Assembly: GCA_913041415.1 (NCBI GenBank)
Contig: CAJWHS010000017.1
Coordinates: 1 to 36,824 of the forward strand
Source of the DNA: an uncultured Acidimicrobiaceae bacterium
GTDB taxonomy: Bacteria > Actinomycetota > Acidimicrobiia > Acidimicrobiales > Aldehydirespiratoraceae
Direction: 5' to 3'
DNA length: 36,824 nucleotides
Shown: positions 1 to 36,824 of the stretch, piece after piece
Layout: each line of letters begins with the position of its first letter
How positions within the stretch are numbered: the first letter of the stretch is position 1
Notes under the pieces: generated by a model
Database searches by the model: none
Seen by the model: the letters and a program-made list of their open reading frames with translations, nothing else
What the model was told of the DNA's origin: nothing
Program-made: the position numbers and the translations under genes

Positions 1-780
1 GTCGACTTCTGCAGGCCAGTCGACCGAGACGAACGACGGCTCGTCGGGCCATTCGTCGATCGGGCAGGCGTCACGGTGCGGGCAGCGCTTGCACAACCCC
101 GGCGCTCGCTTTTCGACCTGCCAGCGGCTGAAGCCATAGGGCTTGTTCGAGCCAACGCCGGTGGTCCACTGCCAGCCGAGTCGGTTCGCCGCTCGGGAGC
201 CGTCGAGCAGATGGCGAAAGAAACGGTCCTCGCCTCGACGCCAGTCCTGACCGTGGCGCACGGTCCAGTCACCTGCGAGCCACATGCGTGTCTGGTTGAC
301 AAGCCAGCCGTCCTGCTCGAGTTCTCCGACCACGGCGTTGAGGCACGGCAGCATGCGGTCCCATCCGTCGCCGGGCCGGACGTCGGTTGGGGCGTTGCGG
401 ACCGGGTTGGCGGTGGCTCGGCCTAGGCGGGCGTACCAATGGCGGCTGTACTCCTGCCACAGCAACTCGTCGCGAAACTTCTCCACATCGCGGCTGGGCC
501 CGTTGGCGACGGTCCTCCAGACCTCGGGCAGTGGGAGCAACCCATGGCGGATGTAGGGCGAGAGACGGGAAGCGCCGCGGCGCTCGATCGGGGCGACCTC
601 GTTGCGGGTTGCGGCGTACCCGCGAACATTGAACGCGGCGAGGGTCGCATCGGCGGACCGCTGGCCACCTCGAAAGGCGGGAGAGCCGATCGCCGGACCA
701 TCGAAGAGGTGGCCGAGATGGTCGTCGACCCAGGTCTCGACTGTGTCGCGCGTGGGGGAGGGGATGGGCAGTGTTGCCAC
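1..780 (-). CDS. Photolyase/cryptochrome-like FAD-binding protein, short type lacking the antenna domain (3' end cut by window)
   Basis: This gene is absent from the ORF track because it runs off the window; I translated it from the reverse complement and it is open from 780 to base 1 (260 residues). It matches the C-terminal FAD-binding domain of the photolyase/cryptochrome family: RLSPYIRHG, then ELLWQEYSRHWYAR, then NAVVGELEQDGWL, NQTRMWLAGDW and a C-terminal LGWQWTTGVGSNKPYGFSRW. The usual N-terminal Rossmann antenna domain is missing: an in-frame stop lies at 826-828, so the protein can start only just before the FAD domain. I chose GTG at 778-780; there is no Shine-Dalgarno sequence. 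Near the visible end is a cysteine-rich stretch, CKRCPHRDAC. Photolyases use FADH- and light to repair pyrimidine dimers; whether this short form repairs DNA or has another flavin role cannot be told from the sequence. Family call is firm, function is not. Confidence 0.85.
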   Translation of the reverse strand, partial: MATLPIPSPTRDTVETWVDDHLGHLFDGPAIGSPAFRGGQRSADATLAAFNVRGYAATRNEVAPIERRGASRLSPYIRHGLLPLPEVWRTVANGPSRDVEKFRDELLWQEYSRHWYARLGRATANPVRNAPTDVRPGDGWDRMLPCLNAVVGELEQDGWLVNQTRMWLAGDWTVRHGQDWRRGEDRFFRHLLDGSRAANRLGWQWTTGVGSNKPYGFSRWQVEKRAPGLCKRCPHRDACPIDEWPDEPSFVSVDWPAEVD

Positions 781-795
781 TGGATCACAGTGGCA
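775..795. promoter_or_regulatory. Perfect inverted repeat over the photolyase-like start codon
   Basis: TGCCACTG and CAGTGGCA form perfect 8-bp arms around a 5-bp spacer, and the repeat contains the proposed GTG start of the photolyase-like gene. A second, shorter inverted repeat (CGGTCAG / CTGACCG, 5-nt loop) lies at 823-841. Both could be operators or RNA hairpins for the minus-strand gene; the protein that might bind is unknown. Confidence 0.4.
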
Positions 796-1123
796 GCGCA
801 GCGCAGCCTGTGCCCACTGCGGCGGTCAGAAGTGCTGACCGACTGTTCCGTCTCCGAATCAGCCGTGTTGAGGATCGTGCTGATGTGGTCGGCGATGCGC
901 ATCGCTGCAGAGTCCGGCTGATCGTGCGGCACGCGCTGCGAGAACGGACGACCATTCCCGGCGTAGCTTCTCGATACGCGCCTCCGTGGAGGTTGCGATG
1001 TGGTCTGAGCCTTGCATCATGTGTCCGGGCCGAGTGGACTGACGGCGTGACTGCAACCATCGCCGGCTCTGCCTGCTTCGAGATCGCCTGCGCTGCAATG
1101 AAGCCCCGGTCCAAGGACAGGGT
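781..1123. other. Gene-free stretch between the photolyase-like gene and the dioxygenase
   Basis: This 343-base stretch separates two divergent genes. The ORFs listed across it (for example 785-1114 minus and 771-1127 plus) have low-complexity Arg/Ser/Ala-rich translations with no recognisable family and look like shadows of GC-rich sequence. Apart from the two inverted repeats at 775-795 and 823-841, and AAGGACAGG just before the next gene (a likely ribosome-binding site), I see no structured element here. Confidence 0.5.
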
Positions 1124-1909
1124 GTGAACGACTGGACCGTCACGCCGCTCGCTGCGTCGCTCGGCGCCCGTATCGACGGTGTCCGCCTAGCCGAGACTGA
1201 CGATGCCGAACTGGGCGCGTTGCAGGATCTGCTCAACGAGCACCACGTCCTCGTGGTATCCGGGCAAGATGAGCTCTCAGTGGCCGACCACCTTCGTGTC
1301 GGCGAGTCGTTCGGGGACCTTTACGTGCACCCGTTCATTGACGCCATCCCCGAACACCCTGCGATCCTTCAGGTGATCAAGGAGCCCGACGACACGGAGA
1401 CCTTTGGCGGCGAGTTGTGGCACTGTGATCTCTCCTTCACCTCGCCCCCTGCTGCTGTGTCGATCCTTCATGCATGCGAGCTGCCGCCGATCGGGGGCGA
1501 CACGCTATTTGCAAATACGGCGCTTGCTTTCGATTGGCTGTCACCACGTCTCCAGGCGTGGGTTTCCGAACTCACCGCTACGCACGTCTACCCAGAGAGA
1601 GAGGAAGGGCCGTCGACTGCGGCGACGCACCCGGTCGCGCGTATCCATCCGCGTAGTGGTCGTCGGGCGCTGTTCGTCAATCCGGCGTTCGTTACCCGGA
1701 TCGTGGAGCTCGAACGCGAAGAGAGCGATACCCTCCTCTCGTTCCTCTACGCCCACCAGACCCAGCCCGAGTTCCAGATCCGGATCCGATGGGAAATCGG
1801 CCAGGTGGTGCTGTGGGACAATCGCACGACCGTGCACTATGCGATGAATGACTACCCCGGTCACCGTCGTCGGCTCCAGCGGGTCACGGCTCTCGAACGG
1901 CGGGGCTGA
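1124..1909 (+). CDS. TauD/TfdA-family Fe(II)/2-oxoglutarate-dependent dioxygenase
   Basis: The protein (261 aa, normal length for the family) belongs to the TauD/TfdA group of non-heme iron, 2-oxoglutarate-dependent oxygenases. The iron ligands are visible as an HxD motif in LWHCDLSF (His100, Asp102) and a distal His in TTVHYAMNDY (about residue 238). The arginines that bind 2-oxoglutarate lie shortly after it in HRRRLQRV. Relatives hydroxylate taurine, alkylsulfates, phenoxyacetates or quaternary amines; the substrate here cannot be read from the sequence. The start is GTG with an AAGGACAGG ribosome-binding site a few bases upstream. It stands alone, with its 3' end facing the thioesterase gene. 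Nothing next to it points to sulfonate transport. Family call is strong; substrate unknown. Confidence 0.87.
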   Translation: MNDWTVTPLAASLGARIDGVRLAETDDAELGALQDLLNEHHVLVVSGQDELSVADHLRVGESFGDLYVHPFIDAIPEHPAILQVIKEPDDTETFGGELWHCDLSFTSPPAAVSILHACELPPIGGDTLFANTALAFDWLSPRLQAWVSELTATHVYPEREEGPSTAATHPVARIHPRSGRRALFVNPAFVTRIVELEREESDTLLSFLYAHQTQPEFQIRIRWEIGQVVLWDNRTTVHYAMNDYPGHRRRLQRVTALERRG

Positions 1910-1945
1910 CGGGTGAAATTGCGCCGGCACGGATGCGACGGTCGC

Positions 1946-2374
1946 TCACTGCGAGACCGGTCCTTCGTCCGAGATGTGCTCCGTCTCGCCGTGAAGGACC
2001 GCAACGACACCATCGGGGCCCGACACCACCACGCCGCACAGCCCGGTGCGGCCCTGGTGATGTGTCTTGGACGCCTCGGCGACCAACCGATCGCCAACCC
2101 GTGCCGGGGCAAGCCACTCGATCGACGCGTTCGACGCCAGGTTGGTACCCCCTCGGGCACTGGACGCAAAAGCCATCGCCCTATCGGCGAGTGCGAACAC
2201 CACGCCGCCGCGACAAACATTGAGACCGTTGGCCATCGATTTGAGCACTGTCATCTCCACCGTTGTGCTCTCGGGGGTGACCGCGAACACGATTATGCCC
2301 ATCACGTGCGCGTTGCGATCCCCAGCGAACTTTGCTGCAGCCGCCGCGTCAGCGATCTCCTGCGAGCCCCCCAT
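1946..2374 (-). CDS. paaI: PaaI-type hotdog-fold acyl-CoA thioesterase
   Basis: This is a 142-residue single hotdog domain. The core NGLNVCRGGVVFALADRAMAFA aligns with the PaaI signature (NG..CHGG..F.LAD.AFA), which holds the catalytic Asp of the LAD segment; the family His before GG is Arg here. PaaI enzymes hydrolyse phenylacetyl-CoA-type or other acyl-CoA thioesters and often rescue CoA from dead-end intermediates. The ORF track starts at a GTG at 2410, but the conserved beginning of such proteins (xxSQEIAxxxAxxxxAxDRxAxxMGI) fits ATG at 2374 better, so I shortened it. It lies 57 bases downstream of the helicase gene on the same strand and probably forms the end of the CoA-transferase/helicase/thioesterase unit. 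No other phenylacetate genes are in the window, so the substrate may well be something else. Confidence 0.82.
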   Translation of the reverse strand: MGGSQEIADAAAAAKFAGDRNAHVMGIIVFAVTPESTTVEMTVLKSMANGLNVCRGGVVFALADRAMAFASSARGGTNLASNASIEWLAPARVGDRLVAEASKTHHQGRTGLCGVVVSGPDGVVAVLHGETEHISDEGPVSQ

Positions 2375-2431
2375 GGTGCGGTTGATCCTGGGACGGATCG
2401 CGTTGCCCACGCATTTGTCGCCGCGCTTCGG

Positions 2432-4051
2432 TCAGCGCACGCAGGTGCACTCGACCTTGTCGTCCATCGCCTGCCACTTATAGGTCCGCGGCTCCGACGT
2501 CGCCTCACAACCAGTACAACGCAACGCCCATTGGGTGCCGACGGCAATCAGTGCAACCGGACGCTCACCGGTCGAAAGGCGAGGCTTCTCCCGTACCTGC
2601 TTCGGTTTGGTGATCTCGGGAAGTTCCGGACTGATCATCTCGAGGTACGGCTGGGCCTCCGCGGTCCACTCCGTGATCTCCTCCGGGGCTAGATCCGGTG
2701 GCTCGAACGACCCGACCATCTCGGGCTGCGTGAGGATCTCAGGCCCGGAATAGTCGAGGAAGGTGGCCAAGTAATCGAACTCGTTCGGCTTGAAGATGCG
2801 AGACGATTCGGCGATCTCCTCGATCTCTTCCAAGAAGCCGTCACGATCCTCGGAGAACCGGGGATCCTCCAGCGTGTCGGCGGCAAAGATGATGACGAAA
2901 CGCGCGCCGCTACCGAGCGGCTTACGGCGTAGGATCCGACCCATCCGCTGGATCATCTGGCGGCGGGTTCGGCTCGCCGAGACAACGAGCCCCAGGTTTG
3001 CGTTGGGAACGTCGACCCCCTCGTCGAGCACACGAGGGGCCGCCACCGCATCGAGCTTGCCGTCGCGCAACTGCTCAAGGATGGTGCTGCGGTCGCTGCG
3101 GCCGGTGTCGCCCGTGATGATCTCAATATTGATCACCGGATCGAGTCGGACGATCGCGTGGTTTGCGGCGCGGACGGTTTCGGTGAAGAGCAGGGCGCCG
3201 TCGGCGGATCTGATCGCCTCGGCGAACTTGCCAAGCGCCTCGTACTTCGCCGAACTCGTCGCGACGATCTCCCGACGAGACGAGAACGCGTTGAGGTAGT
3301 CGTTGGCGGCCCGGCCGTCGGGGCCGGCGTCGTTGGCGGCGAGATGGTGAACGGCAGCAAGGAAGTCGCCAAACGGCTCGTGGGGGATGCCCTTGATCTG
3401 TTTGAGCTGTCGACGGGCGACGACGATACGTCCCTCAGTGGCGTCGTATTCGGTGCGCTCTTCATGGGTGAGCGGTACCGCCATGAAGCCGACGCGGGGC
3501 TGGGCGCACACGCCGTCGGCGATCGCCGAGACGAAGTCGTAGCGGTAGCAGATCCCACCGAAGTACGGCAGCAGGATCGTCTCGACGGCATCATCGGAAC
3601 GTTCGAGCGTGGCGGTGAGACCGAGGCGCTCCTGGTACTCGGGCAGCAGACTCTTGCGGAGGACCGAACCGCCGAAGCCGTGGCACTCGTCGGCGATGAG
3701 GATGCCACCGCGGTCCGAGGTCGGGAGTGGTACCCGGCTGGCGGCCGAGTGGCGGGTGGTGATGAGGACGTCGCAGTCGATCGGACGGTCGCGAAAGCCA
3801 TCGCCGAGGCGTCCGATCTCAGCATCGGGCATCCACCGGCCGAGGCGTTCGAACCACTGTTCCATGAGCACCCGCGACGGCACGACGACCAGCGCGAACA
3901 AGCCGCGATTCACGGCATCGTCGATCGCCGTGAGGGCGACGTCGGTCTTGCCCGACCCGGTGACCGCCTCGATCACCCCGCGACGGCCGCATCGGTGCCA
4001 GGCCATCAGGGCGTCGTGTTGCCAGCGATAGAGATCGTAAGACAAGGCCAT
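2432..4051 (-). CDS. Superfamily 2 DEAD/DEAH-type helicase with C-terminal cysteine cluster
   Basis: The 539-residue protein has the SF2 helicase core: Walker A in EAVTGSGKT (about residues 28-36), the Walker B variant DECH (121-124), motif III TAT (146-148) and motif VI QRMGRILRRK (368-377). The arrangement and the N-terminal YRWQHDALMAWHRCGRRG resemble the XPB/RAD25-like and UvrB/ResIII-related helicases of DNA repair. The C-terminus carries two cysteine pairs (CTGC and CTC), which may bind zinc. I moved the start from 4234 to ATG at 4051, because only from there does the sequence look like the family. That start overlaps the stop of the CoA-transferase gene (TAATG), so the two are likely translationally coupled, an odd pairing in function. 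Its DNA or RNA substrate is unknown. Confidence 0.87.
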   Translation of the reverse strand: MALSYDLYRWQHDALMAWHRCGRRGVIEAVTGSGKTDVALTAIDDAVNRGLFALVVVPSRVLMEQWFERLGRWMPDAEIGRLGDGFRDRPIDCDVLITTRHSAASRVPLPTSDRGGILIADECHGFGGSVLRKSLLPEYQERLGLTATLERSDDAVETILLPYFGGICYRYDFVSAIADGVCAQPRVGFMAVPLTHEERTEYDATEGRIVVARRQLKQIKGIPHEPFGDFLAAVHHLAANDAGPDGRAANDYLNAFSSRREIVATSSAKYEALGKFAEAIRSADGALLFTETVRAANHAIVRLDPVINIEIITGDTGRSDRSTILEQLRDGKLDAVAAPRVLDEGVDVPNANLGLVVSASRTRRQMIQRMGRILRRKPLGSGARFVIIFAADTLEDPRFSEDRDGFLEEIEEIAESSRIFKPNEFDYLATFLDYSGPEILTQPEMVGSFEPPDLAPEEITEWTAEAQPYLEMISPELPEITKPKQVREKPRLSTGERPVALIAVGTQWALRCTGCEATSEPRTYKWQAMDDKVECTCVR

Positions 4052-5232
4052 TAGGTTACGACCCTGGCCTCCCGGAAACTCGCGATCGCGGTGGCATCGT
4101 GACCCATTTCGGCCAGGATCTGCTCGGTGTGCTCCCCGACGACCCCGATGAAGGGGCGGAATTCGGGTTGGGTCGCCGAGAAGGTTCCCGGTGGCCCCGC
4201 CTGAAGCAGGGTCTCGCCGCTCGGGAGATCCCACTCGACGATGAGGTCGTTGTGGATCACCTGCGGATCGTCGAACACCTGCGCACGAGTCAGCATCGGC
4301 CCGGCCGGCACGCTGTGCTCGGTGAGGATCTCAACCGCCTGCTCGGTGGTCATGCGGGCGAGCCCGGCCAGGATCGCGGCCTGCGCCTCGGTGGCAGCCT
4401 CGCGGTTACGTGTGAGGAGTCCCGGATTGCAGAAGTTCTCGTCGGCGAGGAGATCGTTGCGCCCGAGCGCCCTCCACATGCCTTCGAAATGTGACTGTTT
4501 AGCGAGGAAATAGACGAGTTGGCCGTCGAGCGTGTCGACGAGTTGGTATAGGTCGCACGGGCGGTGGGTCACGATCTCGCCCTTGTGATGGGTGAGGTCA
4601 GCCATGCCATCAGGCCAGAACCAGGCGAGCGTTGCGTCGAGCATTGACAGTTCGATGTGTTGGCCCCCGGCCCCTCGCTCTCGGGCAAAGAGGGCGGCCG
4701 TGATCGTTTGAGCGACCGTGTGGGCGGTGGCCTTGTCGGCGACCAGGGTGCGGACCAGGTCGGGAAACGGAAGCGATTCGCTGACCTGGCCATGCACGAT
4801 GCCAACGAGACCTTGGACCACCGGATCGAGCACGGCTCGCTGACTGTAGGGGCCGTCGGCGCCGAACCCGGAGACCGAGCCGTAGATGACATCGGGGTTG
4901 CGGGCAGCGACGGTGTCGAAGTCGACGCCCAACCGTTCGACCACCCCTGGCCGGAAGTTCTGCACGACGACGTCGCTGTGCTCCGCCAAGCCGAGCACGA
5001 TCTCGACCCCGTCGGGGGTCGCAAGATCGACGGCGAGACAGCGTTTACCCCGATTGCAGTTCGCGTACAGCCCCCGGATGTGGTCGGGCCCGGTCACGCG
5101 GGTGAGTTCACCGCCGATCGGTTCGACCTTGATCACCTCGGCACCCTGCTCGGCCAAGATCTGAGTGGCCAACGGGCCAGCCACCACCTGACTGAGATCG
5201 AGTACCCTGATTCCTTCGAGTGGTCCCCCCAT
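4051..5232 (-). CDS. Class III acyl-CoA transferase (CaiB/BaiF family)
   Basis: The 393-residue protein is a family III CoA-transferase, which moves CoA between carboxylic acids through an aspartyl-CoA thioester. It begins with the standard LEGIRVLDLSQVVAGP, followed by LAEQGAEVIKVEP, the CoA-binding NRGKRCLAVDL segment and QNFRPGVVERLG. The catalytic aspartate is probably Asp136 in AVLDPVVQG, the position used by formyl-CoA transferase and racemase relatives. I corrected the start from 5310 to ATG at 5232. No Shine-Dalgarno is present; instead TATCGT lies 7 bases upstream, which suggests a leaderless mRNA. It is divergent from folD and heads a unit with the helicase and thioesterase. Family members act on carnitine, oxalate, bile acids, mesaconate or methyl-branched acyl-CoA; the specific substrate is open. 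Confidence 0.88.
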   Translation of the reverse strand: MGGPLEGIRVLDLSQVVAGPLATQILAEQGAEVIKVEPIGGELTRVTGPDHIRGLYANCNRGKRCLAVDLATPDGVEIVLGLAEHSDVVVQNFRPGVVERLGVDFDTVAARNPDVIYGSVSGFGADGPYSQRAVLDPVVQGLVGIVHGQVSESLPFPDLVRTLVADKATAHTVAQTITAALFARERGAGGQHIELSMLDATLAWFWPDGMADLTHHKGEIVTHRPCDLYQLVDTLDGQLVYFLAKQSHFEGMWRALGRNDLLADENFCNPGLLTRNREAATEAQAAILAGLARMTTEQAVEILTEHSVPAGPMLTRAQVFDDPQVIHNDLIVEWDLPSGETLLQAGPPGTFSATQPEFRPFIGVVGEHTEQILAEMGHDATAIASFREARVVT

Positions 5233-5239
5233 ACGGGCG

Positions 5240-5245
5240 ACGATA
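5240..5245 (-). promoter_or_regulatory. Probable -10 box of a leaderless CoA-transferase promoter
   Basis: Read on the minus strand this is TATCGT, a TANNNT-type actinobacterial -10 element, placed 7 bases before the ATG at 5232. No ribosome-binding sequence fits between, so transcription probably starts at or next to the start codon. Confidence 0.45.
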
Positions 5246-5365
5246 GGCGTCGGTGCTTGCGCCTGCCGCTCGACCGGTCCAGAACGAGATCGCCCATCGT
5301 GTCGAGTCACTGCCGTCCTACCGGGCGCTGTCGCTTTTGGCCATCTCAGCGGACGTGTTCCGGGA

Positions 5366-5371
5366 TAGATT
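5366..5371 (+). promoter_or_regulatory. Probable -10 box of a leaderless folD promoter
   Basis: TAGATT matches the TANNNT -10 consensus and ends 7 bases before the folD ATG at 5379. There is no Shine-Dalgarno sequence in that gap, which fits a leaderless transcript. The short interval to the divergent CoA-transferase promoter shows no operator that I recognise. Confidence 0.5.
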
Positions 5372-5378
5372 TTGGCCC

Positions 5379-6263
5379 ATGGCTGAAGAGAAGTGGGAGC
5401 GCACGCCGGGTGGCGCTGTGCTCATCGACGGCAACCGACTCCGCGACGAACTCGTGGTCGATTTGAAGGGCCGGATCGTGGCGCTCGGCAACCCCCACGT
5501 GTGCCTTGCCACGGTGCTCGTCGGCGACGACAAGCCGAGTCAGATCTATGTCCGCAACAAGCGCAAGAAGGCCGAAGAGGCCGGCATGGCGTCGCGCCAC
5601 GTCGAGCTTCCCAGCGACATCAGCCAGCCGGATCTGGAGGTGGCCGTCCGTGACCTCGTCGACGACCCGGCGGTGCACGGCATCCTCGTGCAGCTACCGT
5701 TGCCCGACGGTCTCGACGCTGAACGGATTCTCGATCTGCTCCCGCCGGAGAAGGATGTCGACGGCCTCACCGAGCGCTCGATGGGCCGGCTCCTTCGTGG
5801 TCGCGATGGTCACGTGCCCTGCACACCGCTCGGGGTGATGCGTCTGATGGAGCGCTACGGCGTCGAGACAGCCGGCAAAAAGGCGATTGTCATCGGCCGC
5901 TCGACGCTCGTTGGGTTGCCCCAGGTTCTGCTGCTTGGTCGCAAGGGCTGTGATGCTACGCCGACGCTTGCCCACAGCCGTTCGGGCAATCTGGCTGCGA
6001 TCTGCCGGGAGGCCGACATCATTGTCGCTGCCGTGGGCGAGGCCGGTCTCATCACTGCGGAGTTCGTGAAGCCTGGCGCTGCTATCCTTGATGTGGGCAT
6101 CAGCCGCACCGCCGACGGCATCCAGGGCGATGTCGACTTCGACGCCGTGCAGGCGGTCGCCGGTGCCATCACCCCGATGCCCGGCGGTACCGGTCCGATG
6201 ACCATCGGCTGCTTGATGGAGAACACCTTCAACGCAGCGCGTATGCAGGGTGCCTTCGCCTAA
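5379..6263 (+). CDS. folD: Bifunctional methylenetetrahydrofolate dehydrogenase / methenyltetrahydrofolate cyclohydrolase
   Basis: FolD (294 aa, normal length) interconverts 5,10-methylene-THF, 5,10-methenyl-THF and 10-formyl-THF with NAD(P). The catalytic Tyr/Lys motif is seen as YVRNKRKKAEEAGM, followed by VQLPLP, KDVDGL, the CTPLGVMRLMERYG segment and the dinucleotide motif IGRSTLVGLP. The C-terminal TPMPGGTGPMTIGCLMENT is a small variant of the usual PVPGGVGPMT. The start was moved from 5253 to ATG at 5379, where similarity begins and a -10 box sits 7 bases away. In this window it provides the middle step of methyl-group oxidation, between the methylene-THF made by the dimethylglycine dehydrogenase-like protein and the formyl-THF used by Fhs. 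It faces the DUF1015 gene end to end. Confidence 0.94.
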   Translation: MAEEKWERTPGGAVLIDGNRLRDELVVDLKGRIVALGNPHVCLATVLVGDDKPSQIYVRNKRKKAEEAGMASRHVELPSDISQPDLEVAVRDLVDDPAVHGILVQLPLPDGLDAERILDLLPPEKDVDGLTERSMGRLLRGRDGHVPCTPLGVMRLMERYGVETAGKKAIVIGRSTLVGLPQVLLLGRKGCDATPTLAHSRSGNLAAICREADIIVAAVGEAGLITAEFVKPGAAILDVGISRTADGIQGDVDFDAVQAVAGAITPMPGGTGPMTIGCLMENTFNAARMQGAFA

Positions 6264-6315
6264 CACCGTGACCGTGTAGGGGATCCCGGTTGCCGGTAGC
6301 TGACGACGTTCCCGT

Positions 6316-7560
6316 TCAGCTCGCTTCGAGGTGGCTGGTCGCGCCAGTACCGAGTACTCGGAGGAAGATCCCAGAGCGAGGCTTCGGCGCAACATAGCTC
6401 GACTTCGGGGGCATTAGCTCGTTGGCATCGGCGACGGCCATCAGCTCTTCGATCGACGTCGCGTACATCAAAATGCCGATGCGGCCGTCCTCATCGCAGC
6501 GGCGCACCACTTCGTCGATCCCGTTTGGGGCTGGCACATAGTCGGCCCCCGAGTCCGGTTGGAGCTCGTCGATGCCGAGCAGATCGCGGATCACGTTCGT
6601 GCGGAGAAGTTCGACGTCGAGCAGGCCGACCGGGCTGTCGGTCTCGGGCTCGGGCAGCACGAGCTTCCACCAGTTGCCCTTGTGGTAGATGCCAACTTCG
6701 CGAGGCTGCTGGGGGCGGGCCTCCTCGAGCGTGCCGACTTCGGTGAGATCGCCCGCAGCGGCGAGCAGCGCTTCGAGCGCGTGCGGATCACGGCCGAGGG
6801 TGTCGGGGATCCGACGATGAAACGCCTCGACGCGCAGCGCATCAGAGGGGAACAGCACGGCGAGCGTGCGCTGGAAGGCCGGTTCGTCGCGCTCCATCGA
6901 GCCCGCGATTGCTGCCGCAGAGCGATGGTGACCATCAGTGACGTACGCCGGTTCGTCGGCGAGGAGTTCGGCGATGGCGATGCTTTCGTGCTCGTCGAGA
7001 ACCCAAACCTCATGGAGGACCTCCTCGACGATGTGGTGGACCTGCGGCTCACGTTCGGTCGCGACGGCGAGGACTGCGGCAACGGCCGGGTCGGGTCGGC
7101 GTGTGAGCGCGATCGGCGAGGAGGTGGCGCCCACCTGCTGGAGGTGGCCGCTGAGCAGCTTGGCCCGGTTGGGGCGAATGTTTTCGTGGGTGAGGACGCG
7201 TTCGTCTTGGAATGCGTCGACGGCGAGTGCCCCGACGACACCCAGTTGTGAGTGACCCGCGTAGGTGAGGCGGTAGGCGTAAAGCGCGGCGTGATCGGTC
7301 GGAGCGAACGCGTCGGCGTCGAGGATTTTAGTCAGCGTGTCGGCGCCGCGACGAAGAAGTTCGGCTTCGTCGGCTTCGTCGCCCGGTTCGAGGTCCTCGG
7401 CTGATCGGGTCACGCCAAGGTAGCTGTACGGATTGCTGGAGACGATCTCGCGGCGCTCGGCCGGGCTCTTGGTGTCGTAGGCCCCGGCGATGACACGAGC
7501 CGCCCACTCGGGCCGGATCAGCCAACCAGCGAAGGGCTCGAAAAGCCGTTCGCGGCTCAT
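6316..7560 (-). CDS. DUF1015 family protein
   Basis: The 414-residue protein belongs to the DUF1015 family of uncharacterised bacterial and archaeal proteins. The hallmark is YVTDGHHRSAAA near the middle, together with AGAYDTKSPAERREIVSSNP at the N-terminus, RLTYAGHSQLGVVGAL and VEAFHRRIPD. Its biochemical role is not established; the Asp-Gly-His-His-Arg motif looks like an active or ligand-binding site, but that is inference. Its ATG overlaps the serA stop by 4 bases (ATGA), so the two are translated from one mRNA, and a role tied to serine or phosphoglycerate metabolism is a reasonable guess from this linkage. The other end faces folD convergently. Confidence 0.85.
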   Translation of the reverse strand: MSRERLFEPFAGWLIRPEWAARVIAGAYDTKSPAERREIVSSNPYSYLGVTRSAEDLEPGDEADEAELLRRGADTLTKILDADAFAPTDHAALYAYRLTYAGHSQLGVVGALAVDAFQDERVLTHENIRPNRAKLLSGHLQQVGATSSPIALTRRPDPAVAAVLAVATEREPQVHHIVEEVLHEVWVLDEHESIAIAELLADEPAYVTDGHHRSAAAIAGSMERDEPAFQRTLAVLFPSDALRVEAFHRRIPDTLGRDPHALEALLAAAGDLTEVGTLEEARPQQPREVGIYHKGNWWKLVLPEPETDSPVGLLDVELLRTNVIRDLLGIDELQPDSGADYVPAPNGIDEVVRRCDEDGRIGILMYATSIEELMAVADANELMPPKSSYVAPKPRSGIFLRVLGTGATSHLEAS

Positions 7561-8762
7561 GCGGGGGTCACGGAGATGTAGATGACGTCGTCAAGGGCCT
7601 GAACCTCATCGACGATTTCGTCGCTGGGGAGATGCCCGACGTCGATCGAGGCGACGGCGGCCTTCGATCCGGCGAATACCCGGTTCTGCATGTTCGAGAC
7701 GTTGAGCTCTTCCTTGCGAAGGATCTGAAGCACATTGGCGAGCACGCCGACGCGATCGTGATGACGCACCGTGAGGGTCGCTGCGCGTACCGGCACCGGA
7801 TCGAGGTTCACACAGTTGACCGGATCGCCGGCGCGGTAGGCCTGGACCGTGTCGATCGTGCCGTCGGTGACGGCGGCTTGGGCTTGGTTAGTCGAGGCGC
7901 CGACGTGGTGGGTGCCGACGACACTCGGGTGCTTGGCGAGGGTCGAGTCGAACTCGGCCGTTCCGAAGCCGGGCTCGTTCGCGTACACGTCGAGACCGGC
8001 GCGCATGCCGCGGTCGTCCATGGCGGTGATCAGCGCCGCTTCGTCGACGACGTCGCCCCGACTGGTGTTGAGCAGTACGGCGCCGTCCTTCATCTTGGCG
8101 AGGAACCCCGTGTCGACCATGCCCTTGGTGTCGGCGGAGCCGGGCACGTGCAGCGAAACGATGTCGCTGGTGGCGAGCAGCTCGTCGAGCGTGTCGACGA
8201 ACGTGATCCCGGCTGCCTCGCCGCGGGCGACGGCGATGTCGCTGCGACCGGGCTTGGCGACGGCGACGACGTCGATGCCGAACGCGCTTGCCCGGTGGGC
8301 CGTCGCGATGCCGATGTCGCCGACACCGATGATGCCCATGCGACGGCCGAAGAGGCCCTCGGCCTTCGAGTACGTCTTTTTGTTCCAGGTCCCGGCCCGG
8401 AGGTCGGCGGTGCCGGCCGCGATGTGGCGGTCGATGGCGATGAGGAGCCCCATAGTGAGCTCGGCGACGGCAAGTGCGTTCTTGCCAGGCACGTTGCACA
8501 CATAGACGCCGAGTTCAGCGGCTCGGGCACAGTCGATCGTGTTGGTTCCAGCCCCGGCCCGGACGATGAGGCCGAGCGAGTCGGCCTGGTCGAGCGCAGC
8601 GGCGGTGACCTTGGTCGAGCGGACGATCAACACCTCAAAGCCGGCGATGTGCTCCGGCAAGGTCTCGACGTCGAGGTCGGGCATGCGGGTGACCTCGTCA
8701 CCGGCGGCTACGAGTCGTTCGACCGCTGCGTCGGGCAACGCGTCGGCGAGCAGCACCTTCAT
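7557..8762 (-). CDS. serA: D-3-phosphoglycerate dehydrogenase
   Basis: SerA oxidises 3-phosphoglycerate to 3-phosphohydroxypyruvate with NAD+, the first step of serine synthesis. The NAD-binding Rossmann motif is IGVGDIG, and the catalytic triad of the 2-hydroxyacid dehydrogenase family is visible as Arg in NTSRGDVVDE, Glu in DVYANEPG and His in GTHHVGAST. A C-terminal ACT domain (TVRHHDRVGVLANVLQILRK to the end) probably senses serine. At 401 residues it is the short type without the extra ASB domain. The start has AGGAG 9 bases upstream. It shares an mRNA with the DUF1015 gene and is divergent from folC, with a paired IclR-type operator between them. Serine is the donor for folate one-carbon units through SHMT, which links this gene to the surrounding folate genes. 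Confidence 0.93.
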   Translation of the reverse strand: MKVLLADALPDAAVERLVAAGDEVTRMPDLDVETLPEHIAGFEVLIVRSTKVTAAALDQADSLGLIVRAGAGTNTIDCARAAELGVYVCNVPGKNALAVAELTMGLLIAIDRHIAAGTADLRAGTWNKKTYSKAEGLFGRRMGIIGVGDIGIATAHRASAFGIDVVAVAKPGRSDIAVARGEAAGITFVDTLDELLATSDIVSLHVPGSADTKGMVDTGFLAKMKDGAVLLNTSRGDVVDEAALITAMDDRGMRAGLDVYANEPGFGTAEFDSTLAKHPSVVGTHHVGASTNQAQAAVTDGTIDTVQAYRAGDPVNCVNLDPVPVRAATLTVRHHDRVGVLANVLQILRKEELNVSNMQNRVFAGSKAAVASIDVGHLPSDEIVDEVQALDDVIYISVTPA

Positions 8763-8821
8763 CGTTCGTTACTCCTGCATCTTCGAACCGAGTGCGATCT
8801 TCGAGTCACCATCGAGGGCCG

Positions 8822-8854
8822 TTCTGTATGGTGGAACGGTTCCGTATGACGGAA
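8822..8854. promoter_or_regulatory. Paired 15-bp operator between serA and folC (site A, IclR-type)
   Basis: Two TTCC-n7-GGAA-like boxes lie in tandem: TTCTGTATGGTGGAA (8822-8836) and TTCCGTATGACGGAA (8840-8854), separated by CGG, giving an 18-bp repeat distance. The same paired arrangement occurs at 12839, 23957 and 25818. It sits between the divergent serA and folC genes and could control both. I infer that the binder is the IclR protein encoded at 23200-23943. Confidence 0.72.
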
Positions 8855-8900
8855 TTTAAGGGTAGCGCGGTGCGCAAGGAGCAGAAAGGGTGGTCCGGCG

Positions 8901-10139
8901 GTGATGTCGCCCGATCCCGACTCGGTTGAGCAATGGCTCCTTAGCTTTGTGAAGCCTGACGCGCCTCGTGGTGTGCGGGCCCGGCTCGCCTCGGCGCAGT
9001 TGCTGGCCCGGTTGGACGACCCACAGGACCGGGTTCGGGCGGTGCATGTCGTCGGCACCGCAGGCAAGGGCACCGTCGCCCGTATCGTCGCTGCGTCACT
9101 CCGAGCAGCGGGCGGGTCGGTTGGACTCCACCAGTCGCCCCACGTGCACGACATCCGTGAGCGATTCATGGTGACGGACGAGCTCCCGCCATGGGAGGAG
9201 GTCGTCACAGCCATCGAGGAGATCCGACCCCACGTCGACGCCCTCGTAGCAGCGGGAGAAGCACCGACCTTTTTTGCGTTGACCACTGCGATCGCCCTCG
9301 TGATGGCGCGACGGATCGGCAGCGACTGGCTCGTCGTTGAAGCGGGCATTGGTGGACGGGTCGACGCCACCAATGTCTTCGGGCGTGCGGACGTGGTTAC
9401 CGCCGTGACGGCGATCGGCCTAGACCACACCGACGTACTGGGTCAGACGGTGTCGGCGATCGCAACCGAGAAGACGGCGGTGCTCGCCGGACGCACGACT
9501 GCCGTGCTCGGACCGCAACTGTTCAGCGAAGCAGCCGATGTGGCGCGGGCGGCAGCCGTCGAGCATGGGGTGCGTTTGGTCGAGGTAGCGGCGACGAACG
9601 ACTGGCGTCACGATGCTGAGGCGACCGCCGCCGCCGTGCTCACTGAACTAGACCCGTCGGCACCCGACCCGGTGTTCGGCTCACAGCCCGGTCGGTACGA
9701 GCAAGTGAATCTCCCCGAGATCCGGCCATCGAGATGGATCTTCGACGGTGCGCACAACCCGATGAAGCTCAAGGCGCTCGCCGGGCCCCTTCACTCCGAG
9801 CCGGGACCCCGGCTCGGAGTCGTGTCGGTGGGGGAGGGGAAGGACCTCGCCGGCTGTGCGGCCGCGATTACCCCTGCGCTGGATGCCGCGATCGTCGTGC
9901 CGTTCGGTCCGTCGCCTGGTGAGTTCGGGCCGCGGAGTCACCCGACCTCGGCGATGGCCGACGCGTTCCGTGCCGCTGCTGTCGCCGACGTGATTGAAGC
10001 GACCGACGCCGACGCTGCCGTCGCGATTGCGACGGCTCGCGGCGAGGTGTCGACAGTGGTGGTCACCGGCTCGTTCCTCCACCTGAACGACGTCCGACGA
10101 GCACTGCTTCGCCGTCGCATCCTGAAGAAAGGAACTTGA
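8901..10139 (+). CDS. folC: Folylpolyglutamate synthase (FolC family)
   Basis: FolC adds glutamates to tetrahydrofolate (and in some bacteria makes dihydrofolate from dihydropteroate), using ATP, which keeps folates in the cell and bound by their enzymes. The 412-residue protein has the Mur-ligase-type layout: P-loop VGTAGKGT (residues 51-58), SPHVHDIRERF, the VVEAGIGGRVDATN motif, IGLDHTDVLG and FDGAHNP in the C-terminal domain. The P-loop deviates from the usual GTNGKGS. The translation can start at GTG 8901 or ATG 8904, both after AAAGGGTGG. It is divergent from serA and ends 12 bases from the metF-like gene, tail to tail. Site A lies 47 bases upstream, suggesting it belongs to the one-carbon regulon. 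Confidence 0.9.
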   Translation: MMSPDPDSVEQWLLSFVKPDAPRGVRARLASAQLLARLDDPQDRVRAVHVVGTAGKGTVARIVAASLRAAGGSVGLHQSPHVHDIRERFMVTDELPPWEEVVTAIEEIRPHVDALVAAGEAPTFFALTTAIALVMARRIGSDWLVVEAGIGGRVDATNVFGRADVVTAVTAIGLDHTDVLGQTVSAIATEKTAVLAGRTTAVLGPQLFSEAADVARAAAVEHGVRLVEVAATNDWRHDAEATAAAVLTELDPSAPDPVFGSQPGRYEQVNLPEIRPSRWIFDGAHNPMKLKALAGPLHSEPGPRLGVVSVGEGKDLAGCAAAITPALDAAIVVPFGPSPGEFGPRSHPTSAMADAFRAAAVADVIEATDADAAVAIATARGEVSTVVVTGSFLHLNDVRRALLRRRILKKGT

Positions 10140-10151
10140 CGCTCGACCGGG

Positions 10152-11042
10152 TCAGCCGGCGAGTCCGGCGAGTGCCTCGGCCCGCCACTGTTCCGTCGCC
10201 TCGATCTGGTTGAACGTGTACATGTGCACGCCCTCGATGTCGAGCTCGAGCGCGGCGTTTGACAGCGGCATCATGAGGTCGTTCGGGTCATACGAGGTCG
10301 AGGTCAGCATTTTGGTGATGGCCGCCCGGTTCTTCTTGAGGTAACCGAGCGACGCGCCGAGACCGATGCGGACCCCCATCGTCATGAGCTTGGCCTTATC
10401 GACCACGCCCGACACGCCGAGGTGCACCGGCAGGGTCAAGCCTTCGGCCCGCTCCTTGCGCAGCCACGCCTCGATCACCTCGGCATCGAAGCACATCTGG
10501 GTCGAGCACCAGCCGGGGAGCCCGGCCTCGGCGAGCAGCGCCTGCTTGGCGTGGAGCGCCTCGTGCAGCTTCTCGTCGGAGATGACGGCGTGGTGGTCGG
10601 GGTACGAGGTGACGCCGAGGCCCTCAAGGCCATGGTCCTGCTCAAGGAAGTCCTTCAAGAAAAGCACGGCATCGAAGTACTCGCCGGGTGGGTCCTGATC
10701 GCCGCCGACCAGGAACATCTTCTTCAGGCCGTTGTCGCGCAGCCAGTGGGCGAGTTCTGCGCAGTGGGCTCGGTCGCGCACCATACGAGCCGAGATGTGA
10801 GGCACCGGTTCGAACCCGGCCGCCTGGAACTCATCGGTGAGACGCTGGGTCTCCTTGAGGCCCTTCACCGGCGACGCAGTGACGGATAGGGGTGCGCCGG
10901 CGGGCAGATGCTCGCGAGCATTGTCCAGGCTCTTCATCGGGATGACTTCGATGGTGAAGTTGCGAGTCAGGTGCTCGCGGTGGGCCCGGGCCTCCTCGGA
11001 CTCGACGATCTCTGGCACCTCGTTCTTCTTGAACAACGCCAT
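10152..11042 (-). CDS. Methylenetetrahydrofolate reductase-like protein
   Basis: The 296-residue protein has the MTHFR TIM-barrel pattern in divergent form: FTIEVIPMK corresponds to the FEFFPPK strand with the catalytic Glu, followed by VTASPVKGLKETQRL, PHISARMVRDR, LVGGDQDPPGEYF and CSTQMCFDAEVI. MTHFR interconverts 5,10-methylene-THF and 5-methyl-THF with FAD. The divergent strand and turn motifs suggest a paralogue rather than the canonical methionine-cycle enzyme; such paralogues are found near methyl-transfer genes where methyl-THF may be oxidised. The start was moved from 11255 to ATG 11042. It lies 43 bases downstream of fhs on the same strand, so both probably share the operator at 12839-12871. 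The direction of the reaction is inference. Confidence 0.8.
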   Translation of the reverse strand: MALFKKNEVPEIVESEEARAHREHLTRNFTIEVIPMKSLDNAREHLPAGAPLSVTASPVKGLKETQRLTDEFQAAGFEPVPHISARMVRDRAHCAELAHWLRDNGLKKMFLVGGDQDPPGEYFDAVLFLKDFLEQDHGLEGLGVTSYPDHHAVISDEKLHEALHAKQALLAEAGLPGWCSTQMCFDAEVIEAWLRKERAEGLTLPVHLGVSGVVDKAKLMTMGVRIGLGASLGYLKKNRAAITKMLTSTSYDPNDLMMPLSNAALELDIEGVHMYTFNQIEATEQWRAEALAGLAG

Positions 11043-11085
11043 GGTGGGCTCTCTTCGCTGCGGTGGTTGGGGTGAGGACGGAGGA

Positions 11086-12783
11086 CTAGGACAGGTTGAC
11101 GATGTCGCCGTTGTCGTCGATATCGACCTGCATGGCAGCCGGGGCGGTGCCGAGGCCGGGCATGGTTCGCATGTCGCCACAGATCGGGTAGACGAAGCCG
11201 GCACCGACGGAGGCGCGAACCTCGCGTACCGGAAGGGTCCAGCCCTTGGGGGCACCCTTGAGCTTCGCGTCGTGGCTCAGCGAGAGGTGCTGCTTGGCGA
11301 TACAGACCGGCAGGTTGTCGAATCCCTGTGCGGTGTAGTTGGCGAGTTGCTTGTCGGCGGTCGCCGTGTATTCGACGCCGTCGGCGCCGTATACCTTGGT
11401 GGCGACAGCGTGGATCTTGTCCTTGAGCGAGGCGTCGTCTGGGTACAGGACCTGGAAGTTGGATTCCTCCTCGGCGGCTTCCTTGATGGCGGTGGCCAGC
11501 TCGGTGGCACCGCGCCCGCCGTCGGAGAAGTGGGTCGACACGGCGGCACGGGCGCCGTACTCCGAGGCGATCGCGTGGATGGCGGCGATGTCTTCATCGT
11601 GGTCGCCAGGGAACACATTGATCGCGACGACCGGGGTGCAGCCGTGGACCTGCATGTTCTCGAGCTGCTTGCGCAAGTTGTCGCCACCCAGGTGGACCTC
11701 GTCGGGGTTGGCCTTGAGTAGATCTTCGGGGAGCGGCTTGCCGGGGACGATCTTGTGGTTGCCGGAGTGGGCCTTGAGGCCCCGCACGGTCGCAACGAGC
11801 ACGGCAGCGTCGGGGGCGAGGCCCGAGTAGCGGCATTTGATGTTGAAGAAGCGCTCGGCGCCCATGTCGGCACCGAAGCCCGCCTCGGTGAGGAGGAAGT
11901 CGCTGGAATGGATACCAATGCGGTCAGCGACGATCGAACTGTTGCCGGTTGCGATGTTGCCGAACGGCCCTGTGTGCACGAGGGCCGGCGTGTTCTCCAA
12001 CGTTTGCATGAGGTTGGGTTTGATGGCCTCACGCAAGATGACGGTCATCGACCCGGCGGCGCCGATTTGCTCGCCGGTGATGGGATCGCCGGCCTTGGTG
12101 TAGCCCAGCACGATGCGGCCCATGCGCGCTCGGAGGTCGTGGAGGTCGGTGGCGAGGGCCAGTGCGGCCATGACTTCGGAGGCTGCGGTGATGTCGAAGC
12201 CGGTCTCGCGGGGAATGCCGTCCATCTTGCCGCCGAGGCCGATGGTGACGTTGCGCAGTGCACGGTCGTTGATGTCGACGACGCGACGCCAGGTGATGTT
12301 GTGAATGTCAAAACCGGCCTCGTTGCCGTGGTATATGTGCGCGTCGACCATGGCCGAGCAGAGGTTGTGTGCGGCAGTGACCGCATGCATGTCGCCGGTG
12401 AGGTGGAGGTTGAACAGTTCCATCGGTACGACCTGGCTGTAGCCGCCGCCGGCGGCGCCGCCCTTGATGCCGAAGGTCGGGCCCATCGAGGGTTGGCGGA
12501 TGGCGATGGTGGCGGACGACCCGATGTGCTGGAACGCCTGGCCTAAACCGACGGTGGTGGTGGTTTTTCCCTCACCCAGCGGGGTGGGGGTGATTGCCGA
12601 GACGACGACGTATTTCGCCTTCGGGCGATCGGCCATCTTCTCGATGGCGTCGAGCGTGATCTTTGCGGCACCTGAGCCGTACGGCTCGAGGCACTCGACG
12701 GGGATGCCGGCGTGGGCGGCGATCTCGGTGAGCGGACGGAGATTCGCCTGGGAGGCGATCTCGAGATCGGACGGGAAGGACAT
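11086..12783 (-). CDS. fhs: Formate--tetrahydrofolate ligase (10-formyl-THF synthetase)
   Basis: Fhs joins formate to THF with ATP, or in the opposite direction releases formate from 10-formyl-THF with ATP synthesis. The 565-residue protein has normal length for the family, the ATP-binding TPLGEGKTTTTVGL, the IRQPSMGPTFGIKGGAAGGG segment, PNLMQTLENTPALVHTGPFGNIA, and EAGFGADMGAE; the C-terminal end DMRTMPGLGTAPAA is also typical. I moved the start from 12879 to ATG 12783, which has GGGGG at ribosome-binding distance. The neighbours (FolD, dimethylglycine dehydrogenase-like protein, formate dehydrogenase) favour use in the formate-releasing direction to oxidise methyl groups. A perfect paired operator lies 56-88 bases upstream of the start, over the likely -35 region. 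It is followed by the metF-like gene. Confidence 0.95.
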   Translation of the reverse strand: MSFPSDLEIASQANLRPLTEIAAHAGIPVECLEPYGSGAAKITLDAIEKMADRPKAKYVVVSAITPTPLGEGKTTTTVGLGQAFQHIGSSATIAIRQPSMGPTFGIKGGAAGGGYSQVVPMELFNLHLTGDMHAVTAAHNLCSAMVDAHIYHGNEAGFDIHNITWRRVVDINDRALRNVTIGLGGKMDGIPRETGFDITAASEVMAALALATDLHDLRARMGRIVLGYTKAGDPITGEQIGAAGSMTVILREAIKPNLMQTLENTPALVHTGPFGNIATGNSSIVADRIGIHSSDFLLTEAGFGADMGAERFFNIKCRYSGLAPDAAVLVATVRGLKAHSGNHKIVPGKPLPEDLLKANPDEVHLGGDNLRKQLENMQVHGCTPVVAINVFPGDHDEDIAAIHAIASEYGARAAVSTHFSDGGRGATELATAIKEAAEEESNFQVLYPDDASLKDKIHAVATKVYGADGVEYTATADKQLANYTAQGFDNLPVCIAKQHLSLSHDAKLKGAPKGWTLPVREVRASVGAGFVYPICGDMRTMPGLGTAPAAMQVDIDDNGDIVNLS

Positions 12784-12838
12784 GGTTTCCCCCAAAGAAA
12801 CTTTGCGGAGCCCGGGCCTGGGCGAGCGTACCAGCGTG

Positions 12839-12871
12839 TTCCACGATGCGGAACCCTTCCGCATCGTGGAA
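12839..12871. promoter_or_regulatory. Paired 15-bp operator upstream of fhs (site B, IclR-type)
   Basis: The boxes are TTCCACGATGCGGAA (12839-12853) and TTCCGCATCGTGGAA (12857-12871). They are exact reverse complements of each other, so the whole 33-bp element is a near-perfect dyad; the repeat distance is 18 bp as at the other three sites. On the minus strand a TACGCT -10-like box at 12825-12830 follows it, so the operator would cover the -35 region of the fhs promoter. Confidence 0.78.
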
Positions 12872-12916
12872 TCAGCCAAAGGCTAACACCTGGTCACTTG
12901 GGGAGGAAGGCCGAGG

Positions 12917-13573
12917 TCAGCCGGCCAGCGGCGAGGCGAGCCGTTCCGTCACGGCTGAGCGGATCTCTGCGTCAAAGGCCCGGATGTGCTCTTCCATCAG
13001 CTCACCGGCTCGTTCGCCGTCGCCGGCCTGAAGGGCATCCATGAGTTCGGCGTGCTCGTCGACTGCGTGCTGCATCTCGGCGACGTCGGTAAGATAGAGG
13101 TGCCACAGCCGATCGGACTGGGCGTAGAGCATGTCAAGGGTGTCGACGAGGAACCGGTTGCCGGCGGCTTCCCACATGATCTCGTGACCGCGGCGGTCGA
13201 TCTCCATCAGGTGGAGGTTGCCGATGGCCGAGTCGGCGGCGTCGAGCGCTACGGCCATGGCGGTCCAGTGCTCGTCGGTGCCTCGGGCTGCCGCAAGGCG
13301 AGCTGCGTAGGGCTCGAGCACCGAGCGGGTCTCGAACAGCATCGACAATTCGGACACGTCGATGCCGCTCACGAACATACCGCGGCGGGGAATCACCGTG
13401 ACGAAGTGCTCTCGCGCCAAGCGCTGGAGGGCCTCGCGGATCGGCGTGCGGCTCATGCCGAGCGCCTCCTGCAGTGCCTCTTCGCGCAGGACGTCGCCGG
13501 GCGCGAAGTCGAGGCGCACGATCATGCGGCGCAGTTGCTGGTAGGCCTGTTCGGAGAGTGAAAGTTCGGTCAT
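12917..13573 (-). CDS. GntR-family (FadR/FCD type) transcriptional regulator
   Basis: The 218-residue protein has an N-terminal winged helix (QAYQQLRRMIV, then ALGMSRTPIREALQRLAREHFV and PRRGMFVSG) and a C-terminal FCD all-helical ligand domain with the typical metal-site histidines in RRGHEIMWEAAGNRFL and DEHAELMDALQAGD, and HIRAF near the end. The ORF track begins at 13897; homology and the ATG after GCGACTGCG support 13573. It is divergent from the dimethylglycine dehydrogenase-like gene, with an AT-rich palindrome at 13662-13684 in the interval, so it most likely controls that gene with etfBA and itself, responding to a small carboxylate such as dimethylglycine, sarcosine or a related compound. 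Ligand identity is inference. Confidence 0.88.
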   Translation of the reverse strand: MTELSLSEQAYQQLRRMIVRLDFAPGDVLREEALQEALGMSRTPIREALQRLAREHFVTVIPRRGMFVSGIDVSELSMLFETRSVLEPYAARLAAARGTDEHWTAMAVALDAADSAIGNLHLMEIDRRGHEIMWEAAGNRFLVDTLDMLYAQSDRLWHLYLTDVAEMQHAVDEHAELMDALQAGDGERAGELMEEHIRAFDAEIRSAVTERLASPLAG

Positions 13574-13661
13574 CGCAGTCGCCACGGCTCCGCCGTGGAT
13601 CCCGATTGACGCGTTGTCGAACCGGGGGTTGCCCGACACGCGAACGTGCCGTACTATTTGG

Positions 13662-13684
13662 ATGATACACTGGTGATATATCAT
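13662..13684. promoter_or_regulatory. Probable GntR operator between gntR and the dehydrogenase gene
   Basis: ATGATA (13662-13667) and TATCAT (13679-13684) form outer arms, and TGATATATCA (13674-13683) is a perfect 10-bp palindrome inside. This AT-rich patch stands out in a GC-rich interval between two divergent genes, where FCD-type GntR regulators usually bind. Confidence 0.55.
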
Positions 13685-13766
13685 TGCGTCAAGCAACAGC
13701 GTTTCGGACTCCGATCGCGTCACCGACTCCCGAGACCGCATCACAACAACACTGAGGGGAACCAAC

Positions 13767-16289
13767 GTGAGCGACTTCCCGACTTCCGCCAAGGTCGTCG
13801 TCATCGGCGCCGGCATCGTCGGCAACTGCCTAGTGGGCCATCTGGCCCGCCTCGGCTGGACCGACCTCGTCCTGCTGGACAAGGGCCCACTGCCCAACCC
13901 GGGCGGCTCGACCGGCCATGCGTCAAACTTTATCTTCCCGGTCGATCACAACAAGGAAATGGCGCTACTCGGCGAGCAGTCCGCCAACCAGTACCGCGAC
14001 ATGGACCTCTCGGTCGACTCCGGTGGCATTGAGGTCGCCCGAACCCAGGAGCGCATGGACGAACTCCAGCGCCGGATGACCTCCGCCAAGGCGTGGGGCA
14101 TTGAGGCCCACCTGCTCGACCCCGCCCAGGTCAAGGAGCTCGTACCGTTCGTCAACGACGACGTCATCCTCGGTGGCTTCTACTGCCCGACCGTCTCGGT
14201 GGTCGACTCCCTCGAGACTGGCACCGTGATGCGCAAGGAGGCCATCGAGAAGGCCGGCTGCCAGGTCTTCGCCAACACCGAGGTGCTCGACATCCTTACA
14301 GATGACACCCCGCGTCCGAACGGTCGACGCAAGGTCACCGGTGTCGTCACCGACAAGGGCACGATCGACGCCGAGCACGTCGTCGTCGCCTGCGGTGTGT
14401 GGTCGAACCAGATCGCCTACATGGCCGACACCTATATCCCGCTCGTTCCGGCCGTGCACCAGATGGCCGACGTCGGCCCGCTCGACGTGCTCGCCGAGAC
14501 CAACAACGAGATCGGGTACCCGATCGTCCGCGACATGGACACCTTCTGCTATGAGCGTCAGTCGGCCGGCTCGATGGAGGTCGGCTCCTACGCCCACCGC
14601 CCGATCCTGCACCACCCCGACGAGATCCCGTCGAACGAAGAGGCGGCGCTCAGCCCCACCGAGATGCCCTTCACTGCGGACGACTTCGACCAGCAGATGG
14701 AAGAGGCCATCGAGTTGATGGACATGCTCGGCGACGCCGAGATCAAGTACGCCATCAACGGTCTGCTCTCGCTCACCCCCGATGCGATGCCGTGTCTCGG
14801 TGAGCTCCCCGACGTCGAGAACTTCTGGGCCGCCTCCGCCGTCTGGGTCAAGGAAGGTCCCGGCATGGCGCAGGTCGTCGCCGAGTGGATGACTCACGGC
14901 TACCCCCGTGTCATCGACTCCCACGGCGCCGACGTCGCCCGCTTCTACGACGAGGAGAAGAGCGACGAGCACATCTGGGCTCGCGCATCGGAGCACTTCA
15001 ACAAGACCTACGGCATCGTCCACCCCGCCGAGCAGTGGGATTCGCGTCGCCACCTCGTCGAGGCGCCGTTCAAGAGCCGCCAGGAAGCCCTCGGCGCTGA
15101 GTTTTTCCAGGCTCGCGTCTGGGAACGCCCGCAGTGGTACACCTCGAACGCCGACCTCGTCGAGCGCTACGGCCTCGAAGAGCGCCCGGTTGAATGGGAC
15201 AACCGCTGGTGGAACCCGATCACCGTCGGCGAGCACCTCAACCTGCGCGAGAACTGCGGTCTGATCGACCTCAGCGCCTTCCAGATCTTCGAACTTGAGG
15301 GCCCCGGCGCCGTCGAGTTCGCCGACTACCTCGCGGTCAACAAGATCGATGTTCCGGTCTTCCGCTCGGTCTACACCCCGTGGCTCAACCAGGATGGTGG
15401 CTTCCACTCCGACCTCACCATGATGCGCATGGCCGAGGATCGCGTCCGCATCGTCACCGGCGTCTTCGACGGTGGCCGCGACGAGTTCTGGGTCCGCAAG
15501 CACATGCCCAACGACGGTTCGGTGACCTTCACCAACCTCACCAAGCAGATCAGCACGCTCGGCCTCTGGGGCCCGAACGCCCCGTCCGTGCTCGGTCAGC
15601 TCACCGATCACGATCTCTCCCACGAGGGCTCGCCGTACGGCTCGTACCTCCCGGTCACCATCGCAGGTGTCGAGTGCCACCTGTTCCGCATCTCCTATGT
15701 CGGCGACACTGGCTGGGAGATCTACATGCCGTGGGACGAGGCGGGCACCGTCTTCGACGCGATCATGGAAGCCGGCGAGGACCACGGTCTGCGCATCACC
15801 GGCGGCGGCGTGTACTCGCTGTCGGGTCGCATCGAGAAGGGCTACCGCCTGATGGGCGCCGAGCTGGAGTCGGAGTACAACCCGATCGAGGCTGGCCTCG
15901 CCCGTCCGAAGGTCAAGGCCGCAGACTTCATCGGCAAGGAGGCCTACCTGGCCGCCCGTGAAGCTGGTGCCGAGGTCCAGTGCGTGACGCTGATCGTCGA
16001 CGACAACGTCGACAGCAACGGCAACGAGCGCTTCATGCAGGGCGGCAACGAGCCCATCCTCACCCTCGACGGTGAGCGCATCGTCGACAGCCACGGTCGC
16101 GTCTCGCGTGTGACCACCGCCGGCTACAGCCCCTCGCTGGGCAAGAACCTGCTCATGGGCTACCTGCCCAACGAGTTGGCCGTGCCCGGCACCAAGCTGC
16201 AGTCGATGTACATGAACGGGCTCTACTCCTGCACTGTCGTGGGCAGTGGCTCGGCCTTCGATCCCGAAGACACCCGTCTGAAGGGCTGA
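13767..16289 (+). CDS. Dimethylglycine/sarcosine dehydrogenase-like flavoprotein with C-terminal GcvT folate domain
   Basis: The 840-residue protein has three parts: an N-terminal DAO-type FAD domain (VVVIGAGIVG, residues 10-19), a central FAO_M-type region, and a C-terminal aminomethyltransferase (GcvT and GcvT_C) domain from about residue 430, with GLIDLSAFQIFELEGPGA and EIYMPWDEAG. His51 in GGSTGHASNF is placed like the histidine that carries covalent FAD in dimethylglycine oxidase and dehydrogenase. The family oxidatively removes an N-methyl group and transfers it to THF as 5,10-methylene-THF. Because etfB and etfA follow directly, electrons probably go to ETF, so this is a dehydrogenase, not an oxidase. 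Start GTG has GAGGGGA upstream. Exact substrate (dimethylglycine, sarcosine or another N-methyl amine) is not decided by the sequence. Confidence 0.87.
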   Translation: MSDFPTSAKVVVIGAGIVGNCLVGHLARLGWTDLVLLDKGPLPNPGGSTGHASNFIFPVDHNKEMALLGEQSANQYRDMDLSVDSGGIEVARTQERMDELQRRMTSAKAWGIEAHLLDPAQVKELVPFVNDDVILGGFYCPTVSVVDSLETGTVMRKEAIEKAGCQVFANTEVLDILTDDTPRPNGRRKVTGVVTDKGTIDAEHVVVACGVWSNQIAYMADTYIPLVPAVHQMADVGPLDVLAETNNEIGYPIVRDMDTFCYERQSAGSMEVGSYAHRPILHHPDEIPSNEEAALSPTEMPFTADDFDQQMEEAIELMDMLGDAEIKYAINGLLSLTPDAMPCLGELPDVENFWAASAVWVKEGPGMAQVVAEWMTHGYPRVIDSHGADVARFYDEEKSDEHIWARASEHFNKTYGIVHPAEQWDSRRHLVEAPFKSRQEALGAEFFQARVWERPQWYTSNADLVERYGLEERPVEWDNRWWNPITVGEHLNLRENCGLIDLSAFQIFELEGPGAVEFADYLAVNKIDVPVFRSVYTPWLNQDGGFHSDLTMMRMAEDRVRIVTGVFDGGRDEFWVRKHMPNDGSVTFTNLTKQISTLGLWGPNAPSVLGQLTDHDLSHEGSPYGSYLPVTIAGVECHLFRISYVGDTGWEIYMPWDEAGTVFDAIMEAGEDHGLRITGGGVYSLSGRIEKGYRLMGAELESEYNPIEAGLARPKVKAADFIGKEAYLAAREAGAEVQCVTLIVDDNVDSNGNERFMQGGNEPILTLDGERIVDSHGRVSRVTTAGYSPSLGKNLLMGYLPNELAVPGTKLQSMYMNGLYSCTVVGSGSAFDPEDTRLKG

Positions 16290-16301
16290 TCCGGAGCACT
16301 C

Positions 16302-17063
16302 ATGAAGATTCTCTGCTGTGTGAAGCGGGTGCCCGCCCCGGGTGCGAAGATAAATGTGACCGCCGACGGGCAAGACGTCGATGCTGCACACCTCGGGTTC
16401 ACCATGAGCCCCCATGAGGAGTGCGCCGTCGAAGGTGCCGTGCAGCTCATCGAAGAGCACGGTGGCGAGGTCACCGTGCTCACGTTGGGCACGGGCGATG
16501 CCGAGGAGCAGCTGCGTTACGCCGTCTCCGTCGGCGCGACCCATGGCGTGCTCGTTGAGGCCGACACCATCCAGTGGGATCCCCAGCGCACGGCGCAGGC
16601 GATCACCGCAGCGGTCCAGGAACTTGAGGGCGACGAACCCTTCGACCTGATCATGTTCGGCAACGAGTCGGCCGACGCGGGCGGCTTCCAGGTCGGTATT
16701 CGCATCGCCATGGCCCTGGGTCGCCCGATCGTGCAGGGCATCAAGGGTGTGGAGATCGGTGACGACACGATCATCGCCCGACGAGAGATCGACGGCGGTT
16801 TCGAGGTCTACGAATTGCCCAGTCCCGCCGTGCTCGGCATCAAAGAAGGCCTCAACCTTCCCCGCTATCCGACCATGAAGGGTCGCCTTGCGTCCAAGAA
16901 GGTCGAACTGAACTCGATCACCGCCAGCGCCGCCGAAGGTGGCCAGGTCCGCGTGAAGCTGCACCGCCCAGAAGAGACCGTGTCGGAGACCGTCATCCTC
17001 GGCATGGGCGCCGAGGCAGCTGCGGCCGTGGTCGACGTCCTCGATGAACTTGGAGTCCTCTGA
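16302..17063 (+). CDS. etfB: Electron transfer flavoprotein beta subunit
   Basis: EtfB (253 aa) pairs with EtfA to form the soluble electron carrier between flavin dehydrogenases and the quinone pool. Typical features are the N-terminal MKILCCVKRVPAPGAKINV, the AMP-binding MFGNESADAGGFQVGIRIA, the VEIGDDTIIARREIDGG strand and the NLPRYPTMKGRLASKK recognition-loop region. It begins 12 bases after the dehydrogenase stop and its TGA overlaps the etfA ATG (TGATG), so all three genes are one transcript. The dedicated pair next to the dehydrogenase suggests it serves mainly that enzyme, although acyl-CoA dehydrogenases in the genome could also use it. Confidence 0.94.
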   Translation: MKILCCVKRVPAPGAKINVTADGQDVDAAHLGFTMSPHEECAVEGAVQLIEEHGGEVTVLTLGTGDAEEQLRYAVSVGATHGVLVEADTIQWDPQRTAQAITAAVQELEGDEPFDLIMFGNESADAGGFQVGIRIAMALGRPIVQGIKGVEIGDDTIIARREIDGGFEVYELPSPAVLGIKEGLNLPRYPTMKGRLASKKVELNSITASAAEGGQVRVKLHRPEETVSETVILGMGAEAAAAVVDVLDELGVL

Positions 17064-18028
17064 TGTTGCTCGTCATTCTCGAACACGAAAACGGTCAGCT
17101 CGTCGAGGCCGCCCGTGAAGCCTTGACCTTTGGTCGTGTGCTCGCAAAGAAGATGGGCGAGGATCTTGAGGCTGCGATCATCGGCAGTGACGACGACGAC
17201 CTCGTCGAAGCCGCCGGCCAGTACGGCGCCGAGACCGTTCACACCGTCACCCACGACCTTCTCACCGATTACGGCCCCGACGCGTTCGGTTCCGTGATCG
17301 CCCAGATGGTCGAGTCGCTCGATCCCGATGCCGTGCTCTCGTGCGGCTCGGACCGAGCGAACGAGTTCATGGCCAACGCCGCCGCTCGTCTCGATGCGCC
17401 GTTCGTCGCCAACTGCACCGACGTCAATCCTGGTGACACGTGGGCGATGACCCGTATTCAGTGGGGTGGCTCGTTGCTTGAGGACGCGACGCTCACGGCC
17501 GATGTGCCCCTGCTCACCTGTGGACTGCATGCCGTCGCCGCCGAGATCGGTGACGAGGAGGATGCTGTCGCAGAGGAGTTCGACGTCGATCTCGACGAGT
17601 CGTTCACCATCACGATGGTGAAGGACCGTGTCGTCCAGGAAGCCGGTGTCACGCTGCCGACCGCTGCGGTCGTTGTTGGTGGTGGCCGCGGCGTCGGCTC
17701 CGAGGACGGCTTCGGCCAGCTCGAAGAGCTCGCCAACCTGCTCGGTGGCCGTGTCGGTTGCTCGCGTGCGGTGACCAACCTCGGTTGGCGTCCGCACGCC
17801 GACCAGGTCGGCCAGACCGGAACCCGGATCGCCCCGGAGATCTACATCGCGTCTGGTATCTCGGGTGCCATCCAGCACTGGGTCGGCGCGATGGCGTCGA
17901 AGCACATCCTGGCGATCAACACCGACAAGGAAGCCAACATGGTGACCAAGGCCGACTGGGCCGTGATCGGTGATCTTCACGAGGTGATCCCGGCAATCAT
18001 CGCCGAGGTCCAGTCTCGCAAGGGCTGA
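17063..18028 (+). CDS. etfA: Electron transfer flavoprotein alpha subunit
   Basis: EtfA (321 aa) carries the FAD of ETF. The C-terminal FAD domain is complete: VVGGGRGVGSEDGF, LGGRVGCSRAVTNLGW, QVGQTGTRIAPEIYIASGIS and HILAINTDKEANM. The N-terminal domain is the usual ETF alpha/beta fold. It is translationally coupled to etfB and closes the GntR-controlled operon; a rho-independent terminator follows 56 bases after the stop. It would receive electrons from the dimethylglycine dehydrogenase-like protein and hand them to ETF:quinone oxidoreductase, which is not in the window. Confidence 0.94.
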   Translation: MLLVILEHENGQLVEAAREALTFGRVLAKKMGEDLEAAIIGSDDDDLVEAAGQYGAETVHTVTHDLLTDYGPDAFGSVIAQMVESLDPDAVLSCGSDRANEFMANAAARLDAPFVANCTDVNPGDTWAMTRIQWGGSLLEDATLTADVPLLTCGLHAVAAEIGDEEDAVAEEFDVDLDESFTITMVKDRVVQEAGVTLPTAAVVVGGGRGVGSEDGFGQLEELANLLGGRVGCSRAVTNLGWRPHADQVGQTGTRIAPEIYIASGISGAIQHWVGAMASKHILAINTDKEANMVTKADWAVIGDLHEVIPAIIAEVQSRKG

Positions 18029-18083
18029 CCTTCGCTCGATACCAAGTCGCAGGTCATCGTCCGCCCGATTCGGACCCTGCACG

Positions 18084-18128
18084 ACGAACAGCCCTCGCTC
18101 CTCAGGGCGACGGCTGTTCGTTGTTTTC
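18084..18128 (+). terminator. Rho-independent terminator after etfA
   Basis: ACGAACAGCC (18084-18093) pairs perfectly with GGCTGTTCGT (18112-18121) around an 18-base loop that can form an additional GCCCT/AGGGC stem, and the hairpin is followed by TTGTTTTC. It ends the dehydrogenase-etfB-etfA transcript before the MDR gene. Confidence 0.82.
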
Positions 18129-18179
18129 GGTTGCGCCAGCGGCGGCGCGATGATGACGGCCCCGAGTGAGGAGCCCGAG

Positions 18180-19286
18180 ATGAGCGACACCTACCGCATC
18201 GTGCGTTCGACCGTGACCGAGGACGGGACGGTCCGCATCGCGATCGACACCGAACCGATGCCCGAACCCGGCCCCGATGGGGTCGTCGTCGCCGTTGAAG
18301 CTGCGCCCATCAACCCATCGGACCTCGGCATGCTCATCGCCGGGGCTGACCCAGAGTCGTTCGCGTCGGTCGACGGTGCGCTTGTCGGGACGTTGAGCCC
18401 GGCGGCCATGGCCATGAACGCCGCCCGCGTCGGACAACCGATGCCGTGCGGCAACGAGGGTGCCGGCACCGTCGTGGCCGCTGGATCGTCACCGGGCGCG
18501 CAGGCGCTGCTCGGTGCGATCGTCTCGGGGGTCAGCGGCTCGATGTACGCCACCCACACGAAACTCTCTCATGTCATGTGCATCCCGGTGCCCAACGGGG
18601 TCGTCGCCGCCGACGCCGCGTCATCGTTCGTCAACCCGCTCACGGCGCTCGGCATGACCGAGACGATGCGTCTCGAAGGGCACTCGGCGATCGTGCACAC
18701 TGCGGCGGCGTCGAACCTCGGCCAGATGCTCAACCGGCTCTGTCAGGCCGACGGCATCCCGCTGGTCAATGTCGTGCGCCGCAACGAGCAGGCCGATCTG
18801 TTGCGGGCTGCAGGTGCCGATCATGTCGTCGTGTCGTCGGCCGACTCCTTTGCGGACGACCTCACCGCAGCGATCACGGCGACGGGAGCCACCATTGCGT
18901 TCGATGCGATCGGCGGTGGGGAGCAGGTCGATGCGCTCCTTGCCTCGATGGAGAGGGCATCGTCGGCTGGGCAGGCGTTCAGCCGCTACGGCTCCGATAC
19001 CCACAAGCAGGTCTACATCTACGGTGGGCTCGACCGGTCGGTCACGACGCTGCGGCGCACGTACGGCATGTCGTGGGGTGTGGGCGGATGGCTCCTCACC
19101 CCGTTCCTCGGTCGGGTCGGCTTCGAGCGCATGGCCGAACTCCAGGCCCGCGTCGCCGCTGAGATCACCACGACGTTCGCATCCGGCTATGCCGACACGA
19201 TTTCGCTCGCCGACATGCTCGATCCAGCTGTGGCGAAGGCCTACTCGGCGCAGGCCACCGGAGAGAAGCACCTGGTCACGCCGTGA
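18180..19286 (+). CDS. MDR-superfamily zinc-independent alcohol dehydrogenase/quinone reductase-like protein
   Basis: The 368-residue protein is a medium-chain dehydrogenase/reductase: an N-terminal GroES-like domain (VEAAPINPSDL, then GNEGAGTVVAAG) and a nucleotide-binding domain with AAASNLGQML and GADHVVVSS, which resemble NADPH:quinone reductase and crotonyl-CoA-reductase-like members. The structural and catalytic zinc cysteines of classical alcohol dehydrogenases are absent. I chose ATG 18180, because GAGGAG lies at good spacing and the family begins there. The substrate is unknown; relatives reduce quinones or activated double bonds with NADPH. It stands after a terminator and is followed by the MFS gene on the same strand after 48 bases. 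Confidence 0.82.
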   Translation: MSDTYRIVRSTVTEDGTVRIAIDTEPMPEPGPDGVVVAVEAAPINPSDLGMLIAGADPESFASVDGALVGTLSPAAMAMNAARVGQPMPCGNEGAGTVVAAGSSPGAQALLGAIVSGVSGSMYATHTKLSHVMCIPVPNGVVAADAASSFVNPLTALGMTETMRLEGHSAIVHTAAASNLGQMLNRLCQADGIPLVNVVRRNEQADLLRAAGADHVVVSSADSFADDLTAAITATGATIAFDAIGGGEQVDALLASMERASSAGQAFSRYGSDTHKQVYIYGGLDRSVTTLRRTYGMSWGVGGWLLTPFLGRVGFERMAELQARVAAEITTTFASGYADTISLADMLDPAVAKAYSAQATGEKHLVTP

Positions 19287-19334
19287 GCGCCGTCGTGATC
19301 TCTGAACACGGTCGTCTGTCCGTAAGGTCTCCTA

Positions 19335-20765
19335 GTGGCCCCCGACGACGAGACGATTCCAAGACGTGCCTGGATGGCGTTGTTCGTCTCGACGCTCGTC
19401 GTGTTCTTGGCTGTAGTCAACATCTCGTCGGTCAACGTCGCCTTCCCCTCGATCCGGGAGGACTTCGGTTCGACTGATGCCGAACTTAGCTGGATCGTCG
19501 GCGCCTACAATTTGGTTGTCGGTTCGCTGCTGCTCGCAGCTGGGCGGCTTTCCGACAGCCTCGGTCGGCGCCGTGTGTATCTGCCTGGTGTGGCGATCTT
19601 TGCGTTCGGCTCGGTGCTGTGCGCGCTCGCTCCGGGGACGTGGTGGCTCGTCGGTGCCCGCGTCGTGCAGGGCGTCGGTGGCTCAATCACGATGGCGGCC
19701 GGCTTCGCGGTGATGTTGCCGGAGTTCCCACCGGCCCGTCGGTCGACCCCGATCGGCATCGCCGGCGCGGCCGGCGCGCTCGGTGCCGTCGTCGGCCCCG
19801 TCGTTGGTTCGCTGCTTATCGATTTCGTCTCGTGGCGCAGCGTGTTCTGGATCAACGTGCCGCTCTGCTTGCTGGTGATTGCCCTCGGGCCTCGCTACCT
19901 GAGCGAGTCGAAGGATCCCGACGCCACCGGCCATATCGACTGGACGGGTGTCGCCTTCGGCACGGTCGCCGTCGCCTCGATCATGTTCGCCATCGTGCAG
20001 ACCGAGACGTGGGGCCCCGACGCCCGTGTGGTGGGTTTGATCGTCTTCGGCCTCGCCCTCGCCGTCGCACTGATCCGGCGAAGCACCGTGCATCCCGAGC
20101 CGCTCATTGACCTGTCGCTGTTCCGGTTCCGCTCGTTCACGAGCGCCAACATCGGAGGGTTCTTCTACGGCCTCGGCTTCACCGCTGGCGCACTCGTCAG
20201 TTCACTGCTGCTCCAGGACGTGTGGGATCTGCCCGTCCGCGAGGTCGGACTTGCGTTCGCTCCGTCGCCGTTGCTGGCGGCAGCCGTCTCGCCTTACGCG
20301 GGACGTTGGGCCGACCGCATCGGCCATCGCTGGATCCTCTTCACCGGCTGCATGCTTTGCGCAGTCGGCTATGCCAGCTTCAGCTTCGCCTTCACCGAGA
20401 CGGCCGATCCGTGGAGCCGCTACGTGCCGCTCAGCCTCCTCGCCGGTGTCGGCGTCGGCATGACGGTGTCGACGTGGTCGTCGGCCGGTGTCTCCGACGT
20501 ACCGCCGGCCCGCTTTGGCATCGCTGGCGCCACGTTCAACACCCTGCGCAACGGTGCGTACGGCCTCGGCGTTGCGATCGTCGTTGCCCTGATTGCTACT
20601 TCGGGCGATTCGACCACGCTTCTCGGTATCGAGCGGGCGTACGCGTTCATCGCCGTCTGCTACGTCCTCTCGGCGATCTCGGTGGTGTTGACGTTCCCAG
20701 CCGGGTCGGCCCGAGATCGGGCGGCGGCCGTTGCGGCACGCCACGATCGGATGCCACCGGGCTGA
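19335..20765 (+). CDS. MFS drug/proton antiporter-like exporter (DHA2, EmrB/QacA type)
   Basis: The 476-residue protein is a polytopic inner-membrane transporter of the major facilitator superfamily. Motif A is GRLSDSLGRRRVYLPG between TM2 and TM3, and the antiporter motif C region is AGAAGALGAVVGPVVGSLL in TM5. The number of hydrophobic segments (about 13-14) and the start AWMALFVSTLVVFLAVVNISSVNVAFPSI fit the DHA2 (14-TM) group, which exports toxic compounds with proton exchange. Start is GTG with TAAGG upstream. No regulator of the TetR or MarR type is adjacent, so the substrate cannot be inferred. It lies 24 bases before the MBL hydrolase gene. Confidence 0.88.
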   Translation: MAPDDETIPRRAWMALFVSTLVVFLAVVNISSVNVAFPSIREDFGSTDAELSWIVGAYNLVVGSLLLAAGRLSDSLGRRRVYLPGVAIFAFGSVLCALAPGTWWLVGARVVQGVGGSITMAAGFAVMLPEFPPARRSTPIGIAGAAGALGAVVGPVVGSLLIDFVSWRSVFWINVPLCLLVIALGPRYLSESKDPDATGHIDWTGVAFGTVAVASIMFAIVQTETWGPDARVVGLIVFGLALAVALIRRSTVHPEPLIDLSLFRFRSFTSANIGGFFYGLGFTAGALVSSLLLQDVWDLPVREVGLAFAPSPLLAAAVSPYAGRWADRIGHRWILFTGCMLCAVGYASFSFAFTETADPWSRYVPLSLLAGVGVGMTVSTWSSAGVSDVPPARFGIAGATFNTLRNGAYGLGVAIVVALIATSGDSTTLLGIERAYAFIAVCYVLSAISVVLTFPAGSARDRAAAVAARHDRMPPG

Positions 20766-20789
20766 GTTCGGCGTCTACGGTGGCAGCCG

Positions 20790-21641
20790 ATGACTACCAC
20801 CGTGACGGTCACCGGGACGGGTTGCCCGATCCCTGATGCCGAGCGTGCCGGTCCCGGCGTGCTCGTCGACGTCGACGGGTTGCGGCTTCAGTTCGATGCC
20901 GGCCGCTCGACGGTCCAGCGCCTTGCCGGTGCCGGACTGCCGTTTGCCGAGATCGATGCCGTCTTCATCACGCACCATCACAGCGATCACCTGACCGGGC
21001 TGCAGGACCTCGTCTTGACCCGCTGGGTTATGGCTCGCGGTGAGGTCTGCTCGCCACTTCCGATCGTGGTTCCCGTCGGCCCCGCCGAGTCGTTCGTGCG
21101 CGAGATGCTGCATCCCTGGCGCCACGATCTCGACGTGCGCGCTGCCCACTCGAACCGCAGCGACCCACTCACACTCGACATTGTTCCCTTCGACCTTCCC
21201 GACCAACCGACCGAGGTTTGGCGTCGAGGCGAAGTGCGAGTGCTGGCCGGTCAGGTCCGTCATGAACCCGTCCATCCCGCCGTCGGATTCCGGGTCGAGA
21301 CGCCGGACGGCGTCGTCGCGATCACCGGCGACACGCTCGCGTGCGACGAGGTCGCAGTTCTCGCCGCTGGCGCGGACGTGCTGGTCTACGAGGCAATGCG
21401 GTTCGAGAGGATCCGACAGCGACCGCCACACCTGCAGTTCATCCTCGACTACCATGCAGACACGCCGCTCATCGGTGCGCAGGCCGCCGAACTCGAGGTA
21501 CCGACCCTCGTGCTCACCCACCTGATCCCGCCACCCGAATCCGACGACGACGTCCAGGCGTTCGTCGACGACATCCGCACCGCCGGCTTCGCAGGCGAGT
21601 TGGTTGTCGCCGAGGACCTCTCGCAGGTGACGCTGGGCTGA
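20790..21641 (+). CDS. MBL-fold metallo-hydrolase, RNase Z/arylsulfatase-like
   Basis: The 283-residue protein has the metallo-beta-lactamase fold with the metal motif THHHSDHLTG (HxHxDH type), Asp in AITGDTLACDE and His in VLTHLIPPP as further ligands. The N-terminal TVTGTGCPIPDAERAGPGVLV is typical of RNase Z-like and AtsA-type arylsulfatase-like hydrolases. The long exosite arm of true tRNA 3'-processing RNase Z is not evident, so a small-molecule ester hydrolase is more likely than a tRNase. The start at ATG 20790 follows the transporter by 24 bases and they probably share a transcript. It abuts the FAD oxidoreductase gene tail to tail with no spacer. Confidence 0.83.
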   Translation: MTTTVTVTGTGCPIPDAERAGPGVLVDVDGLRLQFDAGRSTVQRLAGAGLPFAEIDAVFITHHHSDHLTGLQDLVLTRWVMARGEVCSPLPIVVPVGPAESFVREMLHPWRHDLDVRAAHSNRSDPLTLDIVPFDLPDQPTEVWRRGEVRVLAGQVRHEPVHPAVGFRVETPDGVVAITGDTLACDEVAVLAAGADVLVYEAMRFERIRQRPPHLQFILDYHADTPLIGAQAAELEVPTLVLTHLIPPPESDDDVQAFVDDIRTAGFAGELVVAEDLSQVTLG

Positions 21642-23066
21642 TCAGCCGACGAGCGGGATCAGCTTTCCGGGGTTGAACAGATTCTGCGGGTCGAGCGCCC
21701 GCTTGACCGTGCGCATCATCTCCCACTCGATGTCCGGCTTTTGGGGCCCGATCCGATCGCGCAGCAAGAGGCCGACGCCGTGCTCGGCCGACAGGGTGCC
21801 GTCGAGCTCGAACACGCGCCGGTCGATCTCGGTGGTTATGGCATCACGGACCTCGAGCCATGGTTCGACTGCCTCGTCGGTGATCGGAAGGATCATCATG
21901 TGGAGGTTGCCGTCACCCACGTGCCCGAAGCCGTAGGCGAGTGCCATGGGGGCGATCTTGGCGGCGGCGTCGAGCACCGACTGCACGAACTCCTTCACCT
22001 TGTCGACCGGCACCGCCGTATCGAGCTTGAGCCCGTGGTGCTGGTGTTCGATGTAGGCCGAGGTCGGTGGGATGTGGTCGCGGATCGCCCAGAGGTTGGC
22101 CTCCTGCTCGGGCGTGCCGGCGACGGCGGCGTCGACGATCAGGCTTGCTTCGGCGCCGGCTTCGAGGAAGGCGGCGATCTGGCCGTCGATCGGGTTGGAG
22201 CTGGCGAGCTTGACGAGCGCGAAGTACTCGGTGTCGGCGTCGAGTGGTTTGACGACATCGAACACGTTGACCACGCGATCGATGGCGACGAGTGGCATCA
22301 ACTCGAACGCCGTCACCGTGCCGGGTGCGTGCTGCTGGGCGAGGTCGAGGAGTGGAGCGAGCGCATCGAGCCCGGTGATCGCGGCGAGCAGCGATGTCTC
22401 GTATGGCGTGGCCGGCCGCAGCTTCAGCACGGCCGAGGTGACAATTCCGAGCGTGCCTTCGCCGCCGATGAAGAGGTGCTTGAGGTCGTAGCCTGACGAG
22501 TCCTTCACGAGGGCGCGACGTCCGTCCCAGATGGTGCCGTCGGCGAGTACCGCTTCGATTCCCATGACGTTGTCTCGCATGTTGCCGTACCGAACGACGT
22601 TGTTGCCGCCAGCGTCGGTTGCGATGCCGCCGCCGATCGATGCCGTGCCGCGAGCTCCCCAGTCGGGGGCGAACACCCGGTTGACCGCCTTTGCGGCGTT
22701 CTGGACGGCTTCGATGGTGACACCAGCCTGAGCCGTGATCGTCGAACGATCAGGGTCGACGGACTCGATCTGGTTGAGACGGGCGAGTGACAAGACGATC
22801 GATGGCCGGTCGGTCGGCGATTCGGTGCCGAACGACAGGCCGGTGTTGCCGCCCTGGGGAACGATCGCCACGTTGTGGGTGGCGCAGATCCGCACGGTGG
22901 CAGCCACACCGGCGGTGTCGGCAGGCCGGACGACGACGGCGTCGTCGGCGGTGCGAAGGTTGCGGGGATCGAACAGGAAGGGGTCGGCGTCGCCGCCGGT
23001 CAGGACGGCGTTGTGGTCGAGCGCCGCCCGGAACTCGTCGACGATGTGATCGGCGGGAACGGTCAT
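21642..23066 (-). CDS. FAD-binding 2-hydroxyacid dehydrogenase (GlcD/D-2-hydroxyglutarate dehydrogenase-like)
   Basis: The 474-residue protein is of the VAO/PCMH flavoprotein type. The FAD domain shows VVVRPADTAGVAATVRIC, the PP-loop IVPQGGNTGLSFG, and ASIGGGIATDAGGNNVVRYGN; the C-terminal cap has GFGHVGDGNLHMMI with metal-binding His residues, SAEHGVGLLL and the closing DPQNLFNPGKLIP. Such enzymes oxidise D-2-hydroxyglutarate, D-lactate or glycolate and pass electrons to ETF or quinone. Which one is used here is not decidable by eye. The ATG has a TAGCCT -10-like box 9 bases upstream on its strand and no Shine-Dalgarno sequence, so the mRNA may be nearly leaderless. It lies downstream of the IclR gene with 133 bases between. 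Confidence 0.86.
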   Translation of the reverse strand: MTVPADHIVDEFRAALDHNAVLTGGDADPFLFDPRNLRTADDAVVVRPADTAGVAATVRICATHNVAIVPQGGNTGLSFGTESPTDRPSIVLSLARLNQIESVDPDRSTITAQAGVTIEAVQNAAKAVNRVFAPDWGARGTASIGGGIATDAGGNNVVRYGNMRDNVMGIEAVLADGTIWDGRRALVKDSSGYDLKHLFIGGEGTLGIVTSAVLKLRPATPYETSLLAAITGLDALAPLLDLAQQHAPGTVTAFELMPLVAIDRVVNVFDVVKPLDADTEYFALVKLASSNPIDGQIAAFLEAGAEASLIVDAAVAGTPEQEANLWAIRDHIPPTSAYIEHQHHGLKLDTAVPVDKVKEFVQSVLDAAAKIAPMALAYGFGHVGDGNLHMMILPITDEAVEPWLEVRDAITTEIDRRVFELDGTLSAEHGVGLLLRDRIGPQKPDIEWEMMRTVKRALDPQNLFNPGKLIPLVG

Positions 23067-23199
23067 GTCAGTTCCAGGCTAGGTGCAGCTGTCCTTCCAG
23101 CACCCCGAGCTTAAGGCTGGTGTCGAGCGGGCGCCGAGAGGAAAGCGCAGGACCATCCTTACCTTAATGCGGTGGTTGGCTGCGGGACGAAGCGACTGA

Positions 23200-23943
23200 T
23201 CAGTCGGACATCTGTTCGGTGATACCAGCAGCGGCGTCGGCCAACTGGATGCCGATGTCGTGGGTCCGGTCGGGGTCGGGGAATCGGTAGGCGGGCCCGT
23301 GGACGTGCAACGCTGCGATCGGGAGTCCCTCACCGTCGCTGATCGCCACTGCCACGGAGTTGATGCCGTCGACTCCCTCCTCATACCCCCACGCATAACC
23401 GAGGCTGCGGACGGCCGAGATGCGTTCGCGGACCTGTTCAGAGTCGACGAGGGTGTAGGCGGTGGTCGCCTCGAGCGGAAGGCGGAGGAACTCGTCGAGC
23501 TCGGCCTCGGACCAGCCCGCCATGATCGCCATCCCCGACGGCACCGACTGGAGGGGAAGGGTCTCGCCGGTCCAGTCGCGGACCATCACATCGGTCTCGG
23601 GGGCGGTATGGTCGAGGTAGTACACATGTCGACCGCGGACGATGCTGAGGCCGGCGGCCTCGCCGAGATCCTCACTGAGTGAGAGCAGCCAGGGTCGGAC
23701 GGTTGCGAGGAGGTTGCGGCCGGGTTCAGTGGCGCCTGCGATGTCGAGCAGACCTTGGCCAAGTCGGTACTCGCCGCCCTGCTCGACCTGGGTGACCGCG
23801 CCCTCGGCCTCAAGGGCAGAGAGGAGTCGGGCGACCGTCGATTTCGGAAGATCGATCTGCTCCGCGAGTTCGGTTACCCCGAATGGCCCGGTGGCCAGGG
23901 CCCGAAGTACGGCGAACGCTCGCTCGATCGACTGTACGGCCAT
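23200..23943 (-). CDS. IclR-family transcriptional regulator, probable one-carbon regulon controller
   Basis: The 247-residue protein has the IclR N-terminal winged helix (SIERAFAVLRALATG, then VTELAEQIDLPKSTVARLLSALEAEGAV, about residues 5-50) and the C-terminal GAF-like effector domain (DHTAPETDVMVRDWTGETLPL, PSGMAIMAGWSE, SLGYAWGYEEGVDGINSVAVAI). I moved the start from 24117 to ATG 23943, where IclR homology begins. On its strand TACCCT lies 7 bases before the ATG, so a leaderless mRNA is likely. A paired 15-bp operator directly adjoins this -10 box (23957-23989), which suggests autoregulation, and the same element stands at fhs, serA/folC and fdh. The effector is unknown; a one-carbon-related metabolite is a plausible guess. 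Confidence 0.88.
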   Translation of the reverse strand: MAVQSIERAFAVLRALATGPFGVTELAEQIDLPKSTVARLLSALEAEGAVTQVEQGGEYRLGQGLLDIAGATEPGRNLLATVRPWLLSLSEDLGEAAGLSIVRGRHVYYLDHTAPETDVMVRDWTGETLPLQSVPSGMAIMAGWSEAELDEFLRLPLEATTAYTLVDSEQVRERISAVRSLGYAWGYEEGVDGINSVAVAISDGEGLPIAALHVHGPAYRFPDPDRTHDIGIQLADAAAGITEQMSD

Positions 23944-23956
23944 GTTCGTCAGGGTA

Positions 23957-23989
23957 TCCCGCTGCGCGGAACCGTTCCGTATCGTGGAA
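23957..23989. promoter_or_regulatory. Paired 15-bp operator upstream of the IclR gene (site C)
   Basis: The boxes are TCCCGCTGCGCGGAA (23957-23971, the most degenerate) and TTCCGTATCGTGGAA (23975-23989), 18 bp apart. On the minus strand the element directly precedes a TACCCT -10 box (23951-23956), which is 7 bases from the ATG at 23943. Binding here would block the -35 region and give autorepression. Confidence 0.72.
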
Positions 23990-24007
23990 CGACAACAGTG
24001 GTGATGC

Positions 24008-25714
24008 TCAGCGGTCGACGCTGATGGTCTCGACGAGTCGATCCGCGATGGCCAAGATGCTGACGCGCTCGGTTTCCGCGGTTGCCCGAGGCGTGTACTC
24101 GACCTCGCCGTCGGCAAACGCCTTCGGGCCGAAGGTGACCCGATGTGGGATGCCGATGAGTTCGGCGTCGGCGAACTTCACGCCCGCGCGAGCGTCGCGG
24201 TCGTCGATGATGACGTCGACGCCTCGCTGGGTCAGTTCGGCGTAGAGCGCCTCGGCCCCGGCGACGGATGCTTCGTCCTTGACCGAAACGATCGTGATGA
24301 CGGCCTCGAACGGCGCCACCGAGGTCGGCCAGATCATGCCGGCGTCGTCGTGGTGGGTCTCGACAATCGTGGCGATCGCCCGCTCGACACCGATGCCGTA
24401 GCTGCCCATCACGATCGGATGCTGGGTGCCCTCGGGGTCGAGCACCGTGGCCCCCATCGCTTCGGCGTATTTCGTGCCGAGCTTGAAAATGTGGCCGGCC
24501 TCGATGCAACGGACGATCTCGATCGGGGTGCTGCACATCGGGCATGCCTCGCCGATGCTGACCTCGCGCAAGTCGGCCCACTCGTCGACCGCAATGTCTC
24601 GCTCGACGGAGACGCCGGTGTAGTGCCAGTCGTCCTCGTTGGCGCCGGTGGTGAGGCCGGATCGGCCCAAGAGCGAGTGGTCGGCGATGATCCGCAATTC
24701 CTCGACCCCGACCGCACCGAGCGAGCCGGGCATCGCCCCGAGGTTCTCGTGGGCTTCCTCCGGCGTGGCCGGCCTGAGGTCGATCGCGCCGGAGGTGTCC
24801 AGAAGTTTCTGGAGGTTTAGCTGATGGTCGCCGCGCAAGAGTGCGAGCGTGACCTGGCCATCGAGCACCATCACCATGGTCTTGATCTGGTGTTCGGCGG
24901 GCGCGCCACCGTCGATCTCCTCCAGCGCCTTGATTGTGCGCACACCCGGTGTCGGGAAACGCTCGAGTTCGGGGATGCCGCGATCGGTCACTTCAGGCAG
25001 GGTCGACGTGGCCCGCTCGATGTTGGCGGCGTAATCGCAGTTGGAACAGATGACGACATCGTCCTCGCCGGCGGGGGAGGGGACCATGAACTCTGTCGAG
25101 CCGGAACCGCCCATGGCGCCGGAGCTGGCGTCGACCGGCACGGCGGGCAGGCCCATGCGGTCGAACATCGCAATGTAGGCGGCATGGTGTTTGTCGAACG
25201 CCGTATCGAGGCCGGCCTGGTCGAGATCGAGCGAGTAGGCGTCCTTCATCGTGAATTCGCGCACTCGGAGCAAGCCGCTCTTGGGTCGGGGCTCGTCACG
25301 GAACTTGGTGTGCATCTGGTACCAGATCTGAGGGAGCGCCTTGTAGGAAGTGACCTCCTGGGCGAGGTGGGCGAACACCTCCTCCTCGGTCATGCCGAGT
25401 GCGTTCTCGGCTCCCTTGCGGTCGGTCACGCGGAACATCTCGTCGCCCATGACCTCCCAGCGGCCCGACTTCTTCCAGAGTGAGGCGGGGTGCATCGTGG
25501 GCAGCTGGAATTCTTGACCGTCGATGGCATCCATCTCCTCACGGATGATCTCGGCGACCTTGCGAAAGACCCGCCACCCCAGCGGCAGCATCGAGTAGTG
25601 GCCGGCGTGCAATTGGCGGATGAAGCCGCCGCGGATCAGCAGCCTATGACTTGCGGCTTCAGCATCGGCGGGAGCATCGCGAAGCGTGGGGGTGTGGAAG
25701 TTCGACCAGCGCAT
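24008..25714 (-). CDS. proS: Prolyl-tRNA synthetase (bacterial type with editing insertion)
   Basis: ProS charges tRNA-Pro with proline. The 568-residue protein has the class II core: motif 1 around RLLIRGGFIRQLHAGHYSMLPLG, motif 2 in KFRDEPRPKSGLLRVREFTMKDAYS, and motif 3 in GSYGIGVERAIATIVE. The inserted editing domain that removes misacylated alanine lies between motifs 2 and 3 (about residues 225-400), with KTMVMVLDGQ and LGAMPGSLGAVG. The anticodon-binding domain is at the C-terminus. The ORF track start at 26047 is wrong; ATG 25714 begins the family sequence MRWSNFHTPTLRDAPADAE, with TACCGT as a likely -10 box 8 bases upstream, so the mRNA is probably leaderless. It is divergent from the formate dehydrogenase operon and followed by the IclR gene 64 bases later. 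Confidence 0.95.
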   Translation of the reverse strand: MRWSNFHTPTLRDAPADAEAASHRLLIRGGFIRQLHAGHYSMLPLGWRVFRKVAEIIREEMDAIDGQEFQLPTMHPASLWKKSGRWEVMGDEMFRVTDRKGAENALGMTEEEVFAHLAQEVTSYKALPQIWYQMHTKFRDEPRPKSGLLRVREFTMKDAYSLDLDQAGLDTAFDKHHAAYIAMFDRMGLPAVPVDASSGAMGGSGSTEFMVPSPAGEDDVVICSNCDYAANIERATSTLPEVTDRGIPELERFPTPGVRTIKALEEIDGGAPAEHQIKTMVMVLDGQVTLALLRGDHQLNLQKLLDTSGAIDLRPATPEEAHENLGAMPGSLGAVGVEELRIIADHSLLGRSGLTTGANEDDWHYTGVSVERDIAVDEWADLREVSIGEACPMCSTPIEIVRCIEAGHIFKLGTKYAEAMGATVLDPEGTQHPIVMGSYGIGVERAIATIVETHHDDAGMIWPTSVAPFEAVITIVSVKDEASVAGAEALYAELTQRGVDVIIDDRDARAGVKFADAELIGIPHRVTFGPKAFADGEVEYTPRATAETERVSILAIADRLVETISVDR

Positions 25715-25722
25715 GGGTGTGA

Positions 25723-25728
25723 ACGGTA
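25723..25728 (-). promoter_or_regulatory. Probable -10 box of a leaderless proS promoter
   Basis: On the minus strand this is TACCGT, a TANNNT-type -10 element ending 8 bases before the proS ATG at 25714. No Shine-Dalgarno sequence lies in between. Confidence 0.45.
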
Positions 25729-25817
25729 CCGTTCCGCGAGGCGACCCGGGGCGGAGTTCGGCCGCAAACGAGGTCGTTAGCCTGGAGCCAAAAAGGGCCG
25801 TTCGTCGTTCCCAGTCG

Positions 25818-25850
25818 TTCCACGATCCGGTACTGTTCCGCCTCGTGGGA
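25818..25850. promoter_or_regulatory. Paired 15-bp operator overlapping the fdh promoter and start (site D)
   Basis: The boxes are TTCCACGATCCGGTA (25818-25832) and TTCCGCCTCGTGGGA (25836-25850), again 18 bp apart; each differs from the fhs boxes at two positions. The element contains a TACTGT -10-like box (25831-25836) and the GTG start at 25845, so a bound regulator would cover both promoter and start codon of a leaderless fdh mRNA. Confidence 0.68.
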
Positions 25851-27779
25851 AACAAGGCGCTCCGCAAAGCCAAGAAGTTCAGTGATCCCCTGCCCCGGCT
25901 GACCACCCCGATGGTGCGCGAGAACGGCGTGCTGCGGGAAGCCACATGGGACGAGGCCCTCACGCGGGCCACCGAGGGATTCATCAAGGTGAAAGATGAA
26001 CTCGGTCCCGGGGGATTCGCCGTCTTCTCCTGTTCTAAGTCGACCAACGAGATGAACTATGCGGCACAGAAGTTCGCCCGCATGGCCCTCGGCACGAACA
26101 ACATCGATTCGTGCAATCGAACTTGACACGCTCCAAGTGTCGTCGGTCTGGCGGCAGTGTTCGGAGCGGGTGGCGGTACCTCCTCGTACCTCGAGGTCGA
26201 GGAGACCGACGTCATCTTGCTGTGGGGATCCAACGCCCGTGAGGCCCACCCCATCTACTTCCATCACGTCCTGAAGGGGCTCGACAACGGGGCTCGGATG
26301 TTCGCGGTCGATCCGCGCCGGACCTCGTCGGCCAAGTTCGCCGACGCCTGGCTCGGGCTGAACGTCGGCACCGACGTGGCGATGGCCAACGCGATCGGTC
26401 GGGAGATCATCGCCGCCGATCTCCACAACAAGGACTTCATCGCTCACTCGTCGCAGGGCTTCGAGGACTACAAGGCCCATGTCGAGCCGTACACGCTCGA
26501 GTACGCCGAGGCGATCACCGGGGTTCCAGCCGAAGCGATTCGCGAGGTGGCCCACGCCTACGGGTTAGCGGACAAGGCCCAGATCCTCTGGACCCTCGGT
26601 ATCACCGAGCACCACAACGGTGTCGACAACGTGAAGTCTCTGTGCAACCTCGCGCTCCTCACCGGCCACGTCGGTCGTTGGGGCTCGGGTCTGGTGCCGC
26701 TGCGTGGGCAGAACAATGTGCAGGGCGGCGGTGACATGGGTGCGCTGCCTAACAAGTTCCCGGGCTTCCAGGACATCACCAACCCTGACCATCGGGCGAA
26801 GTTCGAGACCGCCTACGGCATGGAACTCAACCCGAACAACGGCAAGCACCTCACCTTGATGCTCGAGGCGATGGAGCACGGCGAGATCAAGGCCGCCTAC
26901 TGCATCGGCGAGAATCCGGCCGACTCCGAGGCGTCCGCCGGCCATAGCCGGGCGCTCCTTGAAGGCCTCGACATCCTTGTCGTGCAGGACATCTTCATGA
27001 CCGCCACCGCTCAGCTCGCCGACGTCGTCTTGCCGTCGTCGGTCGGTTGGGCCGAGTGCGACGGCACCGTCACCTCGTCGGAGCGTCGCGTGCAGCGCGT
27101 GCGCGCGGCCGTCACCCCGCCCGGTGAGTGCCGCCACGATCACGAGATCATCGGCGAGCTCGCCAACCGCATGGGTGTCGACTCGTGGGGCGACCCGACC
27201 CCGCAGGAGCTGTGGGACGAGTTGCGGTCGCTGTCGCCGCTACACGCCGGTATGAGCTACGAGCGTCTTGAAGCCGAGGGCGGCCTGCAGTGGCCGTGCC
27301 CGTCAGAGGATCATCCCGGTTCGCCGTTCCTGCACGGCTGGCTCTGGGAGGACGACCTTGGCGGTCGCGCCCCATCGCCGTTCTCGATCACGGAGCACGA
27401 GGGCCCGAAGGAGCAGCTGACCGACGAATTCCCGCTGCGCCTCACCACAGGTCGATCGCTTGATTCCTACAACACCGGTGTCCAGTCCGGCGGTTTCGAG
27501 AGTCCGATTCGCAGTGGTGACGAACTTGACATGAACCCGGGCGACGTGGCCGCCCTCGGCATCGCCGACGGGGAGCGTGTGCTCGTGTCCTCGCCGCGCG
27601 GCTCGGTCGAGATGGGCGTGCGCGTCCAGCCCGACATTCCCGCCGGCCTCACGTTCACCACGTTCCACTTCCCGGACCTGGTCGACATCAACCTCATCAC
27701 CAACGACGAATGGGACCGTGACTCCGGCACCGCCGAGTTCAAGGCCGCCGCGATTCGAGTCGACAAGCTGCTTGCGTAA
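25845..27779 (+). CDS. fdhA: Formate dehydrogenase catalytic subunit, selenocysteine-containing, lacking its N-terminal [4Fe-4S] domain
   Basis: Two ORFs of the track (25686-26126 and 26157-27779) are one gene in the same frame joined across TGA 26124-26126. Read as selenocysteine, residue 94 lies in CNRT-U-HAPSVVGL, which matches the E. coli FdhF active site (ARV-U-HGPSVAGL). A SECIS hairpin follows at once. The protein (644 aa) is a molybdopterin oxidoreductase: WDEALTRATEGF, CSKSTNEMNYAAQKFARMALGTNNID, LLWGSNAREAHPI, GNVQGGGDMGALP-like NNVQGGGDMG, and a C-terminal MopB dinucleotide domain with LTTGRSLDSYNTGVQS and NPGDVAALG. The N-terminal Cys-rich [4Fe-4S] domain of FdhF/FdsA is absent from this gene and is found at the end of the 29548-30435 product instead. 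GTG 25845 is the only sensible start; TACTGT 8 bases upstream suggests a leaderless mRNA. It oxidises formate to CO2; its stop overlaps the next ATG (TAATG). Confidence 0.9.
26129..26168 (+). promoter_or_regulatory. SECIS element of the formate dehydrogenase mRNA
   Basis: Directly after the UGA (26124-26126) the mRNA can fold with a lower stem CGCUCC (26129-26134) pairing with GGAGCG (26163-26168) and an upper 7-pair stem UGUCGUC/GGCGGCA closing a GGUCU apical loop (26145-26149). The GGUCU loop and its distance from the UGA equal those of E. coli fdhF, where SelB binds. Two upper pairs are G-U wobbles. Confidence 0.85.
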
Positions 27780-29551
27780 TGGCTGATCTGTACATCTCCG
27801 AGGAGACCGCCGACGACATCGAGATGGCGGCGGTCGACGCAGTGCTCGACGGCCGGTTTGTCGTCGTTCGCGAGAGCGAGCGGCTGATCCGCGCCGGCAC
27901 ATCGGCGCGTCATGGCCACCGCCACTTGTTGTTGCCTGCGTTGCATGCGCTGCAGAACGCGAAAGGTTGGATCAGCCCGGGCGGCCTCAACTATGTGTGC
28001 GAGACCTTGCAGGTCCCTCCAGCCGAGGCCTACGGCGTCGCTACCTTCTATGACTTGTTCCGGGTCGAGGAGCCGATGCAGTTCGGCGATGTCACCCACG
28101 TGTGTGTCGATGCGGCCTGCCAGATCGCCGGTGCGGCTGACCGCATTGCCGAACTGAAGGCCCAGGGTTTGAACGTGCACGAGTCACCGTGCCTCGGCCA
28201 GTGCGAGCGTGCCAACGACGTCACCGGCGAGGTCGCCGTGTTCGTCCAGAGTGTTGGCGGCCCCGACTCCGTGGCTGCCGACGACACGCCCTATGAGCTG
28301 TTCCACCAAAAAGGTGACGAGTCGCTTCGCTTGCTGAAGCGCATCGGTGTAGTCGACCCGACCTCCCTCGACTCCTACCTAGCGCACTGCGGTTACGAGT
28401 CGCTCACCGCCGCGATCGAGATGGGTGCTGAGGCTGTTTGCACCGCCGTCGCCGACTCGGGCCTATCGGGCCGTGGCGGTGCCGCCTTCCCCACCGGCAT
28501 CAAGTGGCGGGCAGTCGCCGCCGAGCAGGGCTGCCCGAAGCACGTCGTCGCCAACTGCGACGAGTCCGAGCCCGGCACCTTCAAGGACCGGGTGGTGATG
28601 GAGAACGATCCGTTCGCCGTCATCGAGGCACTCACCATCGCCGGCTTCGCCACGGGCGCCGAAAACGGCTGGATCTACATCCGCGGCGAGTACCCACTCG
28701 CCACCGCTCGTCTGCAGAACGCCATCGACCAAGCGCTCGACGCCGGTCTGCTCGGCGACGATGCCGCCGGCTCCGGCCATCGGTTCCACATCGAGATCCG
28801 TCGCGGCGCAGGCGCTTACATCTGTGGTGAGGAGACCGCGCTCTTCGCCTCACTCGAAGGTTTTCGCGGTGAGCCGCGGAGCAAGCCACCGTTCCCGACC
28901 ACCCATGGTCTCTTCCAGGAACCGACGGCAATCAACAATCCCGAGACCTTGCTCAACGTGCTCGACATCGTGCAGATCGGCGCCGACGGCTACCGCAGCC
29001 GCGGCAGCGAGCGGTCGCCGGGCACCAAGCTGCTCTGCCTCAGCGGCCGGGTCGCGAAGCCTGGCGTCTACGAGGTCGAGTTCGGAACCACGCTCGGCGA
29101 GGTGCTCGAACTGGCGGGTGGGCTCACCGGTTCCGGCGAACTCAATGCCGTCTTGATGGGTGGCGCGGCCGGCTCCTTTGTCGACCGCCGCTACCTCGAC
29201 ATGCCGATCACCCTCGAGGACGCTCGCGAACGCGGCACCACCCTCGGCTCGGGTGTCGTCATGGCCTTTACCGATGAGATCGACCTCGTCGACGTGCTCG
29301 TGCGCATCTCGCAGTTCTTCTCCGACGAGTCGTGCGGCCAGTGCGTGCCGTGCCGAGTCGGTTGCGTCCGCCAGAACGAGACAATGGTCGTGCTGCAGGA
29401 GAAGGGGTCGCTCACGTCGGAGCGGCGCCAGCTCGTCAACGACATCGCCCAGGTGATGGTCGACGCCTCGATCTGCGGCTTTGGCCATACCGCCACGAAC
29501 GCCATCAACTCCGCCATCAAGCTGGGCCTCGTCCCGGGGGTGCCGTCGTGA
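27779..29551 (+). CDS. Formate dehydrogenase diaphorase subunit, NuoE-NuoF fusion (NAD+-reducing)
   Basis: The 590-residue protein fuses a NuoE-like [2Fe-2S] domain (residues about 40-150) with a NuoF-like FMN/NAD domain (about 190-590). The NuoE cluster ligands are Cys109, Cys114, Cys138 and Cys142 (CVDAAC and CLGQC). The NuoF part has SGRGGAAFPTGIKW, NCDESEPGTFKDR, GAGAYICGEETALFASLEG for FMN and NADH, and the [4Fe-4S] motif ESCGQCVPCRVGC with a fourth Cys in ICGFG. It takes electrons from the molybdenum/tungsten site through the iron-sulfur subunit and reduces NAD+, as in FdsB/FdsG or HoxF-type diaphorases. ATG at 27779 overlaps the fdhA stop, and its own stop overlaps or precedes the third gene, so the three subunits are co-translated. 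Confidence 0.92.
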   Translation: MADLYISEETADDIEMAAVDAVLDGRFVVVRESERLIRAGTSARHGHRHLLLPALHALQNAKGWISPGGLNYVCETLQVPPAEAYGVATFYDLFRVEEPMQFGDVTHVCVDAACQIAGAADRIAELKAQGLNVHESPCLGQCERANDVTGEVAVFVQSVGGPDSVAADDTPYELFHQKGDESLRLLKRIGVVDPTSLDSYLAHCGYESLTAAIEMGAEAVCTAVADSGLSGRGGAAFPTGIKWRAVAAEQGCPKHVVANCDESEPGTFKDRVVMENDPFAVIEALTIAGFATGAENGWIYIRGEYPLATARLQNAIDQALDAGLLGDDAAGSGHRFHIEIRRGAGAYICGEETALFASLEGFRGEPRSKPPFPTTHGLFQEPTAINNPETLLNVLDIVQIGADGYRSRGSERSPGTKLLCLSGRVAKPGVYEVEFGTTLGEVLELAGGLTGSGELNAVLMGGAAGSFVDRRYLDMPITLEDARERGTTLGSGVVMAFTDEIDLVDVLVRISQFFSDESCGQCVPCRVGCVRQNETMVVLQEKGSLTSERRQLVNDIAQVMVDASICGFGHTATNAINSAIKLGLVPGVPS

Positions 29552-30435
29552 CGATGACCGACGATCCGACCTCGGTTGTGACCGTGTCACTGACGATCGA
29601 CGGGCAGGCCGTCGAGGTCCCTGAGGGCACCTCAATTCACAAGGCCTGCAAGTCGGCCGGCATCGACACGCCCACCCTGTGCTGGGCTGAGAACCTCACC
29701 CCGGTTAACGTTTGCCGGGTGTGTGTCGTCGAAGTCGAGGGCCAGCGGGCACTTGTCCCGTCGTGTGCTCGTCCCGCCGAAGAGGGCATGGTCGTCGAGA
29801 CCGATTCTGAGCGGGTGAAGCACAGCCGCAAGATGGTGCTCGAGTTCCTCGGCTCCGGGGTCGACCTCGATCAGGCCCCCGAGCTGCAGAAGTGGATGGA
29901 TCACTACGGCTCCGACACCTCGCGCTACGACCAGTACGAGCTGCCAGCGCTGCGTATGGGCGAAACGCCGAAGATCCAGGACAACCTCTACATCCGCGAT
30001 TACGACCGCTGCGTGCTCTGTTACAAGTGCGTCGAGGCGTGCGGCGACGACGCCCAGCACACGTACGCAATCGCGGTGAGCGGCCGAGGTTTCGACGCTC
30101 GGATCTCCACCGAGTTCGACGTCACCCTGCCCGACTCGGCCTGTGTGTACTGCGGCAACTGCATCGGGGTCTGCCCGACCGGCGCCATTCAGTTCAAGAC
30201 CGAATATGACCTCCGACAAGAAGACGACTGGCGGCCTGAGGATCAAGACGTCACCCGAACGGTCTGCTCCTACTGCGGTGTCGGCTGCAACCTCGAACTG
30301 CACACCCAGGACGACAAGATCGTTAAGGTCACGTCGCCGGCCGACCACTCGGTCACCAGCGGCATGCTCTGCATTAAGGGCCGTTTCGGTTGGCAATACG
30401 TCCAGCCGGTCGATGCCCCCACCCGCAAAGCCTGA
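29548..30435 (+). CDS. Formate dehydrogenase iron-sulfur subunit carrying the displaced N-terminal [4Fe-4S] domain of the catalytic subunit
   Basis: From ATG 29554 the protein has 293 residues: a plant-type [2Fe-2S] domain (Cys43, Cys54, Cys57, Cys71), a two-cluster ferredoxin domain (CVLCYKCVEAC at 153-163; CVYCGNCIGVC at 197-207) and a terminal CSYCGVGCNLELH...CIKGRFGW (Cys238, Cys241, Cys245, Cys273, Lys275). The last block is the Fe4S4 domain that normally opens the formate dehydrogenase catalytic chain, where the Lys relays electrons from the pterin. Here it ends this subunit and is missing from the FdhA gene. The His(Cys)3 cluster segment usual between the [2Fe-2S] and ferredoxin domains has no cysteines (residues 90-130). 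GTG 29548 overlaps the previous stop (GTGA) and has GGGGG at good spacing; ATG 29554 is the alternative. Confidence 0.88.
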   Translation: MTMTDDPTSVVTVSLTIDGQAVEVPEGTSIHKACKSAGIDTPTLCWAENLTPVNVCRVCVVEVEGQRALVPSCARPAEEGMVVETDSERVKHSRKMVLEFLGSGVDLDQAPELQKWMDHYGSDTSRYDQYELPALRMGETPKIQDNLYIRDYDRCVLCYKCVEACGDDAQHTYAIAVSGRGFDARISTEFDVTLPDSACVYCGNCIGVCPTGAIQFKTEYDLRQEDDWRPEDQDVTRTVCSYCGVGCNLELHTQDDKIVKVTSPADHSVTSGMLCIKGRFGWQYVQPVDAPTRKA

Positions 30436-30457
30436 CCCTGCGCGAGCCAGACGACAG

Positions 30458-31597
30458 TCAGCCGGTCCGTTCTCGCAGCTCGGCCGGGCGGACACAGCCG
30501 GTCTGGTGCATCACGTTCAGCAGGCCGTCGTAGAGGATCTCGTACGCGTGCCCGGCACCGTCGGCACCGAGTGCACCGAGTCCGAAGTAGAAGGGTCGAC
30601 CGGCGAAGACGAAATCGGCCCCGAGGCTGATCGCCCGGGCGACGTCGGCCCCCGAGCGGACACCGGAGTCGAACAAGACCGGCACCTCGTCGCCGATCTC
30701 GGTGGCGATCGCTGGTAGGCAGCTGATCGCCGCCGGCGAGGCTTCGAGCTGACGGCCGCCGTGGTTCGAGACCCAGACGGCGTCCGCGCCGACGTCGATC
30801 GAGCGTCGCGCATCGGCTGGGTCGAGGATGCCCTTTACGACGATGTTGCCCGTCCACCGCGCTCGGACCTCAGCGACATAGTCGAAGCTCAGCGAACCGC
30901 CGAGGCTGGCGCCCACGAACCCGGCCACTGCGGTGAGCGACGCCCCGTCGATGTACCGCTCGATGGTGCGAAAGCGCGGAATTCCGTTGCGCACCATCGC
31001 CATCGACCAGGCCGGATGGGTGAACGATTGCCACATGAGCCGCGGGGTAATCTTCGGCGGTACCCGAATGTGGGCCTTGCGTTGCCGTTCGCGGCGGCTG
31101 CCCTTCGGCACATCCGCAGTGATCACGAGCGTGCGGTAGGCGGCCCCTTCGACTCGATCGAGCAGATCCGATCGGAGGGCATCTTCGCGGGGTGGATACA
31201 GTTGAAACCAGCCCATGTCGCCGGCCAACGGGCCGACATCTTCGGGGGTGGTGGTGGCAACGGTGCTCAGGACGTGCGGGAAACCTCTCGCCCGAGCAGT
31301 GCGGGCGAGCGCCTGGTCGGCCCCTGGCCAGATCAGCCCCGACATGCCGAACGGCGCGACGCCGATCGGTGCGGCATGCTCCACGCCGAAAAGCGTCGTG
31401 CGCGTGTCGGGCTCGATCACGCCCTTCATCAGTTGGGGAAGGAGTTCGACGTCGAGCAGCGCCGATCGATTTCGGTGCATCGCTGACTCGTCGCCGGTGC
31501 CGCTGGCGAGGTACTCCCAACTGAAGTGGGGCAGTCGACGTTTCGCCCGCCGTTCCAGGTCCTCGATCGCAGGGAAGCGATCCATGAGGTTGGCCAT
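30458..31597 (-). CDS. FMN-dependent 2-hydroxyacid dehydrogenase/oxidase (LldD family)
   Basis: The 379-residue protein is a member of the FMN-linked L-2-hydroxyacid oxidase family (L-lactate dehydrogenase, glycolate oxidase, mandelate dehydrogenase). Visible family parts are APIGVAPFGMSGLIWP, WFQLYPPRED, LVITADVPKGSRR, the flavin lysine in IVVKGILDPADARR, the catalytic SNHGGRQLE with His and Arg, and FDSGVRSGADVARAISLGADFVFAGRPFYFGL. The ORF track start at 32059 lies in the wrong frame of the upstream gene; ATG 31597 overlaps the SDR stop (TGATG) and gives the normal N-terminus. It is the last gene of the mutase operon. Substrate cannot be told from sequence alone; a hydroxyacid produced from a branched acyl chain is conceivable but inference. 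Confidence 0.86.
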   Translation of the reverse strand: MANLMDRFPAIEDLERRAKRRLPHFSWEYLASGTGDESAMHRNRSALLDVELLPQLMKGVIEPDTRTTLFGVEHAAPIGVAPFGMSGLIWPGADQALARTARARGFPHVLSTVATTTPEDVGPLAGDMGWFQLYPPREDALRSDLLDRVEGAAYRTLVITADVPKGSRRERQRKAHIRVPPKITPRLMWQSFTHPAWSMAMVRNGIPRFRTIERYIDGASLTAVAGFVGASLGGSLSFDYVAEVRARWTGNIVVKGILDPADARRSIDVGADAVWVSNHGGRQLEASPAAISCLPAIATEIGDEVPVLFDSGVRSGADVARAISLGADFVFAGRPFYFGLGALGADGAGHAYEILYDGLLNVMHQTGCVRPAELRERTG

Positions 31598-32103
31598 CAG
31601 GCCACCTTGGCGCCGTCGACCACAAACTTGTGGCCCGTGCAGTCGCTCGCTTCGTCGCTGGCCAGAAACAGCACGACCTCGGCGACCTCGGTGGCCTCCG
31701 CGACACGGCCGAGCGGGATGCGCCGCTCGATCGTTTCGATGTTGCTGCCGAACGGCTTCAGCATCTCGGTGTCGATGATGCTGGGATGCACCGAGTTCAC
31801 TCGCACGCCGTGCGGGGCGAGTTCCATGGCTGCGCTCTCGGTCATGCCTCGCACCGCCCACTTGGTTGCGCCGTAGGCGTGGTAGATCGGTGCGCCCGAG
31901 AGGCCGGCGACCGAGGAAATGTTGATGATGCTGCCGGTGCCGTCCTCCTTCATGGAACGGGCGGCGGTCTGCTTGCCGGGGTCGTCGAGCACGTCGGCGA
32001 GGACGACCGTTGCGCCCTCCTCGATGAACCGAGCCGCCTCGGCGACTCCCTGGCCGCAAGTGGCTTCGGTGATGAGTGCGTTTTTGTATTCGAGGCGTCT
32101 CAT
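31597..32103 (-). CDS. SDR-family oxidoreductase with a large internal deletion, probably non-functional or altered
   Basis: At 168 residues this protein is about 80 shorter than normal short-chain dehydrogenases. The second half is intact: GSIINISSVAGL, the YxxxK catalytic pair in YHAYGATKWAVRGM, and HPSIIDTEML; the C-terminal DGAKVA is also typical. The N-terminal ALITEATCGQGVAEAARF is the dinucleotide-binding turn, but the first Gly of TGxxxGxG is Glu. After VVLADVLDDPGKQTAA the sequence jumps straight to RSMKEDGTGS, so the strand-helix section with the NNAG motif is missing in frame. It may be a decayed enzyme or a remnant kept for translational coupling to the lldD-like gene. It follows meaB by 30 bases. 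Confidence 0.75.
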   Translation of the reverse strand: MRRLEYKNALITEATCGQGVAEAARFIEEGATVVLADVLDDPGKQTAARSMKEDGTGSIINISSVAGLSGAPIYHAYGATKWAVRGMTESAAMELAPHGVRVNSVHPSIIDTEMLKPFGSNIETIERRIPLGRVAEATEVAEVVLFLASDEASDCTGHKFVVDGAKVA

Positions 32104-32133
32104 GGGTCGAGACCCTAGGACGACCAGGGCCGT

Positions 32134-33078
32134 TCAGGCGAGGAGGTCGGCCGCTAGGTCAGCGGCAACTGTGGCGGGGGACCGGCCGTCAGGGGTGAGG
32201 CCGTCGAGCGACCGTGCGATCGACCGTTCCATGCGGGTGGTGAGCCGACTCGCGACCTCATAGCGGAAGCGTGCGGCACGGCGGCGTTCGAGTGCGCTCG
32301 TGGCTTCGAGATGCGCTTGGTGGGCGGTGACCGCCTCCCACATAGCCTCGACGCCCAAACCATCGGTGGCGGTGGTCATCAGGATCGGCGGTCGGTAACC
32401 GGTGCCGTCCTCGAGGCCGCTGACGTGGCTGAGATCGAGCATGAGTTCGAGATCCCGGCGGGTGTCGTTGGCGCCGTCGCGATCGGCCTTGTTGATCACG
32501 AACACGTCTGCGACCTCGAGTAGTCCCGCCTTGTTGGCCTGCACCGCATCACCCCAGCCAGGATTCACGACCACGACGGTGGTGTCGGCCGCGCCGGCGA
32601 CGTCGACCTCAACCTGACCAACGCCGACCGTCTCGATCAGCACGGGGCCGAACCCGCAGGCGTCGAAGGCTCGCACCGAACCGGGGACCGACAGTGCCAG
32701 ACCGCCGGCGTAGCCGCGGGTGGCGACCGAGCGGATGAAGCCGCCGTCTCCGGCGACATCGTCCATGCGGACCCGGTCGCCGAGGATGGCGCCGCCGGTG
32801 AGCGGGGAGGAGGGATCGACGGCCAGCACCGCTGGCTTCAGACCGAGGGTCGGCAGGTGGCGGATGAGCTGGCCGGTTAGTGTCGATTTGCCGGCACCCG
32901 GAGCGCCGGTGATGCCGACGACGTGAGCGCCCTTCGTGGCCGGATGGGTGAGATCGGTGATCTCGTCGGCCGGCTCACCACCTCGTTCGATCAGGGTGAG
33001 CATTCGGCCGATGGCGCGACGATCACCCTCGAGCGCACGCCCCACGAGCTCGGGGACCGACAGCTTCTTGACGCTCAC
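32134..33078 (-). CDS. meaB: MeaB-type G-protein chaperone of a B12-dependent acyl-CoA mutase
   Basis: MeaB/ArgK-type GTPases protect and reload B12-dependent acyl-CoA mutases. The 314-residue protein has Walker A GAPGAGKST, the switch-type VLIETVGVGQVEVD, VVVVNPGWGD and the guanine-specificity NKADRDGA. The ORF track starts at TTG 33123, inside the mutase small-subunit gene; GTG 33078, 4 bases after that gene's stop, gives the normal N-terminus VSVKKLSVPELVGRALEGDRR and avoids a 40-base overlap. It directly follows icmA and icmB in the operon, so it probably serves this mutase and not another one. Confidence 0.9.
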   Translation of the reverse strand: MSVKKLSVPELVGRALEGDRRAIGRMLTLIERGGEPADEITDLTHPATKGAHVVGITGAPGAGKSTLTGQLIRHLPTLGLKPAVLAVDPSSPLTGGAILGDRVRMDDVAGDGGFIRSVATRGYAGGLALSVPGSVRAFDACGFGPVLIETVGVGQVEVDVAGAADTTVVVVNPGWGDAVQANKAGLLEVADVFVINKADRDGANDTRRDLELMLDLSHVSGLEDGTGYRPPILMTTATDGLGVEAMWEAVTAHQAHLEATSALERRRAARFRYEVASRLTTRMERSIARSLDGLTPDGRSPATVAADLAADLLA

Positions 33079-33082
33079 GACG

Positions 33083-33505
33083 TCAGGTTCGTGCGGCGAC
33101 TGCGCCCCGAACAGCTGTGACAACCTCTTCGGCCGGGGCTCCCGGACCGAGGATCGCAGCGACGCCGGAGCCTTCGAGGATAGGAATGTCGGCCTCGGGG
33201 ATGATGCCGCCGATGATCAGCGGGATGTCGAGGTCGGCGTCATGGAGCGCAGCGAGCATCGACGGGGCGAGCGCGAGATGACCAGCGTTGTGCATCGACA
33301 GGCCGATGGCGTCAGCGTCCTCCTCTTCGGCAGCGGCCACGATCGACGCGGTCGTTTGGCGCAGGCCGAGATAGACAACCTCCATGCCCGCGTCGCGAAG
33401 GATGCGAGCAACGACCTTGATGCCGCGATCGTGGCCATCGAGGCCGAGCTTCGCTAGCACGACGCGAATGGTCGGCTGCTCGGTGTTGGTGGATTCGATA
33501 GCCAT
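33083..33505 (-). CDS. icmB: Acyl-CoA mutase small, cobalamin-binding subunit (IcmB-like)
   Basis: The 140-residue protein is the free-standing B12-binding domain of split acyl-CoA mutases. The lower-ligand motif DxHxxG is LDGHDRG, followed by SMHNAGHL and IIGGIIPE, the other loops that hold the cobalamin tail. It has the size of Streptomyces IcmB and of archaeal methylmalonyl-CoA mutase small subunits. Its ATG overlaps the stop of the large-subunit gene (TGATG), which fits strict co-expression. With the large subunit it would form the adenosylcobalamin radical enzyme; the specificity is set by the large subunit. Confidence 0.88.
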   Translation of the reverse strand: MAIESTNTEQPTIRVVLAKLGLDGHDRGIKVVARILRDAGMEVVYLGLRQTTASIVAAAEEEDADAIGLSMHNAGHLALAPSMLAALHDADLDIPLIIGGIIPEADIPILEGSGVAAILGPGAPAEEVVTAVRGAVAART

Positions 33506-35133
33506 CAGACGATCGCCTGTTCCACATAGGTGCCGAACACGTTGCGCATGGCGTTGCTGATCTCTTCCTCGGTGGCGTAGGTCTTCACCGCATCGATGAT
33601 CGGGGGCATGAGATTGACCGTTGGGTCCTCGGCGGCATTGCGGATGGCGGCGAGTGATGCCTCGACGGCGGCCGAGTTGCGCTCCTGCTTCACCGCCTCG
33701 AGTCGTTTGCGCTGGAGTTCCTCGACGGAATGGTCGATGCGGAGGAGGTTGGTCTCATCTTCGTCGTTGCCGTCGGTGAACTCGTTCAGGCCGACGATGA
33801 TCCGCTGGTCGTTGTTGATCTCCCGTGCGAAGCGGTAGGCGGCGTCGGCGATCTCGCCGACGAAGTAGCCGTTGTCGATCCCGGCGTAGACCCCCTCGAG
33901 GATCGAGCCGTTGCCGAGTTCGTCGAGGTGGGCGAATACGGCCTCGGCCTGAAGTTCCATCTCGTCGGTCATCCACTCGACGTAGGGGGCGCCGCCGAGC
34001 GGGTCGGCCACATTGGTTACGCCCGTCTCGTGAGCGACGACCTGCTGGGTCCGCAGTGCGATGCGTGCCGCCTTCTCGGTCGGGAGGGCAAGGGCCTCGT
34101 CGAAGGAGTCGGTGTGCAGCGACTGGGTGCCCCCGAGGGCGGCCGACAACGCCTGGATTGCGACGCGGGCGATGTTGTTTTCGGGCTGCTGGGCGGTGAG
34201 CGACACGCCAGCAGTCTGAGTGTGGAACCGGCACATCATCGCCCGCTCGTCGGTGGCGCCGTAGCGCTCCTTCATCCACCGGGCCCAGATGCGGCGGGCG
34301 GCACGGAACTTGCCGATCTCCTCGAAGAAGTCGGAGTGGGCGTTGAAGAAGAACGAGAGGCGACGCCCGAACTGGTCGACGTCCTGCCCTTCGGCGAGGG
34401 CGGCTTCGACGTAGGCAAACCCGTTGGCGAGGGTGAACGCGAGTTCCTGTGCCGCCGTCGAGCCGGCCTCGCGGATGTGGTATCCGGAGATCGAGACGGG
34501 GTGCCACTTCGGCATTTCGGCCGAGGTGTAGCGGATCATGTCGGTGACGATCCGCATGCTCGGGCGCGGGGGATAGATGTACTCCTTCTGCGCCTGGTAT
34601 TCCTTCAAGATGTCGTTCTGGATCGTGCCGGCCAGATCGGACTTGGCGACGCCGCCCTGTTCGCCGACAGCGATGTACATTGCCAGCAGCGCGGCAGCAG
34701 GGCCGTTGATCGTCATCGACGTGGAGACCTTGCCAAGGTCAATGTCGGCGTAAAGGTCCTCCATATCGCGCAGGGTATCGACGGCGACGCCGGCGCGGCC
34801 GACCTCGCCGAGTGCCCAGGGGGAGTCGGAGTCGTAGCCCATGAGGGTGGGCATGTCGAAGGCGGTGGAGAGGCCCATGCCGCCGTTGCGGAGGATCTCC
34901 TTGAAGCGGGCGTTGGTGTCCTCGGCTGTGCCGAAGCCGGCGAACATCCGCATCGTCCAGAGACGAGAGCGGTAGCCGGCGGCGTGCAGGCCTCGGGTGA
35001 ACGGGTACTGCCCGGGAAGTGGTGCGTCGCCGAAGACCGGATCGACCGGCACTCCGGACATCGTCTCGAAGGGCACGTCGCGGAGGTGGGTTGCGTCGTA
35101 CTGCTCTTGCCAGGCGTGCTTTTTGTCGTCCAT
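33505..35133 (-). CDS. icmA: Acyl-CoA mutase large subunit, isobutyryl-CoA mutase-type residues
   Basis: The 542-residue protein is the substrate-binding TIM-barrel subunit of an adenosylcobalamin acyl-CoA mutase (YPFTRGLHAAGY, LWTMRMFAGFGTAEDTN, TIQNDILKEYQAQKEYIYPP, ISGYHIREAGS, RFHTQTAGVSLTAQQPENN). Databases would probably name it methylmalonyl-CoA mutase, but the two residues that bind the methylmalonyl carboxylate (Tyr89 and Arg207 in P. shermanii) are Phe64 and Gln182, the pair seen in isobutyryl-CoA mutase (Phe80, Gln198). The spacing of 118 residues is equal in all three. The catalytic His is His219 and Tyr218 precedes it. Met63 replaces the usual Gln. So the likely reaction is isobutyryl-CoA to n-butyryl-CoA or a similar branched acyl-CoA. 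GGAG lies 7 bases before the ATG. It heads a five-gene operon divergent from marR. Confidence 0.85.
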   Translation of the reverse strand: MDDKKHAWQEQYDATHLRDVPFETMSGVPVDPVFGDAPLPGQYPFTRGLHAAGYRSRLWTMRMFAGFGTAEDTNARFKEILRNGGMGLSTAFDMPTLMGYDSDSPWALGEVGRAGVAVDTLRDMEDLYADIDLGKVSTSMTINGPAAALLAMYIAVGEQGGVAKSDLAGTIQNDILKEYQAQKEYIYPPRPSMRIVTDMIRYTSAEMPKWHPVSISGYHIREAGSTAAQELAFTLANGFAYVEAALAEGQDVDQFGRRLSFFFNAHSDFFEEIGKFRAARRIWARWMKERYGATDERAMMCRFHTQTAGVSLTAQQPENNIARVAIQALSAALGGTQSLHTDSFDEALALPTEKAARIALRTQQVVAHETGVTNVADPLGGAPYVEWMTDEMELQAEAVFAHLDELGNGSILEGVYAGIDNGYFVGEIADAAYRFAREINNDQRIIVGLNEFTDGNDEDETNLLRIDHSVEELQRKRLEAVKQERNSAAVEASLAAIRNAAEDPTVNLMPPIIDAVKTYATEEEISNAMRNVFGTYVEQAIV

Positions 35134-35143
35134 AGGAGATCTC

Positions 35144-35169
35144 CAAATACTTTGACGTCCAAGTATTTG
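35144..35169. promoter_or_regulatory. 26-bp palindrome between icmA and marR, probable MarR operator
   Basis: The arms CAAATACTT and AAGTATTTG are perfect, and the full 26-bp palindrome matches in 12 of 13 positions around the centre ACGT. It fills almost half of the 54-base interval between the divergent genes and overlaps TTGACG (35152-35157), a good -35 box which, with TAGGCT at 35174-35179, forms a promoter for marR. It also lies only 11 bases from the icmA start codon, so one protein could control both directions. Confidence 0.75.
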
Positions 35170-35179
35170 TTCCTAGGCT
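35152..35179 (+). promoter_or_regulatory. Promoter of marR (-35 TTGACG, -10 TAGGCT), leaderless
   Basis: TTGACG and TAGGCT are separated by 16 bases, and the -10 box ends 8 bases before the marR ATG at 35188, with no Shine-Dalgarno sequence. The -35 box lies inside the palindrome, which predicts autorepression. Confidence 0.55.
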
Positions 35180-35187
35180 ACTTCACG

Positions 35188-35694
35188 ATGACGCTGGAGT
35201 TCGACCCGATTGACGAGGCGGCGGCCAACTGGCGAGGCGCCGGTTGGGCGGCCGTCGACGCAATGACCGCCGCCACGTCCATCACGAGGGCACACCAAGT
35301 CCTTTCCGGCCGGATTGACGCCGCACTGGCGCCGCTCGGCCTCAACTTCTCGCGTTTCGAGGTACTCGCCCTTCTTTCCTTCACGAAGGAGGGCGAACTC
35401 CCACTCGGCAAGGTCGGCGACCGCCTCCAGGTACACCCGGCGTCGGTCACCAACACCGTCAACCGTCTCGAAGCCGATGGCCTCGTCGCCCGCAAACCGC
35501 ATCCGACCGACCGGCGGACGACGCTGGCCGTGCTCACGGCGGACGGTCGGGGCCGGGTCCAGCAGGCCGCAGTCGCGCTCGCTGAGATCGAGTTCGGCGT
35601 GGCTGGCTTGACCGGTGATGGCCGTCGGTCGGTCGACGCAGCGATCCTTGAACTTCGCGTCGCCGCGGGCGACTTCGTCTCGCCTCCCTCTTAG
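35188..35694 (+). CDS. MarR-family transcriptional regulator
   Basis: The 168-residue protein has the MarR winged helix: LNFSRFEVLALLSFTKEGELPLGKVGDRLQVHPASVTNTVNRLEADGLVARKPHPTDRRTTLAVLT, with the recognition helix HPASVTNTVNRLE and the DRR wing. Flanking helices for the dimer are present at both ends. The long ORF 33730-35694 of the track runs antisense through icmA and is not real upstream of 35188. It is divergent from the mutase operon with a 26-bp palindrome between, so it probably represses that operon and itself, perhaps with an acyl-CoA or carboxylate as the releasing ligand. Its stop overlaps the F420 enzyme stop by 4 bases, tail to tail. Confidence 0.9.
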   Translation: MTLEFDPIDEAAANWRGAGWAAVDAMTAATSITRAHQVLSGRIDAALAPLGLNFSRFEVLALLSFTKEGELPLGKVGDRLQVHPASVTNTVNRLEADGLVARKPHPTDRRTTLAVLTADGRGRVQQAAVALAEIEFGVAGLTGDGRRSVDAAILELRVAAGDFVSPPS

Positions 35695-36125
35695 CGGGGG
35701 TGAAGTCGAAAGAGCGGGATCAGGCGCTCCACCGACGCCTGGTAGACTGCGAATCGGGGGAGTGAGGTCGTCATGAGCTCGAATGCCCGGTCACGGTCTG
35801 GCCCGATGGTCTCCACGGCACGCGCAGGGAAGGTCTTGGCGCCGACCTCGAGGGTGATCTCGGGGTGGGCCCGCAGGTTGTGGGCCCACCCCGGCAAGGT
35901 CGGGCTTCCGGCGGCTGATGCCATCACGATGAAGGCGTCGCCGTCTGGCGTGCAGCTCAACGGCGAGGTGAGAGTTCGGCCTGACTGCGCGCCGGTCATC
36001 GTCACCAAGAGTGTGGGGTTGCCGTGCAGCGGATGTCCCTCGGGCATCTCCCCACCGTTGGAGCGGAAGGTCTCGATGACGCTCGCGTTGAAGTCGAGCG
36101 TCTGTTCCCTCGTCAGTCCGTGCAC
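35691..36125 (-). CDS. Nitroreductase-family deazaflavin (F420)-dependent oxidoreductase, Ddn type
   Basis: The 144-residue protein is of the actinobacterial Ddn/FDOR-B type split-barrel family, which uses coenzyme F420 to reduce quinones or other electron acceptors. Typical segments are NASVIETFRSNGGEM, HGNPTLLVTMTGAQSGRTLTSPLSC, FIVMASAAGSPTLPGWAHNLRAHPEITLEVG. The ORF track start (GTG 36161) was replaced by GTG 36125, which has a strong GAGGAGG ribosome-binding site 5 bases upstream. The natural substrate is unknown. Its presence implies that the organism makes F420, supporting the actinobacterial placement. It is divergent from the acyl-CoA dehydrogenase gene. Confidence 0.88.
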   Translation of the reverse strand: MHGLTREQTLDFNASVIETFRSNGGEMPEGHPLHGNPTLLVTMTGAQSGRTLTSPLSCTPDGDAFIVMASAAGSPTLPGWAHNLRAHPEITLEVGAKTFPARAVETIGPDRDRAFELMTTSLPRFAVYQASVERLIPLFRLHPR

Positions 36126-36196
36126 GGCGACCTCCTCGCTGGATGCGCTGCAATGATGCACGGTTCGCTACCGTCCATGCACGGAGGTGCCCCCCG

Positions 36197-36824
36197 ATGC
36201 TCGACTTCGAACTGTCCCCCGAACTCCAGGAACTGCAGATCCGCGCCTGGAAGGTTGCCGCGGAAGGTGTCGCCGATTTCGGGATGCACACTGACTCTTG
36301 GATCAACGGCTACTCCAAGGAATTCAGCAAGCGCCTCGCCGAAGAGGGCTGGATCGGCATGACGTGGCCGGTCGAATACGGCGGTGGTGGGCAGTCGAAC
36401 CTGGCCCGCATTATCATGGGTGAGGCCATGATCTCGGCTGGTGCACCGATCGCCGCGAGCTGGTTCGCCGACCGACAGATGGGCCCAGCGCTGTTCACCT
36501 ACGGCACAGAGGACCAGCAGGCGGAATTCCTCCCCGGCATGCTCAGCGGCGAGACCACCTGGTGCATCGGCATGTCCGAGCCCGATGCCGGCTCCGATCT
36601 TGCCGGTCTCAAGACGTCTGCGATTCGCGACGGCGATGTGTTCGTCGTCAATGGCCAGAAGATCTGGACCTCCTTCGCAGCCGACGCCGACTACTGCTAC
36701 CTGATCTGCCGCACAACGGGCGACGGGCCACCACACAAGGGCGTCTCGGAGCTGATCGTGCCGATGGATCTCCCTGGCATTGAGATCCGTCCGATCACCG
36801 ACATGACCACCAACCGGCACTTCT
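36197..36824 (+). CDS. Acyl-CoA dehydrogenase, N-terminal part (3' end cut by window)
   Basis: The visible 209 residues cover the N-terminal helical domain and the middle beta domain of an acyl-CoA dehydrogenase. Family signatures are GWIGMTWPVEYGGGG, EAMISAGAP, TYGTEDQQAEFLPGMLSGE, and the FAD/substrate motif CIGMSEPDAGSDLAGLKT followed by GQKIWTSFAADADYCYLICRT. Such enzymes introduce a 2,3 double bond into acyl-CoA and give electrons to ETF. The ATG has GGAGG 9 bases upstream. The catalytic base lies beyond the window, so chain-length or branched-chain preference cannot be judged. It is not listed as one frame in the ORF track because it has no stop inside the window. Confidence 0.92.
   Translation, partial: MLDFELSPELQELQIRAWKVAAEGVADFGMHTDSWINGYSKEFSKRLAEEGWIGMTWPVEYGGGGQSNLARIIMGEAMISAGAPIAASWFADRQMGPALFTYGTEDQQAEFLPGMLSGETTWCIGMSEPDAGSDLAGLKTSAIRDGDVFVVNGQKIWTSFAADADYCYLICRTTGDGPPHKGVSELIVPMDLPGIEIRPITDMTTNRHF

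Follow-up and report, generated by a model that had tools for sequence, protein, structure and literature searches.

FdhA and SelD are the most common bacterial selenoproteins (PMC5029168; PMC1794560). Actinomycetospora chiangmaiensis is reported to have three formate dehydrogenases (FDHs) with selenocysteine (Sec). Of these, FDH3 of strain DSM 45062 (FdhA3-FdhB3-FdhC3, with FdhA3 as WP_084681743.1) is given as cytoplasmic, with subunits of 640, 614 and 316 aa. Formate removal was measured in the strain and depends on selenium, and the genome holds selA, selB and selD, with selA and selB beside the FDH1 cluster (PMC7176365).

Here, a window of 36,824 nucleotides was analyzed, which is contig 17 of a metagenome-assembled genome (MAG) of 2.68 Mb with a completeness of 97%. 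We are nearly certain, from comparison with related genes, that fdhA in this window would encode the catalytic chain of a Mo (or W) formate dehydrogenase, cytoplasmic and probably linked to NAD+, and that the UGA at 26124 would be decoded as Sec via SelB and a hairpin. The features of the locus are as follows:

25845 to 27779, + strand: fdhA, catalytic Mo-bisPGD subunit with predicted Sec (Pfam and TIGR01591; putative start codon)
26124 to 26126, + strand: in-frame TGA, residue 94, predicted to be decoded as Sec (aligned to the Sec of E. coli FdhH; TGA in 80/80 named relatives)
26139 to 26155, + strand: candidate SECIS apical hairpin, stem GUCGUC/GGCGGC, loop GGUCU (conservation, covariation, freeze of third bases)
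27779 to 29551, + strand: fdhB, NuoE-NuoF fusion, diaphorase (Pfam Complex1_51K, NADH_4Fe-4S, 2Fe-2S_thioredx, SLBB)
29554 to 30435, + strand: fdhC, NuoG-like 2Fe-2S/4Fe-4S part plus Molybdop_Fe4S4 (Pfam Fer2_4; Molybdop_Fe4S4, 8e-21)

The fdhA reading frame and its internal TGA

The ORF list of the window contains two ORFs, 25686-26126 and 26157-27779, which lie in a common frame. Reading through the TGA at 26124-26126 gives ...NNIDSCNRT-U-HAPSVVGL... and meets no further internal stop. The joined gene has 644 codons, counting the TGA, and ends with TAA. In a phmmer alignment, the TGA residue falls directly above the Sec (printed X) of 'ccarvXhgpsvagl' in E. coli FdhH (1aa6), and the neighborhood is free of gaps. 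The alignment with the F420 formate dehydrogenase 9t1s likewise places an X at the Sec column. The joined frame matches Pfam Molybdopterin (8e-69) and Molydop_binding (1.7e-22), and the closest solved chains to FdhA are formate dehydrogenases. Its best NCBIfam match is TIGR01591 (formate dehydrogenase alpha; model positions 51-672, 7e-190), with a score of 632 bits that lies below the curated cut-off of 666. The initial annotation had proposed that the two ORFs are one gene with a TGA at the catalytic Sec/Cys position of FdhF-type enzymes, and both the open joined frame and the gap-free alignment to 1aa6 agree with this. Sequence comparison confirms the pair of ORFs as a single fdhA gene whose TGA is predicted to be read as Sec.

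The start codon of fdhA is likely GTG 25845, because the relatives remain alignable as far as about this codon and proS, which is divergent, begins near 25714. The initial annotation had implied the same start. GTG 25686 was ruled out as the start, since homology begins further downstream and proS diverges there. In 25822-25845 (+ strand), the motif TACTGT lies ~8 nt upstream of GTG 25845, and a clear ribosome-binding site is absent. A leaderless start at GTG 25845 is possible and is offered only as a lead.

In this largely uncultured, Acidimicrobiales-like family, annotation with the standard code would split the only close formate dehydrogenase into two ORFs. Formate oxidation and selenium dependence are therefore easily missed in the family.

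Relatives and the selenium machinery

TGA was found at the Sec codon in 80/80 named relatives with 68-98% identity. These relatives, nearly all of them MAGs, belong to Acidimicrobiia, Acidimicrobiales, Acidimicrobiaceae, Ilumatobacter, Microthrix and unplaced Actinomycetota. TGA was also present in 28 of the 29 additional loci read from the phylum. Of 397 genomes drawn evenly across the phylum, 166 had a match to the family, and nearly all orthologues with at least 58% identity contained one TGA. A nonsense mutation or assembly error in a Cys-type fdhA would have produced a pseudogene, for which a standard-code gene caller would give the two ORFs seen here. However, the same TGA occurs in all 80 independent relatives between conserved flanking residues, the frame is open across 644 codons with no second lesion, and sel genes are present in the genome. 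We regard a pseudogene as very improbable.

The machinery for decoding UGA as Sec was found in the genome, with every component scoring above its family cut-off. The tRNA-Sec (64 bits) has the anticodon TCA, and selA (372 bits) adjoins selB (291 bits). The C-terminal winged helix of the selB product matches SelB-wing_3; in known SelB, this is the part that binds the SECIS. The selD gene (340 bits) has a TGA of its own at the catalytic SHGAG-U-GCK site, and one TGA was present in each of the 44/44 SelD matches of the family. These genes are spread over the assembly, with fdhA, selA-selB, selD and tRNA-Sec on separate contigs, and selD is itself incomplete:

L020:10-834, contig C18 of the window's genome, - strand: selD, interrupted by the contig end

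The tail of selD is probably C132:4023-4166. An FdhD-like protein was also seen, at 135.7 bits slightly short of its cut-off of 140.9. The initial annotation had expected selA, selB, selC and selD in this genome, which the detection of tRNA-Sec, selA, selB and selD bears out. It had also described selenoproteins as uncommon in actinobacteria, and this did not hold for Sec-type FdhA, which is not rare given the TGA in nearly all orthologues at or above 58% identity. As for its proposal that homologues be examined for Sec or Cys at the catalytic column, the column of the orthologues holds solely TGA (Sec) or TGC/TGT (Cys), and no other sense codon. Cys codons occur in four orthologues, all from one genus with genomes of 6-10 Mb:

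L200-L203, in genomes G419, G212, G179 and G384: Cys orthologue loci

The Sec/Cys state requires a single change on the tree. In three of the four genomes with a Cys fdhA, no selA scored above the cut-off, while it was found in 18/18 of the tested genomes with a TGA-bearing fdhA. Among order-level relatives without this fdhA, 5/6 were also without selA. The remaining Cys genome, G419, has retained selA and therefore may have other selenoproteins. Within the genus of the window, selA was found in 9/9 genomes and a TGA-bearing fdhA in 7/9. G005 has selA and no fdhA; a Sec-type SelD would account for selA being kept, and the pattern is consistent with PMC1794560. A second fdhA-like copy was observed in G028 and G029, which belong to the family of the window genome. 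The G028 copies are 86% and 74% identical to that of the window, and one of the two in G029 is partial.

If TGA had been reassigned throughout the genome to a sense codon, e.g. Trp, the frame would stay open too. However, fdhB of the same operon terminates at an ordinary TGA (29549-29551, 2 bases upstream of the fdhC start), and therefore TGA also works as a stop here. In addition, the other residue in orthologues is Cys and never Trp, and the genome has a complete Sec system. The probability of a reassignment is negligible in our view, and Sec remains the residue that we assign to the TGA.

A candidate SECIS hairpin

Comparison of orthologues supports a putative SECIS hairpin directly 3' of the UGA. 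Its stem was intact in 115/115 Sec loci and disrupted in 4/4 Cys loci, and the loop was altered as well as the stem in all four of the latter. The two sets of orthologues provide a clean natural control for the SECIS. Third bases were compared over the 160 fdhA codons in which the residue is conserved and the third position is free to vary. Codons +6, +7 and +8, counted from the TGA, were the only ones with fully invariant third bases (rank 1-3 of 160), and codons +5 and +9 ranked 6th and 7th. The latter two vary together, with GTC accompanying GCG in 90 distinct sequences and GTG accompanying GCC in 12. Thus, the pair formed by nucleotides 18 and 30 is C-G in the 90 and G-C in the 12, with no mismatches. 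On a protein tree computed with FastTree after excluding the SECIS region, this swap took ~8 changes. When only strongly supported branches were used, five independent covariation pairs remained, all concordant (sign test, p = 0.06). The loop GGUCU was unchanged across the 102 distinct sequences.

The fold of the window hairpin as a single sequence was not significantly stable (z -0.89). Among synonymous samples of the window sequence, 19% folded equally well and 20% also formed the 6-bp stem. Single-sequence folding therefore gives no support for the SECIS. A search of the whole window with Rfam at gathering thresholds gave no match. A lower stem (nucleotides 7-11 with 40-44) is not claimed, as one of its pairs varies freely.

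The same stretch bears on whether the locus encodes two separate proteins, a short one stopping at the TGA and one of 540 aa starting from GTG 26157, which is formally a start codon. This is highly improbable, since the break would interrupt the active site, the codons that separate the TGA from 26157 are conserved as protein while their third bases are over-conserved as a SECIS, and the Cys orthologues form a single continuous ORF. With UGA decoded as Sec in one FdhA chain, release at the UGA when selenium is short could possibly leave a truncated by-product.

The split alpha subunit and comparison with known enzymes

Of 84 loci, 71 have the order fdhA-fdhB-fdhC; contig ends interrupt the remaining 13. 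The subunits have lengths of 644 (FdhA), 590 (FdhB) and 293 aa (FdhC). The operon contains the gene set of the NAD+-dependent Fds type, namely a NuoE/NuoF-type diaphorase and a NuoG-type FeS subunit. Pfam did not find a Molybdop_Fe4S4 domain in FdhA; this domain forms the C-terminus of FdhC, after the NuoG-like 2Fe-2S/4Fe-4S part. The TIGR01591 model splits at position 51, with 1-51 on FdhC and 51-672 on FdhA, and FdhA lacks the N-terminal Fe4S4 domain that the single-chain TIGR01591 type has in the same chain. The domain matches show that the predicted alpha subunit is divided exactly between the Fe4S4 and Sec/Mo domains, and that its halves flank the diaphorase gene in reversed order. Since the Cys orthologues share the fdhA-fdhB-fdhC order, the split is independent of Sec.

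The split alpha chain is the least ordinary feature of the locus and a tractable example of one redox chain spread over two polypeptides. Our tentative suggestion, which we think somewhat unlikely to hold, is that the split alpha of this lineage represents an architecture not described so far, which would have its own assembly or regulation and a first electron transfer across a subunit interface. The accessible part of PMC7176365, which reports such a cluster, does not discuss a split of the alpha chain.

In the mechanism that we propose, SelB and Sec-tRNA-Sec would decode UGA 26124 as Sec, guided by the hairpin immediately 3'. By homology, Sec94 would ligate the metal and act on formate together with His95 and the Arg in the motif PLRGQNN. 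Formate would be oxidized at Mo-Sec, and electrons would leave FdhA for the Fe4S4 cluster on a separate chain, at the C-terminus of FdhC. They would then move along the FeS clusters of FdhC to the FMN/NAD site of FdhB, where NAD+ would be reduced. We infer Sec insertion itself, assembly of the complex, NAD+ as the acceptor and the physiological direction.

Elsewhere in the window, genes for an acyl-CoA mutase large subunit, a B12-binding small subunit and a MeaB-like GTPase follow one another (32134-35133, - strand). The large subunit has Phe at what we take to be the substrate Tyr position of methylmalonyl-CoA mutase, and therefore its substrate may be another acyl-CoA. A link of fdhA to 2-hydroxyisobutyrate degradation through these genes was unsupported, as they lie on the opposite strand and matched only generic mutase families.

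Compared with E. coli FdhH (fdhF, 1aa6), FdhA has its predicted Sec at the equivalent column followed by His, and the Arg within the motif RGQNNVQG. The hairpin shares the loop GGUCU at codon offset +7/+8 with the E. coli fdhF SECIS. In contrast to FdhA, FdhH has the Fe4S4 domain within its own polypeptide and functions in formate hydrogenlyase, and the E. coli stem differs in having a bulged U and a four-base loop. The subunits also correspond to those of Rhodobacter capsulatus FdsABG (6tg9), with FdhC spanning FdsA 24-305, FdhA spanning FdsA 306-931, and the NuoE-NuoF fusion of FdhB corresponding to FdsG plus FdsB. The Fds enzyme uses Cys. FdsA is a single 958-residue chain, whereas two chains are encoded here, with the catalytic half first. 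Like FDH3 of A. chiangmaiensis, the complex would have Sec in the first of three subunits, and these are of similar size (644/590/293 here compared to 640/614/316 aa). Unlike FDH3, it comes from another class of the phylum, and selA-selB are on a different contig from fdhA. From size, Sec and subunit composition, we infer orthology to FDH3. A Sec formate dehydrogenase with matching subunit sizes is already known from an actinobacterium (PMC7176365), and the locus here is a further case.
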